A model generated the notes under the pieces. The model ran no database searches. It was not told where the DNA came from and saw only the letters and a program-made list of their open reading frames with translations. This document shows positions 1-64,000 of a stretch of DNA of 64,000 bases, piece after piece; positions within the stretch are counted from its first letter, which is position 1; every line of letters begins with the position of its first letter. The stretch is taken from NCBI GenBank assembly GCA_002712005.1, contig PASP01000001.1, forward strand, positions 68,961 to 132,960, in the 5' to 3' direction. The DNA comes from Halobacteriovoraceae bacterium (lineage in GTDB: Bacteria > Bdellovibrionota > Bacteriovoracia > Bacteriovoracales > Bacteriovoracaceae). The translations under genes were made by a program, and so were the position numbers.

Positions 1-26
1 GCAACAGTCATAATTAGCTTTTTCAT
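1..26 (-). CDS. Start of a small secreted peptide gene (cut by the window edge)
   Basis: Only the first codons are visible (MKKLIMTVA). They are preceded by a strong ribosome-binding site (AGGAGAT at 31-37, four bases before ATG). The opening matches the small secreted proteins at 3344-3547 and 2942-3142, which also begin MKKL followed by Met- and Leu-rich signal-peptide sequence. I infer a third member of that family. A near-perfect sigma-54 promoter lies just upstream at 69-85. The rest of the gene is outside the window, so the family assignment rests on the start region alone. Confidence 0.55.
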
Positions 27-68
27 ATATATCTCCTTTTCTATTTTCTTTTCTTCTGCCCTATATAG

Positions 69-85
69 AAGCAAGGAGTGTGCCA
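69..85 (-). promoter_or_regulatory. Sigma-54 promoter (-24/-12)
   Basis: Read on the minus strand, the sequence is TGGCAC-N5-TTGCT, which matches the RpoN consensus with GG and GC exactly ten bases apart. It sits about 43 bases before the ATG at 26, leaving an untranslated leader of roughly 30 bases. Sigma-54 promoters need an enhancer-binding activator, so the left-edge secreted peptide is probably under a specific activated signal. No activator gene is visible nearby. Confidence 0.75.
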
Positions 86-205
86 GAAACGAGGTCCTGA
101 TTTCGGTACCTTAGCGCTATAAAAGTGTAAAAATTTCTGAACCTGTTCATTATTTTTACAACACTTTCAAAAAGAGTACTTAAATTTAGCCGTGATTTTT
201 CTTAA

Positions 206-1387
206 TTAGTCGAGATCAAGTTCCAAAGACTCCTCTGCTGGGAGATCTGGATTACTTGTTTTATCAGAAGTCTTTTGGCCAGAATCATCATCGTCATCTC
301 CAGATGATCCAAACTGCAGATTTCTTTCAAAGTTTGTGGGTGAAGTTGCAGCCTCTTTGGCCACATCAAAAGAGAGTATTCCAGCTTTGTAGAGGTCAGT
401 GAGATGTTGATCGAAAGATTGCATCACTCCATCACGTTTGGCCTTCTCTATAAGGATATACATCTCAGAAAGGGGTACCTTTCCCGATATACTCTCTTTA
501 ATCCCTGGTGAAGTTGTCATAATTTCTTGAGCGACAACTCTTCCCTTTCCATCTTGTGTAGGAAGAAGCCTCTGGCTTATCGTTGCGTATAAGCAGTCCG
601 ATAGTCTTCCTTTCACATTATTTTGTTCTTCGGGGGGAAACATAGATACAACACGATTGATTGTCGTTAATGCATTTGTAGTGTGAACTGTTCCAAATAC
701 TAAATGCCCTGTTTCTGCTGCCTTCATAGCGATTTGGATAGTTTCTGCATCCCGAAGTTCACCAATAACAATAATGTCGGGATCTTGTCTCAGGGCTCCT
801 CTCAATGCTTCTTTAAAGCTCATAGTATCTGATCCCATTTCTCTTTGGGTAATACGGCACTTTTTTGAAGTGAAGAGAAATTCTACGGGATCTTCAATAG
901 TAAGAATATGTTCTTCTCGAGTTGAATTGATTTCATCTAACATCGCAGCCAATGTAGAACTTTTCCCAGAACCTGTTACACCAGTAACCAGCACAAGACC
1001 TCGTTTTGCTTTGGCAATTTCGCGACAGCCACCTGGTAAACCCAACTCATCTATCGTTGGAATCTTCATATTAATCACTCTTAAAATAAAGGCGAAACGC
1101 CCTTGAAACTTAAGAAGATTAACTCTTACCCTACATAAGTTCTTATACTGATAAGAACCATCATACTCCGTAAGAGTATCTATTCTTTCAAGAACTTCCT
1201 TCTCCTTAATCATGATTTTACAAAATAAAAGCATATCCTCTTCAGTAATTGGTGCTGCTTTTATGGCCTTAAGATTTCCTTTAACTCGAAAGAAAGGTTT
1301 TTCACCGGTACGTAAGTGGATATCACTCACACCATTTTTAACGGCCATCATGAGAAGTTGATTAAAAGTTTCTTTTGAATAAGACAT
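206..1387 (-). CDS. pilT: PilT-type twitching/retraction ATPase
   Basis: This is a cytoplasmic hexameric ATPase of the GspE/PilT family, which powers retraction of type IV pili. Visible motifs are the N-terminal SDIH..R.G signature, Walker A GVTGSGKSS at about residues 132-141, the Walker B/Asp-box region DPDIIVIGELRD and the His box GTVHT. The tail is acidic and low-complexity (a DDDDD run). The open frame extends to a TTG at 1414, but no ribosome-binding site precedes it. I prefer ATG at 1387, giving about 393 residues; its GAGG is unusually close to the ATG, so the start is not certain. It lies 38 bases downstream of the aldehyde dehydrogenase and may be co-transcribed. It is separate from the Tad motor at 6270-8507; the PilU paralogue is a possible alternative. 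Confidence 0.9.
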   Translation of the reverse strand: MSYSKETFNQLLMMAVKNGVSDIHLRTGEKPFFRVKGNLKAIKAAPITEEDMLLFCKIMIKEKEVLERIDTLTEYDGSYQYKNLCRVRVNLLKFQGRFAFILRVINMKIPTIDELGLPGGCREIAKAKRGLVLVTGVTGSGKSSTLAAMLDEINSTREEHILTIEDPVEFLFTSKKCRITQREMGSDTMSFKEALRGALRQDPDIIVIGELRDAETIQIAMKAAETGHLVFGTVHTTNALTTINRVVSMFPPEEQNNVKGRLSDCLYATISQRLLPTQDGKGRVVAQEIMTTSPGIKESISGKVPLSEMYILIEKAKRDGVMQSFDQHLTDLYKAGILSFDVAKEAATSPTNFERNLQFGSSGDDDDDSGQKTSDKTSNPDLPAEESLELDLD

Positions 1388-1424
1388 GACCTCTTTTCGG
1401 TCAGTTGCGATCAAAAATTAGACT

Positions 1425-2801
1425 TTAGCCAAAGTATTTTAAGATCCATCGTAAAAATCCAACTTTCTCACCGTAAGGAGGATAACGAAGAGGAAGATCA
1501 AGCCACAGCCCTCTTTTCATGACTGATTTGTAATGACTAAAAATTCTGAAACTTGTTTCTCCATGATAGGCTCCCATTCCACTTTCTCCAACACCACCAA
1601 AGGGGAGATGATCATTTGTGAGATGTACGATCGTATCATTAATACACATTCCACCACTAATAAACTCTTCATTATAACGATTTGAAAAATTCTCATTATC
1701 CGTAAAAAGATAAGCTGCTAGTGGCCGATCTCTTTTTTGAATAAATTTAAGCGCATTATCAAAATCATCTTCTATAAGAATAGGAAGTATGGGACCAAAG
1801 ATTTCTTCTTCCATTATTTTAGATTTCTCAGAGGCCTGAACTACTGTGGGTGAAAAATAGCGTTCTTCTTTTGTTCGGACTCCTCCTAAGAGAATATCCT
1901 TTTCATCTAAATAACTCTCAAGTCGTTCAAAATGTTTCTGATTAATAATCCGTCCATAATCATTAGAATGGGAGGCTTCAACTCCAAAAAACTTCTCTAT
2001 CGAACTTTTAAAAGCCTTTAACAGAGCACTTTTTAAGTGACTGGATGTAATGACATAATCTGGAGCCACACAAGTTTGACCAGCATTAAAAAACTTCCCC
2101 CATACAATTCGGTCTGAAACGACTTCAATATTCTTTACATCATAAACAAGACATGGAGATTTCCCTCCCAACTCGAGGGTTACAGGAGTCAGGTTTTCGG
2201 CAGCCTTTCTCATAACAATGCGTCCAACCGTTGAATTACCTGTATAGAAAATATGATTAAAAGGACATTCTAGTAGGGCCGTCGTTTCTTCCACTGCTCC
2301 TTCTATAACCAGTAACTCTCTGGGATCAAAATTTTGGTTGATTAAATTAGCCACCACTTTTGAAGTATGTGATGAAATTTCTGAAGGTTTAATAATAGCT
2401 GTATTTCCAGCAGCGATAGCTCCGACGAGTGGAGAAATAAGTAATTGAAAAGGATAATTCCAAGGACCAATAATGAGAATATTTCCAAGAGGCATGGGTT
2501 GTATATAGGATTTAGAGGGAAACTGCGCCCAAGGAGATTTTACTTTTACAGACTTAGACCACTTCTTAAGCTTTTTAAGAGCATAGTCTATTTCATTTAG
2601 GATAAACTGAGTTTCAGCTATAACTGCTTCAAACTGAGATTTACCCAAGTCTAAATTAAGAGCCTGGATGATCTCTCTCTCATGCTTTTCAATCACACTT
2701 TTCAGTCGTTGTAGAAGTAATTTTCTTCTCTCTAGTTCTAGAGGTTTCAAAGACTCAAAATAATCTTTTTGCTTTTTAAAAGCTTCTTTAATGGAATCCA
2801 T
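1425..2801 (-). CDS. NAD(P)-dependent aldehyde dehydrogenase, class-3-like
   Basis: This oxidises aldehydes to carboxylic acids and belongs to the ALDH superfamily. The catalytic Cys lies in NAGQTCVAPDY (about residue 243) and the general-base Glu in LELGGKSP (about residue 210). The cofactor-binding IGPWNYPF motif is also present. At 458 residues, with a hydrophobic basic C-terminal tail (LRWILKYFG), it resembles class-3 and fatty-aldehyde dehydrogenases, some of which associate with membranes through this tail. Start ATG at 2801 has an AAGGAAAA ribosome-binding site. The physiological substrate cannot be told from sequence. Confidence 0.9.
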   Translation of the reverse strand: MDSIKEAFKKQKDYFESLKPLELERRKLLLQRLKSVIEKHEREIIQALNLDLGKSQFEAVIAETQFILNEIDYALKKLKKWSKSVKVKSPWAQFPSKSYIQPMPLGNILIIGPWNYPFQLLISPLVGAIAAGNTAIIKPSEISSHTSKVVANLINQNFDPRELLVIEGAVEETTALLECPFNHIFYTGNSTVGRIVMRKAAENLTPVTLELGGKSPCLVYDVKNIEVVSDRIVWGKFFNAGQTCVAPDYVITSSHLKSALLKAFKSSIEKFFGVEASHSNDYGRIINQKHFERLESYLDEKDILLGGVRTKEERYFSPTVVQASEKSKIMEEEIFGPILPILIEDDFDNALKFIQKRDRPLAAYLFTDNENFSNRYNEEFISGGMCINDTIVHLTNDHLPFGGVGESGMGAYHGETSFRIFSHYKSVMKRGLWLDLPLRYPPYGEKVGFLRWILKYFG

Positions 2802-2862
2802 TATTTTTCCTTATTCTTAAAACTCTAACTATTCTAGTCTACTCATACAGATAGATAAAAAT

Positions 2863-2889
2863 AAAAAAGGCCCATCATTTAGATGGGCC
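2863..2889 (-). terminator. Rho-independent terminator of the 2942-3142 gene
   Basis: An 8-bp GC-rich stem (GGCCCATC/GATGGGCC, 5-base loop) is followed on the minus strand by a T-rich tract (TTTTTTATTTTT). It lies about 50 bases past the stop of the small secreted peptide gene and insulates it from the aldehyde dehydrogenase. Confidence 0.85.
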
Positions 2890-2941
2890 AATTTAAGAAA
2901 AGAAGAAAAGGATTATTTTATACTGGTTTCCCAGTTATTTA

Positions 2942-3142
2942 TTAACCATCAATTGAAGAAGATGAGGTATCGTCTTTTTGAACCTCTCTACTTTGTTGAA
3001 TTTGATCTTTAGCGACTCTCTGAGCGTCCGCACGAGTGCGTGTACACTCTTCATTTGGGATACCCATCTCTTCCCCTAGCTCAGCAGCGTAGGATACGTT
3101 AAAAGCCAATATGGCCATCATTGCAATTAGTAATTTCTTCAT
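2942..3142 (-). CDS. Small secreted peptide, SS-x-IDG family
   Basis: A 66-residue protein of unknown function. It has an N-terminal signal peptide (MKKLLIAMM..., likely cleaved after ..VSYA). The mature part is about 47 residues and hydrophilic, with a single Cys (NEECTRTR) and a Ser-rich end SSSSIDG directly before the stop. The start at 3142 has GGAGGG four bases upstream; the longer frame to 3154 would begin at a TTG inside that ribosome-binding site. Signal peptide, single Cys, Ser run and terminal IDG are shared with the 3344-3547 protein. It has its own terminator and a sigma-54-like promoter. An odd number of cysteines could allow dimerisation or attachment, but this is speculation. 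Confidence 0.75.
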   Translation of the reverse strand: MKKLLIAMMAILAFNVSYAAELGEEMGIPNEECTRTRADAQRVAKDQIQQSREVQKDDTSSSSIDG

Positions 3143-3187
3143 CTTTCCCTCCAAAGATTAGACATTTCATTATTATGCTTAATTAGA

Positions 3188-3204
3188 TTGCACAATGAAT
3201 GCCA
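3188..3204 (-). promoter_or_regulatory. Candidate sigma-54 promoter
   Basis: Minus-strand TGGCAT-N5-GTGCA keeps the invariant GG-N10-GC of RpoN promoters but differs from consensus at the last base of the -24 box and the first of the -12 box. It lies about 46 bases before the ATG at 3142, almost the same distance as the stronger element before the left-edge peptide gene. Confidence 0.4.
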
Positions 3205-3290
3205 AGTTGGATGGACCTAATATTAAGTGCTTACATTTAGCCAGAAGAGATCAACTATCGGATTTTTTTATAGGTGTTGAAATTTTAGAC

Positions 3291-3320
3291 AAAAAAAAGC
3301 CCCTGCTTACACAGAGGCTT
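3291..3320 (-). terminator. Rho-independent terminator of the 3344-3547 gene
   Basis: The stem AAGCCCCTG/CAGAGGCTT (one mismatch, 6-base loop) is followed on the minus strand by eight T. It lies 24 bases past the stop codon. Confidence 0.8.
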
Positions 3321-3343
3321 AATGATTTATATTTTAAGATTGA

Positions 3344-3547
3344 TTATCCATCAATTGTTGAACTATCTCCATCAACTGGATCAGTCGCATCTGACGGTCC
3401 ACCTTCTGGAACGGTACTTCGAGCAGAATCATCACCCGCAGGGCAGTCAGTTTCTGTCATTCCAACACCACGAGTTTGGTCGGCTTGCTGAGCATATACC
3501 GAAGTTAAAGAAAACATTACCATCATCATTAAAATTAGCTTTTTCAT
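3344..3547 (-). CDS. Small secreted peptide, SS-x-IDG family
   Basis: A 67-residue protein of unknown function. It has a signal peptide (MKKLILMMMVMF..., likely cut after ..SVYA) and a short acidic mature region rich in Gly, Pro, Asp and Ser. It carries one Cys (TETDCPAGDD) and ends in SSTIDG. The start at 3547 is supported by GGTGAT four bases upstream; an earlier in-frame ATG at 3559 has no ribosome-binding site. The size, layout and last residues match the neighbouring gene at 2942-3142. It is flanked by its own sigma-70-like promoter and terminator, so it is probably a single-gene unit just downstream of the Tad operon. A link to the pilus is inferred from position only. Confidence 0.75.
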   Translation of the reverse strand: MKKLILMMMVMFSLTSVYAQQADQTRGVGMTETDCPAGDDSARSTVPEGGPSDATDPVDGDSSTIDG

Positions 3548-3575
3548 ATTTATCACCATTTTAGCTATTTAATTC

Positions 3576-3603
3576 ATTATATTATTATTATGTTTAATTC
3601 CAA
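3576..3603 (-). promoter_or_regulatory. Sigma-70-type promoter for the secreted peptide gene
   Basis: Minus-strand TTGGAA (-35, 3598-3603), a 16-base spacer, then consensus TATAAT (-10, 3576-3581). It lies about 30 bases before the ATG at 3547. Confidence 0.55.
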
Positions 3604-3610
3604 AATCCTA

Positions 3611-3657
3611 AGGCAGTGAATAGCTAAGTCCCTATGACTAGGTAAGCACCACTGCCT
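3611..3657. other. Long imperfect hairpin after the Rhs gene
   Basis: AGGCAGTG (3611-3618) pairs perfectly with CACTGCCT (3650-3657). The inside can extend the helix imperfectly through CTAAGTC/GACTAG. It follows the stop of the Rhs gene by 11 bases on the minus strand, so it may terminate the Tad operon, although the T tract after it is weak. Confidence 0.4.
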
Positions 3658-3668
3658 CAAAAAGTACT

Positions 3669-5294
3669 CTACATATTTAAGTTAACACCTGCAGGCTTAA
3701 CAATTGAAAGCAGACTTTGAAAAGCTTGAGTTACTTGTAAGGCCATCTTGTGTCCTTGCTTTGACTCTACTTTTTTGATCTCACCATAATTGTCGTAAGC
3801 TACATTAATTTTACCAACATTCTTCATTTCGATCTCAACAGGCTTTCCAAGAGCATTGTACTTGAAAGATAAAATACGCTTCTTTCCAGTCTTTTTGTCT
3901 TTATCAAACATTTTTTGAATTCTACCTTTTGAGTCATAAGATAAAGCTACTGCTTTTCCTGTAGAGCTATTGGCCTTAATCAGGTTAGCTTTCTTGTCAT
4001 ATACAAAGCTTGTAGTACCTTTGTTATTAACAACCTTAGTAATCTTATTAAACTTAGGATGATACTCAAGTTGAATCATCTCACCCTTGGTAGAAGCTTT
4101 CTTTGTAAGAAGACCCTTCTCGTTGTATTCAAAAGTTGTACTATTATCACCACGAGTAATCTTAAGAGGTAGCGAACAACACTCAGAATAAATCGTTTCT
4201 GTCTTCATTCCATTAACAGTTGTTGCAATTCTATAAGTATACTGAGAACCATCTGGTCTTGTTTTGATTTCGTACTCATACTTATTCTCAGACTTCTTTC
4301 CACTTGGAGAAGTTTTCGCAACTGTTGTCCAGTAATGGAAGTCTGGATTCTTTGGATTTGATCCATAGATATACTTAGTACTCTCACCATTTCTCATTTT
4401 TACTTCTTCAACAAATTGTGTCTTAGGAGTATAAGCAACGGTCATTTTAGAATTATCAGAGTATGTTACAGAAGTCATATTATGATTTGCATCGTAACCA
4501 TACTTAAAAACATTCCCTTCAATATCTTTTGACTCTACCAGATCATCACCACGGTACTTGTAATGAGTCTTCTTATCACCAGCAGAAGAGATATGCTTTA
4601 CTTTTCCATCAGGATACCACTCAAAGAATAGCTGGTTAGCAGCACTATCTTTGATACTTTTAAGTGAACCTTTCTCATAAGCAAGCTTAACTTCGTATCC
4701 ATTCTTATTGCTGATTCTTACAAGCTTTCCTTCTTTATTGAATTCTTCAATTTTTCCGTCATTATATGATCTTTTGAATCCATGCTTTGTTTTGACGATT
4801 TTTTGAATTCCACGATTGTTTGAGTAAAGCTCAGTACCATCTGCAATTTCAGCAGTTACTTTATACTTTCTTGCATAAGCTTGTCTTAACTCAGCATCAT
4901 TTGAAAGCTTAGCCGTAAGGTCATTTGCCACCTTTTCACTGATCGAACTCTTTTTACGGATAGCCGACACAATTCGTGCAGCAGCACTTTTAGCATCTAC
5001 AGCTGTCTTAGGCGTAAATCTTGTTAATGCACCTGATCCATTTTCGTGAACAATCACAGATCCATCGGCCGATACAGTTACATAAGTCTCATAGTCACTA
5101 CCCCAACCAAAACCGAACCAGCCTTTCTCAGTTGATTTTGAGTTATTGGTACGAGTAATCTCTAATTCCATTCCCCCACCTGGTACAATGATATCTGTAT
5201 AAGAGATATAAAAGTTTCCATTTTTGAGGTTTACCCCGGCCATTGCCATGGTTGGAATCAACAGGAGTAATAATACTAATTTCAAAGCTCTCAT
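3669..5294 (-). CDS. Secreted Rhs/YD-repeat protein
   Basis: A 541-residue exported protein with signal peptide MRALKLVLLLLLIPTMAMA. A DUF6531-like entry region follows (NLKNGNFYISYTDI...PGGGMELEITRTNNS..GWFGFGWGS). From about residue 170 there are repeated Rhs/YD units (for example YNDGKIEEFNKEGKLVRI, YDANHNMTSVTYSDNSKM, YDSKGRIQKMF). YD repeats of larger family members form a beta-shell that encloses a toxin. Here the protein is short, lacks the usual DPxG core-end motif and has no variable C-terminal toxin domain; it simply ends in GVNLNM. The start has AAGGAC seven bases upstream. It is the last gene of the Tad run, 81 bases after the TadB/C-like gene, so an adhesin or surface role is plausible but inferred. 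Confidence 0.8.
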   Translation of the reverse strand: MRALKLVLLLLLIPTMAMAGVNLKNGNFYISYTDIIVPGGGMELEITRTNNSKSTEKGWFGFGWGSDYETYVTVSADGSVIVHENGSGALTRFTPKTAVDAKSAAARIVSAIRKKSSISEKVANDLTAKLSNDAELRQAYARKYKVTAEIADGTELYSNNRGIQKIVKTKHGFKRSYNDGKIEEFNKEGKLVRISNKNGYEVKLAYEKGSLKSIKDSAANQLFFEWYPDGKVKHISSAGDKKTHYKYRGDDLVESKDIEGNVFKYGYDANHNMTSVTYSDNSKMTVAYTPKTQFVEEVKMRNGESTKYIYGSNPKNPDFHYWTTVAKTSPSGKKSENKYEYEIKTRPDGSQYTYRIATTVNGMKTETIYSECCSLPLKITRGDNSTTFEYNEKGLLTKKASTKGEMIQLEYHPKFNKITKVVNNKGTTSFVYDKKANLIKANSSTGKAVALSYDSKGRIQKMFDKDKKTGKKRILSFKYNALGKPVEIEMKNVGKINVAYDNYGEIKKVESKQGHKMALQVTQAFQSLLSIVKPAGVNLNM

Positions 5295-5375
5295 TATAAT
5301 CGTCCTTTTTTCTATAGGCAGATTTCTCTTTTCTCTTCTTACTTTTCGGCCCAGTAGATATAAATCTTTAATTTT

Positions 5376-6266
5376 TTATATTTTTATTTTTACAATTTTG
5401 AGAATCACAAAAAAGCCAATAAAATCAAGACCTAAGGCTACAAAGGTCATTAAGATCCCCAATGGATGGGTTACTAGCCCTACGATAGAATCAGGATCTT
5501 GAGCTGCATAGATACCGGCAATTGCAAAAGGCATCATCGCAATTGTGACCCCTTGAAACATACCTTGAGCTGTATAAGTATCAATTTTTTGCTGAAGCCT
5601 TACTCTTTCTCGAATAACAGCAACAATCGTGTCAAAAGTTTCAGCAAGATTACCACCTGTTTCCCTGAGAATATTAATGGAGGAAACAAACATTTCATTA
5701 TCTTCGGTAGGTACTCTCTTAGCTAAGTTTTCAAAGCATTCTTCTAGAGTAACACCAATTCTATTTTGTTGAAGAATCATTCCAAACTCCTGAGAAACAG
5801 GAGGGTTCAATTCGTTTACCACCATTCCTAGAGCCTGAGGAACAGATAAACCGGCTCTAATCCCGTTAGACAAAAGAGTTAGAGCATCTACCATTTGGCC
5901 TTGATAGACTTTAATGCGTCTCTCCACCATCCAGTCGACAATGTAACGAGGTAATCTAAAAGAAAATATTCCTACGACTACAGCAATTACAAAACCTAAA
6001 ATCCAACTGATCCAAAGACCAAATAGCAATAGGAATACTAAACTGAGAAAGCCAGAAAAAATAAGAAGAACAATAGTTAACTTCTCTGGATCAAACTCTA
6101 TAAAAAGAAGCTCGAGTTTTTCAAGTATGTAAGTTCGAGAACCCAAGGTCTGATGTTCAATCCAGTTAAAAATATCAACTGAATAGCGCAAGCAGAAAAT
6201 AAAAACCATGGCAAAAACCATCGTGGCAATTCCACCTGCACCCAATAGCCTTACTAAACTATCCAT
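5376..6266 (-). CDS. Tad/T2SS-F-type inner-membrane platform protein (TadB/TadC)
   Basis: A 296-residue integral membrane protein of the GspF/TadB-TadC family, the inner-membrane platform that couples the CpaF ATPase to pilin assembly. There is an N-terminal membrane segment, further segments near residues 65-110 and a C-terminal hydrophobic pair. The central cytoplasmic T2SSF domain includes LLSNGIRAGLSVPQAL and RETGGNLAETFDTI, a typical motif. The start has GGAG six bases upstream, and the gene begins three bases after the CpaF stop, so the two are translated together. Tad loci normally encode two such proteins (TadB and TadC); only one is present in this operon. Confidence 0.85.
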   Translation of the reverse strand: MDSLVRLLGAGGIATMVFAMVFIFCLRYSVDIFNWIEHQTLGSRTYILEKLELLFIEFDPEKLTIVLLIFSGFLSLVFLLLFGLWISWILGFVIAVVVGIFSFRLPRYIVDWMVERRIKVYQGQMVDALTLLSNGIRAGLSVPQALGMVVNELNPPVSQEFGMILQQNRIGVTLEECFENLAKRVPTEDNEMFVSSINILRETGGNLAETFDTIVAVIRERVRLQQKIDTYTAQGMFQGVTIAMMPFAIAGIYAAQDPDSIVGLVTHPLGILMTFVALGLDFIGFFVILKIVKIKI

Positions 6267-6269
6267 CGT

Positions 6270-8507
6270 TTACTCCTTTTTCTTCTTCCTTGGATCAGGT
6301 CTTCCCTGAGGAGCTTTACCTTGTGGCCTATTACCCTGTTGGGCAGGCTTTTGTCCCGCTGGAGCTGATGCTGCAGCTGCTGGTTTCTTTTGAGGGGGAT
6401 GATTATTCGTAAATAATCCACGGGGTACGTTGTAACCCTTCTTTTCTAAGATTTCGATAAACTTAGGAATAAAACCAGTGGCCTGAAATTCACCTTGAAT
6501 TTTACCGCTCTTATCAAAGCCTCGCTGTTGATAAACAAAAATATCTTGTAGAATAACGACATCACCTTGCATACCTCCTAATTCGGTAACATAGGTAACT
6601 CTTCTGGAACCGTCATCCAATCTCGATTGCTGAATAATTAAGTGAACGGCATTTGAAATCATCTCACGAATGGCCTTTGCACTTAATCCCGCTCCTGCAT
6701 ATTGAACAAGGGTTTCAATACGTCCAATACACTCTCGTGGATTGTTAGAGTGAACGGTAGTCATTGATCCTTCGTGACCTGTTCCCATCGCCTGGAGCAT
6801 ATCAAGAGTTTCCCCACCTCGACACTCACCAACAACAATTCTGTCCGGACGCATTCTTAGAGTTTGCTTAACAAGACAACGAATATCAATTTCTCCATCC
6901 CCCTCAAGTGAAGGAGGACGAGTCTCTAGACGAACCACGTGATCTTGAGGAAGATCAAGTTCTGCGGAGTCTTCACAAGTAATCACACGTTCATTCGCCG
7001 GAATAAAACTTCCTAAAACATTAATAAGCGTTGTCTTACCAGAACCAGTTCCCCCAGAAACAATAATATTCTTGTGGGCTTCAACTGCAATTCTGAGGAA
7101 GTCGGCCATATTTTGAGTCATAGAATCAAACTTAACGAGGTCTTTGTAGGTCAGTCTGTTTTCAGGGAATTTACGAATCGTAATCGTACAACCATCAAGA
7201 GCACATGGAGGTATAATCGCATGCACCCTAGAACCATCTTGAAGACGAGCATCTACATAAGGTGTTTTTTCATCAATTCTTCGTCCAATAGGTGCAACGA
7301 TTCTCTCAATTACACTTAGAACTTGGCGATCATTAGTAAAAGTAATATTAGACTTTTTAATTTTTCCACTATGCTCATAGTAGATCTTATTAGGCCCAAT
7401 AACCATAATCTCTGAACATTGTTTATCCGCTAGTAAGTCTTCTAGTGGACCTAACCCTAGGGCCTCATCTAAAATCTCTTTCACGATTTGATTCATATCA
7501 TCACGAGAAGTCAGAATCGATTTGGTATCTTCTTTGTTAAGAAGTTCAACCACCATTTTCTTTGTTTGTTCACGAAGGATAATTTGAGCCTTTGGATCGT
7601 CATTATCTGTCTTCTTTAGATCCATCTCTTCAACTAGAGACTTATGAATACGTGACTTTAATGCAGTCCAGGTATTTCCCTTTTCCGCCCCTTCACCACC
7701 ATCACCGGATGAACTGGCCTTTGATGCTTGAACATCTTTTGGCTTATTTAATCTAGCAAGAGTCTTCAGAACACTTTTCTGAGTAAGTTTTCTTACACAA
7801 TCGACAACAGCTTTAGCGAAGGTAGAATTCTTAGCTACAACCATTACCGGCTTTTTTGCATTAAGCGCTTGCACACAGGTTTGATCATCCTTAGGAACAG
7901 TTGCAAACACAGGCTTACCAATCGTTTTCCCCATCACTTCTGGTGTAACGGGGTGACCCTTTTGAACTTGGTTTCCAATCAAAATCAACATATCTTTGGG
8001 AAATAGTAGTGTGACAAGCTCACTATATAATCTTCGAGTTTGATTGAGGGCGAGAATATCGGGCGTAACCACAAGAAAAATGGCCGTACTATATTCTAAC
8101 GCTTTCAGCGTAAGAGGAGTTAGCTCACTTCCCCCATCAATAATGGTTACAGGGTACATATTAGGAGCAGCCTTTAAGACCTTCCCTAATCCTTCACTAT
8201 CAATACCACTTGAGGCAGTAACATCATCAGGCATTCCGACATACTGAACCCCCATAGGGTGGGCTGATACAAATTGCATAATCGATCTAGGATCCACAGA
8301 GCCATTAAATTCAGAGAGATCCTTAATCGTTTTTTTTGATTTTATACCTGTAATAAAATTTTGATCTCCAGAAGCCTTTTGATCAAAATCTAAGAGTAAA
8401 ACTTTATTTCTATTTTCAGCCGCATAGGCAAAAGCTAAGTTCGCAGCAAATTGAGACTTCCCCACTCCACCTTTTCCACCAATGACTGTAATAATATGTC
8501 CGGCCAT
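6270..8507 (-). CDS. Fused CpaE/TadZ-like and CpaF/TadA ATPase
   Basis: A 745-residue protein with two ATPase modules. Residues 1-260 are a MinD/ParA-like domain with deviant Walker A GGKGGVGKS (residues 10-18) and LLLDFDQKASGD, corresponding to CpaE/TadZ, which localises the Tad machine. Residues from about 280 to 680 are a complete CpaF/TadA secretion ATPase, with Walker A GGTGSGKTT near residue 485, an Asp box and TTVHSNNPREC. The last 55 residues are a Pro/Ala/Gln/Lys-rich tail. In most Tad systems these are separate proteins. There is no stop or frameshift between the halves. It overlaps the secretin stop by one base (TAATG) with AGGAG nine bases upstream. It should power Flp pilus assembly at the inner membrane. 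Confidence 0.9.
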   Translation of the reverse strand: MAGHIITVIGGKGGVGKSQFAANLAFAYAAENRNKVLLLDFDQKASGDQNFITGIKSKKTIKDLSEFNGSVDPRSIMQFVSAHPMGVQYVGMPDDVTASSGIDSEGLGKVLKAAPNMYPVTIIDGGSELTPLTLKALEYSTAIFLVVTPDILALNQTRRLYSELVTLLFPKDMLILIGNQVQKGHPVTPEVMGKTIGKPVFATVPKDDQTCVQALNAKKPVMVVAKNSTFAKAVVDCVRKLTQKSVLKTLARLNKPKDVQASKASSSGDGGEGAEKGNTWTALKSRIHKSLVEEMDLKKTDNDDPKAQIILREQTKKMVVELLNKEDTKSILTSRDDMNQIVKEILDEALGLGPLEDLLADKQCSEIMVIGPNKIYYEHSGKIKKSNITFTNDRQVLSVIERIVAPIGRRIDEKTPYVDARLQDGSRVHAIIPPCALDGCTITIRKFPENRLTYKDLVKFDSMTQNMADFLRIAVEAHKNIIVSGGTGSGKTTLINVLGSFIPANERVITCEDSAELDLPQDHVVRLETRPPSLEGDGEIDIRCLVKQTLRMRPDRIVVGECRGGETLDMLQAMGTGHEGSMTTVHSNNPRECIGRIETLVQYAGAGLSAKAIREMISNAVHLIIQQSRLDDGSRRVTYVTELGGMQGDVVILQDIFVYQQRGFDKSGKIQGEFQATGFIPKFIEILEKKGYNVPRGLFTNNHPPQKKPAAAASAPAGQKPAQQGNRPQGKAPQGRPDPRKKKKE

Positions 8508-10003
8508 TAACGGGCTCTCCTGCGAAATTTCTTTTTAATTTCATCTGTAGCACTACCAGCAGACTCTATAATCTCAGGAGTCACAAATACTACAAACTGT
8601 GATTTTGAATTGGTATGGGATTTACTTCTTACAAAACTAAAAAGTGGTGATGCATCTTCCACATCATCTTCGGGTAATTTATCATAGTCAGTAGAACTCT
8701 TATTAACGACAATTCCGCCCACGACAGCAGATTCTTTTGACTTAACGATCAACTCTGTTGAGACTGAATTTTCCTGAGTTGCAGCCCCGTCACCACCAAC
8801 AATTGAGTTAACATTTACTCCAATTCTTAAATTGATTTTTTCTTCTTGTAACACCTTGGGTTCTACAGACACTGTGAATGTTGCGTTTGAACTTGCAGCT
8901 TGTGTAAACTCTCCTGAACCCAGTGCAAATCTTCGAACATCACTTTTTGATATTTTCCCCTCAATTCCATCTTTAACAACGACGACCCCACTTTGAACAA
9001 CACGGGCATAGCCAGCTTGTTTGGCAGAATCTAGTTTTGGAAATAGATTTGATATTGTTCCCGAGAGAGTTCCCTGAGACTGAGTTGTTACTGTTCCATT
9101 ATTCGTTTTACCAAAATTAATTTGACCAGAACCATTACTTAATAATGGTGTCCACTTAAACCCAAAAGTTCTCGAATAGTCTTTTGATAATTCAACAAAC
9201 TGAGCTGTAACCTTGATGAGTTTGGGAATAGGCTGAGGCTCACTCTTTGCATTTACTTGAATGAAATTATAAATAGAAGCTTTAGAGGCCTGCTTTACTT
9301 GATCCGTTCTTTCTGCCAATGTAGCAATTCGATCAGGATAGAAGGCCTTTGCAATTTCCTCTGCTCTTTTCTTTGCAGCATCTGAGGTAACGATTCCCTC
9401 TAGCCAGTAAATATGGTTTACGACTCTTACGGTAACGTTATTGAGTCCTCCATTTTTTTGAATTTCATCTTGCATTTTTCTCGCCACTAATCTTTCGGTC
9501 TGTGGACTTAATTCGACAAGAAATAAAACTCCGGAGAATTTATCTTGATTGATTACTTTAACTACACGTCCAATATCTGCTGGAACAATAATATTTCCGC
9601 CGACATAAACGGTTTCACCTTTCACTCCAATCTCAAGACCTTCGACATCGCCTATAAAGTCTTTCAACTCTTTAACGAGTTTTGATTGATCATTAGAAGT
9701 AATCGTCACTAAATATTTAGCACGAATATCTCCTACATTATCTCGAATTATAACCGATGTTTTTCCAGGTTTTTGACCGGTTAATGTGATTTCTCTTTTT
9801 TGCGGGATCACTGTTCTTTGTAATAAGGATTCATTTCCAACTTGTACTTGAGTATTCGGGGTAAAGTCGAGTTTTAGTACTTTATCAATACCTAAAATCA
9901 CATCAACAGGTTGTTCTTTAACTTCATTAGAGGACTGTGCCCAAAGTTGAGACGTTAAACTAATAAATAAAGTAATGAATGTGAGCTTAAGAAGCTTAAA
10001 CAT
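8507..10003 (-). CDS. cpaC: Tad pilus outer-membrane secretin (CpaC/RcpA)
   Basis: A 498-residue secretin forming the outer-membrane pore of the Tad pilus. Signal peptide MFKLLKLTFITLF...LWA is followed by the N-terminal pilus-formation domain (residues 30-105; TGQKPGKTSVIIRD). A BON-like segment lies around residues 165-220 (VTVRVVNHIYWLEGIVTSD). The secretin core runs from about 255 to 490, with the typical ending SQFVVFVTPEII. It lies between CpaB (5-base gap) and the CpaE-CpaF fusion (1-base overlap), so it is part of one transcript. Confidence 0.9.
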   Translation of the reverse strand: MFKLLKLTFITLFISLTSQLWAQSSNEVKEQPVDVILGIDKVLKLDFTPNTQVQVGNESLLQRTVIPQKREITLTGQKPGKTSVIIRDNVGDIRAKYLVTITSNDQSKLVKELKDFIGDVEGLEIGVKGETVYVGGNIIVPADIGRVVKVINQDKFSGVLFLVELSPQTERLVARKMQDEIQKNGGLNNVTVRVVNHIYWLEGIVTSDAAKKRAEEIAKAFYPDRIATLAERTDQVKQASKASIYNFIQVNAKSEPQPIPKLIKVTAQFVELSKDYSRTFGFKWTPLLSNGSGQINFGKTNNGTVTTQSQGTLSGTISNLFPKLDSAKQAGYARVVQSGVVVVKDGIEGKISKSDVRRFALGSGEFTQAASSNATFTVSVEPKVLQEEKINLRIGVNVNSIVGGDGAATQENSVSTELIVKSKESAVVGGIVVNKSSTDYDKLPEDDVEDASPLFSFVRSKSHTNSKSQFVVFVTPEIIESAGSATDEIKKKFRRRAR

Positions 10004-10008
10004 ATCCG

Positions 10009-10824
10009 TTATTGTCCCTTCTTCTTATTTAACTGAAGAAAATAATTTTTAAATTCAGCTCTTTCGTCTTCACCAACAACATTAAAAATATCTGTAGATT
10101 TAATGGGTACAACTTTACGATCGTTATTATTTCTCAGAGAGAGCCAAGGTCTGAATCCGGAGAAGGTCAAATGGTGAACTACTTTTTGAACTTCATAAGG
10201 AGTTAATTCCAACGTTACAGTATTGTATCTTTCATAAACTTGAGCGTTCATTTTCTTAATTTCTTTTGGTGTTTTAATTCCATAAATTGGGATCGAGTTT
10301 GTCATACTCTTTCCCGTAGAAAGTACGAGGACATCTTGCAAAATAGTTGTAATCCTTTGCATGTCTTTTCTTCCACTCGTAGGATCAATAGGAGAAATCA
10401 CATCGACTCTATCTCCCGGTTTAATAAGCCCTGATACAGATTGTTTTTCATCAACTTGAATGGCTATGGCCCTCTTTCCACTACTTACCTGATTCGAAAG
10501 ACCCGTGTTCACATCGGGAACTGTCACTCTTGGTTTTGTAATTTGCTCACCTTTCATAATAGGTGTAAGAGAAAGCTTATTTTCAATTTCATCAATTTTT
10601 TCAAAACGTCCAGGAGAGGCAAAAGACTTGGGAACGGTTCTAACTGTTACCTTTTGGTCATCTAATAATTCAAGAGCTTGAATATCTCTTTTGGCCACAA
10701 GTATGGATACGTTAGTACCGTACTTATTCACAAGTTCAGTTTTTTGATCTTCAATGTAGGTGTAGACCATAAAGACAGCAACAAAGGCAATCACCAGGGC
10801 CAGCGTAAACGCACGTGTATTCAC
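10009..10824 (-). CDS. cpaB: Tad pilus assembly protein CpaB/RcpC
   Basis: A 271-residue periplasmic protein with an N-terminal membrane anchor (LALVIAFVAVFMVYTYI). A SAF domain follows (ILVAKRDIQALELLDDQKV) and then the RcpC/CpaB domain (GKRAIAIQVDEKQSV, IKPGDRVDVI). CpaB family proteins associate with the secretin and are needed for its assembly or gating. It directly precedes the secretin gene in the operon. Confidence 0.88.
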   Translation of the reverse strand: MNTRAFTLALVIAFVAVFMVYTYIEDQKTELVNKYGTNVSILVAKRDIQALELLDDQKVTVRTVPKSFASPGRFEKIDEIENKLSLTPIMKGEQITKPRVTVPDVNTGLSNQVSSGKRAIAIQVDEKQSVSGLIKPGDRVDVISPIDPTSGRKDMQRITTILQDVLVLSTGKSMTNSIPIYGIKTPKEIKKMNAQVYERYNTVTLELTPYEVQKVVHHLTFSGFRPWLSLRNNNDRKVVPIKSTDIFNVVGEDERAEFKNYFLQLNKKKGQ

Positions 10825-10904
10825 AGAAACTCCCTAAAATAATTTCACCTACTTAGTTTATCAAAGTGAATGCGGTACGATAGACATAGGAAAATTAATC
10901 CCTA

Positions 10905-11435
10905 TTAGAAGGTCAAAGAACAAGACGTGCTGCTTGATCTTCTGTTTTGGATTCCCTCTCCATTTGAATACTCTCTTAACCAATGACCTTGGTCAGATAA
11001 TCTAAAGGTTTCACCACAAATTCCATAGACGGTCATAATTCTGATGAAATTAGTTTCTCCTTCCCCTTCTGAAGGTTCTTCACAAGTTTCATCAGTTTCT
11101 CCAGTTAGAAAAGAGGGAAATTTAAAACAGGGGGCTACAGGAGTCTCCCCATCTGTATAGTCACGATAACCAATCATATCTAGTCCACTATACTTAAATC
11201 CTCTGTTTTTCCATTCTTGAAGAATGTTCATTCGAGGTAAAAAGCTATTTCCCTTTTGTAAGTAATAGAAGTAGCGGCGACTCGCTTTTTGTTGATTGAT
11301 GGATATATTTAAGGAGTTTCCAATATTATAAATCACAACAAATAGAAATAAGAAGACTGGTAAGAATACCAATAGTTCAAAAATGGCCTGTCCTTCCTCA
11401 TTCTGTAAATTTGGGCTGTGCTTATTAACATCCAT
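10905..11435 (-). CDS. TadE/TadG-like pseudopilin
   Basis: A 176-residue protein with a prepilin-like N-terminus: NEEGQAIFELLVFLP, where cleavage would fall after Gly and the Glu sits at +5, followed by one long hydrophobic helix. The rest is periplasmic with several Cys pairs. TadE-family minor pilins are processed by the CpaA/TadV peptidase and are needed for Flp pilus formation. The open frame extends upstream to 11534 but would then run deep inside the previous gene. ATG at 11435 overlaps that gene by 11 bases, giving translational coupling without a clear ribosome-binding site. Confidence 0.75.
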   Translation of the reverse strand: MDVNKHSPNLQNEEGQAIFELLVFLPVFLFLFVVIYNIGNSLNISINQQKASRRYFYYLQKGNSFLPRMNILQEWKNRGFKYSGLDMIGYRDYTDGETPVAPCFKFPSFLTGETDETCEEPSEGEGETNFIRIMTVYGICGETFRLSDQGHWLREYSNGEGIQNRRSSSTSCSLTF

Positions 11436-11964
11436 TATCTGCAACCGTCGTATTTTTGTTACATCGTGTTCCCATACCAATATCCCTAATTGCATCACAA
11501 GTGCTGAAAAAGCATTCCGCCCTTGTTGGCTCAAGCCCTAAATAGGACTCAGATTGCATGTCGATATCAATTGTACTTCCCGACCCTGGAATAAGGAGCT
11601 TCTGGGTAAAATTTGTTCGAACTCCAACAAATAGATTTGTTGAAGGCGTACCATTTGAAATAGGATCTTCGACTTCGAGATCTCCATCAAAACCTGAAAT
11701 AATTCCTGACAAATTATAGGAATCGAAAACAGACTGAGCTATTGATTGCGCTTCCCCATCACTTCCTTCAGGACTATTAGAGTGGCGCTCTCCAACCATA
11801 TATGCTCGAGAGGCTTGATAAACTACGTAATGTACAAAGTAACCATTCGTGTAAATGATCGCCATTTTGAAGAAACTAAAGAGTAGACCAAGAGCAACAG
11901 TTAAAGTTATCAAGAACTCAATTGTTGATTGCCCATTTTCATTTTCGTACGTTTTCTTTTTCAT
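11425..11964 (-). CDS. TadE-like pseudopilin
   Basis: A 179-residue protein starting MKKKTYENENGQSTIEFLITL, with the prepilin motif G-QSTIEF (cleavage after Gly, Glu at +5) and one N-terminal transmembrane helix. The extracytoplasmic part contains Cys residues near the end (ECFFSTCDA, CNKNTTVADNGC). It overlaps its upstream neighbour by 4 bases and its downstream neighbour by 11, placing it in the Tad transcript. It is likely a minor pilin primed by the CpaA-type peptidase at 12251-12760. Confidence 0.78.
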   Translation of the reverse strand: MKKKTYENENGQSTIEFLITLTVALGLLFSFFKMAIIYTNGYFVHYVVYQASRAYMVGERHSNSPEGSDGEAQSIAQSVFDSYNLSGIISGFDGDLEVEDPISNGTPSTNLFVGVRTNFTQKLLIPGSGSTIDIDMQSESYLGLEPTRAECFFSTCDAIRDIGMGTRCNKNTTVADNGC

Positions 11965-12296
11965 GGTCCTGGATACTCATTGGCTATTACGAAGAAGCGT
12001 GATTCAGATCCACTATCTTGAGAAAATGTAGGATGAGAAATTTCTGGGGCTTCTCCAATCGCTTCATCTTCAGATACGAGTGTTCCATAGCGATAGCTTC
12101 TGGCCATCCCTGTTGCGATTGTTTGAAAGAAAGATGAATTATTTCCGAAAAATTGTTGAAAGACATCTGATCGAATTACGGTATTTACAAAAACCATAAC
12201 AATCACCAAAAGTAGTATGTACTCTACTGTGGATTGACCTTTTTCTTTTATTAAAATTTTAAAATTGATCTTATTTCCCATCCAAATATCATCCAT
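11961..12296 (-). CDS. TadE/Flp-like pseudopilin
   Basis: A protein of about 111 residues with prepilin motif G-QSTVEY followed by a hydrophobic helix (ILLLVIVMVFVNTVI) and an 80-residue periplasmic tail. It is larger than the two Flp pilins upstream and smaller than the TadE-like proteins downstream. The start is uncertain: ATG at 12296, or ATG at 12281 (MGNKINF). Both overlap the end of the prepilin peptidase gene, which implies coupled translation. Confidence 0.72.
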   Translation of the reverse strand: MDDIWMGNKINFKILIKEKGQSTVEYILLLVIVMVFVNTVIRSDVFQQFFGNNSSFFQTIATGMARSYRYGTLVSEDEAIGEAPEISHPTFSQDSGSESRFFVIANEYPGP

Positions 12297-12760
12297 GATA
12301 GTGCGATTACAGGTGCAAAAGAAAACTTTGTACCGTATATCGACTTAACTTGAGAAATATCTCTTGTTACTAGTGCAACTTTAAGCGTATCAAACTTTCT
12401 TAAAGTGTTAAAGATTAAGAGGAAGAGTCCTACTACAACGGTCGAGTATATCAACTCCATAAAAAATGGTTCATGATAATTTTCTGGTATTAACAAGAAA
12501 AACGAGAATAAGAATTTACTATCTCCCCCACCCATAATTTTTACTGCAAAGAGAAAGAATCCCACCATTAGCCAAGCTAAAGGATAGAAGAAGGTCTCTA
12601 ATGAGAATTCATATATGTCAGAGTAAATAAATAAGCAGAGGATAAAGATCACAATATTAAGTAATGACCACAAATTGGCTATTTTCTTATACTTTATATC
12701 AAGATAGGAAATAACCAGAAGTTCGATCAGAAGAAATATATAAAGGACGTAAGGAAACAT
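12251..12760 (-). CDS. Flp prepilin peptidase (CpaA/TadV, A24 family)
   Basis: A 169-residue polytopic membrane aspartic peptidase. The two catalytic aspartates are visible in SYLDIKYKK (Asp21) and the GxGD-type motif GGGDSKF (about residue 79). It is short and lacks the N-methylation domain of PilD, as expected for CpaA/TadV enzymes dedicated to Flp prepilins. It starts two bases after the stop of the second pilin gene. It should cleave the G-Q bond of the five prepilin-like proteins encoded around it. Confidence 0.88.
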   Translation of the reverse strand: MFPYVLYIFLLIELLVISYLDIKYKKIANLWSLLNIVIFILCLFIYSDIYEFSLETFFYPLAWLMVGFFLFAVKIMGGGDSKFLFSFFLLIPENYHEPFFMELIYSTVVVGLFLLIFNTLRKFDTLKVALVTRDISQVKSIYGTKFSFAPVIALSWMIFGWEIRSILKF

Positions 12761-12762
12761 TT

Positions 12763-12975
12763 CTAATTAGATATCCTATTTTTATATCCATTATAAAAAC
12801 AACGCTTCGGACATACGCCAGTACTTAATTCTTGAGTTAATACAAAGGAAAGTCTTTTGATAGAACTAGATAAGGCGGTGCCGATCCCACGAACCATGCC
12901 GAGACCGATCATCGCCATTAAAGCAAATATTAGAATATATTCAACGGTTGCCTGACCCTTACTAGAATTTATCAT
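12763..12975 (-). CDS. Flp-type prepilin, second copy
   Basis: A 70-residue prepilin: short leader MINSSKG, then QATVEYILIFALMAMIGL with Glu-Tyr at +5/+6 after the predicted cleavage, matching the Flp family motif. Unlike the 13051-13242 pilin it has two Cys residues (GVCPKRCFYNG) and a basic C-terminus. It is probably a minor Flp pilin. It lies 75 bases downstream of the first pilin and directly before the peptidase. Confidence 0.8.
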   Translation of the reverse strand: MINSSKGQATVEYILIFALMAMIGLGMVRGIGTALSSSIKRLSFVLTQELSTGVCPKRCFYNGYKNRISN

Positions 12976-13050
12976 GCTAGTAGGATAGCAAAGTTTGGAA
13001 ATTATAAAAGTAAAACGTTAAGTGATAAACTTAGCCGTCTTTAGTCTAAA

Positions 13051-13242
13051 CTACTGAGCGTCTAAGTCGTTAACCCAACCATCAGCTTGATCAAACACGG
13101 AGTTCGTGATCGAAGTTAGCTTTTCAGTTGCAACGTTTTTAAACTTAAAAACAATTAGGGCCACAACAGCTACCAATAGAATGTACTCTGTCGATGTTTG
13201 TCCCTCTTCATCTTTAAGATAGGCCAAAATCAAGTTTTTCAT
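13051..13242 (-). CDS. Flp/Fap-type major prepilin
   Basis: A 63-residue protein: leader of about 13 residues ending EEG, then QTSTEYILLVAVVALIVFKFK, the Flp prepilin hallmark (cleavage after Gly, Glu at +5, Tyr at +6). A short polar tail follows. It is the first gene after the strong promoter at 13341-13369, has AGGAGTGGG upstream, and is the shortest prepilin of the set, so it is the likely major subunit of the Tad pilus. Confidence 0.88.
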   Translation of the reverse strand: MKNLILAYLKDEEGQTSTEYILLVAVVALIVFKFKNVATEKLTSITNSVFDQADGWVNDLDAQ

Positions 13243-13340
13243 AACCCACTCCTAAATTCATTATGTAAGCTATATTTCGGCTAAGTCTTCTTTGAACTTT
13301 AGCTTTTCCTCTTATTTATTTTCAATAAGCTTACTCTACT

Positions 13341-13369
13341 ATTATACTTCACTATCTTACGCGATGCAA
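13341..13369 (-). promoter_or_regulatory. Promoter of the Tad pilus operon
   Basis: Minus-strand TTGCAT (13364-13369), a 17-base spacer and consensus TATAAT (13341-13346). Transcription would start about 90 bases upstream of the first Flp pilin, leaving a long leader. It is divergent from the 6S RNA promoter at 13426-13455. Confidence 0.72.
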
Positions 13370-13425
13370 CATTAATTAACTCTCGCAATTTCAGCAACTT
13401 ATAGGTGTGTAGAAATTTTTTGCCA

Positions 13426-13455
13426 TTGATATGAAGCTCTAAAAATTGTTATAAT
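13426..13455 (+). promoter_or_regulatory. Promoter of 6S RNA
   Basis: TTGATA (13426-13431), an 18-base spacer and perfect TATAAT (13450-13455), with the 6S RNA 5' end six to seven bases downstream. Near-consensus spacing and boxes fit an abundant stable RNA. Confidence 0.82.
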
Positions 13456-13460
13456 AGATA

Positions 13461-13636
13461 TGGGTCTTGTACGGCATTACAGTATTTCGCCCTACAATGT
13501 TTTCCAAGGAAGCGGTCCCTGATCATGGTGTGCAAGCTCACAAAGGATTCTATCCGGATAGTGAGAAGCCTAAAGTGGTTACTAACTGCATCCACCTGTC
13601 AAATGGCGGGCGGAGACTTCGGCTGGCAAGGCCCAC
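13461..13636 (+). ncRNA. ssrS: 6S RNA
   Basis: A roughly 175-base RNA gene. The ends form a perfect 8-bp helix (GGGTCTTG 13462-13469 with CAAGGCCC 13627-13634, one G-U pair). A second helix (TTTCGCCC with GGGCGGAG) encloses the central part. The segment GAGAAGCCTAAA...ACTGC...CACCT matches the conserved 3' core of proteobacterial 6S RNA, and ATGGTGTGCAAGCTCAC matches the apical stem. 6S RNA mimics an open promoter and sequesters housekeeping RNA polymerase in stationary phase. An open frame across this region is a by-product of base composition. No fau/ygfA gene follows, unlike in many proteobacteria. Confidence 0.88.
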
Positions 13637-13753
13637 CTTTTTTCCTTTGCTAGAGTTATGGCGTGAAAGGAATCCCATTTATTTATCCTCGAGAAGCTTA
13701 TTAAAGAGCGAAGTCCGATTGACAAGCCGTACTATAGCTACGATCATTTAAGT

Positions 13754-14293
13754 ATGGAAAACTCTGGCTTACAAAACCCTAAAATTGAATTATCAACGAC
13801 CTGGATCGAAAATCTCGCAATTGAAGAGATCAATATGAATGAGTCTGGAATTGTTGATCTTCATGAACACTTAAATCCTGTTCACTATTTAGAAGAGTCT
13901 TCTATCGATTTCATGAATCAGATTAGAGATAAAATTGAATTCTATATCTCAAGATTCAATCAATATCGTGGCCAACAAACCAGTGGTCATATCAAAATTT
14001 TTAAGATTAGTAATACAGTGAATGACTTTATGTTATTCAGAAATTCACTACGCCTCATTTTTGCTCGTAGAGCAAATGATGTCATAAGTATTGCCTTTAT
14101 CTCAAATGGAAAAGACTTACTTGCTCCACGTTTAAAAATGGATGATTCATTTGGTGGTGAAGGTGTTCACGAAATCCAAGCTCATGTTGGACCCTTTAAT
14201 GAAATCACTTGGAGATTTCATGGAGAAGTTGTCAATATGGATGCAATGGTAAAGCACTACCTTTCAGAGTTTATTAAACAATCTGCTCAGTGA
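13754..14293 (+). CDS. Hypothetical protein downstream of 6S RNA
   Basis: A 179-residue soluble protein I do not recognise. It has no signal peptide or membrane segment and looks like an alpha/beta fold (FRNSLRLIFARRANDVISIAFIS). The ATG at 13754 has no convincing ribosome-binding site. The same frame stays open upstream to about 13667 and encodes plausible protein sequence (LIKERSPIDKPYYSYDHLS) but without ATG, GTG or TTG, so the true start may be further upstream. The gene is alone on the plus strand between 6S RNA and a convergent SDR gene. Confidence 0.7.
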   Translation: MENSGLQNPKIELSTTWIENLAIEEINMNESGIVDLHEHLNPVHYLEESSIDFMNQIRDKIEFYISRFNQYRGQQTSGHIKIFKISNTVNDFMLFRNSLRLIFARRANDVISIAFISNGKDLLAPRLKMDDSFGGEGVHEIQAHVGPFNEITWRFHGEVVNMDAMVKHYLSEFIKQSAQ

Positions 14294-14302
14294 GAAATCT
14301 TA

Positions 14303-15310
14303 CTAGATAAATTTAATTCCCTCTCCACTACTTTCTCTGCCACGGATTTTTTTAATCCCTTTGAGTCTTTGAAAAGTAAATTCGAGTGATTCTTTAATGG
14401 TAGGAAGTTCTATATTTAAAAAACCTTCAACATTCTCTGTATCGAGATTAAAAAAGAGCTGCTCCCCTACCTGAGTCGATGTCTGTGATGCATTCATTGG
14501 AAATGGCCATCGAGACTTGGTTATACGATCAGCATTGACATCAAAAACTTCTGAATAAAACTTCGTGAAGTCATACAACGAACCTATATCCTTACTTGAT
14601 ATTTGAAAAAGACGATTGGAAACACCTTTGTCAAAATTCATCTTTAGAATCATTCCAAGATAATAAACATCTAAATAACCTGTATGAACAAAACTATCCA
14701 TCCCTAAAGATTTATTTAAAAGAATTTCTCTTTGTAAATTTTCAAACCAAGTTTGTCTTGTAGGATTAATCCCTCTGCCATAAAGCCTACAGCATCGATA
14801 AACTAAGTAATTGAGAGAAGTTTTTTGAATATAAAATTCAGCTGCTGCCTGAGTTTTTCCATAAGTGGTCAAGGAATCAGGTATATCCATTTCATAGTAA
14901 TTCTTTTTCTCACCAGCAAATATAAAGCCAGATGAAATATAGCAAATCTGAGCTTTATATCTTTGGCAATATTCTGAAACATTAAAGAGGCCATTAGTAT
15001 TCAGCGCATCTGCAAGATCTTCATTCTTATGACAATCTAAAACTGAAGAAACACCTGCACAGTAAATAACGAAATCGGGCTTGAAAGCAAAAAGGATGAG
15101 TTGAACTTCTTCTTTTGCTAGAACATCACAAGGAAGAGTAAGAACTCCATTAATACGGACAGAGTTTTTGTAATAGGTACCGACAACTTTATAATCTTTT
15201 TTAAAGAATTCCGCTAAATTTGAACCTAAGAAAGAAGAGACTCCAAAGATAACAACGGTCTTTATCTTCTCTTTTTCTTCTTTTGATGAATCTTCCTGTT
15301 CTTTATTCAT
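14303..15310 (-). CDS. RmlD-like extended SDR (NAD-dependent sugar/epimerase family)
   Basis: A 335-residue protein with an N-terminal Rossmann fold (VVIFGVSSFLGSNLAEFF) similar to dTDP-4-dehydrorhamnose reductases and MAT2B-type proteins. Further motifs are PDFVIYCAGVSS, ISSGFIFAG and the region RLYGRGINPTRQTWFE. The active-site motif YxxxK reads YGKTQ (about residue 150), so the catalytic Lys is replaced by Gln. An acidic/basic stretch of about 20 residues precedes the fold. No other sugar-nucleotide genes are nearby, so the substrate is unknown and a non-enzymatic, NAD(P)-sensing role is possible. Confidence 0.75.
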   Translation of the reverse strand: MNKEQEDSSKEEKEKIKTVVIFGVSSFLGSNLAEFFKKDYKVVGTYYKNSVRINGVLTLPCDVLAKEEVQLILFAFKPDFVIYCAGVSSVLDCHKNEDLADALNTNGLFNVSEYCQRYKAQICYISSGFIFAGEKKNYYEMDIPDSLTTYGKTQAAAEFYIQKTSLNYLVYRCCRLYGRGINPTRQTWFENLQREILLNKSLGMDSFVHTGYLDVYYLGMILKMNFDKGVSNRLFQISSKDIGSLYDFTKFYSEVFDVNADRITKSRWPFPMNASQTSTQVGEQLFFNLDTENVEGFLNIELPTIKESLEFTFQRLKGIKKIRGRESSGEGIKFI

Positions 15311-15484
15311 AAATGATATTTTATCACTTCTTGAAATTTAAATAACTTAGGTAAAAGTGACCTTTCATAGTTCTGTGTAATTAACTGAAAAAGGGTCAAT
15401 TTCTCATAAAAATTAAATAATTTCTCAATATATCCGACAAGTAGAGTCAAGTACATCTTTATGGAATCAACTTGGGGTTTATAA

Positions 15485-17800
15485 ATGAAGTTAAAGTTAA
15501 TAACAGCATCACTCTTAATTCTCTCTCCAGCAGCTTTTGCCAAGGGAACTATAAATAGTGAATATAAATTCATCAAAAGCGTTAACTTAAATAAGCTACC
15601 GGTGAAAGAGAAAATTAAATATCACAAGTTATTTACTGAAACGATAACGAGTCTTGCTAAGAGCGAAAAATATCCCAAGCATATTCTCAAGAGAAAAATT
15701 TCTCAAAATTCATATTATCATTTAATTTCAAATTTACTTTTCGATTCATCTATCGCAAGTAGTGCATCTAATGTTTGCTTATTTGGAGGCTGGCCATCTC
15801 ACAGAAGTGGAACTTGTCAGGTTCCTTTTCAATCTTCGGGTGTAGCTGTTGCCAACCAAATTGGAATCAATGCTTACGATAGTGATGATTACTGTGGAAG
15901 TAGTAATCTCTTTCGCTGTAATCCAGATATATTTGGGCCAGGCCTAGAGGCGACTCCAGAAATCACAGAGAAGTTCGGAAATATTAACGGTAATAAAAAT
16001 AATAGTTCACCTTTTAGTGCTGGAATCTGTGTTGATGTGTCACGCGGCTATAACAGTCTTACTAAAGATTGTGCAGAGGCTTCTAAAGCTCTCGATGAGT
16101 ATAGAGATAAGCCATGGCGTGAGGAATACTTCGCTAAGGGCGACAACGCTGATTTTCAAAAAATGCAGTCGACTATTTCATCTATATGTAAAGAAAGGTC
16201 CGAACGGCGAGAGAATGATCCCATGTGTGACAAACTAGAAGAAAGTCTTGGACTTACTTTTGCTGCCGTAAGCGCAGGGGCTATTGCTGATGTGAATGTA
16301 GAAGATCTCTTTCCAGGATGTGGTGGTGTAGTTCCTGATGCCCTTCCCACATGTTCTTCAGAAGATCATGCATCTTTAAAGAATTTGAGAGAAGCTTTAT
16401 CTGAGATTCAATCTGATCAATCCTGTCGTTTTAAAAGCGTATCCGCTGAGATTGCACCTAAGAGACCTGAACGTCAGCATGGAAGAAGCACTATATATGG
16501 AGATGCCCCTGAACCTGTCATTCCAGAATCATCATCCCAGTGTAAAACTTTTTTAGCACAAGGAATTCAAGCAGGAATGGAAGGGGAAACAAATATCAAT
16601 ATATTCTTCAAGGGAACTGCTGTTGATGATCTTGAGTACCTTTCAGTGGAAATCACACCAGAAATGACGAAAGAAGAGATTATTGCCAAAATTAAAAGTG
16701 GAGACAATGCAGATGCCTTCGCAAATACCTGTGCTGTTTCAACTTGCCCAAGCTCAAATGCGCCTGGAACAGCAGCACTCTATGATGTTATGAAACATCT
16801 TCGTTCAAACGAACAATGTCATTTTAAAAATATTCAAGTTATTGATCAGGCAACAAACTTTGATCGTAACTTTGAAAAGAGTCAGTGTCAGCAATCTGTC
16901 GAGGGAGCACTGGCCGTAGAAGGACTCGGAGAAGAAAATCAAGAAATCATGTTCTTAGTAACAGATGCAACTGGAACTCTTAATACTGGTGCTTTAATTG
17001 TTCAAGCAAATCAAGAGTCCACTAAAGATGATATCTTAGAACAATTTGAACAGGGTGATAATAAAGGTGTCTATGAGGGAGCTTGTCAAAGAGCGAGAAG
17101 AGACTTCTATACAAATGCATCTCTAGCGAGAACAGAACTTGGAATAAGTGAAGACCAGTATATTGACCCATCTCAAGAGCAACTTCTTGTTAAGCTGGCC
17201 AATCTAAAAAGAAGAAATGAAAACGTTGAAGTATCTATTGATGCAAATGGTGATATCACGGCAAAACCAAGGGTCGCTGTAATTAATGAGAACCCAGGAA
17301 TGCAATTTATAACTAATGCTGATGGAAGTATTACTTTTCCAGCTAGTTTCGATGCTCAAATTGCCCACTTCAACTCTCGTCAAGATGAGCCTATGCCAGA
17401 AGATATAAATAAGCTAATTACAGACATGGCCGGCGATCTTAGACTTAATAATCTAGCAGAGAATGGAGGAGCCTATTCATTTGAAGTTACAAATGCTGGA
17501 GCCAATCTTCTAGGCAACGAACAAGACATTGTTGATGGTCACTTTATTCAAGCAAAACAAAACGAGAATGGTAACTATACATACACCGTTTCCAAAGCAT
17601 CTCATGAAGACCAGATTATGGTAAAACGTGCTCAAGATGAAGAGAGAGCTCGTTATATTGCTTCTAATACAGAGGAACGTAGAGTGTGTGTTGAAAAGAA
17701 TGCAAGATCTCGTTGTACCAAATGGGAAACCAGACAAATGTATTGTGCAGAAAAAGGATTCCTTGGTTTTGGTTGTAGTAAATGGGAAGAAGTAGAATAG
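15485..17800 (+). CDS. Large secreted Cys-rich protein with internal duplication
   Basis: A 771-residue exported protein of unknown function, with signal peptide MKLKLITASLLILSPAAFA. It contains many Cys residues, suggesting disulfides in the periplasm or outside. Two related segments (about 16350-16735 and 16744-17090) share the order Cys, leucine-rich helix, QC-F/H-FK, a second Cys, a beta-rich part, a TK-E/D-E/D-I motif and D..A/E..C. The C-terminal 45 residues carry two CxKWE motifs (CTKWE, CSKWE). The start has GGGG eight bases upstream. It lies alone between the SDR and the flagellin genes. I cannot assign a family. Confidence 0.8.
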   Translation: MKLKLITASLLILSPAAFAKGTINSEYKFIKSVNLNKLPVKEKIKYHKLFTETITSLAKSEKYPKHILKRKISQNSYYHLISNLLFDSSIASSASNVCLFGGWPSHRSGTCQVPFQSSGVAVANQIGINAYDSDDYCGSSNLFRCNPDIFGPGLEATPEITEKFGNINGNKNNSSPFSAGICVDVSRGYNSLTKDCAEASKALDEYRDKPWREEYFAKGDNADFQKMQSTISSICKERSERRENDPMCDKLEESLGLTFAAVSAGAIADVNVEDLFPGCGGVVPDALPTCSSEDHASLKNLREALSEIQSDQSCRFKSVSAEIAPKRPERQHGRSTIYGDAPEPVIPESSSQCKTFLAQGIQAGMEGETNINIFFKGTAVDDLEYLSVEITPEMTKEEIIAKIKSGDNADAFANTCAVSTCPSSNAPGTAALYDVMKHLRSNEQCHFKNIQVIDQATNFDRNFEKSQCQQSVEGALAVEGLGEENQEIMFLVTDATGTLNTGALIVQANQESTKDDILEQFEQGDNKGVYEGACQRARRDFYTNASLARTELGISEDQYIDPSQEQLLVKLANLKRRNENVEVSIDANGDITAKPRVAVINENPGMQFITNADGSITFPASFDAQIAHFNSRQDEPMPEDINKLITDMAGDLRLNNLAENGGAYSFEVTNAGANLLGNEQDIVDGHFIQAKQNENGNYTYTVSKASHEDQIMVKRAQDEERARYIASNTEERRVCVEKNARSRCTKWETRQMYCAEKGFLGFGCSKWEEVE

Positions 17801-17843
17801 AAAATAAAGACACACCCAGGTCTTATTCAAGACTCTGGGTGTG
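17801..17843 (-). terminator. Terminator of the first flagellin gene
   Basis: Very strong stem CACACCCAG-GTCTT / AAGAC-CTGGGTGTG (17811-17843) with a 4-base loop. On the minus strand it is followed by TCTTTATTTT. It lies 16 bases beyond the flagellin stop and just after the plus-strand gene ending at 17800, so it may serve both convergent genes. Confidence 0.8.
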
Positions 17844-17859
17844 AAAAAGAAAAGTTGTT

Positions 17860-18693
17860 TTATCCGATTAATTTGAGGGCCATGTTAGGCGCCTGATTTG
17901 CTTGAGAAAGCACAGAAGTACCCGCTTGAACAAGAATATTGTTCCTCGCCAAGTCAGCTGTTTCAGCAGCTACATCGACGTCTCTTATTCTTGACTTCGC
18001 AGCACTTAGGTTTTCATCACTAACCGCAAGGTTATTTATAGTTGATGAAAGCCGGTTCTGAGTTGCCCCAAGTTCAGCCCTAACGCCGTTAATTTGTACC
18101 AAGGCATCATCAAGCTTTGAAAGCGTTGTCTGAGCCCCCTCTTTAGTACTAACGGCTTCGCCAGATAGTCCCAACGATACAAGAGTAGTATTCGCTTTAG
18201 TTCCATCATAGCGCAAGCGATCCAATGTTGGATCATTGTGAATTCCAACTTGAAATTCGAGCATTCCTCCACTTCCGTCAAGGAGCTTAATTCCATTGAA
18301 CTCTGAAGATTTCGAGATTCTATCGATCTCTTCTTTGAGTTGTTGAAATTCAATATCAGAGAAACCACGTTCTTGTTCTCCGACTGTGTCCGAAGCTGAC
18401 TGGACAGCGAGTTCTCTAAGTCGAATGATAATGTTAGAAATCTCACCTAAGCCTCCTTCGGCCGTTTGTATCATCGAGATAGCGTCGTTGGCATTTCTTT
18501 TTGCCTGTCTTCCACCTCTTATTTGCGCTTTTAAGTTTTCACTAATTGCTAATCCTGCAGCGTCGTCACTTGCTCGCGTAATTCTTTCTCCCGAAGATAA
18601 TTTCCTCAGGTTGTCGTTCATTCTCTTGTTTGTCATACCAAGAGATCTTTGTGCCGACAGTGACGGCGTGTTGGTATTAATTCGTAGTCCCAT
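17860..18693 (-). CDS. fliC: Flagellin
   Basis: A 277-residue flagellin. The conserved N-terminal D0/D1 region ([39 protein letters not shown]) and C-terminal region ([26 protein letters not shown]) are complete, with a very short variable middle. It is exported by the flagellar type III system and polymerises into the filament. The start has GAGGAGAT five bases upstream. The second flagellin lies upstream in the same direction. The two differ throughout the middle, so they are likely distinct filament subunits. Confidence 0.95.
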
Positions 18694-18822
18694 GACTAAT
18701 CTCCTCTACACATCTTCTACCTCCTGTAATTTGTCGCGTACATCATGTTCGCCAAAAGTTAATAATAGTTTTTAGTTTCGAATAACCAACAATTCTTTTC
18801 TTTATTACTTTGTGTGTTTAGA

Positions 18823-18854
18823 AACAGCTTCAGCTTGCAGGCGAAGAAACTGTT
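18823..18854 (-). terminator. Weak hairpin downstream of the second flagellin
   Basis: AACAG-CTTC pairs with GAAG-(AAA)-CTGTT across a short loop, about 80 bases past the flagellin stop. Only a short T run follows on the minus strand, so it may be a weak terminator or an mRNA-stabilising stem. Confidence 0.35.
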
Positions 18855-18931
18855 ATATTAAATTCATCCATTTGGTTTATACATCTTACTCTCCGTCGTT
18901 AAAGATTTGATTCCATTAATCAGTTTCTCGA

Positions 18932-19780
18932 TTAACCTTGAGAAGCTGATTGGATTAGACCTAGTGCACTCTTTGTTGAGGCATTGGCCTGACTTAGTAC
19001 TGCTGTACCTGCACTCATCAAGATATTATTTCTTGTAAGTTCAGCTGTTTCAGCAGCTACGTCCGTATCTCTAACTCGAGAGTTTGCAGCAGAAAGGTTT
19101 TCAACACTTACTGCAATATTATTAATTGTTGATTGAAGTCTGTTTTGAAGAGCACCAAAGTCGGCACGAATTCCAGATACAGAAATAATCGCTTGGTCAA
19201 TTGATGATAATGAGTTCTGTGCAGAAATTTTGTCAGCAACAGAAGCTAAGTTTAGTCCAAGTGCTGCAACATTTACGTCTGCACTTGAAGCATCAAAAGT
19301 TAAACGATCTGATATAGGGTCATTTCTAGTTCCAATTTGGATATCAAAAACGGCACCTGTACCATTTAGAAGAGGTACTCTGTTAAATTCTGTAGAGTTT
19401 GCAATTCTATCGATTTCTGAAGTTAATTGTTCGAATTCAACGTTAAGAAACTTTCTTTCCGTTCCTCCGATAGTATCTGAAGCTGCTTGTACACTTAGCT
19501 CTCTAAGACGGATTAGGATATTTGAAACTTCCCCTAATGCACCTTCAGCAATTTGAACTAATGAAATACCATCTTCAGCATTTCTTTCAGCTTGCTTGAG
19601 TCCTCGTACTTGAGCTTTTAAATTTTCTGAGATTGCGAGTCCGGCAGCATCGTCACCAGCTCTGTTGATTCTTTGACCCGAACTTAGTTTCTCTAGTGAT
19701 TTATTCATCCCTAGACGTGTTCCTCTTAAATTCCTCTGGGCATTGAGGGAGGCCACATTTGTGTTAATACGAAGTCCCAT
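18932..19780 (-). CDS. fliC: Flagellin
   Basis: A 282-residue flagellin with complete D0/D1 ends ([41 protein letters not shown]-terminal DTDVAAETAELTRNNILMSAG) and a minimal variable domain. I use ATG at 19780 because AAGGAGG lies five bases upstream; the longer frame to 19825 adds residues before the invariant MGLRIN start. A sigma-28 promoter lies at 19881-19907. Several flagellin copies are common in Bdellovibrio-like bacteria, whose filament contains more than one flagellin. Confidence 0.95.
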   Translation of the reverse strand: MGLRINTNVASLNAQRNLRGTRLGMNKSLEKLSSGQRINRAGDDAAGLAISENLKAQVRGLKQAERNAEDGISLVQIAEGALGEVSNILIRLRELSVQAASDTIGGTERKFLNVEFEQLTSEIDRIANSTEFNRVPLLNGTGAVFDIQIGTRNDPISDRLTFDASSADVNVAALGLNLASVADKISAQNSLSSIDQAIISVSGIRADFGALQNRLQSTINNIAVSVENLSAANSRVRDTDVAAETAELTRNNILMSAGTAVLSQANASTKSALGLIQSASQG

Positions 19781-19880
19781 CTTATCCTCCTTGATATATA
19801 GGGTATGGTGAAAATCATCCTTCACCAGCGTACTTCACTCAGATATCTTCCGTGATATTTGTAAAGTACCTTCTAGAGAC

Positions 19881-19907
19881 TTATCGCAGCAAAAATCTTT
19901 TTCTTTA
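19881..19907 (-). promoter_or_regulatory. Sigma-28 (FliA) flagellar promoter
   Basis: Minus-strand TAAA-N15-TGCGATAA matches the FliA consensus TAAA-N15-GCCGATAA at all but two positions. It lies about 100 bases upstream of the second flagellin, as expected for late flagellar genes. Confidence 0.65.
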
Positions 19908-20003
19908 AAAAATATCGCCATTATTTTTGGGCGGCATTTTTTGCCGTAATCCATCCTTTTAGTGTAGCGTATATGAGGTAACTCTTTAAAAGTAGGCTTC
20001 GCT

Positions 20004-20963
20004 ATGAACGTAAAAACCTTGAAAGATTCTCCTGAAAAACTTAACGAATGTGTTGAGCTCATTGAACAGGCCTTTGGTTATAACGATAATTACTCTTATA
20101 AAGAAGATTTCTCTCCCCTATTCCACGAACATAACCTACAAAATTGCTATTTTATTGAAGAGGAAGGTCTTGTTACTGCTACTCTACTTACTCTTCCGAA
20201 AATGCTTGAATATAAGGACATTAAACTTCCGGCCCTCTTTATAGGAGGAATTGGCGTAAGAGATGAAAATAGAGGAGCAGGCCTCTTTAGATCACTCCTA
20301 GAGACTGTACTTTTACTGAATTCACACTACGCTCTCTACTTATTATGGTCAGACCTCTCTCAATTATATGAAAAATTCAACTTCTACGAGTTTGGACTCA
20401 TTGAAGAAAATGATCTTGGAGAAGAAAAGCCTCAGGATTTAAAAGAATTCCCTCCAGAAGATCTTGAAACTGTAATTACAAGCTATCAATCTTTAAGCTC
20501 TCATACCTTAGTGCCTCATAGAACACCAGAGGATTGGCATGACCTCTTTCAATCTCAATCTATCGATCATATGACTGATGGAAAAGGACACTTCTATTTT
20601 CTTAATAAAGGGATGGATCTTCAGGGAGTCTGTCACGAAAGGCACCCGCTTAACTCGCCAGATCTAGCGGGGTATTCAAACTGGTGCTATACGCCTGAAA
20701 ATGCTGAAAGGGTCAGCCGCTACATGGGATTTTTAAGACTCGGTAATCTGGAAGCACTCTCAGATTTTATTGAAAAAACGAGTAACAAACGGCTCTTTAT
20801 TGTCGAAAGAAACACTGAAGGTCTTATTACCGTCTCATTTGATGGCGATTACTATGACCTCTCAGAGAAAGACTTTATTCAAGGAATCTGGGGCCCAGGA
20901 CAAATTGAGGAGTGGATAGGACTCATTCCACCCCTTGTAATTTTTGGTCACGATTCCATTTAG
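20004..20963 (+). CDS. GNAT-family N-acetyltransferase
   Basis: A 319-residue cytoplasmic protein. The N-terminal half is a GNAT domain with acetyl-CoA-binding motif A (IGGIGVRDENRGAGLFRSLL, about residues 78-98) and the following YLLWSDLSQLYEKFNF. The C-terminal half (about 170-319) is unassigned and may bind the acceptor. Size and two-part layout recall Eis-like acetyltransferases. It is divergent from the flagellin at 18932-19780 and followed 11 bases later by the DUF547 gene. The acceptor is unknown. Confidence 0.75.
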   Translation: MNVKTLKDSPEKLNECVELIEQAFGYNDNYSYKEDFSPLFHEHNLQNCYFIEEEGLVTATLLTLPKMLEYKDIKLPALFIGGIGVRDENRGAGLFRSLLETVLLLNSHYALYLLWSDLSQLYEKFNFYEFGLIEENDLGEEKPQDLKEFPPEDLETVITSYQSLSSHTLVPHRTPEDWHDLFQSQSIDHMTDGKGHFYFLNKGMDLQGVCHERHPLNSPDLAGYSNWCYTPENAERVSRYMGFLRLGNLEALSDFIEKTSNKRLFIVERNTEGLITVSFDGDYYDLSEKDFIQGIWGPGQIEEWIGLIPPLVIFGHDSI

Positions 20964-20974
20964 AGGAATCCATA

Positions 20975-21733
20975 ATGAAAATAACTCTATTGATGATGCT
21001 ATCTTTATATTGCTTAAAGATAAGTGCATTTAATCATGATCACGTACACTGGGACGAGATACTAAAAAAAAATACTCAGCTAAAATCATCACAAGTGCTC
21101 GTTGATTATAAAGCTCTTAAAAAAAATCCGAACCAACTCAACCAATACCTAGATGATCTAAAAAAGGTAAAACCATCTCAATTTGCATCCTTTTCTGAAA
21201 AACAAAAGCTGGCTTTCTGGATCAATGCCTACAATGCATTCACAATAGATATCGTTCTCAAACATTATCCTATTGAATCTATCAAAGAAATTAAATCAGG
21301 CTGGTTTTCAAGCGGACCATGGAAAATCGAATTCATCACTCTCTTAGGTAAAACTATAAGTCTTGATGAAATCGAACATAATATAATCAGAAAGAGATTT
21401 GATGAACCAAGAATTCATTTTGCTCTAAACTGCGCCTCTCTTGGATGTCCCTCACTATATCAACAGGCATTCAATGCAAAACATCTCGATACTCAACTAC
21501 AAAGTGCCGCCCTCCATTTTCTTACAAACAAAAAGAAGAATTATTTAAAAGGAGATACGTTATATCTTTCTAAAATATTTAAATGGTATGGGGATGATTT
21601 TCAGAATAAATACAAATCCTATAAAAATTTTATCATTGAAACTTTGCAGCTAAAAAAAGAACAAAATCAAAACAAAGAAGAGAATTACAAAATAGAATTT
21701 AATGAATACGACTGGAAACTTAACGGGCTATAA
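20975..21733 (+). CDS. Exported DUF547 protein
   Basis: A 252-residue protein with an N-terminal signal peptide (MKITLLMMLSLYCLKISAF) and a DUF547 domain. Hallmarks are KLAFWINAYNAFTIDIVL, HYPIESIKEI and FALNCASLGCPSL. DUF547 has no firmly established biochemical role. I start at 20975, where GAGGA lies seven bases upstream; the longer frame would overlap the GNAT gene. The C-terminal 25 residues are charged and low-complexity. It sits 14 bases before the TVP38-oxidoreductase gene, a combination suggesting one redox- or membrane-related operon. Confidence 0.82.
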   Translation: MKITLLMMLSLYCLKISAFNHDHVHWDEILKKNTQLKSSQVLVDYKALKKNPNQLNQYLDDLKKVKPSQFASFSEKQKLAFWINAYNAFTIDIVLKHYPIESIKEIKSGWFSSGPWKIEFITLLGKTISLDEIEHNIIRKRFDEPRIHFALNCASLGCPSLYQQAFNAKHLDTQLQSAALHFLTNKKKNYLKGDTLYLSKIFKWYGDDFQNKYKSYKNFIIETLQLKKEQNQNKEENYKIEFNEYDWKLNGL

Positions 21734-21747
21734 AGCGGATCATCATT

Positions 21748-23880
21748 ATGAAAAAAAACATCCTGAAAGTAATTATTGTATTAACGATCATACTTCTCTT
21801 CATTCTTTTTTATAAAATGGGATGGAATGAATATCTGAATTTAAAGAGTCTAAAAGAAAACTATAAAGATTATCTTACTTTCTATGAAAGAAACACTCTT
21901 CTCACTCTAACAGCTTTCTTTTTACTCTATGTGCTTACTACAGCACTCTCTATACCAGGAGCAACAATTCTCACTCTTGCAGCAGGTGCACTATTTGGTC
22001 TTACTAAAGGTGTTGTATTAGTAAGCTTCGCAAGTACACTTGGTGCTACTCTCGCCTTTCTTAGTTCACGTTTTCTTCTCAGAGATTATGTGGCTCAAAA
22101 ATTCAACTCTTCATTAAAAAAAATAAATGAAGGTATTCAAAGAGAAGGACTCTTTTACTTATTCACGATAAGACTTATTCCTATCTTTCCTTTCTTTGTC
22201 ATTAATTTAGGGATGGGCTTAACTCAAATGAATCTCTTTAAATATATGATTGTCAGTCAAATAGCCATGCTTCCTGCTACAATCATTTATGTTAATGCTG
22301 GGCTACAGCTCTCTGAAATAAGTAGCCTCTCTCAAATCCTCAGTTTAGATATCATCTTATCTTTTGTTGCACTTGGACTCTTTCCCCTTGTGACAAATAA
22401 ATTCATACAGTACTTTCGCTCTTTAAAAGCATATAAGAACTTTAAAAAACCTAAGAAATTTGATTACAACTTAATCGTAATAGGCGCCGGCTCAGGAGGA
22501 CTCGTATCCGCCTATATTGCAGCTGCTGTAAAGGCCAAGGTTCTTCTCATTGAGAAAAACTCAATGGGCGGAGACTGTCTAAATACAGGTTGTGTTCCCT
22601 CAAAAGCTTTGATTAAAGCCGCTAAAGTAAACTATCAAATAAAAGAAGCTCATCAATATGGAATTGATACCAGTAAACCTCAAGTCAACTTTTCTAAAGT
22701 CATGAAATATGTGCATGAATCTATCAAAGAAATTGAGCCTCACGACTCTATTGAGCGCTATGAATCTCTAGGAGTGCAATGTGTGAAAGCGCAAGCTCAG
22801 GTTGTCTCCCCGTGGGAAGTAAAAGCAGATGGCCAAACCTATACCACCAAAAATATTATTATTGCGACAGGAGCATCTCCTATTGTCCCCCAAATAAAAG
22901 GATTGGATAAGATAAGCTATCTTACTTCAGAAAACTTGTGGCAATTACAAGACCTCCCCAATAAACTTCTCATTCTCGGAGGAGGACCCATTGGATGTGA
23001 AATGGCCCAATCCTTTGCTCGACTTGGAAGCCAAGTAACCCTTATTGAGAAATCGAAACGAATTATGGCCGTGGAAGATAAAGAAGTTTCTCATTTTATT
23101 GAAGATCAATTTATAAAAGAAAATATTGTAATTCTCACGAAAACTGAAGTTCTAGAAATTAAGAATGATAATAGTACTAAAAAAGCGATACTATCTAATG
23201 GTGAGAGTCTTGAGTTTGACCATATCCTTATTGCCATTGGAAGAAAGGCCAATACTCATGGCTTTGGTTTAGAGGATCTTGGTATTCAGCTTCGAGAAAA
23301 TAAGACGATCAACACTAATATGTACCTTCAAACAAATATCCCCAATATTTATGCCTGTGGAGATGTCACAGGTCCTTACCAGTTAACCCATGCAGCTTCT
23401 CATCAAGCTTGGCATACCAGTGTGAATGCCCTCTTTGGGACTTTTAAGAGATTTTCTGTTAACTACGACACTTTACCAAAAGCAACCTATACTCATCCTG
23501 AAGTAGCCTCAGTTGGACTAAATGAACAAACTGCCCAAAAGGATCAGATTGATTATGAGTTAACAACTTATTCAATGAAAGAGTCAGACCGTGCAATTAC
23601 TGAAAATGAAAACTCTGGAATGATTAGAGTTCTTACTAAAAAGGGCAGTGATAGAATACTCGGCGCGACCATCGTATCCCACAATGCTTCTGACATGATT
23701 ACTGAGTTTGTAAGCGCAATGAAACATGGTTACGGGTTAGAGAAGATTCTAGGTACGATCCATGCTTATCCAACCATGTCAGAGGCCAATAAAGCTTTAG
23801 CAGGGATATGGAAACAAAAACAAACGTCTCCTAAAATATTTAAAATCTTAGAAAAGTTTCATCAATTCACAAGAAGTTAA
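21748..23880 (+). CDS. TVP38/DedA-like membrane domain fused to a mercuric-reductase-like flavoprotein
   Basis: A 710-residue fusion. Residues 1-225 are a polytopic VTT/TVP38 domain (SIPGATILTLAAGALFGL, IRLIPIFPFFVINLGMGL). Residues from about 235 onward are a pyridine-nucleotide-disulfide oxidoreductase: FAD motif VIGAGSGGLVSAYIA, redox-active pair GGDCLNTGCVPSK, NAD motif ILGGGPIGCEMAQ, TNIPNIYACGDVTG and the C-terminal catalytic HAYPTMSEANK. The parts are joined in one frame, and the same fusion is known in other bacteria. It probably reduces an unknown disulfide or quinone-type substrate at the inner membrane. The metal-binding C-terminal CC of MerA is absent, so mercury reduction is unlikely. 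Confidence 0.85.
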   Translation: MKKNILKVIIVLTIILLFILFYKMGWNEYLNLKSLKENYKDYLTFYERNTLLTLTAFFLLYVLTTALSIPGATILTLAAGALFGLTKGVVLVSFASTLGATLAFLSSRFLLRDYVAQKFNSSLKKINEGIQREGLFYLFTIRLIPIFPFFVINLGMGLTQMNLFKYMIVSQIAMLPATIIYVNAGLQLSEISSLSQILSLDIILSFVALGLFPLVTNKFIQYFRSLKAYKNFKKPKKFDYNLIVIGAGSGGLVSAYIAAAVKAKVLLIEKNSMGGDCLNTGCVPSKALIKAAKVNYQIKEAHQYGIDTSKPQVNFSKVMKYVHESIKEIEPHDSIERYESLGVQCVKAQAQVVSPWEVKADGQTYTTKNIIIATGASPIVPQIKGLDKISYLTSENLWQLQDLPNKLLILGGGPIGCEMAQSFARLGSQVTLIEKSKRIMAVEDKEVSHFIEDQFIKENIVILTKTEVLEIKNDNSTKKAILSNGESLEFDHILIAIGRKANTHGFGLEDLGIQLRENKTINTNMYLQTNIPNIYACGDVTGPYQLTHAASHQAWHTSVNALFGTFKRFSVNYDTLPKATYTHPEVASVGLNEQTAQKDQIDYELTTYSMKESDRAITENENSGMIRVLTKKGSDRILGATIVSHNASDMITEFVSAMKHGYGLEKILGTIHAYPTMSEANKALAGIWKQKQTSPKIFKILEKFHQFTRS

Positions 23881-25601
23881 TTATTTTTAATCGACCAATA
23901 CCCACGTCCAAAGAATGTGGCAGAAATTCCCCAAAAAATCCAAGTGATAGTAGGTATATCACTTGGTGACTCTACTGTTAAAGGAGAGCCCAAAAAGAAA
24001 ACTCCTGAAGCTAAAAAGACACAACTAATTAGAGTAAATCCTAGAAAAATTAAAGACTGGTTTAATAATTTAGCGCTCTTCTCATGGCCTGTATGAATAA
24101 GCTGTACACCATACTTCTTATGAGAAAAATCCTTGAGAAACCATCTAATATGTCGAGGCACGACCCTCGCCATACTGATCAGATCTTTTGCCGCCCAAAC
24201 CCCTTCTTCCATCAACTCTTCTTTACTTAAGCTGCTGGCAATAATCTCTTTAATATCATCTTCCATCATGGCATAGATATCAAAATCCTGCCCCAATGCC
24301 TTCCCTACCCCATCGAGTGTAATAAGAGCTCTAAAAACAATAAACCATTCCCGAGGTAGAAATATTTCATGAGCTTTGAGTGTGGATACAACAGCCTTTA
24401 AGACCTGCGAAAAGTCTGTTTGTTGTACCGTTAATCCAATAAATGGAGACAATGCATCTTTCACGTCACTAATGAGAAGATCTACATCTGGTATTTTTTC
24501 ATAGTGAGCAACCTCTAAAAACTCATAGACTACATTTTCATAGTTGAAAGTTATCAACGAGTAGATAATCGCAATAAAATTCTTTCTCCCTCTTTTTGAT
24601 AACGTCCCCATGAGACCAAAATCAATAATTCCGATTTGACCATTTTTAAGAAGAAAGAAATTTCCTCCATGCAAGTCTGCGTGGAAGAATCCATCTTTTA
24701 AAAATGTTTTGATAAAAATCTTTAGTCCATCATCAAGCTTTGGTCCTAACTCATCTAAATGCTTAGAAATTTCAAGATGATTACTAAAAGGTACACCATC
24801 CATCATCTCCATAACTAAAACATCATGGGAAGAGTACTCAGGATACATTTTTGGAATATAGATCAGTTCATCACTATTGTATGAACTAATTACCTTTCTA
24901 TATCGATCACAATTCATCACTTCAGCATTAAAATTGAGTTCATTAACTAAACTCATACTAAAGTCATCTAAGATTCTCCTTATCCCAAGATATCTAATTT
25001 CTTCACTCGCCCACTCAGCTTGATCGGCAAGAAATCGGAGAATCGAAAAATCTGTTTCCATCAATTTTTCAATACCTGGCCTTTTGACTTTAACGACAAC
25101 TTGCTCACCACTTAAAAGCTCTGCCTTAAATACAACACCTATAGATGCGGTACCAATGGGTTCAGGATCTATACTTTTGAAAACTTGATCTATGCTTTTG
25201 CCAAAAGATTTTTCAATAGTGTCTTTAACTTCACTAAATGGAACAGGCTTAACCTTATCACGCAAGACTTTCATCTCATTTATAAAAGCTTCATCAAAGA
25301 GATCTTCTCGACTCGATAAGATTTGACCAAACTTTATAAAAGCAGGTCCTAACTCTTCAAAGCAAAGGCGCAATCTAAATCCTAAAGTTCTGCCCCAGTT
25401 ACGTTCCGACTGCTCATTTAATTCATCTTTAATACTTCTTTTTGATTTGGGAATAACAAAATTAGGTATCTGTGAAGCCACACCAGTAGCTGCAAATTCA
25501 TCAAATCCATTCTTAGCAAAGACGAGAGCAATCTCCTTCATTCGATTAACATTGCGAATTGTCTTTGTAATACCGATACCTGTTTTAATTAAATCAACCA
25601 T
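23877..25601 (-). CDS. ubiB: UbiB/ABC1-family atypical protein kinase
   Basis: A 574-residue protein of the UbiB/ADCK family, implicated in ubiquinone biosynthesis. The KxGQ-type motif appears as FIKFGQILSSR; others are the Ala-rich nucleotide loop region (GTASIGVVFKAEL), the catalytic-loop equivalent HADLHGGNFFL and the metal motif IIDFGLMG. The last 60 residues form two transmembrane helices, typical of bacterial UbiB. It overlaps the convergent TVP38-reductase stop by four bases. The symbol reflects family membership; direct pathway evidence is not in the window. Confidence 0.85.
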   Translation of the reverse strand: MVDLIKTGIGITKTIRNVNRMKEIALVFAKNGFDEFAATGVASQIPNFVIPKSKRSIKDELNEQSERNWGRTLGFRLRLCFEELGPAFIKFGQILSSREDLFDEAFINEMKVLRDKVKPVPFSEVKDTIEKSFGKSIDQVFKSIDPEPIGTASIGVVFKAELLSGEQVVVKVKRPGIEKLMETDFSILRFLADQAEWASEEIRYLGIRRILDDFSMSLVNELNFNAEVMNCDRYRKVISSYNSDELIYIPKMYPEYSSHDVLVMEMMDGVPFSNHLEISKHLDELGPKLDDGLKIFIKTFLKDGFFHADLHGGNFFLLKNGQIGIIDFGLMGTLSKRGRKNFIAIIYSLITFNYENVVYEFLEVAHYEKIPDVDLLISDVKDALSPFIGLTVQQTDFSQVLKAVVSTLKAHEIFLPREWFIVFRALITLDGVGKALGQDFDIYAMMEDDIKEIIASSLSKEELMEEGVWAAKDLISMARVVPRHIRWFLKDFSHKKYGVQLIHTGHEKSAKLLNQSLIFLGFTLISCVFLASGVFFLGSPLTVESPSDIPTITWIFWGISATFFGRGYWSIKNN

Positions 25602-25668
25602 TAGTCATTCCATGCTGTGTTTTTGACTATTATACTACTGTTTTATTTAAACTATAGGACTAGGAAAG

Positions 25669-26550
25669 TTATCTCATCACTTCCTTTTCTAATTCATCTA
25701 AAAAGAAAGAAACATTTGTCGACTTACGCTTCGTCGCGGGATAAATGGCCCAAATAGGTATTTCTTGACTGAGATAGGTGCCTAATACTTCAACCAACTC
25801 TCCACTTTCTAAATAAGGACCAACATAAGCTTCTGGCAATTTAACAATACCAATATGGGATAAACTTGCTTTCAATAACACTCTTGCATTATTACTCATG
25901 AAGTTTCCACCCACCTTTATCGTGTATTCCTTTTGTCTTTCTTTAAAGTGCCACTGATTATTATTCCCTGTTAGACAATTATGCTCCTTGAGCTCCTTTG
26001 GTGATTTAGGAATACCATGATCTAGTAGATACTTTCGAGTGGCACAGACGAACTCTCTTCTTGTTGCCATTCGTTTAGCGATCATAGACGAGTCGTACAA
26101 ATGACCAACTCTTATACCTAGATCAAAATTTTCTTCAACTAGATTGACGATTCTTTCATTTAAGGAGACTTCCACTCTCAGTTTTGGATACTTTGCTAAA
26201 AGCCTTGTAGCAACGGGTGTTATATATTCTTCGGCAAAGGCTCCAGCAGCAGTGACTCTTAACAGTCCTTGGGGAAACTGAATACTCTCCTTTATATTGT
26301 CTTTTGCATTTTGAATTGAATTGATGGATTCGAGGCAAGTTTCATAGAACTTCTCCCCTTCTCGAGTCAGTTTTACCAAACGCGTTGTGCGATTGAGTAA
26401 CTTTTGTCCCACTTCCGATTCTAACTGTTGAATGGACTTACTAATATAGGCTTTAGAGACACCTAAGTCATTGGCGGCCTTAGAATAGCTTAAATATTGA
26501 GCTACTTTTACAAAGGCCAGGGTATTTCCCAGAGATCGCATTGTTTCCAT
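25669..26550 (-). CDS. LysR-type transcriptional regulator
   Basis: A 293-residue LTTR. The N-terminal winged HTH (FVKVAQYLSYSKAANDLGVSKAYISKSIQQLE) is followed by a substrate-binding domain of the CrgA/AaeR-like subgroup (EERIVNLVEENFDLGIRVG region). It is divergent from the formaldehyde dehydrogenase gene with 101 bases between them, the usual arrangement for an LTTR controlling its neighbour. The inducer is unknown; formaldehyde or its glutathione adduct is a reasonable guess. The start may instead be the internal ATG at 26541. Confidence 0.85.
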   Translation of the reverse strand: METMRSLGNTLAFVKVAQYLSYSKAANDLGVSKAYISKSIQQLESEVGQKLLNRTTRLVKLTREGEKFYETCLESINSIQNAKDNIKESIQFPQGLLRVTAAGAFAEEYITPVATRLLAKYPKLRVEVSLNERIVNLVEENFDLGIRVGHLYDSSMIAKRMATRREFVCATRKYLLDHGIPKSPKELKEHNCLTGNNNQWHFKERQKEYTIKVGGNFMSNNARVLLKASLSHIGIVKLPEAYVGPYLESGELVEVLGTYLSQEIPIWAIYPATKRKSTNVSFFLDELEKEVMR

Positions 26551-26563
26551 AAGTAAACACTAT

Positions 26564-26601
26564 GTAAATTACCTGATTTATTGTCAACAAGACTATATAA
26601 T
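26564..26601 (+). promoter_or_regulatory. Candidate LysR operator and -10 box before frmA
   Basis: An inverted repeat GTAAATTAC (26564-26572) lies 23 bases before a consensus TATAAT (26596-26601) in the divergent spacer. The -35 box is poor, which fits an activator-dependent promoter. The assignment to the LysR protein is inferred from position. Confidence 0.4.
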
Positions 26602-26618
26602 ACCACGAGTATTTTTAA

Positions 26619-27770
<1,152 letters not shown>

Positions 27771-27781
27771 GAGGAGTTAAA

Positions 27782-28615
27782 ATGAAGATTAACCAAACCA
27801 AATCTAATAAAGTTTTTGAAGGTCACACCTGTGTCTATGAACACGAATCCGCAATTACCGGAACCAAAATGACCTTTTCAACTTTTGAACCTAAAGCAAA
27901 AGAAGATTTAAAAAATTGTATCATCTGGCTATCAGGTCTCACATGTACTGAAGAAAACTTCATTACAAAAGCTGGTGCCCAAAGATATTTGAAAGATACA
28001 AACACAATGATTATTTGTCCCGATACTTCTCCAAGAGGACTTGACCTCCCTGGAGAACATGAGGCTTATGACTTTGGATCAGGTGCTGGATTTTATCTTA
28101 ATGCTACAACTGAAGGATACAAAGATCACTACCGAATGTATGACTACATCATGAAAGAGATTGTACCCCTTTTAAAAGAAGAATTTAATATAACGAATTT
28201 TTCTATTATGGGACATTCAATGGGTGGACACGGAGCCTTAGTTCTAGGACTGCGTGAAGCCGATACTTTCGCTTCCGTTAGTGCCTTCTCTCCCATTGTT
28301 AATCCTACTCAGTGTCCATGGGGTGAAAAAGCTTTTCAAGGATACCTGGGTGACGATAAGCAATTATGGAATGAGTACGATGCAACAGAGTTGTTAAAGT
28401 CTGGTAAAAAAAGATCGGATAAGATTCTAATTGAACAAGGTCTTGCGGACGAGTTCTTTGAAAATCAACTGAAGACAGGCAATATTGAAGCTGTTGCTGC
28501 TGAAGTTGGCCAAGATCTAACCGTTAATTATCGTAAAGGATACGATCACAGCTATTACTTCATCTCTACATTTATTGAAGAGCATATTAACTTTCACATC
28601 AAAGCACTTATCTAA
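27782..28615 (+). CDS. fghA: S-formylglutathione hydrolase
   Basis: A 277-residue esterase-D-family serine hydrolase that converts S-formylglutathione to glutathione and formate. The catalytic Ser is in MGHSMGGHGAL, Asp in QGLADEFF and His in GYDHSYYFI. LSGLTCTEENF is a family signature. AGAGGAG precedes the ATG. It is co-transcribed with frmA and ends at a terminator at 28625-28664. Confidence 0.95.
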   Translation: MKINQTKSNKVFEGHTCVYEHESAITGTKMTFSTFEPKAKEDLKNCIIWLSGLTCTEENFITKAGAQRYLKDTNTMIICPDTSPRGLDLPGEHEAYDFGSGAGFYLNATTEGYKDHYRMYDYIMKEIVPLLKEEFNITNFSIMGHSMGGHGALVLGLREADTFASVSAFSPIVNPTQCPWGEKAFQGYLGDDKQLWNEYDATELLKSGKKRSDKILIEQGLADEFFENQLKTGNIEAVAAEVGQDLTVNYRKGYDHSYYFISTFIEEHINFHIKALI

Positions 28616-28624
28616 TTTTCTAAT

Positions 28625-28664
28625 AGGAGCTTTTTTTCTTCGTTGAAAAGAAGCTCCTTTAATT
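28625..28664 (+). terminator. Terminator of the frmA-fghA operon
   Basis: AGGAGCTT (28625-28632) pairs with AAGCTCCT (28651-28658), extended inward by T-rich/A-rich pairing. TTTAATT follows. Confidence 0.75.
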
Positions 28665-28751
28665 GTGTAGTTATTTACAATAAAAATACAAATTTTACCG
28701 AAACCATTCTTTTCATTTTCTCTTAAACTTTAACTACCTTTAGGAGGATAT

Positions 28752-29060
28752 ATGAAAAAGATTATTCAAATTACCTTTATTGCCCTTTTATCTCTTGGAG
28801 TAGTTTCCTGTTCAAGTACCGACACCTCGGAAAGTACTGGTGAATATGTTGACTCCTCTGTCATCACTTCAAAAGTTAAGGCCAAACTTGCCTCATCGGA
28901 TAAAGTAAGTGCTTTAGATGTAAAAGTGAAAACTTACAAAAGCACAGTTCAACTCAGTGGTTTTGTAGATACAGAAGAACAAAAGTATGCTGCTGAAACG
29001 ATCGCTAAAAATATAAAAGGCGTTCAAGAAGTAGAAAACGATCTTGTTGTAAAAAACTAG
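28752..29060 (+). CDS. BON-domain lipoprotein
   Basis: A 102-residue lipoprotein: signal peptide ending in the lipobox GVVSC, then a Ser/Thr-rich linker and a single BON domain (SSVITSKVKAKLASSDKVSALDV region; GFVDTEEQKYAAETIAKNI). BON domains bind membranes or polymers; OsmY-like proteins carry two copies and respond to stress. AGGAGGATAT precedes the ATG. It is a single gene with its own terminator. Confidence 0.88.
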   Translation: MKKIIQITFIALLSLGVVSCSSTDTSESTGEYVDSSVITSKVKAKLASSDKVSALDVKVKTYKSTVQLSGFVDTEEQKYAAETIAKNIKGVQEVENDLVVKN

Positions 29061-29070
29061 ATCACAAATA

Positions 29071-29092
29071 AGCCCCTCTTGATAGAGGGGCT
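29071..29092. terminator. Terminator between convergent genes
   Basis: Perfect stem AGCCCCTCT/AGAGGGGCT with a 4-base loop. It lies between the BON lipoprotein stop and the convergent hypothetical gene's stop. T-richness is modest on both sides, so it may act in both directions. Confidence 0.7.
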
Positions 29093-29102
29093 CTGAATTT
29101 AT

Positions 29103-29888
29103 TTAAGGCTCTAAATCTTTTAGACTCATATCAAAATAAAAAGTTTCTCCATTTTTTTGGTAGGAAAAACATCCTTTCTTTGTTGCTGAAATATTAAAAC
29201 CGGCACCCCAATATCGATAACCCTCTTCATAAGATCTGGCGGTATTATGACCATGACTCTCATTGTGAACAAGCTCTAACTTTCCACTTTGATTATCACC
29301 TATCAAGTTTCTAGTATAGAACCTCCATTGAAGATGGCGATTATCAATCAACTTTTTCTCGCCTAAATCATTTTCGTAAGTCATCTCCAACTGCTCAGCT
29401 GTGTGATATAAAAATTTTGTTTTGGGATGGGCAAGCATCAGCTCATAGCGCTTATGTTGCTCCTTTACAGGAATATCACTAAGAACTTCATCGTAAAACT
29501 TCTGATCTATGAATAAGTGGGAGTGACCCATGTCTGGAAAAATAATGGAGTCCACATAGTTTCGCTTTAAAGCATTTTCAACATGTGAAATTACACTATT
29601 GATAAAAGAGTCAGTTAACTTAACCAGCTTGGGCTCTTTACTTCCAAAGCTATAATAAGGAAGATAGACCTGCCCATCCTTTAAAAATGCTCTATCTTTT
29701 AAACGAAGTCCCCTTTCATAAACATCCTTCTCCTTCTCTTTGATTTCATCAAGTTTCATACCCCATGAAAACTCTCCAGAGCGCAGAATCTCTTCATCTC
29801 CGGAAGAAGGTAAGCAATTTTCTTTATTAATATTAGCCATCGTTAAATTCATCAGACCAAATGCCAATATAGACATAGCAATTTTCAT
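29103..29888 (-). CDS. Hypothetical secreted protein
   Basis: A 261-residue exported protein that I do not recognise. The signal peptide is MKIAMSILAFGLMNLTMA. The mature part has His-rich stretches that could bind metal or be catalytic (FPDMGHSHLFI; LVHNESHGHNTARSYEEGYRYWG). Only two Cys residues are present in the mature part, one near each end. The start has GAGGAG five bases upstream. It is monocistronic, with a promoter region of about 200 bases shared with the divergent gene at 30094. Confidence 0.75.
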   Translation of the reverse strand: MKIAMSILAFGLMNLTMANINKENCLPSSGDEEILRSGEFSWGMKLDEIKEKEKDVYERGLRLKDRAFLKDGQVYLPYYSFGSKEPKLVKLTDSFINSVISHVENALKRNYVDSIIFPDMGHSHLFIDQKFYDEVLSDIPVKEQHKRYELMLAHPKTKFLYHTAEQLEMTYENDLGEKKLIDNRHLQWRFYTRNLIGDNQSGKLELVHNESHGHNTARSYEEGYRYWGAGFNISATKKGCFSYQKNGETFYFDMSLKDLEP

Positions 29889-30093
29889 AAGTACTCCTCG
29901 ATTTCTTGTTAGATTTTCTACCAGCTCAATATGGGAGAAGATAGGAACCTATAATTTAAATCATGCCTAAGTGTCCGAAATTTCGAAAACCAGTTAGATA
30001 AAGTAAGACATCAACTCTTTCATATATCCAATAAGCAACTAAATGACTGCTCCTTATGGCCCAGAAGTTGGCTTTCCTATAGAATTGAGGCTT

Positions 30094-30615
30094 ATGATTT
30101 CAAACACTTTGAGAATATTTTTCCTCGCAATAGCCTTATTCTTGGCCATCACTCCGAGCTTTGCAGTAGAAACTTGCAGCCGGATTGCAGTGATCAACTA
30201 TCAAGAAGTTCTTGTAGATACTAACTCCACGGAAAAGGGAGAGGGACTGCGCTACCACCTTGAAAAAGATCCTGTGGCAAAAAGCTATCTCGATAAATAT
30301 CAAGAAGGAACTCAGATTCACTGGGAAAATGCGGTCATGGGAACACTAGGGACCGGTCTAATGATTGGCGGAATTTTAGCTCAGGATGACTCGACCTCTC
30401 GAACCCCCATGCTCATTGGCGGCGCAACAATCATGATTATTAATTTTCTCGTTGCGAAAACTTTTGAAAACTCTAATGAAGAAAATTTAAATAAGGCCAT
30501 TGAAGAATATAATAAGAGAAATCTTCCTAAAATTTACTTCAATCCAGGCCAATCAAGTCGTAAAGATAGGGACAACGGGGTGTCCTTTTTGCTAAATAAG
30601 ACTTGGACTTTCTAA
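30094..30615 (+). CDS. Hypothetical exported protein with membrane segments
   Basis: A 173-residue protein of unknown function. A signal peptide (MISNTLRIFFLAIALFLAITPSFA) is followed by a polar segment with a Cys. Two adjacent hydrophobic stretches come next (GTLGTGLMIGGILA and MLIGGATIMIINFLVA), then a charged tail. I choose ATG at 30094, with GAGG three bases upstream; an earlier ATG at 30043 would add a polar extension before the signal peptide. It precedes the zinc-ribbon gene by 21 bases. Confidence 0.7.
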   Translation: MISNTLRIFFLAIALFLAITPSFAVETCSRIAVINYQEVLVDTNSTEKGEGLRYHLEKDPVAKSYLDKYQEGTQIHWENAVMGTLGTGLMIGGILAQDDSTSRTPMLIGGATIMIINFLVAKTFENSNEENLNKAIEEYNKRNLPKIYFNPGQSSRKDRDNGVSFLLNKTWTF

Positions 30616-30636
30616 GAAAAATTATATGAGGTAGTA

Positions 30637-30939
30637 ATGATCGAGGAAGCTAGTAAGGTTATTTGCTTCAAGTGTAATCATACGCTTGATTTTCAACCGA
30701 TGGATAAATTGGGAAGACAAGAAGAATGTCCTTCTTGTTATCAGAGCCTCCATTGTTGTAAAATGTGTCACTTCTACGACACGAGTGCATATAATGAGTG
30801 CAAAGAGCCTATGGCCAATCGGGTTCTAGAAAAAGAAAAGGCCAATTTTTGTGATTTTTTTAAACTTGGCGGTGGGTCGAATTCAGGTGAAGAAAAGCAA
30901 GATCTACTTGATGCCGCAAATGCTCTATTTAAAGATTAA
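30637..30939 (+). CDS. Zinc-ribbon protein upstream of greA
   Basis: A 100-residue cytoplasmic protein with about ten Cys residues: CFKCNHTLDF...CPSCYQSLHCCKMCHFY...NECKEP..., then CDFFKL. The first two CxxC pairs form a classical zinc ribbon; the following CCKMCHFYD part may hold a second metal. The last 25 residues are acidic and helical. It lies 14 bases upstream of greA, so a role linked to transcription or RNA polymerase is possible, inferred from context only. Confidence 0.78.
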   Translation: MIEEASKVICFKCNHTLDFQPMDKLGRQEECPSCYQSLHCCKMCHFYDTSAYNECKEPMANRVLEKEKANFCDFFKLGGGSNSGEEKQDLLDAANALFKD

Positions 30940-30953
30940 AAAAAGGGATACTT

Positions 30954-31436
30954 ATGAGAACTGAAACACCTATTACGAAAGCTGGATATGATGCTGTTCA
31001 AGAAGAGCTCAATCACTTAATAAAAGTTGAAAGAGAAGAAATCAAAGTAGCTATTTCTGAAGCCAGAGAACTCGGAGACCTAAAAGAAAATGCTGAATAT
31101 CACTCAGCAAAAGAAAAACAGGCCATAATTGAAGGGCGTATTTCTCAACTCCAAGGTGTTATCGCTGCTGCTAAAGTAATTGATCCATCAACTCTTAATT
31201 CTGACAAAGTTGTTTTTGGTGCCCACGTAACATTATTAGATGTTGAGAAAGACGAAACTGTTACCTATCAAATTGTGGGAGATATCGAATCAGACTTTAG
31301 TAAAGGTAAAGTTTCTTTTCAAAGCCCACTTGGTAAGGCCCTTATTGGTAAAGAAGAAGGTGATACAGTTATTGTACGTGCTCCAAAAGGAGACGTAGAA
31401 TATGAGGTAGACTCCGTTGACTTCAAAGCAGAGTAA
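30954..31436 (+). CDS. greA: Transcription elongation factor GreA
   Basis: A 160-residue GreA: N-terminal coiled coil inserted into the RNA polymerase secondary channel (LGDLKENAEYHSAKEKQAIIEGRI, carrying the acidic tip Asp/Glu) and a C-terminal FKBP-like domain (GKALIGKEEGDTVIVRAPKGDVEYEV). It stimulates transcript cleavage in backtracked complexes. An AAAGGGAT ribosome-binding site precedes the start. It overlaps the start of recG by 20 bases. Confidence 0.95.
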   Translation: MRTETPITKAGYDAVQEELNHLIKVEREEIKVAISEARELGDLKENAEYHSAKEKQAIIEGRISQLQGVIAAAKVIDPSTLNSDKVVFGAHVTLLDVEKDETVTYQIVGDIESDFSKGKVSFQSPLGKALIGKEEGDTVIVRAPKGDVEYEVDSVDFKAE

Positions 31437-33573
31437 ATCCAAAACTAAAGCTATTAAAGATGAGGGCATCCTTAACTGGAACAGTGCCCTCACTCGCCTC
31501 GTATCCTCTAAAAGTAAAACGATTGAAAAACTCGTTTCAAGTGGTTATACCCAACTTAAAGATCTGCTGTGGATCTTACCTCTAAAAACCCAAGTTCATC
31601 CTCCCGTTAATCACTATGCCTATGCTAGCGATGAATCTCTTTTCCAAGGCATTGGTAAAGTTCTTAATATTCAACATAAGCCAAATTTTAAATCCAAAGG
31701 TAGAGGAAGAACTCCTTTGGCCAATTTAACTTTAATTGTTCAAGATGCATTTTCAAATGGAACCCTAACTCTAAAATGGTTTAACTGTTATCCCTCACAA
31801 GTAAAAGCATTAAAGTCTTTGGAATATATCCACTTCAGTGGTCAAGTAAGCTCTTACATGGGACAAGTTCAGCTCATTTCCCCAGACTTTCATGAGATAA
31901 CGATAGAAGAATTTTCAAAATCGAAAGATTATTGGAGTGACTTACACCAAATTTCTTTAAAAGTTCAATATCCGACAGTAAATGGTATATCCCCTCATTT
32001 ATTACTAGGAGTTTTTAACAAAATTCCCGAAAGCTTGTGGAAAAGTCTTCATGATTATTTACCGCAATCATTTAGAGAAGACAGAGATCTTCTTCCGCTT
32101 GGTGAAGCCTTTCGTCGCGTGCATGGGAAATGCTCTATTGAGTTAGCAACTGGCAATGAACTGGAAAAAGCTCATAATCGCCTGATCTATGAAGAGTTCT
32201 TCAGAGAACAAATCATGCTTATTTTAAGAAAAAAGCATCAGCACCGGATCAAAGGTATTCAATTTAAGTCGAATAACTGGGAACCTTATTTAAATCTATT
32301 TCCTTACACCCTTACAGATGACCAAAAATCAACTATGAAGGAAGTCGCTTCTGATCTTTCAAGTGGCCACCCGATGATGAGACTCGTTCAAGGAGATGTT
32401 GGAAGTGGAAAAACCACAATTGCCTTTTTGAGCTCTTTCTTGGCCAAAGATTCAGGATATCAATCAGCCTTAATGTGTCCAACCGAATCATTGGCCCTTC
32501 AACATTATTTAAGTGCTAAAGAGCTTTTTGGTGAAAAAATTAAAATCGATCTGCTTGTAGGAAGTCTTACAAAAAAGGAAAAAGAACAAGTTGTTTATAA
32601 GTTGATTCAAAATGAAACCGATCTCGTCATAGGAACACATGCCTTAATTCAAGATTCAGTGAGTTTTAAAAACTTAGGACTCGTCATTATTGATGAACAA
32701 CATAAATTTGGAGTAGAGCAACGACTAAAGCTTGTTAATAAGGGCAAGGGCACTCATTGTCTGATAATGACCGCCACCCCCATACCAAGGAGTTTAAGTC
32801 TTACACAATATGGTGATCTAGATGTCTCCATAATTAAGTCTATTCCCAGTGATCGAAAAGGCACTCAAACAAGAATTGTAGGCCCTCCAACTTATCAAAA
32901 ATATCTCAGTTTCTTTAAAACAAGAATCAGTATGGGTGAACAAGCATATGTCGTCGTTCCTGCCATTGAAGAAAATGAAGAACAAGATATATTAAATTTG
33001 GAAATCGTATTAAAGAAATACAAAGAATATTTTCCTGACTTTCGTATTATCGGACTTCATGGAAAAATGAAGGCCAATGAAAAGAACGATGCCTTTATTT
33101 CATTTCGTAATAAAGAAGTAGATATCATGATAAGTACATCTGTTATCGAGGTTGGTATAAACAATCCAAATGCTACAATCATGGCCATTCTCAATCCAGA
33201 ACGCTTTGGTCTCTCTTCCCTCCATCAAATGAGAGGTCGAGTAGGTCGTGGAAATAAGCCAGGGTTTTGCTTCTTAGTTAATGACAAACAAATATCCCCT
33301 ACTAGTATGGAGCGACTTAATATTATTGAGAAAAATAGTGATGGATTTAAAATTGCTGAGGAAGACCTGAGAATCCGAGGAGAAGGGAATCTATTTGGAA
33401 AAGAGCAATCTGGAATTCGCCCCACCAAGGTACTTGCCTCTTTAATTCTCCATCAAGAGACTCTGGAATGGGCCAGAGAAGACGTGGAAAAGCTTTCTGA
33501 AAATTATCCTGAAGTTTTCGCTCAGTTATCTGAAGAGCTAGGTAAAGATGACATCTTATACAAAACTGTTTAA
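31417..33573 (+). CDS. recG: ATP-dependent DNA helicase RecG
   Basis: A 718-residue superfamily-2 helicase that remodels stalled forks and branched DNA. The N-terminal wedge/OB region (FQGIGKVLNIQ, LTLKWFNCYPSQVKAL, YIHFSGQV) precedes helicase motifs I (QGDVGSGKTT), II (IDEQHKFGVEQR), III (TATPIPRSL) and V/VI (STSVIEVGINNPNA, HQMRGRVGRG). The start is a TTG inside greA, with GAGG eight bases upstream; no ATG is available before the conserved region. It is translated with greA. Confidence 0.93.
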   Translation: MTSKQSKSKTKAIKDEGILNWNSALTRLVSSKSKTIEKLVSSGYTQLKDLLWILPLKTQVHPPVNHYAYASDESLFQGIGKVLNIQHKPNFKSKGRGRTPLANLTLIVQDAFSNGTLTLKWFNCYPSQVKALKSLEYIHFSGQVSSYMGQVQLISPDFHEITIEEFSKSKDYWSDLHQISLKVQYPTVNGISPHLLLGVFNKIPESLWKSLHDYLPQSFREDRDLLPLGEAFRRVHGKCSIELATGNELEKAHNRLIYEEFFREQIMLILRKKHQHRIKGIQFKSNNWEPYLNLFPYTLTDDQKSTMKEVASDLSSGHPMMRLVQGDVGSGKTTIAFLSSFLAKDSGYQSALMCPTESLALQHYLSAKELFGEKIKIDLLVGSLTKKEKEQVVYKLIQNETDLVIGTHALIQDSVSFKNLGLVIIDEQHKFGVEQRLKLVNKGKGTHCLIMTATPIPRSLSLTQYGDLDVSIIKSIPSDRKGTQTRIVGPPTYQKYLSFFKTRISMGEQAYVVVPAIEENEEQDILNLEIVLKKYKEYFPDFRIIGLHGKMKANEKNDAFISFRNKEVDIMISTSVIEVGINNPNATIMAILNPERFGLSSLHQMRGRVGRGNKPGFCFLVNDKQISPTSMERLNIIEKNSDGFKIAEEDLRIRGEGNLFGKEQSGIRPTKVLASLILHQETLEWAREDVEKLSENYPEVFAQLSEELGKDDILYKTV

Positions 33574-33591
33574 TCCTATTAAAATACTTAT

Positions 33592-34038
33592 ATGATTACC
33601 TTTGAAATTTATTCTCATTTAGAGCATGTTCCCTCTTGTGAAGTTACTCTTTATTTCAAAGAGTTTCTCATCGGTGCACCTTCTCTTTGTGATCTTAAAC
33701 TTCCCAAGAGTACTGGAGTAGACACTATCCTAAAGGCCGTCCAAACAGACAAAGGGCTCATCATCAAAGGCCATGACCAGCAGCCCTTTTGGGTTGAGGG
33801 AAAAAAAATCCAAGGAAGTAAATTAGTCCTTCCTAAACAAACGATAAAAGTCGGTGAGACCAGTTTCTATATAAAAGAAAATCACTACGCATCGGTTAAT
33901 CATACTCTTGATATTGGAGATCAATACGATAGATTTGGTGAAGAAAAACATGAGTATATGCCGATTTTAGAGGCCATCGAAAAAGAAATCATTTATGCCG
34001 AAGATGATGTACTTTCTCCTTCGCCCTCCAATGATTAA
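33592..34038 (+). CDS. Hypothetical protein, FHA-like fold
   Basis: A 148-residue protein without signal peptide. Its alternating beta pattern (GAPSLCDLKLPKSTGVDTILKAVQ, LIIKGHDQQPFWVEG, KLVLPKQTIKVGETSFYI) resembles a degenerate FHA sandwich, in which the usual GR..S..H phosphothreonine motif is not evident. An acidic tail follows. It lies 18 bases after recG and 33 before the hydrolase. The domain assignment is tentative. Confidence 0.65.
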   Translation: MITFEIYSHLEHVPSCEVTLYFKEFLIGAPSLCDLKLPKSTGVDTILKAVQTDKGLIIKGHDQQPFWVEGKKIQGSKLVLPKQTIKVGETSFYIKENHYASVNHTLDIGDQYDRFGEEKHEYMPILEAIEKEIIYAEDDVLSPSPSND

Positions 34039-34071
34039 AAGTGGAAATCAAATTAATAAAAAGTAGTAAAT

Positions 34072-34959
34072 ATGTTTAAAAACTTCACCGAACACTCTTT
34101 CCTTACCTCAGAGAATCTAAAAATCCACTACGGTAAGAATTTTGATACCTTGAATCCAAAGCATCCTATTATTGTTTTTAATTATGGACTTGTCTGTAAC
34201 GTAGCTCACTGGGAAAAACAGATTCCCTACTACGACCAACAGGGCTATCAAATTATATACCATGACTATCGTTTTCATTTTAACAGCGACAGAACAAGTA
34301 ATATTGATGACCTCTCATTTGAAAATATCTCAAAAGATATGAAAGAACTCCTCGACCATCTTGGAGTTCAAACAGCATTTCACTTTGGGCACAGTATGGG
34401 GGTTAACACAACGCTAGAGTATGCTTACCGCTACCCTGAAGATGTTTCAGGAATCGTTCTTATTTCAGGCACAGTTTTACCACCCCAAGATATCTTATTT
34501 GATACCAACTTCATGGACCTTCTACAGCCCATTTTAGAGCTTCTTTTAAAAAAGTACCCTAAGCTCTATTCAAGTATTTGGAAGACAGGACACAAAAACC
34601 CTCTGGCCACACATCTTGTGCACCAAGGTGGTTTCAATACAAAAATGGTTCCTAAAGACTTTGTAGAACATTACCTAAAAAAAATCGGAGAGCTTGAACC
34701 AGAGGTCTTTTTTCAACTTTTAAAAGAAATGAAAGGCCATGATATCGTTACCAAACTAGAAATGATCTCTGTTCCAACTCTCATTATGGGCGGCGATAAA
34801 GATCAGGTTATTCCGAACTTCCTTCAGTATATATTGAGTGAAAATATTCCAAATTCTAAACTCTATATAATTAAAGAAGGAAGTCACGTTCCTCAAGTTG
34901 ATTTTTTCGAAACCGTTAATGAACGCATCGATTTATTTTTACTTAAAAATCAAAAATAA
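34072..34959 (+). CDS. Alpha/beta hydrolase
   Basis: A 295-residue cytoplasmic alpha/beta-fold hydrolase. The nucleophile elbow is GHSMG (about residue 106), the acid is in GGDKDQVIP and the His in EGSHVPQVD. The oxyanion region (NYGLVCNVAHWEKQIPYY) resembles esterase and haloperoxidase-type members. The substrate is unknown. It is one base upstream of the UDG-like gene, so the two are transcribed together. Confidence 0.85.
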   Translation: MFKNFTEHSFLTSENLKIHYGKNFDTLNPKHPIIVFNYGLVCNVAHWEKQIPYYDQQGYQIIYHDYRFHFNSDRTSNIDDLSFENISKDMKELLDHLGVQTAFHFGHSMGVNTTLEYAYRYPEDVSGIVLISGTVLPPQDILFDTNFMDLLQPILELLLKKYPKLYSSIWKTGHKNPLATHLVHQGGFNTKMVPKDFVEHYLKKIGELEPEVFFQLLKEMKGHDIVTKLEMISVPTLIMGGDKDQVIPNFLQYILSENIPNSKLYIIKEGSHVPQVDFFETVNERIDLFLLKNQK

Positions 34960-34960
34960 T

Positions 34961-35542
34961 ATGATTATTCAAAGAGATGAAATTCCATCATTCATTCCTA
35001 AAAAACCTAAAATGATTTTTTTGGGAACGATGTGTGCCATCAATGCTCGAACGATTAATGGAAAAACCCCTGAGATGGACTTCTTTTATTATAATGATAA
35101 CAGAAATCACTTTTGGAAAATCCTTCAATACCTCTTTGAGCCTGATCTTGAGCCCAGTCGACTAACTATTGACCAAAAGAAGAAATTCTTATTAAAACAT
35201 AATATTGGAATCCAGAATTTAGTCTCAGAAATTCAAATTCCAAATCATGAGAAGTTAGATCCATCAGATACTGTTCTTTTTGATTGTCTGAAGAAGGGTC
35301 GAATTACGTTTAAAACAATCCCACAACATGATTTAAAAGTATTTCAAAAGACACCTTTATATTTTACTTGTCGCTATAAAAAAGGAATTCACCAGTTACT
35401 CGAATCCTTTCTGCTACAAAATAATTTGAAATATGATTTAATAGAGAAGACTTGGTACTTGAAAACACCGACACGCTGTAATCCCTATAAACGTAGCCAA
35501 GAGTGGCTAGAAGAAATGAATCAACACATTAAGAATTTCTAG
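34961..35542 (+). CDS. Uracil-DNA-glycosylase-superfamily protein
   Basis: A 193-residue protein resembling the UDG superfamily (family of MUG, TDG and hypoxanthine-DNA glycosylases). Supporting pattern: FLGTMCAINAR (motif 1 position), FFYYNDNRNHFWKIL, and KHNIGIQNLV near the second helix; LKTPTRCNPYKRSQEW sits where the C-terminal SP-type motif is expected. Motif residues differ from characterised members, so specificity or activity is uncertain. I start at ATG 34961, one base after the hydrolase stop. Its last 14 bases overlap the convergent gene. Confidence 0.6.
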   Translation: MIIQRDEIPSFIPKKPKMIFLGTMCAINARTINGKTPEMDFFYYNDNRNHFWKILQYLFEPDLEPSRLTIDQKKKFLLKHNIGIQNLVSEIQIPNHEKLDPSDTVLFDCLKKGRITFKTIPQHDLKVFQKTPLYFTCRYKKGIHQLLESFLLQNNLKYDLIEKTWYLKTPTRCNPYKRSQEWLEEMNQHIKNF

Positions 35543-36782
35543 ATTCTCTGTACTCTAATAAAGGACCAAATACTCTTTTCATGGCGGCAAGCACTTGATT
35601 TTTCTTATACTCTAGATGTGATGCTTCCCCTTCAGAATTAATTCGATGAGCATGTTCATCTACAATTTGGACTTCATAAGGGTAAAAGAAGCGAACATCA
35701 CGAGCGATAAGGGAATAATCCATGGCCAAAATTTTCTTAGAAAGTTCATTATCCTTTTGTTCTTTTGCAGTATTTCTCACATTGATAAACTCTTGCATAA
35801 AAGGATTTTTATACTTAATCAATTGGCGACAGGTAAATTGAATCGCCTGATAGGCAGAAAGGCTATGAGAGTTCTTATCTCTAACAGAGCTAGGATTAGA
35901 AAATGAGCTTTCCATAATTTCCCGCTCTACTGCTTCTAAAAACTTTTCCTCGGTAAGATCATTTCGTAAAGCAAACTTTAATAAATTTGTATGCCTCTCT
36001 TTGAAAGCCTTTATATCAAATAAAGAGTTTGTTGAACGGCTAGGCTTAATATTATGAGGAATTACGATATAGTTCTCTACTAAAAATTTAATTACTCTAA
36101 GAGTATCAAATCTACTTTTAGTAATGATTCTTACCCCAACCCTATCAAAGAGTTCCTCTGCAACATTTTCAGCTTTATGAAGGAGCTTAATAATAACGGA
36201 GTCTCTTGTCTTTTTCGATTTTGTCTCAAAATCAACAAGCTCTATTCTCGAGCTTTCATCTTGAGTGAGTTTATTAGCAAAATAGAGATTTTCCTCTTCT
36301 CTATGAAGATACTTATAAAACTTATCAAAAATTTGTTTTTGGACTTCAGAGAAATAGCTCGATCTTAAATCTTTATCCACATGAAGAATCGTATGCATAA
36401 CCTTAAGTACAATCTCTGCCCAAAAGGTTTCTTCTCGAGACATATTATCTTTATTTCCGGTGGCCATAAGAAAGAGTTCACTAATGTCTGTGATCATCAC
36501 AATCGAATTAGGAACCTTTAAATCAAGTCCATCAGGATTACCTTCTTTTAAAAAATAACGCCTAATGAATTGGATAGCTTCTTGAAAATTCCCAAAGAGT
36601 TCAGCACGTGCAACAGGATCATTCGCATCTAAACCATAACCAGAAAGGAACCTCTCTACAGTTTCAATATCCGTCATCGGTCCAATGAAGAATTTGGAGT
36701 CAAGAGCAGAACGTCCCCCTATGACAACATCCATTGATTCCCAGTCGAATAAAAAATTTGATAAGTATTTAGGTCTTTCCAT
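35529..36782 (-). CDS. TIGR04552-like protein with RelA/SpoT-type synthetase features
   Basis: A 417-residue cytoplasmic protein. The central part resembles a (p)ppGpp synthetase fold: a basic helix (DSVIIKLLHKAENVAEELF) leads to FDRVGVRIIT (about residue 214), where RelA has its metal-binding Asp. Then NYIVIPHNIKPS and SLSAYQAIQFTCR recall the RelA DYI..PK and GYQSLHT motifs. PYEVQIVDEHAHRINSEGEASH (split here from the following Lys-rich part) recalls EVQIRT..MH..AE.G.AAH. About 70 residues are inserted between the two halves. I recall the TIGR04552 family as largely restricted to delta-proteobacterial lineages. Product and activity are unknown; the homology is from motif pattern only. Confidence 0.7.
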   Translation of the reverse strand: MERPKYLSNFLFDWESMDVVIGGRSALDSKFFIGPMTDIETVERFLSGYGLDANDPVARAELFGNFQEAIQFIRRYFLKEGNPDGLDLKVPNSIVMITDISELFLMATGNKDNMSREETFWAEIVLKVMHTILHVDKDLRSSYFSEVQKQIFDKFYKYLHREEENLYFANKLTQDESSRIELVDFETKSKKTRDSVIIKLLHKAENVAEELFDRVGVRIITKSRFDTLRVIKFLVENYIVIPHNIKPSRSTNSLFDIKAFKERHTNLLKFALRNDLTEEKFLEAVEREIMESSFSNPSSVRDKNSHSLSAYQAIQFTCRQLIKYKNPFMQEFINVRNTAKEQKDNELSKKILAMDYSLIARDVRFFYPYEVQIVDEHAHRINSEGEASHLEYKKNQVLAAMKRVFGPLLEYRESRNS

Positions 36783-36849
36783 AAGAAGTTGATTCTACCA
36801 TGACTTATGTTCGTAAAAATGAAACATTTTCTTATCCCCAATAAACACC

Positions 36850-36912
36850 TATAATCACATTAATGATAGGACTTTTTTTCTGACCTTCCTTTCTTAAAAA
36901 GAAGGTTCTATT
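36850..36912 (+). promoter_or_regulatory. Possible promoter and leader hairpin of pgpA
   Basis: A TATAAT box (36850-36855) without a good -35 is followed 28 bases later by a hairpin (ACCTTC 36883-36888 with GAAGGT 36901-36906, extended by T/A pairs) and TCTATTTATT. It may be a leader attenuator or a short RNA. The pgpA start itself has no close ribosome-binding site. Confidence 0.35.
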
Positions 36913-36945
36913 TATTGGTTACATAACGGAGTATAGTCATTAGCT

Positions 36946-37440
36946 ATGAAAGATAAAAACACACCGAGTCTAACGCACCCAGAAATACTATTCCTCTCAT
37001 TCTTTGGCGTAGGTTTTCTTCCCAAGGCTCCCGGCACATGGGGATCATTGGCCATTGTACCCGTACTTTATGTTCTCGGTATTTTTAAAGCTCCCTTCTT
37101 TCTTTTCATCCCCTTTCTCTTAGTAGCAACTACCATTACCTGCTTTATTGCGGAGTATACTCAGAAGAAGAACAATATTCATGACCCTTCTTGGATTGTT
37201 ATGGATGAGGTTCTTGGTATGTGGACAGCATGGCTTTTCACCCACCCCAATCAGGTCAGCTTTTACAGCATGGCCCTTATTTTTGGATTATTTCGCTTCT
37301 TTGATATTATTAAGTTTTGGCCAGCTTCTTACTTTGACAAATTAGAACATGGAGCTGGAACTATTTTAGATGATATTGTCAGTGGTATTTTTGCGGGGAT
37401 TACCTTTTTAGTGATTACTCACTTTGTAGCAATCCCCTAG
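36946..37440 (+). CDS. pgpA: Phosphatidylglycerophosphatase A
   Basis: A 164-residue inner-membrane enzyme that dephosphorylates phosphatidylglycerophosphate to phosphatidylglycerol. The PgpA signature GVGFLPKAPGTWGSLAI, DPSWIVMDEVLGMW and the terminal AGTILDDIVSGIFAG are all present, with four hydrophobic segments. It ends three bases before the stop of the convergent secreted protein gene. Confidence 0.93.
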   Translation: MKDKNTPSLTHPEILFLSFFGVGFLPKAPGTWGSLAIVPVLYVLGIFKAPFFLFIPFLLVATTITCFIAEYTQKKNNIHDPSWIVMDEVLGMWTAWLFTHPNQVSFYSMALIFGLFRFFDIIKFWPASYFDKLEHGAGTILDDIVSGIFAGITFLVITHFVAIP

Positions 37441-37443
37441 ATT

Positions 37444-37998
37444 TTATAGCTTTTCTACTCTTTCAAATTTGAATACTTCTCTAAGCTTTACCTTCATACT
37501 GCCAACTTTATAATCGTTGTAAGTCTGATTCAGAAGTCGAATGATAAGATCGTTAGAGTTGAGCTCTACCGTACAAGTCCACACTCTTAGCGTGGGAATT
37601 CCTTCGCTATCATATTCGAAAGTCTCGACTTCTCTTGTTCTTCTTTGATAACTCAATTCACTTTGCTCAGAAGTATTATCTTTATCCGTAAGGGCCAAAA
37701 GAGAATTCTTCTTTGTTAAGACAGTACCACTAAATTTGAATGTTCTTAAATCGGTAGCATCCGACCAATCCCAATTATTATCGATATCAAAAGAGTCTGG
37801 GAGATACTTTATCTTTAATGTTTTCATTAATTCAGAAAGGGCCGTGCCCATTTTCTCTTTTAATAAATAATCAGACACACGAGAAATTGTAGGATCACTT
37901 ACATTGCAACTCATTTCATCTTTTGCTTCAAACCAGTGAATTTTAGCCCAAGACTGAGTGGTCACAATAAAAAGAATCGCTGCTAGAAAATGCTTCAT
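37444..37998 (-). CDS. Hypothetical secreted protein
   Basis: A 184-residue exported protein with signal peptide MKHFLAAILFIVTTQSWA and a mature part of mixed alpha/beta character with two Cys (MSCNVSD; WTCTVELNS) that may form a disulfide. I start at the second of two adjacent ATGs (37998), six bases after GGAG. I recognise no family. It is divergent from recA. Confidence 0.72.
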   Translation of the reverse strand: MKHFLAAILFIVTTQSWAKIHWFEAKDEMSCNVSDPTISRVSDYLLKEKMGTALSELMKTLKIKYLPDSFDIDNNWDWSDATDLRTFKFSGTVLTKKNSLLALTDKDNTSEQSELSYQRRTREVETFEYDSEGIPTLRVWTCTVELNSNDLIIRLLNQTYNDYKVGSMKVKLREVFKFERVEKL

Positions 37999-38016
37999 CA
38001 TAGTCTCCTTACTCAA

Positions 38017-38343
38017 TATTTTATAGTTATGAAATTATTCAATATGCCCGTCAAAATTAAAAGGAGGCAAAAAATAAAAATATACGTTGACTTACGCACA
38101 AGTTACGCACAAAATAGATCTTAGTTGACCACCTGAAAGTCATAAGTTGAATCTTCAACTCCCAGAGTTAAGTCATTTTGGATAGTTATTAACGGAATCG
38201 TTAAAGCCCCTTTTGAAGCTATACTCTCAAGATTTTTTGTGACTTGAAAGGTGCCAATGTGAGATGAATTTGATAGCTTGAAGCTACTACACACATGAAC
38301 ACATTTTAAGTTAGGACAACTTAATTTTATTTAGGAGACTAAA
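38017..38343 (+). promoter_or_regulatory. Non-coding recA upstream region with palindromes
   Basis: A 327-base region without a convincing gene. It holds three perfect inverted repeats: AGTTGAA-TC-TTCAACT (38145-38160), TTAACG-GAAT-CGTTAA (38189-38204) and TTAAGTT-AGGAC-AACTTAA (38306-38324), the last nine bases before the ribosome-binding site. A tandem direct repeat TTACGCACAA is at 38092-38101 and 38103-38112. The E. coli-type LexA box is absent. At least one repeat is likely an SOS operator; none can be assigned from sequence alone. A -35-like TTGACT (38087-38092) overlaps the direct repeat. Confidence 0.5.
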
Positions 38344-39474
38344 ATGGCCGTATCAAAAGCGAGTTCAAACGAAGGTAACAAAAAGAAGGCCCTAGACTTG
38401 GCTCTTTCTACAATTGAGAAACAATTTGGGAAAGGCGCCATCATGAAGCTTGATCAGGATGGTAAACAAGCTAAAGTTCCTGCTATTCCAACAGGCTGTT
38501 TAAGTTTAGACCTTGCCTTAGGAATTGGTGGTATTCCAAAAGGTAGAATCATTGAAATCTATGGACCAGAATCATCTGGTAAAACAACTCTAACTCTTCA
38601 CATTGCAGCAGAAGCTCAAAAGCAAGGTGGAACAGTAGCTTTCATCGATGCAGAGCACGCGCTTGATACTGTATATGCGGAAAAGCTTGGAGTAGATATT
38701 CCCAACACTCTTATTTCTCAACCTGACTCAGGTGAGCAGGCTCTTGAAATTACAGATATGCTTGTTCGTTCAGGAGCAGTTGACCTTCTTATCGTTGACT
38801 CTGTTGCAGCTCTTACACCTAGAGCTGAACTAGAAGGTGAAATGGGTGACTCTCACATGGGTCTACAAGCAAGACTTATGTCTCAAGCCCTAAGAAAACT
38901 CACAGGTTCGATCTCTCGTTCAAACTGTACAGTTATTTTCATCAACCAGTTAAGAATGAAAATTGGTGTTATGTTTGGTAACCCTGAGACGACGACAGGT
39001 GGGAACGCTCTTAAATTCTACTCTTCTGTTCGTCTAGATATTAGAAGAACTGGTGCTATTAAAGATGGTGACCAAGTTATCGGTAACCGTACGAAGATCA
39101 AAGTTGTTAAAAATAAAGTAGCTCCTCCATTCAAACTTATTGAGTTTGATATCATGTATGGAGAAGGTATCTCTAAAACAGGGGACCTACTTGATCTAGC
39201 TGTACAAAATGGCATTGTAGAAAAAGCTGGCGCCTGGTTCTCTTATGACAACGGTAAAATTGGACAAGGTCGTGAAAACTCCAAGACCTTCCTTAATGAA
39301 AACCCAGAAATTCTTGAAGAGATCAAAACAAAAGTATTGGCCAAGTTTGGTCTTGCTGAACTACCTGCTCAAGAGGAAGCTCAAGCAGACAATATTGATC
39401 CAGAAACTGGTGAGATCATTGAAGATACTCCAGCACCAAAGAAAGCTCGTAAAAGCAAGAAAACTGTACAGTAA
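38344..39474 (+). CDS. recA: Recombinase RecA
   Basis: A 376-residue RecA, the strand-exchange protein and LexA coprotease. Signatures are [13 protein letters not shown] (Walker A), [15 protein letters not shown] (Walker B), the LexA/DNA-binding loop [17 protein letters not shown] and [22 protein letters not shown]. The C-terminus ends in a Lys-rich tail (PKKARKSKK) instead of the more usual acidic one. AGGAGA precedes the start. A strong terminator follows at once, upstream of recX. Confidence 0.98.
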
Positions 39475-39490
39475 ACAAATTAAAGACATA

Positions 39491-39513
39491 GGGGGCTCAA
39501 TGCCCCCTTTTTT
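39491..39513 (+). terminator. Terminator between recA and recX
   Basis: GGGGGC (39491-39496), 5-base loop, GCCCCC (39502-39507), then six T. It ends only six bases before the recX start codon and occupies the place where a ribosome-binding site would be. Confidence 0.92.
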
Positions 39514-39519
39514 ATTTCT

Positions 39520-40098
39520 ATGAACTTCGACAAAAATGATATCTTTTCCCAAGACCCATCTCAAGATTTAGAGGATTTCCAAGACCTCTCTTTTGAAGAT
39601 CAAGGAGAAGAAGATTTTGATAAACTCTATAAGAGAGCGTATCAATACACGATCAAGCTTCTGGCCAAGAAAGATTATTCTGTTCATAAAATAAAGCAAA
39701 AATTAAGGGATAAGGGCTATAATTCTGAACTATCCAAAAAGCTCATTGCCGAACTCCTAGAAAAGAATTACCTACGTGAAGATCTCTATATTGAAGCAAG
39801 AATTAAAGGCTTCCTTCGCAAGGGTTATGCAGCGAATGTTATCTTGTATCGATTATCTCAAGAGCAGTGCCACACCACAGCAGAGCATATTGAAAATATC
39901 ATGCATGAAATAGGGCTCAATCATCAGGGTCAACTCAAACTCATGATAGAAAAAAAGCTTCATCTTGATGGTGAATTTGTTAAAGATAAAGAAAAGCTAC
40001 GCCAAAAGGTACTTCGATATTGCATAAATCGAGGCTACTCAATCAGTGATGCTTCTCGTGTCTATGGCCAAGTTTACGACGAACTATTTCCATCTTAA
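39520..40098 (+). CDS. recX: RecA regulatory protein RecX
   Basis: A 192-residue RecX-family protein, which modulates RecA filaments. An acidic leader of about 35 residues is followed by the three-helix repeats (YQYTIKLLAKKDYSVHKIKQKLRDKGY; LIAELLEKNYLREDLYIEARIKGFLRKGY; LRQKVLRYCINRGYSISDA). No ribosome-binding site is visible; the ATG sits six bases after the recA terminator T run. Expression therefore depends on read-through or on an unusual initiation, as suggested by the RecX:RecA imbalance in other bacteria. Confidence 0.88.
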   Translation: MNFDKNDIFSQDPSQDLEDFQDLSFEDQGEEDFDKLYKRAYQYTIKLLAKKDYSVHKIKQKLRDKGYNSELSKKLIAELLEKNYLREDLYIEARIKGFLRKGYAANVILYRLSQEQCHTTAEHIENIMHEIGLNHQGQLKLMIEKKLHLDGEFVKDKEKLRQKVLRYCINRGYSISDASRVYGQVYDELFPS

Positions 40099-40110
40099 AG
40101 ACTTGCCTAA

Positions 40111-40135
40111 TTCCCTATGAGAATAGGGTTTCCCA
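40111..40135 (+). terminator. Short hairpin after recX
   Basis: CCCTAT/ATAGGG with a GAGA tetraloop (40113-40128) followed by TTTCCCATTACTTTT. A weak but plausible terminator between recX and alaS. Confidence 0.45.
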
Positions 40136-40206
40136 TTACTTTTATCGCTGTCTTGTGTTATACCTGTAGGTAATTTAATTGCCGTTATGGAGTAGTAGGA
40201 ATACAC

Positions 40207-42810
40207 ATGAAAGTTCAAGAAATTAGATCTAAATTTACAGAGTTTTACCTTAAAAGAGGACACGAAAAAGTTCCATCCTCACCTCTCGTTCCTCTCAATG
40301 ATGATACCCTTCTTTTTGCCAATGCGGGAATGAATCAATTCAAAGATGTATTTACGGGAAAAATGAAGCCTGACTACTCAAGGGCCACAACGATCCAAAA
40401 AGTAGTTCGCGCCGGTGGTAAACATAATGACTTAGAAAATGTAGGTTTAACGGCACGCCACCATACTTTCTTTGAAATGCTAGGAAACTTTTCTTTTGGT
40501 GATTATTTTAAAAAAGAGGCCATAACCATGGCGTGGGAATTTCTTACCAAAGAACTTTCGATCCCAGAAGAAAAACTCTATGTAACTGTTCACTACTCAG
40601 ATGATGAAGCTTTTGATCTATGGGAGAACCATATTGGTGTTCCCAAAGAAAAGATCTTTAAAAAAGGTGACAAAGATAACTTCTGGGAAATGGGAGACGT
40701 TGGTCCATGTGGTCCATGCTCAGAAATTTTCTATGATCACGGAGAAAAATATACGACTCCAGGGTTTACTCCAGGCGAAGGTCAAGATCTATTAGATGAT
40801 GAAATGAGATACGTCGAAGTATGGAATCTTGTATTTATGCAGTATGAAAAAGATGGAAAAGGAGGAAGAAAAGAACTTCCTAACAAGTCTATCGATACAG
40901 GTATGGGACTAGAGCGTATCGCAGCAGTAATGCAAGGAGTTTACTGGAACTATGATACAGATTCCTTTACTCCAATTATTTCTGAAATTTCTAAAATAAC
41001 AGGTAAAAAATACGAAGATGAAAAATACACAACAGCAATGAGAGTTGTAGCTGATCACATCCGTTCATGTACGATGCTCATTACTGACGGTGTAATTCCT
41101 TCTAATGAAGGAAGAGGTTATGTTCTAAGAAGAATTATTCGTAGGGCCGTTAGATTTCTAAAAGATCTCGAGGCGCCAAAAGGAAGCTTTTCGAAGCTCG
41201 CACCTATAGTTTTAAAAGAACTTGGCGAAGAATATCCACAAAATAAGGCCAATGAATCATTAGCGGTAAAATTTCTAAAACTTGAAGAAGACAAATTTCA
41301 AGAGACTTTAGACCAAGGGCTAAAATATTTAGAAGAGGCCATAAAGAAAGATGTTAAAAAGAATATTTTTGACGGTAAAGCTGCCTTTAAACTATATGAT
41401 ACCTATGGTTTTCCTCTAGACCTTACAGAATTAATCTTAAAAGAAAGAGGTATAGAGCTTGATTCACAAGGCTTTGATAAGGCCATGGAAGAAAGAAAGG
41501 AAGATTCAAGAAAGTCTTGGAAAGGTGCTATGAATCTTGACGACAAAGTCTTTCATGCAGCTAAAGAAAAAGCCGGAGCAACAGAATTCTTAGGTTACGA
41601 TACATGTAACGCTGAAGGTAAGCTTTTAGATATTATAGATCTCGGTGAAAAAGCGGGACTTGTTTTTAATCAAACACCATTTTATGCTGAGGGCGGTGGT
41701 CAAGTTGGAGACAATGGTTTTATCCGTGTTTCAGATAAAAAAGTTAAAGTACTTGATACTCAAAAACCAGTTGATGATCTCTATGTTCACTTTGTGGACA
41801 GTACAGAATCTGCACTTCTAGAGAAAGGTAAAACTTATTCATTAGAGGTGAATCAAGAAGATCGAAACCTTACCGCTCGAAACCACTCAGCAACTCACTT
41901 AGTTCAAGCTGCTTTAATCCAGGTCCTTGGTGATCATGTAAAGCAAAGTGGATCCATGGTAAATCCAGAACGATTACGTTTTGACTTTACTCATATGCAG
42001 GCGTTAACGAAAGATGAACTTGATGCTGTTGAAGCACTCGTTAATCGTGAAATTCAAAAAGCTGTAGATGTACAAGCAACACAAACCACAATGGACGATG
42101 CTCTTAGCAGAGGAGCTCTTGCTCTCTTTGGAGAAAAGTATGGCGAGTCAGTTCGCGTTTTAGAAATGGGTGGCTTCTCAACAGAACTCTGTGGGGGAAC
42201 TCACGTTGCTAACACAGGTGAGATTGGCCTCTTCACTATCATTTCAGAATCATCTCTAAGCACAGGGGTGAGAAGAATTGAAGCTACAACCTCTAAGAAT
42301 GCGGTTCAAAGACTAAAATCTAGAAGTGACATTCTCAGAGAATTAGAATTAATTACTTCCTCCAAGGAAGATAAAATTGCAGACAAGTTTATTTCTCTGC
42401 AAGATGAAATTAAGAAGGCCAATAAAGAAATACAGAAACTTCAAGCCAAACTAACGGCATCTAAATCGGACGAACTCTTTAGTAATCCTGAAGAATTGAA
42501 AGACGGTGTCGTTTTTAAATTTGCAGAAACCCCTGCAGGTTCTGACTTAAGAAAGATGAGTGATTTATTTCTTGATAAGAATCCAAAAGGTGTTGTGATG
42601 TTGACCTCAGAGAACAAAGGTAAATTATCTGTTCTCTTAAGATCTTCTAAGAAGCTAAGCATTCCCTGTAATAAGATTCTTGGTGATGTTCTTTCTTTGA
42701 TCAATGGAAGAGGTGGTGGCCGTCCTGATATGGCCCAAGGAAGTGGGGACTTAGCCGATACAGCGCCCTTAGTTGAAAAGGCGAAATCACTTATATTAGA
42801 AAACTTATAA
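40207..42810 (+). CDS. alaS: Alanyl-tRNA synthetase
   Basis: An 867-residue class II synthetase charging tRNA-Ala. The aminoacylation core (residues 1-240: FANAGMNQFKDVFTG, RHHTFFEMLGNFSFGDYFK, GPCGPCSEI, DTGMGLERI) precedes the editing domain, with HxxxH (ARNHSATHLVQ) and the distal CGGTHVANTG. The C-terminal oligomerisation part has a coiled coil and GRGGGRPDMAQGSG. AGGA lies six bases upstream of ATG. It is full length. Confidence 0.97.
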   Translation: MKVQEIRSKFTEFYLKRGHEKVPSSPLVPLNDDTLLFANAGMNQFKDVFTGKMKPDYSRATTIQKVVRAGGKHNDLENVGLTARHHTFFEMLGNFSFGDYFKKEAITMAWEFLTKELSIPEEKLYVTVHYSDDEAFDLWENHIGVPKEKIFKKGDKDNFWEMGDVGPCGPCSEIFYDHGEKYTTPGFTPGEGQDLLDDEMRYVEVWNLVFMQYEKDGKGGRKELPNKSIDTGMGLERIAAVMQGVYWNYDTDSFTPIISEISKITGKKYEDEKYTTAMRVVADHIRSCTMLITDGVIPSNEGRGYVLRRIIRRAVRFLKDLEAPKGSFSKLAPIVLKELGEEYPQNKANESLAVKFLKLEEDKFQETLDQGLKYLEEAIKKDVKKNIFDGKAAFKLYDTYGFPLDLTELILKERGIELDSQGFDKAMEERKEDSRKSWKGAMNLDDKVFHAAKEKAGATEFLGYDTCNAEGKLLDIIDLGEKAGLVFNQTPFYAEGGGQVGDNGFIRVSDKKVKVLDTQKPVDDLYVHFVDSTESALLEKGKTYSLEVNQEDRNLTARNHSATHLVQAALIQVLGDHVKQSGSMVNPERLRFDFTHMQALTKDELDAVEALVNREIQKAVDVQATQTTMDDALSRGALALFGEKYGESVRVLEMGGFSTELCGGTHVANTGEIGLFTIISESSLSTGVRRIEATTSKNAVQRLKSRSDILRELELITSSKEDKIADKFISLQDEIKKANKEIQKLQAKLTASKSDELFSNPEELKDGVVFKFAETPAGSDLRKMSDLFLDKNPKGVVMLTSENKGKLSVLLRSSKKLSIPCNKILGDVLSLINGRGGGRPDMAQGSGDLADTAPLVEKAKSLILENL

Positions 42811-42823
42811 TGATGGAATCGTG

Positions 42824-44575
42824 ATGATCGTAGACAAAATTAGGCTCTTTAAATTATCTCTCTTTTTCTTCTGTTTGCTAGGAATTATCTCCTGTACCAA
42901 TGACAGCAAAAAAGGAGAAGGTAATATTTTAGAGTATCCTCTATCTGGTGAAGTTAGAACACTCGACCTTACCACAAGCTACGATACTCTCTCGGCAACC
43001 GTGATCCATCAATGTGTAGAGCCACTTTTTGAGTACCATTATCTTAAGCGACCTTACACAATTGTTCCCCTTATAGCGAAATCATTGCCAAAGATTGAGC
43101 AAAACGGATTACGCTATATTATCAAAATTAAGGAAAATATCCCTTATCACCCAGATCCTGCTTTTGGAGATAAGCCACGATTCGTAAAAGCAGAAGACTT
43201 TGTTACCCAAATTAAAAGACTGGCCTTCATTCCAAATGCATCAAGTGGATGGTGGCTCTTTGATGGCAAGATCAAAGGAATTAATGAATTTAGAGAAAAA
43301 GTTGGTTCTAACTTCGATCTCTTTCTTAAAACAAATATCTCAGGACTCAAGACTCCTGATGACCATACCCTTATCATTGATTTAGTTGAGCCCTATCCTC
43401 AAATGAATGCAGCTTTGGCCATGAGCTTTACAGCCCCCATGCCAAAAGAGGCTTTAATTAAATATGATAATAAAATGAATGATCGCATTATTGGAACAGG
43501 TCCTTTCATGCTAAAGAAGTGGAACCATCTCTCTGGTGTTTCCTTAGTTAGAAACCCTGACTACCATGAAAGCTACTATCCAAGCCAAGGAGATCGCTTC
43601 GCTCATAGTCGTGGACTGCTCAAAGATGCGGGAAAGAAAATTCCTTTTCTTGATGGAATCAATTTTAGAATTATGAAAGAAAGTCAGACCCGCTGGCTAA
43701 ATTTTCTCAGTAAGAAAATTCACATTCTTCAAAATATCCCCAAGGAAATTTACGATACGGCCCTTACACCCCAAGGAACCCTGACAGAAGAACTTAAAAA
43801 GAAAAATATTAAAATGCAGGCCTTCCCTATGCTCACCTACTGGTGGTTATCCTTCAATATGAGAGACTCGGTATTTGCCAAGAATAAGGCCTTACGTAAA
43901 GCGATAGCCTATGCCATAGACTATGATAGATTCATTGAGCTCTTCACAAATAATATCGGTCAAAAGGCAAATAGCATTTACCCACCGGGTATACCTGGTT
44001 ACAACCCCAGTAAAGTCCTTCCCTATTCCTATAATCTAAAAAAAGCGAAGGAATTAATGGTTAAAGCTGGCTACCCTAACGGTAAAGGCCTCAAGCCTGT
44101 TGTTTTTGATGTTAGAGGAACTGCAGGAATCCATAGGCAAAGAGGAGAATTCATTCAGTCTCAGCTCAAGCAATTGGGTATAGAAACTATAGTAATGACC
44201 AACACCTTTCCTAATTTTCTCAAAAAAGCTGAAGCTGGTGAACTCCAATTTTGGCAAGATGGTTGGACTCTCGACTACCCAGATGCAGAGAATGTACTTC
44301 AACTTCTCCTTACAAAGAATAGAAGTCCGGGGCCTAATGTTACTTATTACAGTAATCCAAAATTTGATAAACTATTTCAAGAGCTTAAATTTCTTCCAGA
44401 TGGCGAGAGAAAATGGGATCTTATGGAAGAAATGGAAAATATAGTCTTTGAAGACCTTCCTTGGATTATGCAGTACTACTCTAGAAATTATGTTCTCTTT
44501 CATGGTGAACTTCATAACTATCGCCATAGTGACCTAATTTACAACAATATGAAGTACCTGAAATTAGAAGATTAG
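42824..44575 (+). CDS. Peptide/oligopeptide-binding lipoprotein (SBP family 5)
   Basis: A 583-residue ABC-transporter substrate-binding lipoprotein. The lipobox is LGIISC; then a family-5 fold with EPLFEYHYLKRPYTIVPLIAKSLP, GTGPFMLKKWNHLSG..LVRNPDYHE, RKAIAYAIDYDRFI and the C-terminal PWIMQYYSRNYVLFH. Such proteins capture peptides in the periplasm. No permease or ATPase genes are adjacent. I use ATG at 42824, with GGAA five bases upstream; a GTG lies directly before it. Peptide capture suits a predator digesting prey protein, but that is inference. Confidence 0.9.
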   Translation: MIVDKIRLFKLSLFFFCLLGIISCTNDSKKGEGNILEYPLSGEVRTLDLTTSYDTLSATVIHQCVEPLFEYHYLKRPYTIVPLIAKSLPKIEQNGLRYIIKIKENIPYHPDPAFGDKPRFVKAEDFVTQIKRLAFIPNASSGWWLFDGKIKGINEFREKVGSNFDLFLKTNISGLKTPDDHTLIIDLVEPYPQMNAALAMSFTAPMPKEALIKYDNKMNDRIIGTGPFMLKKWNHLSGVSLVRNPDYHESYYPSQGDRFAHSRGLLKDAGKKIPFLDGINFRIMKESQTRWLNFLSKKIHILQNIPKEIYDTALTPQGTLTEELKKKNIKMQAFPMLTYWWLSFNMRDSVFAKNKALRKAIAYAIDYDRFIELFTNNIGQKANSIYPPGIPGYNPSKVLPYSYNLKKAKELMVKAGYPNGKGLKPVVFDVRGTAGIHRQRGEFIQSQLKQLGIETIVMTNTFPNFLKKAEAGELQFWQDGWTLDYPDAENVLQLLLTKNRSPGPNVTYYSNPKFDKLFQELKFLPDGERKWDLMEEMENIVFEDLPWIMQYYSRNYVLFHGELHNYRHSDLIYNNMKYLKLED

Positions 44576-44584
44576 CCTTCTTAG

Positions 44585-44610
44585 TGGGGAAAAATCTTCC
44601 CCATATTTAC
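44585..44610 (+). terminator. Terminator of the peptide-binding lipoprotein gene
   Basis: TGGGGAA (44585-44591), 5-base loop, TTCCCCA (44597-44603), then TATTTAC. It lies 10 bases past the stop. Confidence 0.6.
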
Positions 44611-44696
44611 TCTAGATTTTTGTCAAATTCATTCTAAGCCCCTCTATACCGATGAGTTGTTGAAGGTACCACTTCCTTCCTGCAAGAAGAGGACTT

Positions 44697-45098
44697 ATGA
44701 AACGAATGAACCTGCGCTTATTAATCTTTTTATTTTTTAGCTTAGTGCTATCAAGTGTCTATCCCAGAGAGTATATCATCTACTCTGTGACTCAGAATAT
44801 TCCAATGGGATACGAAAACGAAATTATAAATAAGAACTTCTACGTAAATATGGGCACCAAACAAGGACTCGATCAAGGAACGGTACTTGATGTCTATAGA
44901 GTTATTAGTCGTGTTGATCCCTATAGAACGAAGAAGAAATATAACTATCGAGTTAAAATTGGTGAACTAAAAGTTCTCCATACTGAAGATGATGCCGCTA
45001 TAACTGAACTCTCCGAGTTTAAACCAAAGTCAGAAAGTATTCACTTCGAAATTCCCACCTTTATGATTGGAGATCATGTCGAAGTTAAAGTCGACTAA
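44697..45098 (+). CDS. Exported protein with FlgT C-terminal-like fold
   Basis: A 133-residue exported protein with signal peptide MKRMNLRLLIFLFFSLVLSSVYP. The mature part (FYVNMGTKQGLDQGTVLDVYRV, KIGELKVLHTEDDAAITEL) follows the VNLG...GV..G..L.V pattern of the small beta-barrel found in FlgT C-terminal domains and similar exported proteins. GAGGA precedes the ATG. It is followed 22 bases later by a lipoprotein gene. The function is unknown; the fold suggestion is tentative. Confidence 0.72.
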   Translation: MKRMNLRLLIFLFFSLVLSSVYPREYIIYSVTQNIPMGYENEIINKNFYVNMGTKQGLDQGTVLDVYRVISRVDPYRTKKKYNYRVKIGELKVLHTEDDAAITELSEFKPKSESIHFEIPTFMIGDHVEVKVD

Positions 45099-45120
45099 TA
45101 TTTAAATATAAGGAGATAAA

Positions 45121-45618
45121 TTGAAAACTCAAACCCTAGCAGCATTTACACTAGCTCTTTTGCTAAATAGTTGTGCCCATCACATTCCAGCGAGCGTTGG
45201 AACAGGAAAACCGTCTAACCAAGAAATTAATAGCTGTACACTAAATGTTTTAACCATTCCTTTTGATTCTCAGAAAACTAAATTAAACTATATTATGAAA
45301 TCTTATGACATTAAACCTAGTGAAGTCTTTAGTGTTGATTATACAAAGAAGTATTATCTTCTCGATCTATTAAGTGAAGAATGTACAAATATTACTTTGA
45401 ATCAAAGTAACCCAAAAAAGCTGGAAGTTCTTAAAGCTCAAGCCATCCAAGCTCTAGAAGCTAATTCGCCAAGTACCAATAAAGAATCTAGCACATTTGA
45501 CGGGGTTAAAATTAATCCTAATAATCCATTCAAAGAAGAACTAAAAAAGTGTGATCGCTTTATCGCTCTTCACAAACAAGAATGTCGAAAATTTGTATAT
45601 AAAACCTACAAAAATTAA
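45121..45618 (+). CDS. Hypothetical lipoprotein (TTG start)
   Basis: A 165-residue lipoprotein with lipobox LLLNSC near residue 18 and no recognised domain. The mature chain has four further Cys (NSCTL, EECTN, KKCDR, HKQECRK) and is otherwise polar. The start is TTG, chosen because AAGGAGAT lies four bases upstream and the signal peptide begins immediately. It is probably co-transcribed with the gene at 44697. Confidence 0.72.
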   Translation: MKTQTLAAFTLALLLNSCAHHIPASVGTGKPSNQEINSCTLNVLTIPFDSQKTKLNYIMKSYDIKPSEVFSVDYTKKYYLLDLLSEECTNITLNQSNPKKLEVLKAQAIQALEANSPSTNKESSTFDGVKINPNNPFKEELKKCDRFIALHKQECRKFVYKTYKN

Positions 45619-45660
45619 GTCGTTCAAAATCTCAAACTTGTAAATATTACATTCATTTTT

Positions 45661-45704
45661 AGCGTTCTTTTTTTTAAATTCGAAAAAAGAACGCTTTTTT
45701 TCTC
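45661..45704 (+). terminator. Strong rho-independent terminator
   Basis: AGCGTTCTTTTTT (45661-45673) pairs perfectly with AAAAAAGAACGCT (45683-45695), then seven T. It ends the 44697-45618 unit. Confidence 0.9.
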
Positions 45705-45709
45705 AATTG

Positions 45710-45739
45710 TTGAAAAACAAGTCCAATAAATCATATATA
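45710..45739 (+). promoter_or_regulatory. Promoter of the 45766 gene
   Basis: TTGAAA (45710-45715), an 18-base spacer and TATATA (45734-45739), directly after the preceding terminator and 26 bases before the start codon. Confidence 0.55.
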
Positions 45740-45765
45740 CATACTGACAAAACAAAGGGGTATAT

Positions 45766-46182
45766 ATGTTTATCAAATCTTTTATTTTTATTTCATTATT
45801 ATTTTCATCTCACATTTTTGCTCTTGAGATTCCTGCTTGTAATGTTGAAAAAGAAGATCTTATTGTGATCTTCGATAATAGCATGGACATGTGGGGACTT
45901 GATCAGGAGTTTGAAAATTGGTTTATTGAGAGAGAGGATCATCCAAGAATGCCTTTGGCCATTGAATCAGTTACACCTCTTAGCAGAGGAGCTAAAACGA
46001 TGTTCGTATTAAGTTATAAAAGCTCTGCTCAAGGTTGCTCTTCAAGAACAGAATGCTCCATCTTTGGTAATAAACTGCTTAACATGATCTTTGACAGCTA
46101 CCTTGAGGGTAGGGCTGATGTAACCTTAGGTTGTGACCAAGCCGTTTCACCTTTTCCAAGATTAAGTGTCGGAAATAACTAA
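45766..46182 (+). CDS. Hypothetical secreted protein
   Basis: A 138-residue exported protein with signal peptide MFIKSFIFISLLFSSHIFA. The mature part has five Cys (PACNVE, QGCSSRTECSI, LGCDQA), suggesting disulfides, and an acidic first half. I recognise no family. It has its own promoter and terminator, with GGGGTATAT before the ATG. Confidence 0.72.
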   Translation: MFIKSFIFISLLFSSHIFALEIPACNVEKEDLIVIFDNSMDMWGLDQEFENWFIEREDHPRMPLAIESVTPLSRGAKTMFVLSYKSSAQGCSSRTECSIFGNKLLNMIFDSYLEGRADVTLGCDQAVSPFPRLSVGNN

Positions 46183-46189
46183 TTTTAAT

Positions 46190-46225
46190 AAGAACGATGC
46201 TTCCCAAGTATCGTTCTTCTTTTTC
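46190..46225 (+). terminator. Rho-independent terminator
   Basis: AAGAACGAT (46190-46198) pairs with ATCGTTCTT (46210-46218), followed by CTTTTTC. It ends the 45766-46182 gene. Confidence 0.85.
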
Positions 46226-46317
46226 ATTCTTCAAAAAGAACCGTTTCTTCCCCTCTCTCTCAACTTCTTATATCAATAAAGCTATTGTCCTCTCCTAAAC
46301 TTAAAAGGAGAAAAATC

Positions 46318-48036
46318 ATGTATCAAAACTTAAAAATAATTTTAGTTCTCTACTTTTTATCTATAAATTCAAACCTATTAGCTTCATCAAAAATCATCGG
46401 AGGATGGGATATAGATGAAGCTCATTTCCATGCAGCGATTAGCACATATTCAGAAAATGAATTTACTACGATTTGCGGGGGAACGATCATCAAGCCTAAC
46501 TGGATTCTTACTGCAGCTCACTGCCTTGAAAGTCTTTCTGATACATCTTTATATATAAGTCCTTCTGTAGTTTTAAGAAGCTCGATTCCCAATCATAAGA
46601 TTGAAGTTAAGGCTGTGTTTCCTCATCCTCAATATAACCCAATAACTATTCAAAATGATATTGCCCTACTTTACGTTGAAGAAGAGATCGTATTAAAAGA
46701 CGACTCAATTCAGTTTTCAAATCCAACTTCACCATGGTCGACATATCCACTTCAGGCGGTAGGCTTTGGCAACACAACTAGCTATGGATTTTTAGCAAGT
46801 GACAACCTTCAAGCAGTCGACTTAAATCTACTTAGTATAGAAGAGTGTACTAAGTTGAATCCTTTATATACTCAACTTAACTTAAATGAGTCACAGATTT
46901 GTACAACATCACAAAAGGGTTATGGACAAGATACGTGCCAAGGCGATTCTGGAGGCCCATTAATTGTTAAAACAGAAAACGGAACCCACCTTATTGGTAT
47001 AACAAGTTTCGGAATCGGTTGTGCACAAAAAAAACAGCCAGGTGTCAGTACTTTTGTTCCTTTCTTTGAGGAGTGGATTTTAAAAACGATTAACAACTTC
47101 CACTCTTTAAAAGATAAACATTTGCTCTCATCAAACTTCTGTTTTGACCGTCTTGACCCTATTATTGAAGATGATCAGGATACTGGCTCTAACTACATTT
47201 CCATGTATCAAAAGCAAGTTAACACAAGACCAACTCTATCCTATCACGAAAACCTCTTCGACATAAAAAGAGATCAAAGCCTTATTAATTCCTGTGCTTT
47301 TACTTCCATGGGTAATGATTACGTTAAAAACGATTATATTATTTATGATGAAGATAAAAAGTTCTTACTTTCAGAAAGTAAAGGCTCTCATGGTTCAAAC
47401 ACTAAAGTTAAATATGAATACCAAGAATCTTTTGATGTTCTTTGCTTCAATGAAGGAACTGAAAATTTTCTTGTTACTCTTTCAACTGACTATACTGGTT
47501 CTTATTCAGCCTCCATTAACCTTAGTCCAGTTCTACTAAACGAAACTGAATTTATTCCCGAATCACTATCGTCCTTTGCTACTTGTAAATATAAGGATTC
47601 AGAATTTTCAATCCTTAAATCAGATTCAAATCATTTCTTTGCCACGATCAAGGGTTTAGACTTCAATTCTCAAGATACTAAGTATTTTAAAGCTATTATA
47701 CCTGATCAAAACGAAAACTTTATTCAACTTGAAATATCTCTCAAAGAAGGATCTCATAAGTCTCAAAAAGCATCCTTTTCGTTTTTCAACAACACCCATG
47801 TAGATATTTTCAAATGGCAATTAACTTGCGAAGGCCTATCGTTTTCCTTAGGTCAAACACAGCAGACCAGACTTTCTTCCCAGTCTGATATTTTTGGCGC
47901 ATATCCTAATGAAGACGAATATTTATTCATCAACAAAAATATAACAATGGAGGGAGAAGTTTCTTTTTCTTTACCCCATAATCAAATACAATGTTTAATT
48001 AATGATCAGCCCATTAAAATTAATATTCATGACTAA
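46318..48036 (+). CDS. Secreted trypsin-like serine protease (S1)
   Basis: A 572-residue exported protease. The signal peptide is followed almost directly by the mature N-terminus IIGGWDIDEAHFHAA, as in chymotrypsin-fold enzymes. Catalytic residues are His in LTAAHCLE, Asp in NDIALLYVEEE and Ser in CQGDSGGPLIV (an Asp six residues before Ser predicts trypsin-like Arg/Lys specificity). After about residue 265 there is a further 300-residue beta-rich C-terminal region of unknown family with several Cys. The start at 46318 has AAGGAG upstream. The three-base gap to the downstream regulator suggests one transcript. A role in prey digestion is inference. Confidence 0.93.
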   Translation: MYQNLKIILVLYFLSINSNLLASSKIIGGWDIDEAHFHAAISTYSENEFTTICGGTIIKPNWILTAAHCLESLSDTSLYISPSVVLRSSIPNHKIEVKAVFPHPQYNPITIQNDIALLYVEEEIVLKDDSIQFSNPTSPWSTYPLQAVGFGNTTSYGFLASDNLQAVDLNLLSIEECTKLNPLYTQLNLNESQICTTSQKGYGQDTCQGDSGGPLIVKTENGTHLIGITSFGIGCAQKKQPGVSTFVPFFEEWILKTINNFHSLKDKHLLSSNFCFDRLDPIIEDDQDTGSNYISMYQKQVNTRPTLSYHENLFDIKRDQSLINSCAFTSMGNDYVKNDYIIYDEDKKFLLSESKGSHGSNTKVKYEYQESFDVLCFNEGTENFLVTLSTDYTGSYSASINLSPVLLNETEFIPESLSSFATCKYKDSEFSILKSDSNHFFATIKGLDFNSQDTKYFKAIIPDQNENFIQLEISLKEGSHKSQKASFSFFNNTHVDIFKWQLTCEGLSFSLGQTQQTRLSSQSDIFGAYPNEDEYLFINKNITMEGEVSFSLPHNQIQCLINDQPIKINIHD

Positions 48037-48039
48037 CCA

Positions 48040-48900
48040 ATGCTTAGGGTATTGTCTTCGCTTGGACTCATTATGAACGAAGGCGGTATTAACCCAATCA
48101 TATTGAAATCGGACTCTTTCTCTGAAGCTTTTTCAGGCTTATTTTCTCTAAAAAGAAATAAGAGTCCGCTTTCTCTACAAAGCCTGGCAAACAAACTTCA
48201 GTATAAATCTAAAGGTCACATTTCTGCTATCTTAAAAGGTGAAAAGAGACTACCTTTAAAAAAATGTGAAATTTTAAAGTCTGTCTTTTCTCTTAATGAC
48301 TATGAGTTTTCCCTACTCTATCTCTTGTGTTCCTTAGACCATTCAAACTCTCCAAATGAAAAGAAAGTCATTCGTTCTCAAATAAGAATAACTCAAGATC
48401 ATTTTTCGACTTCATTTCTAACAGCTCTTCCTAAAGATTTAAACGAGTGTGATTTTGCACTGATATACTGCTGCATCGGTCTAATCAAAAAAGAAGGGTT
48501 CACCATAAAGGATATTGAAGAATTGACTGACTTACCACAAGACACAATTCACCTCGCTTTAAAAACTTTAATCGAGTTTAACTCTGTAGCAAAAGATCAG
48601 AATCAAACTTATCAACTCATCTCTTCCCACCTAAGAATTCCTTCTCAATATAGTGACTTTGCTCTTTCTATGACACGAGCACTTATTAATGAGGGATCAA
48701 AACGGGTTGAAGAACACTTTAGTAATAAAGATTTAGCATTTTTTGAAAACTCGATGGTTTCTGTTCTTGAGAAGGACTACAAATCATTTATCGAAAAACT
48801 TCGCTTATTCATTCATTCAGAACTAACTCAAATTGAATCCTCAGAGGGAGATCTTATAATTCTTACGAACTTTAATTCCCTTCCTTACAAAAGAATCTAA
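48040..48900 (+). CDS. TIGR02147-type HTH regulator
   Basis: A 286-residue cytoplasmic protein resembling the TIGR02147/DUF4423 family, which is abundant in Bdellovibrio-like bacteria and Fibrobacter. The N-terminal HTH-like region (SLQSLANKLQYKSKGHISAILKGEKRLPLKKCEIL) is followed by the family's segment around LNDYEFSLLYLLCSL and a winged-helix part (TIKDIEELTDLPQDTIHLALKTLIEF). It starts three bases after the protease gene, possibly at ATG 48073 instead. It may control the protease or act on distant genes. Confidence 0.75.
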   Translation: MLRVLSSLGLIMNEGGINPIILKSDSFSEAFSGLFSLKRNKSPLSLQSLANKLQYKSKGHISAILKGEKRLPLKKCEILKSVFSLNDYEFSLLYLLCSLDHSNSPNEKKVIRSQIRITQDHFSTSFLTALPKDLNECDFALIYCCIGLIKKEGFTIKDIEELTDLPQDTIHLALKTLIEFNSVAKDQNQTYQLISSHLRIPSQYSDFALSMTRALINEGSKRVEEHFSNKDLAFFENSMVSVLEKDYKSFIEKLRLFIHSELTQIESSEGDLIILTNFNSLPYKRI

Positions 48901-48903
48901 TTT

Positions 48904-49194
48904 TTAAGCTTGCTCAGGCTGTTGCTCTACTTGAGAGCCAATTATTTTACATTCTTCATGTACTACTTCTCTTCGTCTTTGAAGCAGCTCAATCATGGCA
49001 TCAGAGGCCTTTACGACTTTCATAAGCCTATTCAACTCTTTCTCCGTCATTGCTTCGTTAGACTCTATCTTCTTAAGTACGGTTTTTGACATGCCTTGAA
49101 CAACAAGGAGTTTATTACTTAAATCGTGAAGAAACTTTCGCTCTCCCATGGCAAGATCATATGCTGAAACCAAGTCTTTTTTCTCAACAGTCAC
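48904..49194 (-). CDS. Small DHp/histidine-phosphotransfer-like protein
   Basis: A 96-residue all-helical protein. The first helix contains FLHDLSNKLLVVQG (about residues 21-34), similar to the H-box of histidine-kinase dimerisation domains and ChpT-like phosphotransferases. The second helix (LNRLMKVVKASDAMIELLQRRR) would complete a two-helix DHp hairpin. No ATPase domain is present. The start is GTG at 49194 with AAGGAG six bases upstream. The tail is Gln/Glu-rich. It could accept or relay phosphate or be a structural remnant; this is inferred from motif pattern. Confidence 0.65.
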   Translation of the reverse strand: MTVEKKDLVSAYDLAMGERKFLHDLSNKLLVVQGMSKTVLKKIESNEAMTEKELNRLMKVVKASDAMIELLQRRREVVHEECKIIGSQVEQQPEQA

Positions 49195-49226
49195 AACTCA
49201 CTCCTTTTTATTTATTCTACCCTAGC

Positions 49227-49481
49227 TTAAAGAAAATCAGATCTAATTTCACCTAGGACTTTTTTTCTGATGCATTTAGCAACCAGAGTTTTCTTATCAA
49301 CTTCCCTTATTCTAAGGTGAAGTATGTATTCCTCCCCAATGAAGAATTCTTCATTTTTTGAAACAACCTTAATTGCCTCTATTTTATTCCCCATAAAAAA
49401 TCCCTTAAAGTGGAAGATATAATTATCTTGATCAACAGAAGTTGTCTTTGATAGACAATAGGTTACGGCAATACACTCCAT
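49227..49481 (-). CDS. Hypothetical small protein
   Basis: An 84-residue protein of unknown function with a beta-rich core (EEFFIGEEYILHLRIREVDKKTLVAKCIRKKV) that could be a small barrel. The start at 49481 has AGGAG five bases upstream; an internal ATG before GNKIEAIK (49394) with AGGG is an alternative. It lies 32 bases upstream of the DHp-like gene, so both may share a transcript. Its start is only 24 bases from the divergent ligase gene. Confidence 0.65.
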   Translation of the reverse strand: MECIAVTYCLSKTTSVDQDNYIFHFKGFFMGNKIEAIKVVSKNEEFFIGEEYILHLRIREVDKKTLVAKCIRKKVLGEIRSDFL

Positions 49482-49505
49482 TTTAACTCCTAAGTATTGG
49501 AAATT

Positions 49506-51284
49506 ATGAACTTAGCTGAAATATTGAAAAACAAAATTGAAAAGTCTCCTTCTCAGGTGGCCATTGGGCACTCAAGAAAAGGCAGGCCTATTCATTACAA
49601 CTTCTTCGATTACGGTGAGGAACTGCGGGCCTATATTTTGGCCATGCAAACCCTCGGAATTAAACATGGTGACCGTGTGGCCATTATGGGCTCCAACTCT
49701 CTAGAGTGGCATCTCACAGACCTCTCTTTAATGATGATGGGGGCTATCTCTATTCCTATTTACCCTAATACAATTGACTCTGAAGTTATTGAAATTGTTG
49801 AAAACACAGGAGCAGATTACTTCTTCTGTCAGGATAAGCAGCAATATTCCCAAATTAAAAAAGTAGCCCAAAAGGTCCAGCAATTTATACTCTTTGAAGA
49901 AGAGCTTCAAACTACAGATATTCCCAAAAATATTTCCTTCTTAAGCGACCTACTTGCTCAATCAAAGAATCAAGAACTGCCAACTTTTAGTGAAATAAGC
50001 AATTATACTTCTCCCGATGATACGGCGACCATAGTCTACACATCAGGAACGACCGACATATCTAAGGCGGTTATGTTTCCCCAAAGTGCTTTGGTCGCTT
50101 TCCTTGAAAATATTGCTATATTCATGGAAGGAAAAATAACAACAAAGGATTGTTCCCTTTCTCATCTTCCTCTCTCTCATATATTGGGAAGGTGTGACTC
50201 TTTATTGCATCTAAGTCTCGACTCTCATGTCTTCTTTGGTAATGGAACGACCTCCTTTATTAATGATCTTTCAGCGACTAAACCCAGCTTTTTCATCACT
50301 GTTCCCAGAATTCTAGAAAAGATGAAAGAAAGAATTGAAAATCATATTGCTGCAAAAGGACTCCTTTTCAAAAAGCTCTATGAAACCAATAGGGCAATTT
50401 CCAAGAATTACCATTCAAAAATAGCTTCAGGGCAAGGTCCTTCAACCCTTGAAAAACAGGCTTATATTTATTCTCAAAAATACTTTTTTAAGCCTATTAA
50501 GGATCAAATATCTCCCCATATTCGATTTATCGTTTCGGGAGGAGCCCCATTATCCAAATCATTATTCTATTTTTTTCAAGACCTAGGCATTCCTATACTC
50601 GAAGGATATGGACTAACCGAAACCCTTGGTCCATGTACTTTCAATCCTTTTGAAAAACCTAAGGCTGCCAGTGTTGGAATTCCTCTGCCTCATACTGAAA
50701 TTGAAATTGATGACGATGGAGAAATCTTAATTAAAAGCCCATCCATTTTTTCTCAGTATCTCAGTGGAGAATATGACGACGCTGAATTTACCGATGATGG
50801 TTTTTTCAAAACCGGTGATATTGGCCACCTCGATGAAGACAACTATCTCTATATTACAGATCGTAAAAAGGATCTCATTATCACTTCAGGCGGGAAGAAT
50901 GTTGCCCCTCAAAAGATTGAAGTCCTCATGTGTGAGCGCCCTCATATTTCCCAATTTATGGTTGTCGGAGACAAGAAGAAGTACCTCTCTGGTCTTGTAG
51001 GAATTTCCAAAGAGAACTTTAGAGAGCTCTTTGAGGATGGCCTTCTTAAATCTCACCTTTCTGTAGAGGAATTAGCCTCTCGCGTGGGCATCCAGGAGCT
51101 TATCCAGATGGAAATTGACGATGTGAATAAGCTTCTTCCTAAGTATGAACAAATCCGACACTTTAGGATACTTCCCATCGATATCACGGATAATCGTCAA
51201 TTTATGACTCCCTCCGGGAAGGTAAAGAAAGCACGGCTTTATAATAAGTTTACAGCACTTGTAGACTCAATGTATCATGATTAA
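49506..51284 (+). CDS. Long-chain acyl-CoA synthetase-like AMP-binding enzyme
   Basis: A 592-residue ANL-superfamily protein. Visible are the P-loop (TIVYTSGTTDISKAV, about residues 177-191), FIVSGGAPLSK, GYGLTETLGPCTF, KTGDIGHLDEDNYLYITDRKKDLIITSGGKNVAP and the C-terminal lysine region (TPSGKVKKARLY). Layout matches FadD15/FAA-type fatty-acid ligases. The P-loop normally reads TSGTTGxPKG; here Gly-x-Pro is replaced by Asp-Ile-Ser and the last Gly by Ala, while Lys is kept. ATG at 49506 has GGAA three bases upstream. Confidence 0.85.
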   Translation: MNLAEILKNKIEKSPSQVAIGHSRKGRPIHYNFFDYGEELRAYILAMQTLGIKHGDRVAIMGSNSLEWHLTDLSLMMMGAISIPIYPNTIDSEVIEIVENTGADYFFCQDKQQYSQIKKVAQKVQQFILFEEELQTTDIPKNISFLSDLLAQSKNQELPTFSEISNYTSPDDTATIVYTSGTTDISKAVMFPQSALVAFLENIAIFMEGKITTKDCSLSHLPLSHILGRCDSLLHLSLDSHVFFGNGTTSFINDLSATKPSFFITVPRILEKMKERIENHIAAKGLLFKKLYETNRAISKNYHSKIASGQGPSTLEKQAYIYSQKYFFKPIKDQISPHIRFIVSGGAPLSKSLFYFFQDLGIPILEGYGLTETLGPCTFNPFEKPKAASVGIPLPHTEIEIDDDGEILIKSPSIFSQYLSGEYDDAEFTDDGFFKTGDIGHLDEDNYLYITDRKKDLIITSGGKNVAPQKIEVLMCERPHISQFMVVGDKKKYLSGLVGISKENFRELFEDGLLKSHLSVEELASRVGIQELIQMEIDDVNKLLPKYEQIRHFRILPIDITDNRQFMTPSGKVKKARLYNKFTALVDSMYHD

Positions 51285-51310
51285 TCCACTGTATATTAAA
51301 GCTTCCCCTA

Positions 51311-51339
51311 TTGACATTCCACGTTGAATGCCTTAATTA
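51311..51339 (+). promoter_or_regulatory. Promoter of rpoZ
   Basis: Perfect TTGACA (51311-51316), a 17-base spacer and TAATTA (51334-51339), with rpoZ starting 34 bases further on. Confidence 0.75.
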
Positions 51340-51373
51340 TGGGAGTTAGTCTAAACAATTTAGGAGTTCCGTA

Positions 51374-51586
51374 ATGGCCAGAATCACCATTGAAGATTGC
51401 CTTGAAAAGGTAGAAAATCGCTATGAACTTGTTCACTTAGCTACAAAGAGAGTTAAGCAACTTAAAGAAGGTAGTGACCGCCTTGTTAAGAGTAAAAATA
51501 AAGATATCGTTACGGCATTAAGAGAAGTAGCTGCTGGAAAAGTTAAGCACACTGAAGTTGCTGAGTACGACGAAGACGAATTTTAG
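51374..51586 (+). CDS. rpoZ: RNA polymerase omega subunit
   Basis: A 70-residue omega subunit: [26 protein letters not shown] is the conserved N-terminus, and [15 protein letters not shown] the second conserved helix. It assists assembly of the beta-prime subunit and, in many bacteria, contributes to ppGpp binding through its N-terminal residues. Single gene with own promoter and terminator. It is not next to spoT or gmk as in E. coli. Confidence 0.95.
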
Positions 51587-51610
51587 TCAAAAACAAAATT
51601 ACACTTATAT

Positions 51611-51640
51611 AAAAAAACCCTCCATATTGGAGGGTTTTTT
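51611..51640. terminator. Bidirectional terminator after rpoZ
   Basis: AAAAAACCCTCC / GGAGGGTTTTTT with a short loop. T tracts flank the stem in both directions, so it serves rpoZ and the convergent gene at 51649. Confidence 0.92.
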
Positions 51641-51648
51641 ATTTTCAG

Positions 51649-52068
51649 CTATTCAGCATAAACAACATGTGAAATTTTATAATACTTCTTCGTTTGAGTA
51701 TAAAGTAAAATAAAATTCCCTTCGACACCGTAACCACCCATATAGTCACTTGAAACACTGACATAGTAGAGTTCACAGTTATTTTTCGAAATACATTCAT
51801 AAAGTTCTTCAACTTCGTCATCATATAAATTCATTTCAAAAAGATGATCTCTCCTCACATAATCATTCAACCAAGATTCCGTTACATACTCTTCAGAACT
51901 CTCTACGTCTTCGTAGCCGTTAATCCAGTGCTCACGGCGTAACGACTTGGCCACCTCTTCTATTTTTTCATTCTGCTCATTAAGAGACATGAATTCTTCA
52001 CTTGGAAAGGAAGCTGCCTCGATTTGAAATACACTAAAAATAATTAAAAATGATATTACCTTTTTCAT
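51649..52068 (-). CDS. Hypothetical secreted protein
   Basis: A 139-residue exported protein with signal peptide MKKVISFLIIFSVFQIEA. The mature part is acidic with paired Cys (ECISKNNCELYY) and ends in beta strands (VEGNFILLYTQTKKYYKISHVVY). I choose ATG at 52068, with GGGGGAT upstream; the longer frame to 52119 adds residues before the signal peptide. I recognise no family. Confidence 0.72.
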   Translation of the reverse strand: MKKVISFLIIFSVFQIEAASFPSEEFMSLNEQNEKIEEVAKSLRREHWINGYEDVESSEEYVTESWLNDYVRRDHLFEMNLYDDEVEELYECISKNNCELYYVSVSSDYMGGYGVEGNFILLYTQTKKYYKISHVVYAE

Positions 52069-52157
52069 AGATCCCCCGATATGAAAACTCATCAATTTAA
52101 ATTTAGTTTTTGATACCAATGGAAGGAGCGCTTTAAAAGGAATCTCTCAAACCCATG

Positions 52158-52187
52158 TAAAAAAGCCTATCTCATTGAGATAGGCTT
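52158..52187 (-). terminator. Terminator of lon
   Basis: AAGCCTATCTC / GAGATAGGCTT (52163-52187, 3-base loop) followed on the minus strand by TTTT and more T. It lies 27 bases past the lon stop. Confidence 0.88.
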
Positions 52188-52213
52188 ATAAGAATTTATG
52201 AATTTTTTAAGAC

Positions 52214-54697
52214 TTACGGTCTCTTGTGGCGAGGAAGTGCTATTTTTAAGACTTCATCAAAATGAGATACCGGATGGAATTTTAATCCTTTACGATGTCT
52301 CTCTGGAACTTCTTTTAAATCTTTTTCGCATGCCTTAGGCAGAATAACCTCTTTAATCCCTGCTCTCTTAGCTGCAAGAACTTTTTCTTTTATCCCACCA
52401 ACGGGAAGAACCTTTCCTGTTAGACTCAACTCTCCTGTCATCGCAAGCCCAGACTTAATTTTAGTATGAATTGCAAGACTATAGAGAGCTAATGCCATTG
52501 TAATCCCTGCACTAGGCCCATCTTTAGGAGTCGCTCCAGCTGGAAGATGTAGGTGGACTTCATGTTTAGAAAGGAAGTCTACCGCCTCTGCAGTCTCCTT
52601 ATCACCTTTTGTTTTCTTCTTCTTGGTTTCAATTTTTTCCAGGTCTTCTTCAAGTAAACTTTTCACGTAACTGTAGGCGATGTTAGCAGACTCATTCATT
52701 ACGCTACCCATTTGCCCAGTTAACTTAAATGTTCCCTTACCACGCAAAGGAATTGTTTCAATAAAGAGAATTTCACCACCATAAGAAGTCCAAGCAAGTC
52801 CAGTTACTTCACCAACAGAAAGACTCTTTTGAGCTCTCTCTGATTGAAATCTTGCAGAACCTAAGTGTTCCTCTAGATCTATTGGCTTAGGTGAGAATTT
52901 CTTATGTCTCTTTGAAGAAACTTTTATCAAAGCAGCTTTTCTACATAGTTTGGCAATAAATTGCTCCATCATTCTCACACCCGGCTCACGAGCATAATCT
53001 GTGATAAGCGCCTTCATTGTTGTAGCTGAAAGAGAAAAATCTTGTTTAGAAAGACCATGTTTCTTTAATTGCTTTGGGATTACCCATTTTGAAGCAATAG
53101 AAACCTTTTCCTCAATTGTGTAACCAGACAACTCTATCACTTCCATACGATCAAGCAATGGAGCTGGAATATTCCCAATATAGTTAGCCGTAGCAATAAA
53201 AAGAACTTTAGAAAGATCGAATGAAATATCTAAATAATGATCAATAAAGGTTTTATTTTGCTCTGGATCTAGAACTTCTAAGAGCGCACTTGCTGGATCC
53301 CCTTGAAAAGAACTTCCGAGTTTATCAATTTCATCAAGCATGATCACTGGATTATTTACTTCAACTCTCTTGAGAGCTTGTAAAATTTTACCCGGCATTG
53401 CTCCAACATATGTTTTTCTATGTCCTTTAATTTCAGCCTCGTCCCTCATTCCACCGAGTGAAAAACGATAAAATTTACGACCAAGAGATTCAGCAATACT
53501 CTTACCTAAAGAAGTTTTCCCTACACCTGGAGGCCCCATAAGACAAAGAATCGTTCCATCATATTCAGGCTTAAGCTTTCTAACGGCTAAAAACTCGAGG
53601 ATTCTCTCTTTTGCTTTTTCAAGACCATAATGATCTTTTTCTAAAATCTTTTTGGCCTTATCCATTTCTATATTTTCTGGAGTAGAAACAGACCAAGGAA
53701 GGTCACACATCCAATTTAAGTAGGTACGTGTAACATTATATTCGGGAGAGCTATCAGGAATAACTTCAAGTCTCTCTAACTCTTCTTGTGCTGCTTTAGC
53801 TGCCTCTTCAGGAAGATTAAGTTTTTCAATCTTCTCAGCAAAGAGTTTGATATCTCTAGATTTCTCATCATCATCCATACCGAGTTCGGAACGGATTACC
53901 TTGAGTTGCTCTCTTAAAAAATACTCTCTTTGATATTTATTAACTTTATCATTCACTTCATCCGATATCTTTTTCTGAATATCAGCAACATCTTTCTCTC
54001 TTCTCAAATATACAAGAAGTTTTGCAAACCTCTTCTTGACGACTAGTGTTTCTAGAAAGTCTTGAGCTTCAGGAATATCTAAAGAAATAGCAAAGGCGAC
54101 AAGGTCTGCTAGTGAACCAGGTGATGGTGAATTCAACATCGCAAGCTTCATTTCCTCATTGAAGTAAGGATTGATCTCACTTAATTTCTTTACCTGATTA
54201 ATAACCGATCTTGTGTAGGCATCTAGCTCTTCATCCGCTTCTAGGATGTCATCAAAAACCTCAAAATCAGCTTTAATCAATGGTCTTTCAGAAATATAAC
54301 TAGAAGCTCTATATCTCTTAACTCCATGAACTAAAACATTCACTGAACCGTCTGGAAGTTTAAGCTTCTTTACAACCTTACAAAGAACTCCAACCTTATA
54401 AATATCTTTAGATTTGATAACTCTTTGATCAAGATCGATTTCCTCTTCTGGAACAAAGTCACCATTTTCATCTTTCAAATCAGACTTAACAAGATTTAGA
54501 GCAACGAACCCTGTCTTCATTAAGTAGTCATCCAACTCAGGAGTGAACTTATCTTCAGAAAGAATAATAGGAGCAATCATCCCAGGGAAAATGGGACTAT
54601 TCATAATAGGTATAATTACAACTTCATCGGGAAGAGTTAAGTTATTATCCTGATTTGGTTTTATCTGAACTTGATATTCATTTTCGATATCTGACAT
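52214..54697 (-). CDS. lon: ATP-dependent protease Lon
   Basis: An 827-residue LonA. The N-terminal substrate-recognition domain ([19 protein letters not shown]) and a coiled coil precede the AAA+ domain: Walker [11 protein letters not shown], Walker [12 protein letters not shown], sensor FIATANY. The protease domain has catalytic Ser in [11 protein letters not shown] and Lys in [13 protein letters not shown]. It degrades misfolded and regulatory proteins. An alternate proteolytic homologue is not seen here. It follows the AMIN-like gene by 42 bases and may be co-transcribed. Confidence 0.97.
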
Positions 54698-54739
54698 ATT
54701 TTCTCCCTTGAGGGCCGATATAAATTAATTTGAAGTAGA

Positions 54740-55228
54740 TTACTTCTTGATATCTATTACTAATCTACCAGGGTTAGATAGATAGAAAACATCAAGAGTT
54801 ACATTTGATTTGAATATTACTTCGACAGAAAGTGTGTCTTTTTGGATAGGAAAGAATAAAAGCTCTTTCACAAACTTACTATCTCCAAAAGATGTCAAAC
54901 TTGCTGGAACATCTGTTTCAAACAAGTCGAGAAATAATTTATTTTCATCTCTAGAAATATATCCATAAACTCGAGGAAGCTCTTTCGTTGTAAAGTCAAA
55001 TACGACACGCTCATAGCCTCTTTTAGGGGAGAAGCTATGACGAACGGCCTTAAGTTTTGAATTTATCTTTGGGCCACCGTTGTGAAAAATTCCAGTATCT
55101 AAATAAATAGAACGCTTGCGCGATGAGATTCTTCGGATTCTTTCTTGTAAAAGATTCTGAGCTGATACGGAATCACTAAGAAAAAGGCCAACAAAGGTAA
55201 AAAGGATAATGTTCTTTAATAATTTCAT
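54740..55228 (-). CDS. Exported AMIN-like domain protein
   Basis: A 162-residue protein with signal peptide MKLLKNIILFTFVGLFLSDSVSA and a C-terminal AMIN-like beta domain (RVVFDFTTKELPRVYGYIS; VKELLFFPIQKDTLSVEVIF; NPGRLVIDIKK). AMIN domains localise proteins to the cell wall or secretin-type complexes and usually come attached to amidases or PilQ; here it stands alone. It sits directly upstream of lon. Confidence 0.75.
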   Translation of the reverse strand: MKLLKNIILFTFVGLFLSDSVSAQNLLQERIRRISSRKRSIYLDTGIFHNGGPKINSKLKAVRHSFSPKRGYERVVFDFTTKELPRVYGYISRDENKLFLDLFETDVPASLTSFGDSKFVKELLFFPIQKDTLSVEVIFKSNVTLDVFYLSNPGRLVIDIKK

Positions 55229-55278
55229 CCCTTTAAGGATACTAGAAATCTAGAGAATTTGAATACTAAAAACTATTT

Positions 55279-57057
55279 TTATCCTTTACGGCCTTGAGAT
55301 TTATCTCCCTGAGCAAATCCAAGCAGCAGGGTCAGTAGAAAGCCCACCATGACAGTCATTGGTCCATTACCTTTAGGTGGATTTCCTCCCCCATCAACAA
55401 ATGCCACACTGCCACATGCTAGTGCACCTTTTTCCTGGTTCGATCTTGAGCTAGAATTTGTGATTCCGGTAACTGAACCTGCTGATTTAACGCTATACGT
55501 CTCTAGACCATCCATACATCTCTTATTCCCACCGTCTAGTGGATAATCATAGTGATCATGAAGTTCAATCTCACCATTGGGCTGTTCCTTACTTATGTAA
55601 TAAATGAATTGGTAGAAGAATTTATCATCACCAAAAGTTTGAAATGAAGGAAAGAATAGAGACTCTGATACAAATGAGGTCGTGTCTTTAAATTCATCAA
55701 AGTCTTGAGGAGTTATCTTAATGGTGAACACATTATTGTAGGGGTTACTTGAATCAAGGGGAATTCGACCATTCAAATTAAGATTTGGAGTATTATCAGA
55801 AGTCACACTATAGCTATAATTATAAGTTTGAGCTCCTACACTTACTTCCATTTCATAGGCGACCTTTGAATAAAACTCCTGTGAGAGAACTCTTAAATCT
55901 AAATAGTAATTTCCATCACTCGAATCAAATTCACTAAGATCAATAAGAATTTCATCATTTCGTTGGTCTTGAACATCTGAATGAGAAAAGAAACCAACAA
56001 AAGAATCTCCAGACTTATCTTCTGAACCATCTAATTCAAAACTTCCAACACCCCTTTCTGACATATACCCCAGAGGAGTATCTAATCCACACTTAATGCT
56101 TATAATACCTGTGTCCACTTGTGGCCTTTCCGACGTTAAATGAATTCCAATTGGGTATCCTTTGCGTGAATTTCCACACCCTTGATAAAAGGCTCCTCTG
56201 AAATCATTAAAACTGCTACAAAAGTCTGTTTTAACTGTTTGGTAGTACTGAGATACTGTATCTAAGGCCTTAAAGGGCGAAATATAAATATAATAAACAT
56301 CGTTAAGGGGAATTCCTTCAAAAGAATAGCTACCATCTTCATCAGACAGAGTGGATGCTATGACTTGACCACTCGTACTTGAGATAAGTTTAACATCTGC
56401 TCCAAATACAGAAGTAATATCTGATCCCCCTGCAACCTTTCCTTGAATTTTTCCTTGATAACTTCTTTGATCATATAAACTCTTCTTTCCTATAAAATCA
56501 TCAAATGAAATCGTTTGCTGCCCTCTAATCAACTTATAAAACATTGTAGAAAAAGGCATCGAAGAATGGTCGAGTCCAATGAGGTGTCCCATCTCATGCG
56601 AAATGAGATCTCCTATAAATAACTCGTCATATTTATTCCCCGAAAACAAAACGGAGTCTTTAATTAAGATGTCAGATTCTATAATTCTTCCCGTTGAAGA
56701 ATTATAAATACTTTGCGTAACAGCTAAGACCGATGAGCCGGAGAACATTGAACTATCGTTTGTGAAATACACATCATTTTGGGCATCTCTGGGTCCTGTG
56801 CTCCAAGAGCGTACTAGAATATTAGGACCACCCGTTTGATTCCATTCACTAGCAGATTGGAGAGCATGACTTATTATATCGTTATTTGGAATGCCTGATG
56901 AATTATCGCCATTAACATAAATATTTACATTATCTGTACTTGAGCCTCCCCAAGTAAAACTCTCACCATCGACTGTTTTTTGATGAACAAATGCAAAAGT
57001 TTCTACAGAACTTATAATTGAGATAAGGAGTAATTTAAAAAGAAACTTTAGTTTCAC
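55279..57057 (-). CDS. Secreted matrixin-like (M10) metalloprotease with C-terminal anchor
   Basis: A 592-residue zinc metalloprotease. The signal peptide (MKLKFLFKLLLISIISSVETFA) precedes a catalytic domain with HEMGHLIGLDHS (about residue 156) and a Met-turn-like SMPFSTMFY. A Cna-B/carboxypeptidase-regulatory-like repeat follows (KIQGKVAGGSDITSVFGADV region). The C-terminus is GGGNPPKGNG plus a hydrophobic helix and a basic tail (GDKSQGRKG), a tail-anchor or sorting-signal layout. The start is GTG at 57057, overlapping the previous stop as GTGA. Coupled with the gene at 57054, it probably forms one functional pair. Natural targets are unknown. Confidence 0.85.
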   Translation of the reverse strand: MKLKFLFKLLLISIISSVETFAFVHQKTVDGESFTWGGSSTDNVNIYVNGDNSSGIPNNDIISHALQSASEWNQTGGPNILVRSWSTGPRDAQNDVYFTNDSSMFSGSSVLAVTQSIYNSSTGRIIESDILIKDSVLFSGNKYDELFIGDLISHEMGHLIGLDHSSMPFSTMFYKLIRGQQTISFDDFIGKKSLYDQRSYQGKIQGKVAGGSDITSVFGADVKLISSTSGQVIASTLSDEDGSYSFEGIPLNDVYYIYISPFKALDTVSQYYQTVKTDFCSSFNDFRGAFYQGCGNSRKGYPIGIHLTSERPQVDTGIISIKCGLDTPLGYMSERGVGSFELDGSEDKSGDSFVGFFSHSDVQDQRNDEILIDLSEFDSSDGNYYLDLRVLSQEFYSKVAYEMEVSVGAQTYNYSYSVTSDNTPNLNLNGRIPLDSSNPYNNVFTIKITPQDFDEFKDTTSFVSESLFFPSFQTFGDDKFFYQFIYYISKEQPNGEIELHDHYDYPLDGGNKRCMDGLETYSVKSAGSVTGITNSSSRSNQEKGALACGSVAFVDGGGNPPKGNGPMTVMVGFLLTLLLGFAQGDKSQGRKG

Positions 57058-57794
57058 TCCTCTTTTCCTCGAATAACTAGATTTGAAATAAACCCTAAAA
57101 AACCAAGAGCGAAAGCAAACCAAAAAATCGGAATACTATCATCCGACTCTTGAGGTCCTACAGAAGCAGGTTTCCGCTGCGTGGCCTTGCGACCTTGATA
57201 ATTATTTAGAAGGTCTTGAGAAACGATTCTCTTACTTTTTTCTTTTGTGTGAATATGTTTATCAGAATTAAAACTGATCAGCTGAGTTCCGAACTTTTCT
57301 TGAGAAAGAGAATTGAATTCATCTAAACTAATTCTACCAATTCCCTCTTTTTCAGAAAATATACTGGAAACGAGAACTTCACTTCCTTCATATTCTTTAA
57401 CACTGAATTTAGATAGACTGAGATCAGGTAAGATGTAGCCAAATTTTCCTTTCGAAACCATCAAAACAACATCTTCACCTATTTTGAATTGAGGAGATCC
57501 ACTTACTTTGTAAGTCATCCCATTCCACTGACCACCTGGATAGCTAACCTTAAAGGTGTTTCGATTTATGATTTCATTGGGTTCGATTCCTGCAACAGCA
57601 CTTACTTGAAAAGTGGCCTCCGTAACCACTCTTCCCACAGGATTTTTCTTAAATGTAGAACCTAAGAAAGTTCCTCTAACAGCTCCGGAAGCTATATCAA
57701 GTCTTCCAGAAATCGGAGTCTCAATAAAGGTTGTAGCCCATGTACTTAGGGAGATCCCCATCAACATACCAATTTTCAATAACTTATTCTTCAT
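57054..57794 (-). CDS. Exported membrane-anchored protein paired with the metalloprotease
   Basis: A 246-residue protein with signal peptide MKNKLLKIGMLMGISLSTWA and an extracytoplasmic beta-rich domain (TFKVSYPGGQWNGMTYKVSGSPQFKIGEDVVLMVSKGK). A linker leads to a C-terminal membrane helix (SIPIFWFAFALGFLGFISNLVI) followed by RGKEE. I recognise no family. Its stop overlaps the metalloprotease start by four bases, implying 1:1 translation; it may be a chaperone, inhibitor or anchor. Its ribosome-binding site lies inside a hairpin (57795-57829). Confidence 0.75.
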   Translation of the reverse strand: MKNKLLKIGMLMGISLSTWATTFIETPISGRLDIASGAVRGTFLGSTFKKNPVGRVVTEATFQVSAVAGIEPNEIINRNTFKVSYPGGQWNGMTYKVSGSPQFKIGEDVVLMVSKGKFGYILPDLSLSKFSVKEYEGSEVLVSSIFSEKEGIGRISLDEFNSLSQEKFGTQLISFNSDKHIHTKEKSKRIVSQDLLNNYQGRKATQRKPASVGPQESDDSIPIFWFAFALGFLGFISNLVIRGKEE

Positions 57795-57829
57795 TCCTAC
57801 CTCATTATCTATTTAATGATTCGGTAGGA
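57795..57829 (-). promoter_or_regulatory. Hairpin burying the ribosome-binding site of the metalloprotease operon
   Basis: On the minus strand TCCTACC (57823-57829) pairs with GGTAGGA (57795-57801) and TCATTA with TAATGA (57814-57819 with 57802-57807). That makes 13 base pairs with a 3-base bulge and a 6-base loop. The GGTAGGA arm is the ribosome-binding site and ends next to the ATG, so the folded RNA should block initiation. It could be opened by temperature, a protein, a small RNA or an upstream ribosome. No T tract follows, so it is not a terminator. Confidence 0.6.
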
Positions 57830-57858
57830 TGAGGACAAAACTTTACAAAAAAGGTCGA

Positions 57859-60471
57859 CTATTTAAATTGAATAGAGTTTTCGGATTTCTCAATGATTAT
57901 GGGGTTTTGATCAATAACTACTAAGGTATTACCCTTAAATTTTAATGAATCAATAAACTCAAAGAGCTTGAGGACTTCTTTCTCTGAGAGACCTGAACTT
58001 ATATTTTCAAAGACAAGTAAGCTATTTTCTAGTTTCTTTGATAATTGGGAAAGGAGCTTTATTCTCAGCCTCTCACCACCGGAAAGGCTCGTTAGAGAAC
58101 GATTTAAACTCAAATATTCTAGCTTTAAAATTTTAACGAGATCCCAAATCTTTTTAAATTTTGGAGTTAAGTTAAGGTGCGGAATTACTTCTTGCATGGG
58201 CTTATTTAAAGCTTCAAAAACCGTAAAATTACCATCTGTGATATTTGAAATGAATGGTCTCAGTTGCTTTCCATCACAGTCATCACAGACCAGTGTGATA
58301 TCTTCCAAGAAACTCATCTCGACTTCTTTAATTCCCTTTCCCTCACAAGTAGGACATCTCCCAAGCTCCGAATTAGGAGAGAAGTGACCGGCACTTAATC
58401 CCAAGTTTTTGGAAACAGTAAGATTAGCGAAATGCTTTCTCAACTCAGGACTTAGTCCAATCGTAGTTCCAACAGTCGATCGTGAATTTGTTCTCGTAAC
58501 TTGAGAATCGAAGACATACAAACCATCAAAACTAAAATCTGTTTTGACCTTTTCTTCTCGCAGATAAGTCATATCTGTTAAAGGCTCATCATTGATTAAA
58601 TAATTCAGAGTATTGGTCATATAATCAATGAGGTAAGTATTCTTTAGAGAGCTTGAATCTCCCCATATGGCCGTTGTCTTACCTATAGGTATAAGCAGAG
58701 ATGGGAATTCACGATCTTGAATTTCTATTTCCTCAACTGCAATATTTCTCTTTGACTTACTACTTTGCGGATTAAGCTTAAATTTTCCTAAAGCCCCTAC
58801 TTTATCTTTTTTCTGTTGTGTCTTTGTCTTTAGTACTTCCCCACCTTCTGGCCCAGCACCAGGACCCATCTCAATCAAAAAATCAGATTGCGATTTCATA
58901 TACTCACTATGCTCTACGAGAAGAATTGTATTTCCTTGCTTCTTAATATGAATAAGAGCATCGAATAGCGATTTTTGTTCTTCTATCGTTAAATCACGAG
59001 AAGGTTCATCTAAAATAAATAAAGATCCCGAGCCTTGATAACTTAGAATCTTAGTTAAGATACATCGCTGATATTCTGAACTACTTAGACTCTTGGCCTT
59101 TCTCATCAAGGGAAGTCGACCAAGTCCTAAGTCCTTTGCCATATTGAGAACAGATTCGATGGCCATCAATCTTTTTTCAAATGCCTGGTCCAGACTCACA
59201 CTTGATTTCATAGACTCAACTTCTTCAAGTGAACTATTTAAACTCAGTTTAAAAAAGTCTTGGTATCTTAAATCGGAACCAGGAATGATTATATTGTGAA
59301 CTTTAGGGTTGATTCGTGTACCGTGACAACTCTTACAGAGAACTTCCGTTTTAAGCTTGCGAGAAAATATTCTAACGGTTCTCTTATATCGTTTTGATTC
59401 TAAATAGTCATAACACGACTTAAGGCCAGGAAAGTCACCACTTCCTTCCTCTAAAAGTTTCCATAGCTTATCTTGGGGAAGCTCTTCAAATGGTTTATGC
59501 AGGCTTATCTTTTGCTTTTTAAGTTCTTTTTCTAAGTAAGGAAATAAATAAGAGAAATGAGAGGACTCAAGCAATGAAATGGCACCTTCTCCAATTGATA
59601 GATACGGGTACTTTACGACCTTATTACGATCGTACTCAAGATTCATTCCATGTCCGTTACACTCCGGACAAGCCCCTGAGGCACTATACGGACTCAACTC
59701 ATCTGGAGAGAATTTGATTCTATCCACTGTATAGTCACACTCATCACATTTATAACCGCCTCCCTCTGGAAACTTATGGAGACCGCCCTTCTCTTTAAAG
59801 GTAAAGAAGATCTTATTTCTTGCAACAGGATATTCAGATAATTTCTTCTTGAGCTTATCTATGCCTGAGAGCTTTATTCTAAAAAGCTCCCAATACAACA
59901 TCTCCTCTTCAAAGGATACAATCTCATCAGCTTCGAAGTCATAACTTCTACTGGGAAAAGGTCCTTCAGGAAAGATCTCTTGATAAGTGCTCCTATCAAT
60001 TAAAAAATGGAGAACCTCATTTTCCTTGAGCTTAAATTTAGTGAGTTCATTGGCGAAGGTTTCATCGATATCAATAGGGGCTAATGGTTTTAAGTGCACA
60101 GGACAGCAAGACTCACCCCAACTGTGAAATATTCTTTGCACCATTTCAGTTAATCCCATTGAGTCTGCAAAATTTGGGCGCGACCCTAGGATTGGATTAG
60201 ACTGCGCTAAACCCCACACTGGCAACACGGGATATATTGAATCCACATCAGCAGCTGTTGGCATATTCCAAAAAAATTTCACATCATTTGGCAATGAATT
60301 CAAATATCTTCTCTTAGATTCCGCTAAGAGTGTATGGAAGGCCAAGGACGATTTACCAGAACCTGAAGGGCCATAGATGCAGCTAATTTTCTGAATTGGT
60401 ATATCAAGATCAACTTCTTTTAAGTTGTGGGTTTTTGCCCCTCGAATGGAAATATTTTTAATATTTTTCAC
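57859..60471 (-). CDS. Divergent UvrA-like ABC ATPase with one degenerate ATP site
   Basis: An 870-residue UvrA paralogue, shorter than typical UvrA (about 940). Walker A1 GPSGSGKSS (about 34-42) and Walker B1 FILDEPSRDL (about 487) are intact, as is signature 2 (SLSGGERLRIKL, about 798). Walker A2 is eroded (GDSSSLKNT, about 605), Walker B2 reads VFENISSGL instead of LDEPTTGL, and signature 1 reads SLSSSEYQR instead of SGGE. Zinc motifs remain (CDECDY..CPECNGHG; CKSCHG; CPTCEGKG..CDDCDG). The canonical UvrA is presumably elsewhere. The start is GTG with a poor ribosome-binding site. Confidence 0.85.
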   Translation of the reverse strand: MKNIKNISIRGAKTHNLKEVDLDIPIQKISCIYGPSGSGKSSLAFHTLLAESKRRYLNSLPNDVKFFWNMPTAADVDSIYPVLPVWGLAQSNPILGSRPNFADSMGLTEMVQRIFHSWGESCCPVHLKPLAPIDIDETFANELTKFKLKENEVLHFLIDRSTYQEIFPEGPFPSRSYDFEADEIVSFEEEMLYWELFRIKLSGIDKLKKKLSEYPVARNKIFFTFKEKGGLHKFPEGGGYKCDECDYTVDRIKFSPDELSPYSASGACPECNGHGMNLEYDRNKVVKYPYLSIGEGAISLLESSHFSYLFPYLEKELKKQKISLHKPFEELPQDKLWKLLEEGSGDFPGLKSCYDYLESKRYKRTVRIFSRKLKTEVLCKSCHGTRINPKVHNIIIPGSDLRYQDFFKLSLNSSLEEVESMKSSVSLDQAFEKRLMAIESVLNMAKDLGLGRLPLMRKAKSLSSSEYQRCILTKILSYQGSGSLFILDEPSRDLTIEEQKSLFDALIHIKKQGNTILLVEHSEYMKSQSDFLIEMGPGAGPEGGEVLKTKTQQKKDKVGALGKFKLNPQSSKSKRNIAVEEIEIQDREFPSLLIPIGKTTAIWGDSSSLKNTYLIDYMTNTLNYLINDEPLTDMTYLREEKVKTDFSFDGLYVFDSQVTRTNSRSTVGTTIGLSPELRKHFANLTVSKNLGLSAGHFSPNSELGRCPTCEGKGIKEVEMSFLEDITLVCDDCDGKQLRPFISNITDGNFTVFEALNKPMQEVIPHLNLTPKFKKIWDLVKILKLEYLSLNRSLTSLSGGERLRIKLLSQLSKKLENSLLVFENISSGLSEKEVLKLFEFIDSLKFKGNTLVVIDQNPIIIEKSENSIQFK

Positions 60472-60539
60472 CAGAGTATATTACCTAGAGTGGATAAGTT
60501 CGGAAACTTTGGAAAGATGAACAAGAACTTTTAAATCTT

Positions 60540-60576
60540 CTATAAAAACTAAAAAGGCCATCCGAAGATGGCCTTT
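60540..60576 (-). terminator. Terminator of rplM-rpsI
   Basis: AAAGGCCATC / GATGGCCTTT (60553-60576) with a CGAA loop, then a T-rich tract on the minus strand. It lies 25 bases past the rpsI stop. Confidence 0.88.
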
Positions 60577-60601
60577 AATATATTGAATATAAAATTCGAT
60601 A

Positions 60602-61009
60602 TTAACGTTTTGAGAATTGGAATCTCTTACGTGCACCAGGACGACCAGGTTTCTTTCTTTCAACCTTTCTTGGGTCACGAGTTAGGAATCCAGCTTGCTT
60701 AAGCTCACCTCTAACAGTTGGGTCTAACTTAAGAATTGCACGAGCAACACCAAGACGAATAGCACCAGCTTGTCCAGTTGTTCCTCCTCCCCTTACATTG
60801 ATCTTAAGATCATATTTTTCAGCAATCTTAAGAAGGTTAAGAGGTTGATTAACCACATAACGATCAGTTGCTTTTGGGAAATAATCTTTAATATCACGGT
60901 TATTGATAGTTACAGATCCTTTACCAGTATCTGATAAGTAAACTCTTGCAACAGAGGATTTTCTTCTACCAACAGTATGAGCATCGTACGTTTTACCTTT
61001 TGCAGCCAT
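60602..61009 (-). CDS. rpsI: 30S ribosomal protein S9
   Basis: A 135-residue S9. The N-terminal region ([14 protein letters not shown]), the central [19 protein letters not shown] and the basic C-terminus ([16 protein letters not shown]) ending in the conserved KR that reaches the P-site tRNA. It follows rplM by 40 bases, the usual order. Confidence 0.97.
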
Positions 61010-61049
61010 TTGCTTCTATCCTTTTAATCTACGAATTAATCGTTTGCTA

Positions 61050-61487
61050 TTATAATTTAAGCTCTTGAGGTTGTTGTGCCTCATGAGTGTGCTCAGTTCC
61101 AGCGAATACTTTTAGCTTAGTAAGTTGCTTACGTCCTAAAGAGTTCTTTGGAAGCATACCTTTTACAGCAGACATAAGAACTTTTGTAGGTTGTCTATCA
61201 AGTTGCTCACGAGCAGTTCTTTCTTTTAGTCCACCAACGTATCCTGAGTGACGGTAGTATACTTTCTTATCAAGCTTATCACCAGTAAATACAACTTTTT
61301 CTGCGTTAATTACTACAACGTAATCACCAGAATCAGTATGTGGAGTATATTTTGGGCTGTTTTTCCCTCTAAGAACATCAGCAATCTTTGTAGCCAAACG
61401 ACCAACAGTTTGCCCAGAAGCATCAACGAGGTACCAATTCTTTTCTGCATCAGCAGGTTTCAACACGAACGATTTTTGAGTATACAT
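61050..61487 (-). CDS. rplM: 50S ribosomal protein L13
   Basis: A 145-residue L13, an early assembly protein. Signatures are WYLVDASGQTVGRLATKIADVLRGK, DYVVVINAEKVVFTGDK and the conserved MLPKNSLGRKQLTKLKVF. First gene of the rplM-rpsI operon, with AAGGA eight bases upstream and a promoter at 61550-61578. Confidence 0.97.
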   Translation of the reverse strand: MYTQKSFVLKPADAEKNWYLVDASGQTVGRLATKIADVLRGKNSPKYTPHTDSGDYVVVINAEKVVFTGDKLDKKVYYRHSGYVGGLKERTAREQLDRQPTKVLMSAVKGMLPKNSLGRKQLTKLKVFAGTEHTHEAQQPQELKL

Positions 61488-61549
61488 AGGAACAATCCTT
61501 CAACAGCTTTTATTTAGCTTCAATTCAACAAATTACATAAGTAGAAGGT

Positions 61550-61578
61550 ATATAATAGATTATTGGGCCCATAGTCAA
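61550..61578 (-). promoter_or_regulatory. Promoter of the rplM-rpsI operon
   Basis: Minus-strand TTGACT (61573-61578), a 17-base spacer and TTATAT (61550-61555; overlapping TATATA is one base further). It leaves a leader of about 55 bases before rplM. Confidence 0.65.
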
Positions 61579-61599
61579 GCATCATTTTTACGAAATGGG

Positions 61600-64000
61600 T
61601 TAAAAATACCCAATACTCAAATGAAATCTTCCAAATGACTCAGTTCCGGTGCTATCTAAGTCCCTTCTCTTCAATTTTATACCATAATCGAAATCTAATG
61701 TACCGACAGGCGTCAGAAATTTCAAGGTCAAACCTGCAGATGTTCTTAAATCAAATGGCTTGAAATGATTTATGAATAATCGGCCCGCATCAAAAAATGG
61801 CCCAATCACAAATGTTTCACTCGCATAGTATCTTGGCTCAAATTTGAAGTTGGCAAAATAGGCCTTCCCTTCGATTCTTTTTTCTGTTATGTCTTGACCA
61901 CCTGGAAGGCGGTTAATTTCACTATCTGAATAACCTCTAACCAAATCAAAGCCATCTAATCTAAATACTTTAATTGAGGGAATATAGCCCACAGAACGTC
62001 TATCTCCGTTAGCATCAACAATTTCATTAGTTGCGTAATTTTCCTGCATTCCCATTGAGGCACTAAAGGCCAATACAAATCTCTTATTAAAGAGAGGAAT
62101 GTAAAAACGATTTCTCGAAATAATTTTTGAAAAGTTAATTTCTATGTCTTGATCCTTTTGACTACCAAAGTAAGGATTTGCAAATTCCCAACTCAAGCCA
62201 AAATAAGCTCCAGATCGAGGAGAAACGGGATTGTCCCTAAAGTCTAGAGTAATCCCTGGAGTTAAACTTCCAATCTCAAATGTGGCCTTATCTTTATCTT
62301 GGGTGGCATCAAATTGGCGGATTTTCTCATATTGATACTTTAAAGTTGCTCCAAAATAACGATTGAATTGTTTCGTGAGCTGAGGGGAGAATCTAAAAAT
62401 ATCGGCGTCAAAACTATAAAACCTTCTTCTTTGCACCGAAAAATTTCCAGAGAAGTCTGCCGTATTAAGAAGATAGGGGAAGTTATAACTAATTCTAGCT
62501 AATCCCTCGATTAGGTGCTTATTACTTTGTGATCTTCGTGCATCGAATTGGCTCAAATCAAAACGACGGTTCACTTGGAACTTAAGAGAACCTGAATCGT
62601 TTAAGCCAAAGAGATTACTTTTGGTGAGGAGCAGTGAGAGTTTTGCACCGATATCCGTACGATATCCAGGAGCTATTTCACCTCGCCCAAATTTCTTTTC
62701 CTGAACCTGGATAATAATATTGGTTTTGTTAAAAGGCTCATTACTTAGCTTATTGGTAACGATAGGAATGACTTGTACCCGTGCAAATAGACCTAAAGCA
62801 TTGATTTTATCTTGAATTAGCTTTAATTTTTGAGGTGTGATTTCATCCCCTTTCTCTAAAGCCACTTCACGCGTTAACACAACATCTTTAGTAATCCTAT
62901 TTCCGGACAGGACAAGATTTTCGAAACGAGTCACCTTACCTAGATTAAATTCAAGATTGATTTGAGACCTTGTAAAGTTCATGTCGTAAGTCACAACATT
63001 ATCTTCGTCTAGATTTTTAATTTCAGCATAGAAGTATCCAAGATCCCTTAATACATTAAGGGCACGAGCTAAATCATTTTCTAACTCTACGACATTAAGA
63101 GGACTATTCACTTGATTTTTAAGCTTAGCTAAGACTTTTGGTTTCTGCTCTTCTGGAATTCCTTCTAGCCTAATCGCAGAGAGAATTGATTGTTGTCTTT
63201 CTTTTATTGAATAAGCAACATCGGCTGATCCCTGTTCTTTATTAAAGATGATTCGAGGGCGTGAAACATCGATAAAAACGAACCCTCTTTGAAGGTAATA
63301 GTCTTTTAAAATATCAGAAAAGTTATTTAAGTATGATTCGTCTATGAAATCTCGAGAAGCAAGAGTGCTAGCGTTGTCATAAAAGAGATCCCTTAAAGTA
63401 GAAATATCTAAAAGAAGATTTCCTTTAAAGCTTAAACTTCTCAAGCGAAGTTTCCTTCCTTCATTGATATTGAAAAACATCGTCTTGACCTGGCCATGAT
63501 CAAAAGACTTTCCAGTTCTTTCATAGTAAGACACTTTCGTATCGTATAGACCCAGTTTGAGATAACTTTTCTCTATTACCTTTGAGATGTCTTTAGTCTG
63601 TAACGACGATGCTCCATCAAGGAGTGCTTTCTTGATATCAATAAGAAGCTCTTCACTTGAAATATGCTTATTGCCAGAAAATGCAAACTGAGTTCTTGTC
63701 CCTAGGAAGACATGGAGCTTTAAAGATTTCCTTTTTTCTGATAGCTCAACTTCTGTAAAGTCGATCTTAGCACCCAAGTACCCCATCTTCTTAAGCTCAG
63801 AGACGATCCTATCCACTTCTAGTTTTGTCTGAACCCTACTGTAAACTTCATTCTTTTCTTTTTTAAGACCCCTTAAGAGTTCTTTTGTAATACTATTCTT
63901 TTCACCTATTATCTCAACTTCTTCTAAAATAACTTTTCCACCATAGGCGATATTAACATTTAAAGTGACATAACCACTTTCTTGGCCTTTTTCATTAATT
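61600..64000 (-). CDS. BamA-superfamily outer-membrane protein (5' end outside window)
   Basis: At least 799 residues of an Omp85 protein; the frame stays open to the right edge, so the start and possibly more POTRA domains are missing. At least five POTRA-like repeats are visible, for example VILEEVEIIGEKNSITKELL, FAFSGNKHISSEELLIDIKK, LRSLSFKGNLLLDISTLRD, IRLEGIPEEQKPKVLAKL and ENLVLSGNRITKDVVLT. A 16-strand-type barrel follows (about the last 380 residues), with VRGYSDSEINRLPGG matching the VRGF/Y motif and terminal Phe (FHLSIGYF). It may insert outer-membrane proteins, as BamA, or be a second Omp85 member (TamA-like). It lies upstream of rplM in the same direction. Confidence 0.88.
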   Translation of the reverse strand, partial: INEKGQESGYVTLNVNIAYGGKVILEEVEIIGEKNSITKELLRGLKKEKNEVYSRVQTKLEVDRIVSELKKMGYLGAKIDFTEVELSEKRKSLKLHVFLGTRTQFAFSGNKHISSEELLIDIKKALLDGASSLQTKDISKVIEKSYLKLGLYDTKVSYYERTGKSFDHGQVKTMFFNINEGRKLRLRSLSFKGNLLLDISTLRDLFYDNASTLASRDFIDESYLNNFSDILKDYYLQRGFVFIDVSRPRIIFNKEQGSADVAYSIKERQQSILSAIRLEGIPEEQKPKVLAKLKNQVNSPLNVVELENDLARALNVLRDLGYFYAEIKNLDEDNVVTYDMNFTRSQINLEFNLGKVTRFENLVLSGNRITKDVVLTREVALEKGDEITPQKLKLIQDKINALGLFARVQVIPIVTNKLSNEPFNKTNIIIQVQEKKFGRGEIAPGYRTDIGAKLSLLLTKSNLFGLNDSGSLKFQVNRRFDLSQFDARRSQSNKHLIEGLARISYNFPYLLNTADFSGNFSVQRRRFYSFDADIFRFSPQLTKQFNRYFGATLKYQYEKIRQFDATQDKDKATFEIGSLTPGITLDFRDNPVSPRSGAYFGLSWEFANPYFGSQKDQDIEINFSKIISRNRFYIPLFNKRFVLAFSASMGMQENYATNEIVDANGDRRSVGYIPSIKVFRLDGFDLVRGYSDSEINRLPGGQDITEKRIEGKAYFANFKFEPRYYASETFVIGPFFDAGRLFINHFKPFDLRTSAGLTLKFLTPVGTLDFDYGIKLKRRDLDSTGTESFGRFHLSIGYF

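Follow-up and report, generated by a model that had tools for sequence, protein, structure and literature searches.

A divergent, probably active branch of the RelA/SpoT superfamily in the Bdellovibrionota

Does the open reading frame (ORF) at positions 35529-36782 of the window, the whole 64,000-nucleotide stretch of Halobacteriovoraceae DNA analysed here, encode an enzyme of the RelA/SpoT superfamily, and if so, which molecule could it modify? The initial annotation had read a (p)ppGpp synthetase-like core from four motifs in the encoded protein. We found the complete ORF, 417 amino acids on the minus strand, at exactly this place, with FDRVGVRIIT, IVIPHNIKPS, SAYQAIQF and EVQIVDEHAH...GEASH all present in the order claimed.

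A catalogued family related to RelA/SpoT proteins

The protein belongs over its full length to both TIGR04562 and TIGR04552 of NCBIfam, with 443.9 and 422 bits, respectively, far above the curated cut-offs of 140 and 125 bits, and shares the N-terminal start MERPxYLSxY with its relatives, the closest named one found being from Bacteriovorax sp. BSW11_IV (62% identity). Both models bear the same label, "TIGR04552 family protein", and neither has an assigned function. The family had been proposed as undescribed, which is correct for its function; as a set of sequences, however, it is covered by the two NCBIfam models, and many members are flagged by Pfam as RelA_SpoT. TIGR04562/TIGR04552 thus forms a distinct branch of the RelA/SpoT superfamily that is already catalogued but carries no functional assignment. 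In the literature searched, which covered a minor part of subscription journals, the name TIGR04552 was found once, in a mutation table from the evolution of Bdellovibrio sp. NC01 (PMC9888234), and no joint mention of a small alarmone synthetase and Bdellovibrio was found.

Pfam RelA_SpoT matched the ORF at 27.7 bits with hmmscan (E = 3.6e-6; gathering score 27), and TIGR00691 (spoT_relA) matched it with an E-value of 7.6e-5. Because the same Pfam model reached 21.4 bits in a six-frame search of the whole genome, which is under the cut-off, the Pfam support for this ORF alone is marginal. The family as a whole gave stronger signals. RelA_SpoT was matched by 21 of 34 diverse members at an E-value threshold of 0.01, the best E-value being 1.1e-8. 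Comparison by hhalign of the family with alignments of the synthetase domain from RelA/SpoT homologues (RSH) of its own phylum resulted in scores of 35-47 and E-values from 2.7e-4 to 5.5e-6, the latter obtained in one direction, against scores of 12-23 for 19 unrelated families used as the null. A family HMM was also run on a set of 27 RSH, 27 shuffled RSH and some 350 proteins encoded nearby; apart from family members, its 21 best-scoring hits were all RSH proteins. Several weak matches of the family profile in genomes without the family turned out to be the canonical RSH gene, with both halves recovered in two genomes. Among PDB entries, YwaC, RelSeq and two further Rel/RelA proteins led the family-profile search, weakly (E = 0.014-0.08). 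A single-sequence phmmer search of PDB with the ORF returned only unrelated weak matches to MRG proteins (E = 0.15), which we rejected.

The profile comparisons place the RelA/SpoT likeness of the ORF above chance. AlphaFold models from a two-sequence input (the window protein and one relative) had pLDDT values of 44.2 and 43.6 for the full protein and residues 176-417, too low for a fold to be read from them. A coincidental likeness of motifs on an unrelated fold would be in keeping with PDB profile E-values of only about 0.01. Since independent profile methods all point to RelA/SpoT with clean controls, we consider such a coincidence hardly credible.

A preserved donor half and a rebuilt acceptor half

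Conservation was counted over 61 homologues, down to 26% identity, with the numbering anchored on S195, the equivalent of S84 in RelP and S247 in RelSeq. The donor (ATP) motif K188-x2-K191-x3-S195-x3-K199-x3-K203 (36174..36221, minus strand) has K191 (S-4), K199 (S+4) and K203 in all homologues, K188 in 60 and S195 in 54. The metal-Asp motif D213-x2-G216-x-R218 (36129..36146, minus strand) is invariant, including R218 at D+5. In the second catalytic motif, E370-V-Q372-I...G385...H389-x2-Y392-K393 (35604..35675, minus strand), E370, Q372, H389 and Y392 are each found in 61 of 61 sequences, G385 in 60 and K393 in 54, and the offsets past the Glu (+15 for G, +19 for H, +22 for Y and +23 for K) are identical to those in the RSH protein of the same genome. 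This residue set is retained even in the homologues with 26% identity. The equivalent residues of the RelP donor site serve to bind the phosphates of ATP, to stack its adenine and to hold the metal (PMC5794853), and synthesis by RelSeq requires D264 and E323 (PMC13299517). The initial annotation had raised the loss of the metal Asp and the EVQI Glu in homologues as an argument against a synthetase; D213 and E370 are present in every sequence. Together with the Pfam RelA_SpoT and hhalign results, the conserved residues argue for its synthetase-like reading.

The residues and distances on the acceptor side differ from those of RSH proteins. The G-loop Tyr comes 98 residues after the metal Asp (83-99 across the family), compared with 44 in the RSH protein of the same genome, and the EVQI Glu 59 residues after this Tyr (25-68), compared with 16. 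A single insertion of roughly 70 residues had been proposed earlier; instead, there are two relative to this RSH protein, a family-wide one of +54 between Asp and Tyr and a second one of +43 between Tyr and Glu, which shrinks to about +11 in several of the remoter homologues. The first, a family-specific insertion on the acceptor side, is placed at residues 253-303 (35874..36026, minus strand) and is followed by a remnant of the acceptor loop (G-loop), N304...Y311 (35850..35873, minus strand). N304 is invariant, and residue 311 is Tyr in 57 and Phe in four of the 61 sequences; FaRel2 is impaired by a Tyr-to-Phe replacement at the matching position (PMC11782079). The position of the GYQSIH His (Y+4) is occupied by Gln in 45 and Lys in 16 homologues and never by His, and that of the EIQIRT Arg (E+4) is Arg in none of the 61, the next residue being almost always Asp, whereas both residues are invariant in 27 RSH proteins of the phylum. 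Of the adenine-stacking Arg pair of canonical synthetases, the Arg at D+5 is kept and the one at S-6, which is R78 in RelP and stacks on adenine (PMC5794853), is lost: 59 of the 61 sequences carry Ser, Pro, Asp, Glu, Ala, Lys or Tyr at S-6 (the other two are not listed), with Ser189 in the window protein. K188 at S-7 possibly stands in for this Arg. The kept and lost residues, together with the altered distances, indicate that the donor half has been preserved and the acceptor half rebuilt.

Could the protein still be an ordinary small (p)ppGpp synthetase, making ppGpp or pppGpp from GDP or GTP and ATP despite its changed acceptor loop? The donor site, most of the C-terminal EIQI...G...AH.xYK block at RSH spacing, the Tyr311 retained in most members and the weak top PDB profile match to the small synthetase YwaC are all compatible with this activity. 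However, the GYQSIH His and the EIQIRT Arg are missing from all 61 family members, a large insertion precedes the G-loop Tyr, and the genome already has a canonical RSH, which makes this activity rather unlikely, if worth keeping in view. The lost adenine-stacking Arg and G-loop residues could also suggest a regulator that binds nucleotides without catalysis, having retained the fold but not the reaction. We consider such a regulator quite improbable because the two carboxylates for the metal and the lysines that bind phosphate are invariant, which is unexpected for a pseudoenzyme.

A vertically inherited core gene with its own N-terminal domain

Of 241 genomes sampled from the phylum, 211 gave matches to TIGR04562/TIGR04552 over the cut-off, nearly always in single copy. 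Coverage outside the phylum consisted of 14 control genomes, none of which gave a match, and one misfiled contig. Some well-assembled genomes of the phylum truly lack the family, which therefore counts as core without occurring in every genome. A canonical RSH was found in 54 of 59 sampled genomes, including all 45 of good quality, and the source genome of the window also carries a full-length canonical RSH gene. In 12 genomes, the distances within the family track those of RSH (Spearman 0.67; 1 of 5000 permutations was as high), as expected under vertical inheritance. As judged from these sequences, the gene is a vertically inherited core gene beside a normal RelA/SpoT gene. No homologue was found in viral contigs and plasmids. 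One record named "Microcystis phage MaAM05" (L064; MW495066.1, 115540-132622) has a homologue accompanied by glyS, secD/secF-like and gatD genes, because of which it looks like a bacterial contig misfiled as a phage genome.

In the window, the ORF is a lone reverse-strand gene. The ORF at 34898-35542 is convergent with it, the 3' ends overlapping by 14 bases; the divergent neighbour at 36946 reads as a phosphatidylglycerophosphatase-A-like ORF, and recA (38344) lies nearby. The flanking genes of 164 and 295 amino acids keep their place and orientation in all five other same-family loci compared (L001 and L094-L097). Across families, the loci compared shared no neighbour cluster, including any antitoxin-like adjacent gene or operon partner, and the local neighbours vary (acyltransferase, RNA pseudouridine synthase, radical-SAM methylthiotransferase-like). 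In two loci (L100:9099-10328 and L102:9010-10212), the homologue is directly followed by two co-directional ORFs of about 390 and 640-650 amino acids; the 394-residue one downstream of the homologue in L100 had no Pfam match.

The N-terminal domain, residues 1-179 (36246..36782, minus strand), is family-specific and acidic, with a median pI of 4.98 and with Y49, G50, P91, L126 and H130 invariant in the 61 homologues. Pfam detected no HD domain in the ORF, and a degenerate HD domain was rejected since residues 1-184 had no hhalign match to the HD regions of RSH from the same phylum. An extra N-terminal domain and membership in a superfamily with known tRNA-targeting members (PMC11559606) might suggest a toxSAS-like enzyme, a toxin or regulator that pyrophosphorylates the 3' end of tRNA. 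This function is very unlikely for a vertical core gene, nearly always in single copy, which has no PADLOC match and no antitoxin-like gene recurring beside it in different families, and whose N-terminal domain, with a pI of about 5, contrasts with the basic patch used by FaRel2 (PMC11559606).

The probable reaction and its relation to known systems

We lean toward the explanation that this ORF encodes a divergent and probably active ATP-dependent pyrophosphokinase of the RelA/SpoT superfamily with a single-copy housekeeping role, and that its acceptor nucleotide is maybe not GDP or GTP. ATP would bind via K191, S195, K199 and R218, while D213 and E370 would hold a metal ion that helps to transfer the β-γ pyrophosphate from ATP to a hydroxyl group of the acceptor, with E370 as the likely base. 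We infer these roles by carrying them over from RelSeq, RelP and FaRel2. The insertion and the loss of the G-loop His and the EIQIRT Arg suggest a nucleotide possibly other than GDP or GTP as the acceptor, and a small nucleotide is suggested because the acidic N-terminal domain and the lack of an antitoxin partner disfavour a tRNA-modifying toxin. As the ATP-handling half is kept and the acceptor half rebuilt, the family probably represents a second enzyme for pyrophosphate transfer in addition to the normal alarmone synthetase, and it would act as a housekeeping enzyme next to the canonical bifunctional RelA/SpoT rather than as a mobile toxin. The lost S-6 Arg, the Phe at position 311 in four homologues and the low pLDDT from two sequences weigh against this explanation.

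The family has K-x3-S-x3-K, D-x4-R and E-x-Q...G...H-x2-YK in common with the long RSH (Rel, RelA and SpoT, including RelSeq). Unlike them, it has no detected HD hydrolase and no TGS/ACT region, has no conserved S-6 Arg, G-loop His or Arg/Thr past EIQI, and carries two insertions and its own N-terminal domain. Like the small alarmone synthetases RelP and RelQ (YwaC/YjbM), it combines a synthetase domain without a hydrolase with the donor-site Lys, Ser, Asp and Glu; unlike them, it adds an N-terminal domain of ~180 residues and the acceptor insertion, has lost the equivalent of R78 and belongs to the core genome of a phylum. With the toxSAS enzymes FaRel2, CapRel and PhRel it shares the superfamily and the donor-site pattern, whereas the missing antitoxin neighbour, vertical inheritance and acidic N-terminal domain set it apart.

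If the enzyme is active, the phylum to which the predatory Bdellovibrio-like bacteria belong would have a core second pyrophosphate-transferring enzyme next to its normal alarmone enzyme. Nucleotide signalling in predators could then be approached through this enzyme, which would also show how widely acceptor specificity of the superfamily has spread outside toxins. We put forward only tentatively the more far-reaching idea that this phylum-wide housekeeping pyrophosphokinase, forming a branch apart within the superfamily and having an N-terminal domain and an acceptor pocket of its own, might make a nucleotide signal distinct from (p)ppGpp in Bdellovibrio-type bacteria.

Other RelA/SpoT proteins were also observed among the loci. 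A 453-residue RelA_SpoT-domain protein (L116:749-2110, minus strand) has a signal-peptide-like N terminus and is possibly exported, and two 345-residue RelA/SpoT proteins (L114:543-1580, minus strand; L115:655-1692, plus strand) strongly match the PADLOC candidate defence model PDC-S33.
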